This document shows, one piece after another, positions 1 through 5,037 of a DNA stretch of 5,037 bases; the stretch's first letter is position 1, and the number at the start of each line of letters is the position of its first letter. The position numbers were made by a program, and so were the translations under genes. A model generated the notes under the pieces. The model searched no databases and was not told where the DNA came from. It saw only the letters and a list, made by a program, of their open reading frames with translations. The stretch spans positions 1 through 5,037 of the forward strand of contig CAAHEK010000051.1 in NCBI GenBank assembly GCA_900772425.1, read 5' to 3'. This DNA is from an uncultured Lachnospira sp. GTDB lineage: Bacteria > Bacillota > Clostridia > Lachnospirales > Lachnospiraceae.

Positions 1-824
1 ATAAATACACGTTCACGCTCTGTTGTTTCGATGTTCCTTGCCCCTTCTGGTGTTCTTGTTACAAACACATCATACATTCTTGTGATCAGTGTTCCGTCTG
101 CTGCCACCTGATATAAAAATGTCGCAAAATTCTGGTATGTACACTTAGCATGCCCCATTGGATAAAGCAATGCACTGTCTCCACATTTAGGGCATTCAAA
201 AGCTTTTAATCTTTCCGGCTTGGGATATGTCCGTATCGGCTCAATTCCTTCGTACGGTTCTGTTCTTAGCATATAATCTTCTCCACACTGACAGCAATGA
301 TAATCAGCATATATTCCATGTCTTTTGTAATATATAATATTTTCCTGATTTACTTTGCTTTCTATGCGCATTTGAAGAATTCTAGGCTCTTCCGGGAGCA
401 TTTCAAATAATTTATCTCTTTCCTCATTGGCACGGTTCTTTTTTCTTACATCCTGTAATCCGTCTATTTTATATTCAATACTTTCTAATATGTCTGTTGG
501 TTTATCGTTATAACATTTAACACTCATCTGTTTTGCATATTTTTTTATTGCTCCTGATGCCTTTTCTGTCACATACGCTTCATGTATCATTGTTCTATTT
601 GGATTGTTCCAATAGCTTTTTGTGTCGGTTTTATTTTCCCTGTAGTCATAATTGAACCTGCCTGTACTACAATACGCTTCTCGATATATCAGCTCTTTTT
701 TACCATAAAGGTCTACAACCAGGTACTCATCATCAAGCTTTATAATGTCTGCTATAAGAGTAAGCTTATGTCTTCCTGTGGGCTTTTCCCCCTCGTAGTC
801 TATAATCTGTTTTCTTCTCATCAT
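1..824 (-). CDS. PcfJ-like zinc-motif protein, C-terminus cut by window edge
   Basis: An uninterrupted frame runs off the left edge with 274 residues visible. The start is the first of two adjacent ATGs at 824; the TGA of the upstream pcfK-like gene overlaps it in an ATGA arrangement, implying translational coupling. The ribosome binding site is a weak run of G (CTTGGGGGTAAATG). Visible features are a charged N-terminal part (about 1-150), then the segment IIYYKRHGIYADYHCCQCGE (163-182) and a paired knuckle ECPKCGD (210-216). Cys177 or Cys178 with Cys180, and Cys211 with Cys214, probably form a zinc ribbon. This layout, with a YYKR-type segment before a Cys4 motif and a PcfK-like gene directly upstream, matches PcfJ-like proteins of Firmicutes mobile elements, named after the conjugative plasmid pCF10. 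The molecular role of PcfJ is not established. The family call is from remembered sequence pattern and gene order, not a search, and the C-terminal part that would confirm it lies outside the window. Confidence 0.75.
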   Translation of the reverse strand, partial: MMRRKQIIDYEGEKPTGRHKLTLIADIIKLDDEYLVVDLYGKKELIYREAYCSTGRFNYDYRENKTDTKSYWNNPNRTMIHEAYVTEKASGAIKKYAKQMSVKCYNDKPTDILESIEYKIDGLQDVRKKNRANEERDKLFEMLPEEPRILQMRIESKVNQENIIYYKRHGIYADYHCCQCGEDYMLRTEPYEGIEPIRTYPKPERLKAFECPKCGDSALLYPMGHAKCTYQNFATFLYQVAADGTLITRMYDVFVTRTPEGARNIETTERERVF

Positions 825-1306
825 TTACCCCCAAGGTAATAAGCCTTTATTATCTCATAAGCATGTCCCATTCCTGGTATTCCCATCTTTACCGAAGCGC
901 CTACACCTGCGGCTTTAGTAATATTGATGTCTACCGGATAACAATTTTTAAAGCTCCACTTTAAAAGTTCTGCAATACATCCCTTTATTGTTTTGCCTTT
1001 TCTTCTTACAGCTGCTGCCATATCCGGATGCTCTGTAACTTGTGCCTTAATATAATTTACCCAGTCTTCTACTATCTCAACCGGCTTAAGCTCGTCCTCT
1101 TCAATCTTTATTTTCCCAAGTGCGGCCATGAGTGTATTGCACAGCTCCGGTACTTCTCCTGTTATATAGTCCTCTGCATCTGCCGGATCAAGACCATTCT
1201 CTTCTGCTATATCCCTTATAGTCTGTATGTCTCCCTGCGCCAACTGTCCTGCTGCCGCCTTATTTATTTCTTCTGAGCTATCAAACTCACCAAATTTATC
1301 AAACAT
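821..1306 (-). CDS. PcfK-like / AcrIIA9-family protein
   Basis: 161 residues from the ATG at 1306, which follows a strong AAGGAGT at 8-nt spacing. A longer frame from 1354 exists, but it would overlap the HNH gene and has no comparable site. The N-terminus MFDKFGEFDSSEEINKAAAG and the C-terminal block RRKGKTIKGCIAELLKWSFK (101-120), followed by KAAGVGASVKMGIPGMGHAY (131-150), are what I recognise as the PcfK-like family, whose members are annotated in databases as Cas9 inhibitor AcrIIA9 family. The length is normal for the family and the protein looks intact, acidic in the N-terminal two-thirds, with no membrane segment. Some AcrIIA9 members inhibit Cas9, but the family is widespread next to PcfJ, so inhibition here is only a possibility. 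It lies 5 bp after the HNH stop, its ribosome binding site is inside the HNH coding end, and it overlaps the PcfJ-like start by 4 bp, so the three genes are probably translated together. Confidence 0.88.
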   Translation of the reverse strand: MFDKFGEFDSSEEINKAAAGQLAQGDIQTIRDIAEENGLDPADAEDYITGEVPELCNTLMAALGKIKIEEDELKPVEIVEDWVNYIKAQVTEHPDMAAAVRRKGKTIKGCIAELLKWSFKNCYPVDINITKAAGVGASVKMGIPGMGHAYEIIKAYYLGGK

Positions 1307-1311
1307 AGTAG

Positions 1312-1656
1312 TTACTCCTTCCATTTGCTGTATACTAAATCTTCCTCGTTCCATGAAGGATAGAACTGTTTTAGATATTCCCTGAATATCTTCAACATTT
1401 CTTTTCGCCTTCCTTGTTTTCCGTTGTCAAGCATCTCATGGTGAAACTGGCAACCTAATGCTCCGTTCTGTGGTATACCAAGACCATTATGTGATCTTGG
1501 TATGTAATGCATTATTGAAAATATTCTTAATGCAAAGCTATCTGCTTCATTCATATGATATTTAATTTGACAAAATATGCATTTTCCCATATCTCTCTCA
1601 ATAATTACTTGTCTTGCATTTTTATTAAACTCTCTAGCTCTGCTCTGTTTGCTCAT
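1312..1656 (-). CDS. Small HNH-motif protein, probable endonuclease
   Basis: 114 residues from ATG at 1656. An in-frame TGA lies 18 nt upstream, so this is the earliest ATG. Two purine-rich Shine-Dalgarno copies (GAAGGAG and AAAGGAG) precede it. A basic N-terminus (SKQSRAREFNKNARQVIIER) leads into a CIFC knuckle (Cys26, Cys29). The HNH core follows: His50 in MHYIPRSHNG, Asn64 in PQNGALGC, then Cys69 and His72/His73 in CQFHHEMLDN. The second zinc pair appears to be Cys69 plus a histidine rather than CxxC. The spacing fits the HNH fold (beta-beta-alpha-metal nuclease), so DNA or nucleic-acid nicking is the expected activity. The C-terminal 40 residues are helical and charged. It sits directly upstream of the PcfK-like gene and is preceded by a 105-bp gap containing a possible structured RNA. 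The target is unknown; it could act in recombination, replication or packaging. Confidence 0.85.
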   Translation of the reverse strand: MSKQSRAREFNKNARQVIIERDMGKCIFCQIKYHMNEADSFALRIFSIMHYIPRSHNGLGIPQNGALGCQFHHEMLDNGKQGRRKEMLKIFREYLKQFYPSWNEEDLVYSKWKE

Positions 1657-1673
1657 GCTCTCCTTTCTCCTTC

Positions 1674-1745
1674 AGGTCATGCCCGAAAGAATCCTTTCAG
1701 ATAAAATAGATATATTGGGAGTAAATTTTACTTCCTTTTTGACCT
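1674..1745 (-). ncRNA. Candidate structured RNA element before the HNH gene
   Basis: On the minus strand the gap between the 79-aa gene and the HNH gene can fold as a closed three-way element. Outer arms AGGTCA (1745-1740) and TGACCT (1679-1674) are perfectly complementary. Inside them lies a 19-nt near-palindrome, GGAAGTAAAATTTACTCCC (1735-1717), and a small hairpin GAAAG-GATT-CTTTC (1698-1685), which CCC/GGG pairing could also enclose. The closing TGACCT strand abuts the HNH ribosome binding site, which would suit a leader or translational control element. No known riboswitch or RNA family is recognised. Each helix is short and two are AU-rich, so this is a hypothesis from hand folding only. 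Confidence 0.3.
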
Positions 1746-1761
1746 ATGCAGTTCTGATTTT

Positions 1762-2001
1762 CTAATTGTCTGCATCAGGATGTTGGCATTCATACAATTC
1801 CCGTTCAAGCTTTGCTATCTGTCCTCCAAGAATGGTAAGGTTGGTAACCTTAATACTTGTTTCGTCTGAATTTTTACAGGGTGGCATCATATATACTGCC
1901 TTTCTTAACCACCTGAGTCGCTCTAATTCCTCCTGTATCTTTACTTCGTTCATTCTGCATAAATAACATTCATCAGCCGACTGCATTATGCTTTTACTCA
2001 T
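1762..2001 (-). CDS. 79-aa CxxC protein of unknown function
   Basis: Start ATG at 2001 follows a consensus AAGGAGG with 8-nt spacing; a TTG two codons upstream is less likely. It overlaps the end of the RNase H-like gene by 8 bp. The N-terminus MSKSIMQSADECYLCR carries a single CxxC (Cys12, Cys15), resembling the opening of small phage HNH proteins of the type SIMQ...CxxC. However, no HNH histidine block follows. The rest is helical and charged (EVKIQEELERLRWLRKAVYM), with another Cys in PPCKNSDET and an ECQHPDADN tail, so a small metal-binding or coiled-coil protein is plausible. I do not recognise the family. Strong translation signals and operon placement support a real gene. Confidence 0.72.
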   Translation of the reverse strand: MSKSIMQSADECYLCRMNEVKIQEELERLRWLRKAVYMMPPCKNSDETSIKVTNLTILGGQIAKLERELYECQHPDADN

Positions 2002-2431
2002 GTTCAAACCTCCTTAGTTCTGTTTCCATATAGTAATCAAATTCGTTTGACTCATCCGTCCATGTGCAAGTATGCTGTCTTGTTACATTCAGCAGCTGCT
2101 GCCACAATTCTGCATGCTGTACTTCTTTGCCATTTGCTTTCTTCCATCCGTTCTTTTCCCACTGTTGTGGCCAGTGGTTTTGTACCGTATGCAACACATG
2201 CTCACATTTAGTATTTATGCGGATTTTGCAATTCCGGTTAAATCTTTCAAAGGCTTTTATTAGTGTTGTAAGAGCTGCCTGGTTTTCAGTCATATTTTCT
2301 TGCTCAATTATTTTTTTCTTTGTATACTCTTTATCCGGTGTTTTAAGCTGGATTATGTACATGCAGTACACTTTTTTCTTACGAGCTGGACCATGTGCTG
2401 TCGTCCGGACGTATATATTTACTTCCTCCAC
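1994..2431 (-). CDS. RNase H-fold protein, catalytic acids apparently lost
   Basis: 145 residues from a GTG at 2431, preceded by AAAGGAAGG at 7-nt spacing and overlapping the end of rep by 53 bp. The sequence aligns by eye with RNase HI along its length: a beta-1 strand (EVNIYVRT), TENQAALTTLIKAFERF (48-64, where E. coli RNase HI has TNNRMELMAAI), and VQNHWPQQWEKNGWKKANGK (83-102) with EVQHAELWQQL (103-113), matching the W...W..GW...K.VKN.DLWQ.L signature. The catalytic positions are changed: Asp10 aligns with Arg9, Glu48 with Ala53, and Asp70 (TDSQYV) with Lys75 (TKCEHV). The last acid, Asp134, cannot be placed with confidence. The fold is therefore probably kept while nuclease activity is lost. 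A structural or nucleic-acid-binding role near Rep is inference. RNase H-like genes are common in Firmicutes element replication modules. Confidence 0.8.
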   Translation of the reverse strand: MEEVNIYVRTTAHGPARKKKVYCMYIIQLKTPDKEYTKKKIIEQENMTENQAALTTLIKAFERFNRNCKIRINTKCEHVLHTVQNHWPQQWEKNGWKKANGKEVQHAELWQQLLNVTRQHTCTWTDESNEFDYYMETELRRFEHE

Positions 2432-3176
2432 GCTTATACCTTCCTTTCGTATTTTTTCTAAACTTTATGGAATAGTACGGAAAACCAAACTCTGTATATC
2501 CGGTCTGCTCACTTCCAGCTACCATGTAATAACCTTCTTTTTCATACTTATGTTTTGTACTCTTCTTTACTTTTGTAGAAAATGTGTTTGCATTAACTAC
2601 CCGCTTTTTTATTATTGGCTTTTTTAGATTTCTGGAAGACTGCCACCTCTTACCGCTTCTTTTTCCCAACGTCTTTTCTGTTGCGTTGGAATATTTCATG
2701 AAATACTTTGCAATATCCGTATAATCATTGTCGCTGTCTAGCGGCTTTATATCTACATATCCCTTGCCCCAGCACTTTTTTAATACATCGGCCGGACATG
2801 TATCCATTATCATGTGTATATGCGTTGCGCCTTTTGGTCCTATTTCCTTAACGTAGATGTACTTAACCTGCCCCAGCTCTTTTCTAAGTTTTTTTAACAT
2901 ATTCCGGATGTCTGCCTGCATATCTTCCTCTGTCGGAGGTCTTAGATCTTTCTTGTAGGTATATGTAACCAGCTGACCTGTTTCATCTGTAAAATTTGCA
3001 TTCATTAAGGCTGCCAGTTTTCTTTCTGCATTATTTTTATTTATTTTTTCCTGCGTTTCACTTGTCAGCTTTGCTCTGTCTGCTCTCTTTTCACCCTTAC
3101 AGTTATATCTAAGGGTGTGGTACCGCCTTATTGTTATTACATGTCCAGCTATACATCTTTCTTCTATGTATGGCAT
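2379..3176 (-). CDS. Rolling-circle HUH replication initiator (Rep)
   Basis: 265 residues from ATG at 3176. The Shine-Dalgarno AAGGAG (3192-3187) has a rather long 10-nt spacer. The signature block KYIYVKEIGPKGATHIHMIM (105-124) contains the HUH metal-binding pair His119-x-His121, with Glu111 a likely third ligand. About 35 residues later, DIAKYFMKYS gives the Tyr158-x-x-Lys161 motif typical of the nicking tyrosine. A downstream basic block (GKRSGKRWQSSRNLKKPIIK, 171-190) is typical of Rep proteins in the ORF2/G2P-like group. The length is usual for that group and no helicase domain is present. The expected role is site-specific nicking of the double-strand origin, with covalent attachment to the 5' end through Tyr158, to start rolling-circle replication of the element. 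A plus-strand small RNA just upstream is complementary to its ribosome binding site. The next gene starts inside its 3' end. Confidence 0.88.
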   Translation of the reverse strand: MPYIEERCIAGHVITIRRYHTLRYNCKGEKRADRAKLTSETQEKINKNNAERKLAALMNANFTDETGQLVTYTYKKDLRPPTEEDMQADIRNMLKKLRKELGQVKYIYVKEIGPKGATHIHMIMDTCPADVLKKCWGKGYVDIKPLDSDNDYTDIAKYFMKYSNATEKTLGKRSGKRWQSSRNLKKPIIKKRVVNANTFSTKVKKSTKHKYEKEGYYMVAGSEQTGYTEFGFPYYSIKFRKNTKGRYKRGGSKYIRPDDSTWSSS

Positions 3177-3185
3177 AAATAAATA

Positions 3186-3197
3186 TCTCCTTGGGTT
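3186..3197 (-). promoter_or_regulatory. rep ribosome binding site, predicted antisense target
   Basis: In rep mRNA sense this reads AACCCAAGGAGA and includes the AAGGAG Shine-Dalgarno. The same 12 bases recur with one change (AACCCAAGGTGA) at 3361-3350, inside the small RNA locus on the opposite strand. An RNA copied from the plus strand there can therefore pair with 11 of these 12 positions, nine of them contiguous, and mask the Shine-Dalgarno sequence. Confidence 0.6.
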
Positions 3198-3228
3198 CTT
3201 TAGTTAATTATTTCAATCAAGTTTTTTA

Positions 3229-3242
3229 GGGCGTTTCAGCCC
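3229..3242. other. Small GC hairpin in rep leader, possible origin element
   Basis: GGGC-GTTTCA-GCCC forms a 4-bp GC stem with a 6-nt loop in otherwise AT-rich DNA about 55 bp upstream of the rep start. T-rich runs lie on both sides, so it could be a weak terminator. Rep nick sites are often exposed in such hairpins, which makes it a candidate double-strand origin, but no family nick sequence is recognised. Confidence 0.25.
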
Positions 3243-3262
3243 CATTATTTTTTGAATTTAAA

Positions 3263-3275
3263 CCTTAAAATAAGG
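3263..3275. repeat. Short inverted repeat upstream of small RNA promoter
   Basis: CCTTA-AAA-TAAGG is a perfect 5-bp inverted repeat with a 3-nt spacer, lying 20 bp before the -35 box of the plus-strand promoter. It could be an operator for that promoter or part of the origin. It is short enough to be chance. Confidence 0.25.
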
Positions 3276-3294
3276 CTTTATATTATTAAATTTA

Positions 3295-3323
3295 TTGACT
3301 TTATTGCTAAAATGTTTTATTAT
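3295..3323 (+). promoter_or_regulatory. Sigma-70 promoter of the small RNA
   Basis: TTGACT (3295-3300), a 17-bp spacer, then TATTAT (3318-3323). Each box matches consensus at 5 of 6 positions and the spacing is optimal. This is the best promoter seen in the window. Transcription should begin near 3330, at the base of a hairpin and only about 35 nt before a strong terminator hairpin, which argues for a dedicated short RNA. Confidence 0.75.
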
Positions 3324-3329
3324 GTATTA

Positions 3330-3396
3330 AGAGTTATTTATGTGATAACTCACCTTGGGTTTAGAGAGCTGTTTCCTCAGCTCTCTTTTTTCTTTT
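3330..3396 (+). ncRNA. Predicted small antisense RNA controlling rep
   Basis: This is a roughly 65-70 nt RNA bounded by a near-consensus promoter and an intrinsic terminator. It starts with a perfect 7-bp hairpin, GAGTTAT (3331-3337) paired with ATAACTC (3345-3351) around a 7-nt loop. The single-stranded linker ACCTTGGGTTT (3352-3362) comes next, then the terminator hairpin. The linker contains nine contiguous bases, CCTTGGGTT, complementary to the rep Shine-Dalgarno region (3189-3197), with similarity extending to TAG beyond a 2-nt insertion. No open reading frame with a ribosome binding site is present. Plasmid copy-number antisense RNAs typically have this build and oppose rep expression. 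If rep mRNA reads through from the upstream operon, the RNA is also fully complementary to its leader. The promoter, hairpins and complementarity are visible; the regulation itself is inference. Confidence 0.68.
3363..3396 (+). terminator. Rho-independent terminator of the small RNA
   Basis: A perfect 9-bp stem, AGAGAGCTG (3363-3371) and CAGCTCTCT (3378-3386), encloses a TTTCCT loop and runs into a T tract interrupted by a single C (to 3396). The T tract is only on the plus-strand side. Read on the minus strand the stem is followed by TAAACCC, so it should not stop transcription coming from the 60-aa gene toward rep. Confidence 0.85.
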
Positions 3397-3559
3397 TATT
3401 TTCTTTATAAACCCCAATTATTCTTCCATCGTTAATCTCGTATGCATATCCTTCGGTTTTGAAGAATGCCTGCAGTCCTTCTATGGACATACTATTTATG
3501 CCGCTTGTATATGGCACTACTGCTGTATTTTTCAGCCTCTTAAATAACCTCTTTAACAT
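3377..3559 (-). CDS. 60-aa basic protein of unknown function
   Basis: The ATG at 3559 follows an excellent AGGAGG with 5-nt spacing and lies 8 bp after the hydrolase stop, so it is probably the next gene of that operon. The N-terminus MLKRLFKRLKN is basic and amphipathic and could touch membrane or nucleic acid. The middle (SMSIEGLQAFFKTEGYAYEI) and NDGRIIGVYKENK follow. The last residues (KKKKES) are encoded by the A-rich complement of the small RNA's terminator tract, and the TGA stop lies in the terminator loop. I do not recognise the family. The start signals are strong, but the length leaves some doubt. Confidence 0.68.
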   Translation of the reverse strand: MLKRLFKRLKNTAVVPYTSGINSMSIEGLQAFFKTEGYAYEINDGRIIGVYKENKKKKES

Positions 3560-3567
3560 TTTTCCTC

Positions 3568-4125
3568 CTATCTGTAACAGAAATACATATTGCCTATGTG
3601 CTTGTACACTCCACTTCCCTGTCTGCTCTCGCTTTGGAATATTACATTGTCAGGAACATCATACCCATTGGTTAAGAGGTCTTGTGCAATCTGCACACAT
3701 TCCTCCGTAGGCTGCTTATTAATATTCCCATCCTCCACACACGCATACTGGAGAGTAGGTTCCGTTTGGTATACAACCTCTTGCAGCGTATCCGGATAAT
3801 CCGGAGAAGCTACTCTGTTAAGTGCAACAACCCCAACCAGATATTTCATTTCATACGAGCATTTGCTGTTTCCGGCTTCCGCGTATATAAGCCGGGCTAA
3901 CAATTCTTCATCTTCTGATTTCACGCAAAGCTGTTGCACCGGTGCAATTTCTTCTTTTTCTTCATTCTCCACTTCTATTGGCAAGTCATAAACATATGTA
4001 TATTGCACTTTAACCACCGGCATATCAGTAACCGGAGAATATGTTATTGTTTTTTCCAACAGAAATAACATCATTCCTGTTATTACTACTGCTACCAGTA
4101 CCTTTTCCTTTTTAACCTGCTTCAT
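3568..4125 (-). CDS. Membrane-anchored SleB/CwlJ-like cell wall hydrolase
   Basis: 185 residues from ATG at 4125, overlapping the previous gene by 14 bp. The upstream Shine-Dalgarno is weak (GTGAGAAAA), so coupling is likely; a TTG at 4176 would add 17 residues deep inside the upstream gene and is less likely. Residues 1-8 are basic, 9-23 (VLVAVVITGMMLFLL) form one transmembrane or signal-anchor helix, and an acidic linker (about 45-65) leads to the catalytic domain (about 75-183). That domain has the Hydrolase_2 pattern: LARLIYAEAG with putative catalytic Glu83, then VGVVALNRV, LQEVVYQ, and a C-terminal FQSESRQGSGVYKHIGNMYF. The family cleaves peptidoglycan in spore cortex, but copies on mobile elements are usually taken to open the wall for DNA transfer or phage release. 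The domain looks complete. It would act outside the membrane of the host cell. Confidence 0.88.
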   Translation of the reverse strand: MKQVKKEKVLVAVVITGMMLFLLEKTITYSPVTDMPVVKVQYTYVYDLPIEVENEEKEEIAPVQQLCVKSEDEELLARLIYAEAGNSKCSYEMKYLVGVVALNRVASPDYPDTLQEVVYQTEPTLQYACVEDGNINKQPTEECVQIAQDLLTNGYDVPDNVIFQSESRQGSGVYKHIGNMYFCYR

Positions 4126-4309
4126 CAATTTTTTTCTCACTAATGGTTGTTTTTTTATTAACAATGCTTTTTGCAAAGAGCTGTGCAGCTCTTTTTAAAT
4201 TTTCAACTGCTATAGCTCTTTCTTTCTCTGATAGTTGTGGCGAATGCACATTAACAACACATCCGTCAGGGAATACTGTTGTTGTTTTTAGATTGTATTT
4301 CACACGCAT
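4112..4309 (-). CDS. 65-aa conserved-looking protein of unknown function
   Basis: First gene of the minus-strand train. The start is uncertain: ATG at 4309 has its AGAGAGG only 2 nt away, while a GTG at 4303 has an ideal 8-nt spacing and would give 63 residues. The protein opens with a beta-rich part (VKYNLKTTTVFPDGCVVNVH), with the PDGxVVNV stretch I associate with small hypothetical proteins of Firmicutes elements, and then SPQLSEKERAIAVENLKRAA as a helix. It ends in a lysine-rich tail. No enzymatic motif is visible. Its stop overlaps the start of the hydrolase, so the two are coupled. Function unknown. Confidence 0.68.
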   Translation of the reverse strand: MRVKYNLKTTTVFPDGCVVNVHSPQLSEKERAIAVENLKRAAQLFAKSIVNKKTTISEKKIDEAG

Positions 4310-4410
4310 CACCTCTCTGTATAATATTTCTTAACCATATAGGTATATTTTCTTATATATCTCCATTACTATTTCTTTTTAGCATCTCTACATAAAGCCA
4401 ATATTTTTTC

Positions 4411-4439
4411 CTGCATATACCCAAATTTATATAATGCAG
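4411..4439. repeat. Inverted repeat in the divergent intergenic region
   Basis: CTGCATATA (4411-4419) pairs with TATAATGCAG (4430-4439) with one bulged A, around an 11-nt centre. It lies in the 188-bp gap between the divergent gene sets, just upstream of the predicted promoter of the plus-strand pair, so a regulator operator is plausible. Apart from the promoter listed separately, nothing else convincing is seen in this gap; no clear promoter for the minus-strand train was found. Confidence 0.35.
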
Positions 4440-4459
4440 TAGTATTTTCTTGTTATAGG

Positions 4460-4468
4460 TGATATACT
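4460..4468 (+). promoter_or_regulatory. Extended -10 promoter for the plus-strand pair
   Basis: TG-A-TATACT is a good extended -10 element about 30 bp before the ATG at 4498. No convincing -35 box lies 16-18 bp upstream, which is tolerated in extended -10 promoters. The leader would be about 25 nt and includes AAAGGAG (4484-4490) at 7-nt spacing. Confidence 0.5.
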
Positions 4469-4497
4469 AATTTAATAAAATATAAAGGAGTAAATAT

Positions 4498-4896
4498 ATG
4501 CCACTATGGTTAGATTACTTATGTGCTGCTACTGGCTTAATAAGTTTTGCTCTATCCTTATTAACTTATTGGAATACTCGTAAGTTAAAGCTGGTTGTTC
4601 TTTATACAAAAGAACGTGCTGATTATAAAAATGAATATCAATCACTAGAAGCTCAGATTGATGGTTTCATTCTTTCTTTATCCCATGATTTGCAAGCTTC
4701 TGATTTGAGCGACTCAATTGACATTTTTGTAAACAATTTAACTGAAAGATATTCTTTCTTGAAAAAATCGCGAGCACATAATCATGTTCTTTATTTGAAA
4801 ATGCTGCATAAATTTAACAAATATGATAATCACTTATACATAACCAGATTAAATTCACTAAAAATTCAACTTAACAAGGAGGCGCATTATGACTGA
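4498..4896 (+). CDS. Small single-pass membrane protein, unknown function
   Basis: 132 residues from ATG at 4498 with AAAGGAG 7 nt upstream. Residues about 5-24 (LDYLCAATGLISFALSLLTY) form a transmembrane helix followed by a basic NTRKLK stretch, which predicts an outside N-terminus and a cytoplasmic remainder by the positive-inside rule. The cytoplasmic part (about 30-132) looks all-helical and charged (ERADYKNEYQSLEAQIDGFI and NLTERYSFLKKSRAHNH), perhaps a coiled coil or interaction domain. No catalytic motif is seen and I do not recognise the family. It is AT-rich compared with the minus-strand genes, divergent from them, and overlaps its downstream partner by 8 bp, which suggests a two-gene (or longer) cargo operon of separate origin. 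Confidence 0.8.
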   Translation: MPLWLDYLCAATGLISFALSLLTYWNTRKLKLVVLYTKERADYKNEYQSLEAQIDGFILSLSHDLQASDLSDSIDIFVNNLTERYSFLKKSRAHNHVLYLKMLHKFNKYDNHLYITRLNSLKIQLNKEAHYD

Positions 4897-5037
4897 ACCC
4901 AACATTATTAATTTTGTTATGAATCTCTCTAATAAAACTGCTAATAATCAGTTAGATTGGCAGCAAGTTCTCTTTTTAGAACCATCCTTAAATAAATTAT
5001 TTGATACATTTGATACTCTTCAATCTTTTGTCTGCCA
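4889..5037 (+). CDS. Partial protein of unknown function, partner of the membrane protein
   Basis: ATG at 4889 follows a consensus AAGGAGG (4876-4882) at 6-nt spacing and overlaps the membrane protein's stop by 8 bp. The frame stays open to the window edge, giving 49 residues: MTEPNIINFVMNLSNKTANN, then QLDWQQVLFLEPSLNKLFDT and FDTLQSFVC. No domain can be named from this. Overlap and a strong ribosome binding site imply stoichiometric co-expression with the membrane protein. Confidence 0.7.
   Translation, partial: MTEPNIINFVMNLSNKTANNQLDWQQVLFLEPSLNKLFDTFDTLQSFVC

Follow-up and report, generated by a model that had tools for sequence, protein, structure and literature searches.

A predicted antisense RNA opposite the leader of a phage-type rep gene, and a family of relatives whose leader arms change together

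The locus considered here raises the question of what a compact transcription unit, with its own promoter-like and terminator-like sequences, is doing on the strand opposite the leader of a replication initiation gene, rep. The DNA analyzed, referred to below as the window, is a stretch of 5,037 nt from an uncultured Lachnospira sp. (contig CAAHEK010000051.1). Sequence comparisons point to the answer that the strand opposite rep probably makes an antisense RNA of ~60 nt which would repress Rep translation, both by pairing with the rep leader and by pairing of its linker with the Shine-Dalgarno sequence.

The rep gene (2379..3176, minus strand) is predicted to encode a replication initiation protein of 265 aa that matches the profiles PF23343 (REP_ORF2-G2P, 1.3e-14) and phrog_3584 (replication initiation protein, 4.7e-55). 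An HxH motif is present without exception in an alignment of 17 relatives, and we take a Rep with this motif to be of the HUH class. An earlier note on this DNA had pointed to rolling-circle plasmids, for many of which antisense control of Rep is established. The top annotated Rep matches are those of the Butyrivibrio phages Closwp03, Arawn and Idris (36.6% identity), along with virus contigs, and the plasmid matches that are present are weaker, none of them reaching 80% coverage of Rep. Full-length Rep proteins 57-92% identical to that of the window exist in a protein search; single-protein scans for closer relatives of the window rep gave no viral loci and two genome loci. The best full-length Rep identity among the 88 non-redundant loci compared is ~42%, and a class-wide Rep search gave a match in 6 of 391 genomes (the best 38% identical over its full length, and one 46% identical over residues 25-193).

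The ORFs noted around rep lie on its strand. Directly after it is an RNase H protein (PF00075; 1994-2431, minus strand), whose ORF as listed overlaps the rep 3' end by 53 bases and for which a role in removing a primer or an RNA:DNA hybrid is conceivable. The co-directional ORFs upstream of rep encode a cell-wall hydrolase (3568-4176, minus strand; a Hydrolase_2 domain match) and a product of 60 aa (3377-3559, minus strand, with its stop at 3377). In phage Arawn a putative endolysin gene is immediately 3' of rep; in the window the cell-wall hydrolase gene is upstream of it.

The elements that the earlier note had described (a promoter, a 7-bp hairpin, an 11-nt linker and a 9-bp terminator) are all present on the plus strand between 3295 and 3391. 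The promoter, TTGACT-17-TATTAT (3295..3323, with TTGACT at 3295-3300 and TATTAT at 3318-3323), matches 10 of 12 consensus positions and is the top-scoring site in 3000-3700, a region that contains 6 promoter-like sites on both strands, compared to a mean of 2.8 in shuffles, and 2 terminator-like sites, both on the plus strand, compared to a mean of 0.3. The RNA predicted to start downstream of this -10 box (3330..3391) would consist of a 5' hairpin of 7 bp (3331..3351), the linker ACCTTGGGTTT, which is an anti-Shine-Dalgarno sequence (3352..3362), and an intrinsic-terminator-like hairpin with a T tail (3363..3391, its 9-bp stem at 3363-3386) that overlaps the 3' end of the 60-aa ORF. When folded (3330-3392), this RNA forms two hairpins with the linker open in the centroid structure at -23.1 kcal/mol (z -4.9), and none of 200 shuffles was equally stable. 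Searches of Rfam with the window gave zero matches at E values up to 1, including to the described plasmid antisense RNA families; ten relatives searched at gathering cut-offs gave two tRNAs and nothing else, and the exact 21-base linker-terminator pattern had no match in viral contigs.

The linker is related to the rep start region by a direct repeat, TCNCCTTGGGTT, that is found at 3186-3197 and 3350-3361 with 11 of 12 positions identical. As a result of this repeat, the linker is complementary over nine contiguous bases to AACCCAAGG of the rep leader (3189..3197, minus strand), which overlaps the Shine-Dalgarno sequence AAGGAG (3187..3192, minus strand) in a part of the leader (3165-3240) that is almost without structure when folded alone. 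A contiguous match of nine was reached by 22 of 5000 shuffled linkers and by 37 of 5000 shuffled whole RNAs (~0.4-0.7%). When the window linker was compared to the start regions of 102 other loci, nine contiguous bases were reached by one of them, and its score of 10 was matched by none (by one if a wider region was used). The nine-base match reported by the earlier note was thus reproduced, and its further statement that little else in the RNA is complementary to the Shine-Dalgarno region needs to be revised, since the rep start region also has a same-sense near-copy at positions 3331-3347, in the 5' part of the 5' hairpin (inverted repeats I1 and I3). This R-like arm (named for the R arm of the relatives, defined below) scores 10 (p 0.0125 against its own shuffles) and ranks first in a scan of the whole leader, in which a score of 10 is the 95% level of shuffled leaders.

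Relatives were collected by Rep homology, from viral, phage and genome records, and by DNA patterns that combine the antisense -35 with an origin-like block. The first pattern gave 38 loci, of which 13 have no rep nearby and were unused; the scan with the second gave at least 120 matches, and the loci from it are a part of all those that match. The genome loci came from 397, 392 and 393 genomes and comprise the listed loci plus 20 and 20 further stretches, a part of all matches. Removing 33 redundant leaders reduced 158 to 125, including the window; L083, with a leader of less than 200 nt, was dropped. The combination of an antisense promoter and, after it, an intrinsic terminator was called in 103 of these 125 leaders, compared to 4 of 625 block-shuffled leaders and none of 125 when the sense strand is scanned. 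By source, the unit is found in 17 of 28 Rep-homology loci (viral, phage and two genome records), in 54 of 64 host-genome loci, in the window, and in 31 of 32 DNA-pattern loci among the matches listed, where the patterns themselves select the -35; excluding the pattern-derived loci and the window, the count is 71 of 92. Across the 103 loci the predicted RNA is 55, 64 and 78 nt long at the 5, 50 and 95% points, the antisense -35 is a median of 72 nt upstream of rep, and the promoter spacer is 17 nt in 98.

The remaining 22 leaders, which have no called promoter (10) or no called terminator (12), were left out of the pairing tests; in some of them (L016, L147) the unit looks real by eye. Among the leaders in which a terminator was not called, and which have no called unit, is that of Arawn, the nearest annotated phage relative tested. 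Inspection by eye also indicates that many terminator loops contain TTTCC, TTCCC or ATTCC (TTTCCT in the window), which resemble anti-Shine-Dalgarno sequences. The open-access literature searched yielded no antisense RNA for this phage Rep group, and the words 'replication' and 'antisense' are absent from the main text of an article on Butyrivibrio phages (PMC7372960).

The arrangement of these leaders suggests which transcript the RNA would encounter. Sense-strand promoters with at least 10 matches are found in 2 of the 103 loci (and in 5% of shuffles) and those with at least 9 in 22 (26% of shuffles), compared to antisense promoters with at least 10 matches in 73 of 103. Enough sequence for a look at the neighboring genes is present in 98 loci: in 90 of them a co-directional upstream ORF stops close to the antisense terminator, with its end a median of 4 nt before the terminator, and in 32 an ORF of at least 80 codons on the other strand begins no more than 150 nt beyond the terminator. 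Because rep promoters are no more frequent than in shuffles and the antisense terminator is where the upstream ORF stops, rep is probably translated from an mRNA that reads through from the upstream genes. In the window there are three weak promoter-like sites on the rep strand (9/12, 3348-3282), and a transcript from these would have a leader mostly without the L and R arms described below.

To ask which segments of these leaders change together, the linker was defined as the sequence from the RNA start to the terminator stem, L as an arm inside the antisense RNA, R as an arm outside it, in the antisense promoter spacer plus the -10, and the start region as positions -26..+5 of rep (SD in the comparisons that follow). 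For each of three pairs, the fit of segments from the same locus exceeds that of segments from other loci, and the observed value was reached in none of 5000 permutations (n=103): 5.98 compared to 5.35 for linker:SD, 6.07 compared to 4.82 for R:SD, and 8.14 compared to 5.05 for L:R. When the 54 host-genome loci, which were fetched once the idea had taken shape on viral loci, were tested by themselves, the observed fit was reached in 8 of 5000 permutations for linker:SD and in none for R:SD or L:R. In addition, permutation within GC strata left linker:SD at 0/5000 and R:SD, at 6.07, above a permutation maximum of 5.40. The signals of the linker and of R are both highest at -10..+13 relative to rep. 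When the start region is widened to -26..+21, R has a z of 13.8, and only 36 of 103 loci rank in the top 10% for R:start region; in 23 of these 36 the first base of the start codon is inside the helix. When each locus is compared to its own shuffles at 0.05, L:R passes in 57 of 103, compared to 38 for R and 18 for the linker. Several control pairs were also above chance: L direct R weakly so (38 of 5000), and terminator:SD (6 of 5000), R:coding (154) and linker:coding (221) at levels far below that of R:SD.

Co-change of the linker and the rep start region, which the earlier note had proposed as a check on its reading, is thus present over the 103 loci as a set (0/5000), and because the linker fits the start region of its own locus better than those of others, the two do not vary independently in this set. 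The claim of a small antisense RNA that controls Rep gains from the conserved architecture of the unit (103/125). The linker as chief anti-start element is not supported for the family as a whole, in which R, in the spacer of the antisense promoter, gives the stronger signal (z 12.4 compared to 5.9 across the 103 loci). The strength of R therefore suggests that the usual design is a switch among L, R and the start region instead of a seed that merely masks the Shine-Dalgarno sequence.

It is unlikely, in light of these comparisons, that the unit is a plain cis-antisense RNA which acts only by full-length pairing with the leader (through occlusion, RNase III or attenuation), with the nine-base match of the window arising by chance or left over from a duplication of the rep start region. 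Such an RNA would by overlap alone be fully complementary to a read-through leader, a match of this length has a chance of ~0.4-0.7% and was also found with 1 of 102 non-cognate start regions, and the linker signal in relatives is below those of L:R and R:SD, from which it may follow; however, complementarity between linker and start region tracks the locus (103 loci, 0/5000) and peaks around the start codon. Of the two modes that the earlier note had suggested, full-length pairing with the read-through leader and seed pairing with the Shine-Dalgarno sequence, either may apply.

In the mechanism proposed for the relatives, the leader of the read-through mRNA would hold L, the target of the antisense RNA, R, an anti-start arm, and the start region. 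When the antisense RNA is absent, L and R would be paired and the start region open; when it is present, L would be occupied and R freed to close the start region, turning translation off. In fold predictions, blocking the bases covered by the antisense RNA in silico raised the number of R:SD pairs from 2.17 to 5.51, compared to 2.85-2.96 in four sets of chimeras with a foreign start region. The same blocking changed the mean pairing of the start region from 0.530 to 0.585, with a rise of more than 0.05 in 40 of 103 loci and a fall of more than 0.05, the wrong way, in 18.

The window itself is an outlier in this family. It has no R arm in its promoter spacer (p 0.95 against shuffles) and no L:R repeat involving the spacer (p 0.75), and the pre-emptor geometry of the 103 loci as a set, in which R is outside the RNA, is not that of the window, where the R-like arm is inside it. 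In the best predicted fold of the free leader, the R-like arm pairs with the start region (0.55), full antisense cover lowers pairing of the start region to 0.48, and cover limited to the part before R leaves it at 0.58; with the blocking used for the relatives, it goes from 0.63 to 0.51. Since the promoter spacer lacks an R arm, masking of the Shine-Dalgarno sequence by the linker is the best-supported mode in the window, and the position of the R-like arm inside the RNA likewise makes direct pairing of linker and Shine-Dalgarno sequence the more likely inhibitory route.

The position of the unit next to an apparent replication origin needs to be considered as well. In the relatives, a hairpin and the CTTG-type block CTTGnTnAAnnnnTTA are found near rep; 62 of 93 leaders have the block with at most one mismatch, compared to 0.2% of shuffles, and we take this nick-like block to resemble the origins of phiX174 and pC194. 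The window has a diverged copy, ACTTGATTGAAATAATTAAC (3203..3222, minus strand), which was recognized by eye and was not picked by the motif search, preceded by a hairpin (3229..3243, minus strand) where hairpins are likewise seen by eye in relatives; together (3203-3243, minus strand) they look like a double-strand origin with a nick site. Between this hairpin and the antisense promoter, the window has extra sequence (3244-3294) with the near-palindrome CCTTAAAATAAGG, a stretch that by eye is absent from the leaders of the relatives inspected. In Rep relatives of another host order, the nick-like motif is present within one mismatch in 17 of 32 leaders, the unit is called in 5 of 32 and the pairing tests are null; that these relatives keep the block mostly without the unit suggests that the control system is lineage-specific.

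This proximity lends some interest to the idea that the transcript is a primer for complementary-strand synthesis at an RNA-polymerase-dependent single-strand origin, not a regulator, since the unit is just upstream of the origin-like block, the template would be the strand with the nick-like motif, and the L:R repeat lies on either side of the -10 box. This is nonetheless improbable, as the intrinsic terminator stops the RNA at ~64 nt, the arms are complementary to the start region of rep in a locus-specific way that a primer would not require, and the relatives in another order keep the motif (17/32) and mostly have no called unit (5/32). The least probable explanation, that a protein, either a repressor or Rep, recognizes L, R and the start region as repeated DNA sites and thereby controls both the antisense promoter and rep, would suit the usual operator position of R between -35 and -10 and draws on G-U and A-C counts in the sense strand that are no proof of RNA pairing (31 and 23 for L:R, 11 and 4 for R:SD; 47 and 56, and 47 and 30, with end pairs and a wider start region), but the sequences vary between loci while complementarity is kept, the orientation controls are null (2111/5000 for the linker against a same-sense SD, 4278/5000 for R against the reverse complement of the SD), and the signal is centered near the start codon.

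An antisense RNA acting on the rep leader, and not a primer or a set of protein sites, is the likely reading. Judged from the sequences compared, this set is likely to represent plasmid-type antisense logic on phage-type rep leaders, in the form of ~100 natural variants with arms that co-change as a set. A broader proposal is more tentative: tailed phages and prophages of Lachnospiraceae-type bacteria might use an undescribed antisense RNA control of replication in which the anti-start arm of a bistable rep leader is specified by the -35/-10 spacer of the antisense promoter itself, which would tie the evolution of the promoter DNA to that of the RNA switch. Such an RNA might set copy number or silence the prophage, and sequence matches could let it silence related phages that enter the cell. 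Provided that the RNA is made, phages and prophages of rumen- and gut-type bacteria would have a decision point for replication here, an RNA-based barrier might separate related phages, and the loci would form a natural collection of RNA switches. Because the arms pair, the mechanism can be tested directly with reporters.

Control of replication initiators by antisense RNA is well established in plasmids, as summarized in passages of PMC5703833, and the systems described there provide the closest parallels to the 103-locus set. For pT181 RNAI and repC, these passages describe antisense binding that frees an arm from a pre-emptor, after which the arm closes a stem-loop just before the initiator start (PMC5703833). 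For RNAI of pSK41, one of the staphylococcal RepA_N plasmids, they describe two stem-loops with an 8-nt single-stranded spacer between them and a proposal that binding induces a stem-loop which sequesters the ribosome binding site, that is, pre-emptor logic at the level of translation (PMC5703833). Like these systems, R in the set complements both L and the rep start region, here on leaders of a phage-type Rep. There are also differences, since the Rep is of PF23343 instead of RepA_N, the RNA is shorter than that of pSK41, and the family leaders show no rep promoter above chance. The pT181 origin is inside rep, as given in the same passages, whereas the origin-like block here is upstream of it. 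In addition, the pT181 stem-loop is described as mainly a transcription terminator (PMC5703833), whereas no rep-strand intrinsic terminator of this type was called before rep in the window (3000-3700, the window only), so an effect on translation is favored.

For the window, the closer comparison is with RNAII of pMV158, which is described as a short antisense RNA that blocks translation of the rep gene and has one hairpin and a 17-nt 5' tail, with a single-stranded segment by an 8-bp hairpin with a U-rich end that is needed for rapid binding (PMC4485353). The window RNA differs in having an additional 5' hairpin, in its position ~154-215 nt upstream of rep, and in that its linker reaches the Shine-Dalgarno sequence via a repeat instead of by overlap. 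It shares with RNAII a single-stranded segment beside the terminator hairpin that is complementary to the rep translation start region, and on this analysis the mode of the window is more likely to be close to that of pMV158 RNAII, with the linker pairing directly with the Shine-Dalgarno sequence.
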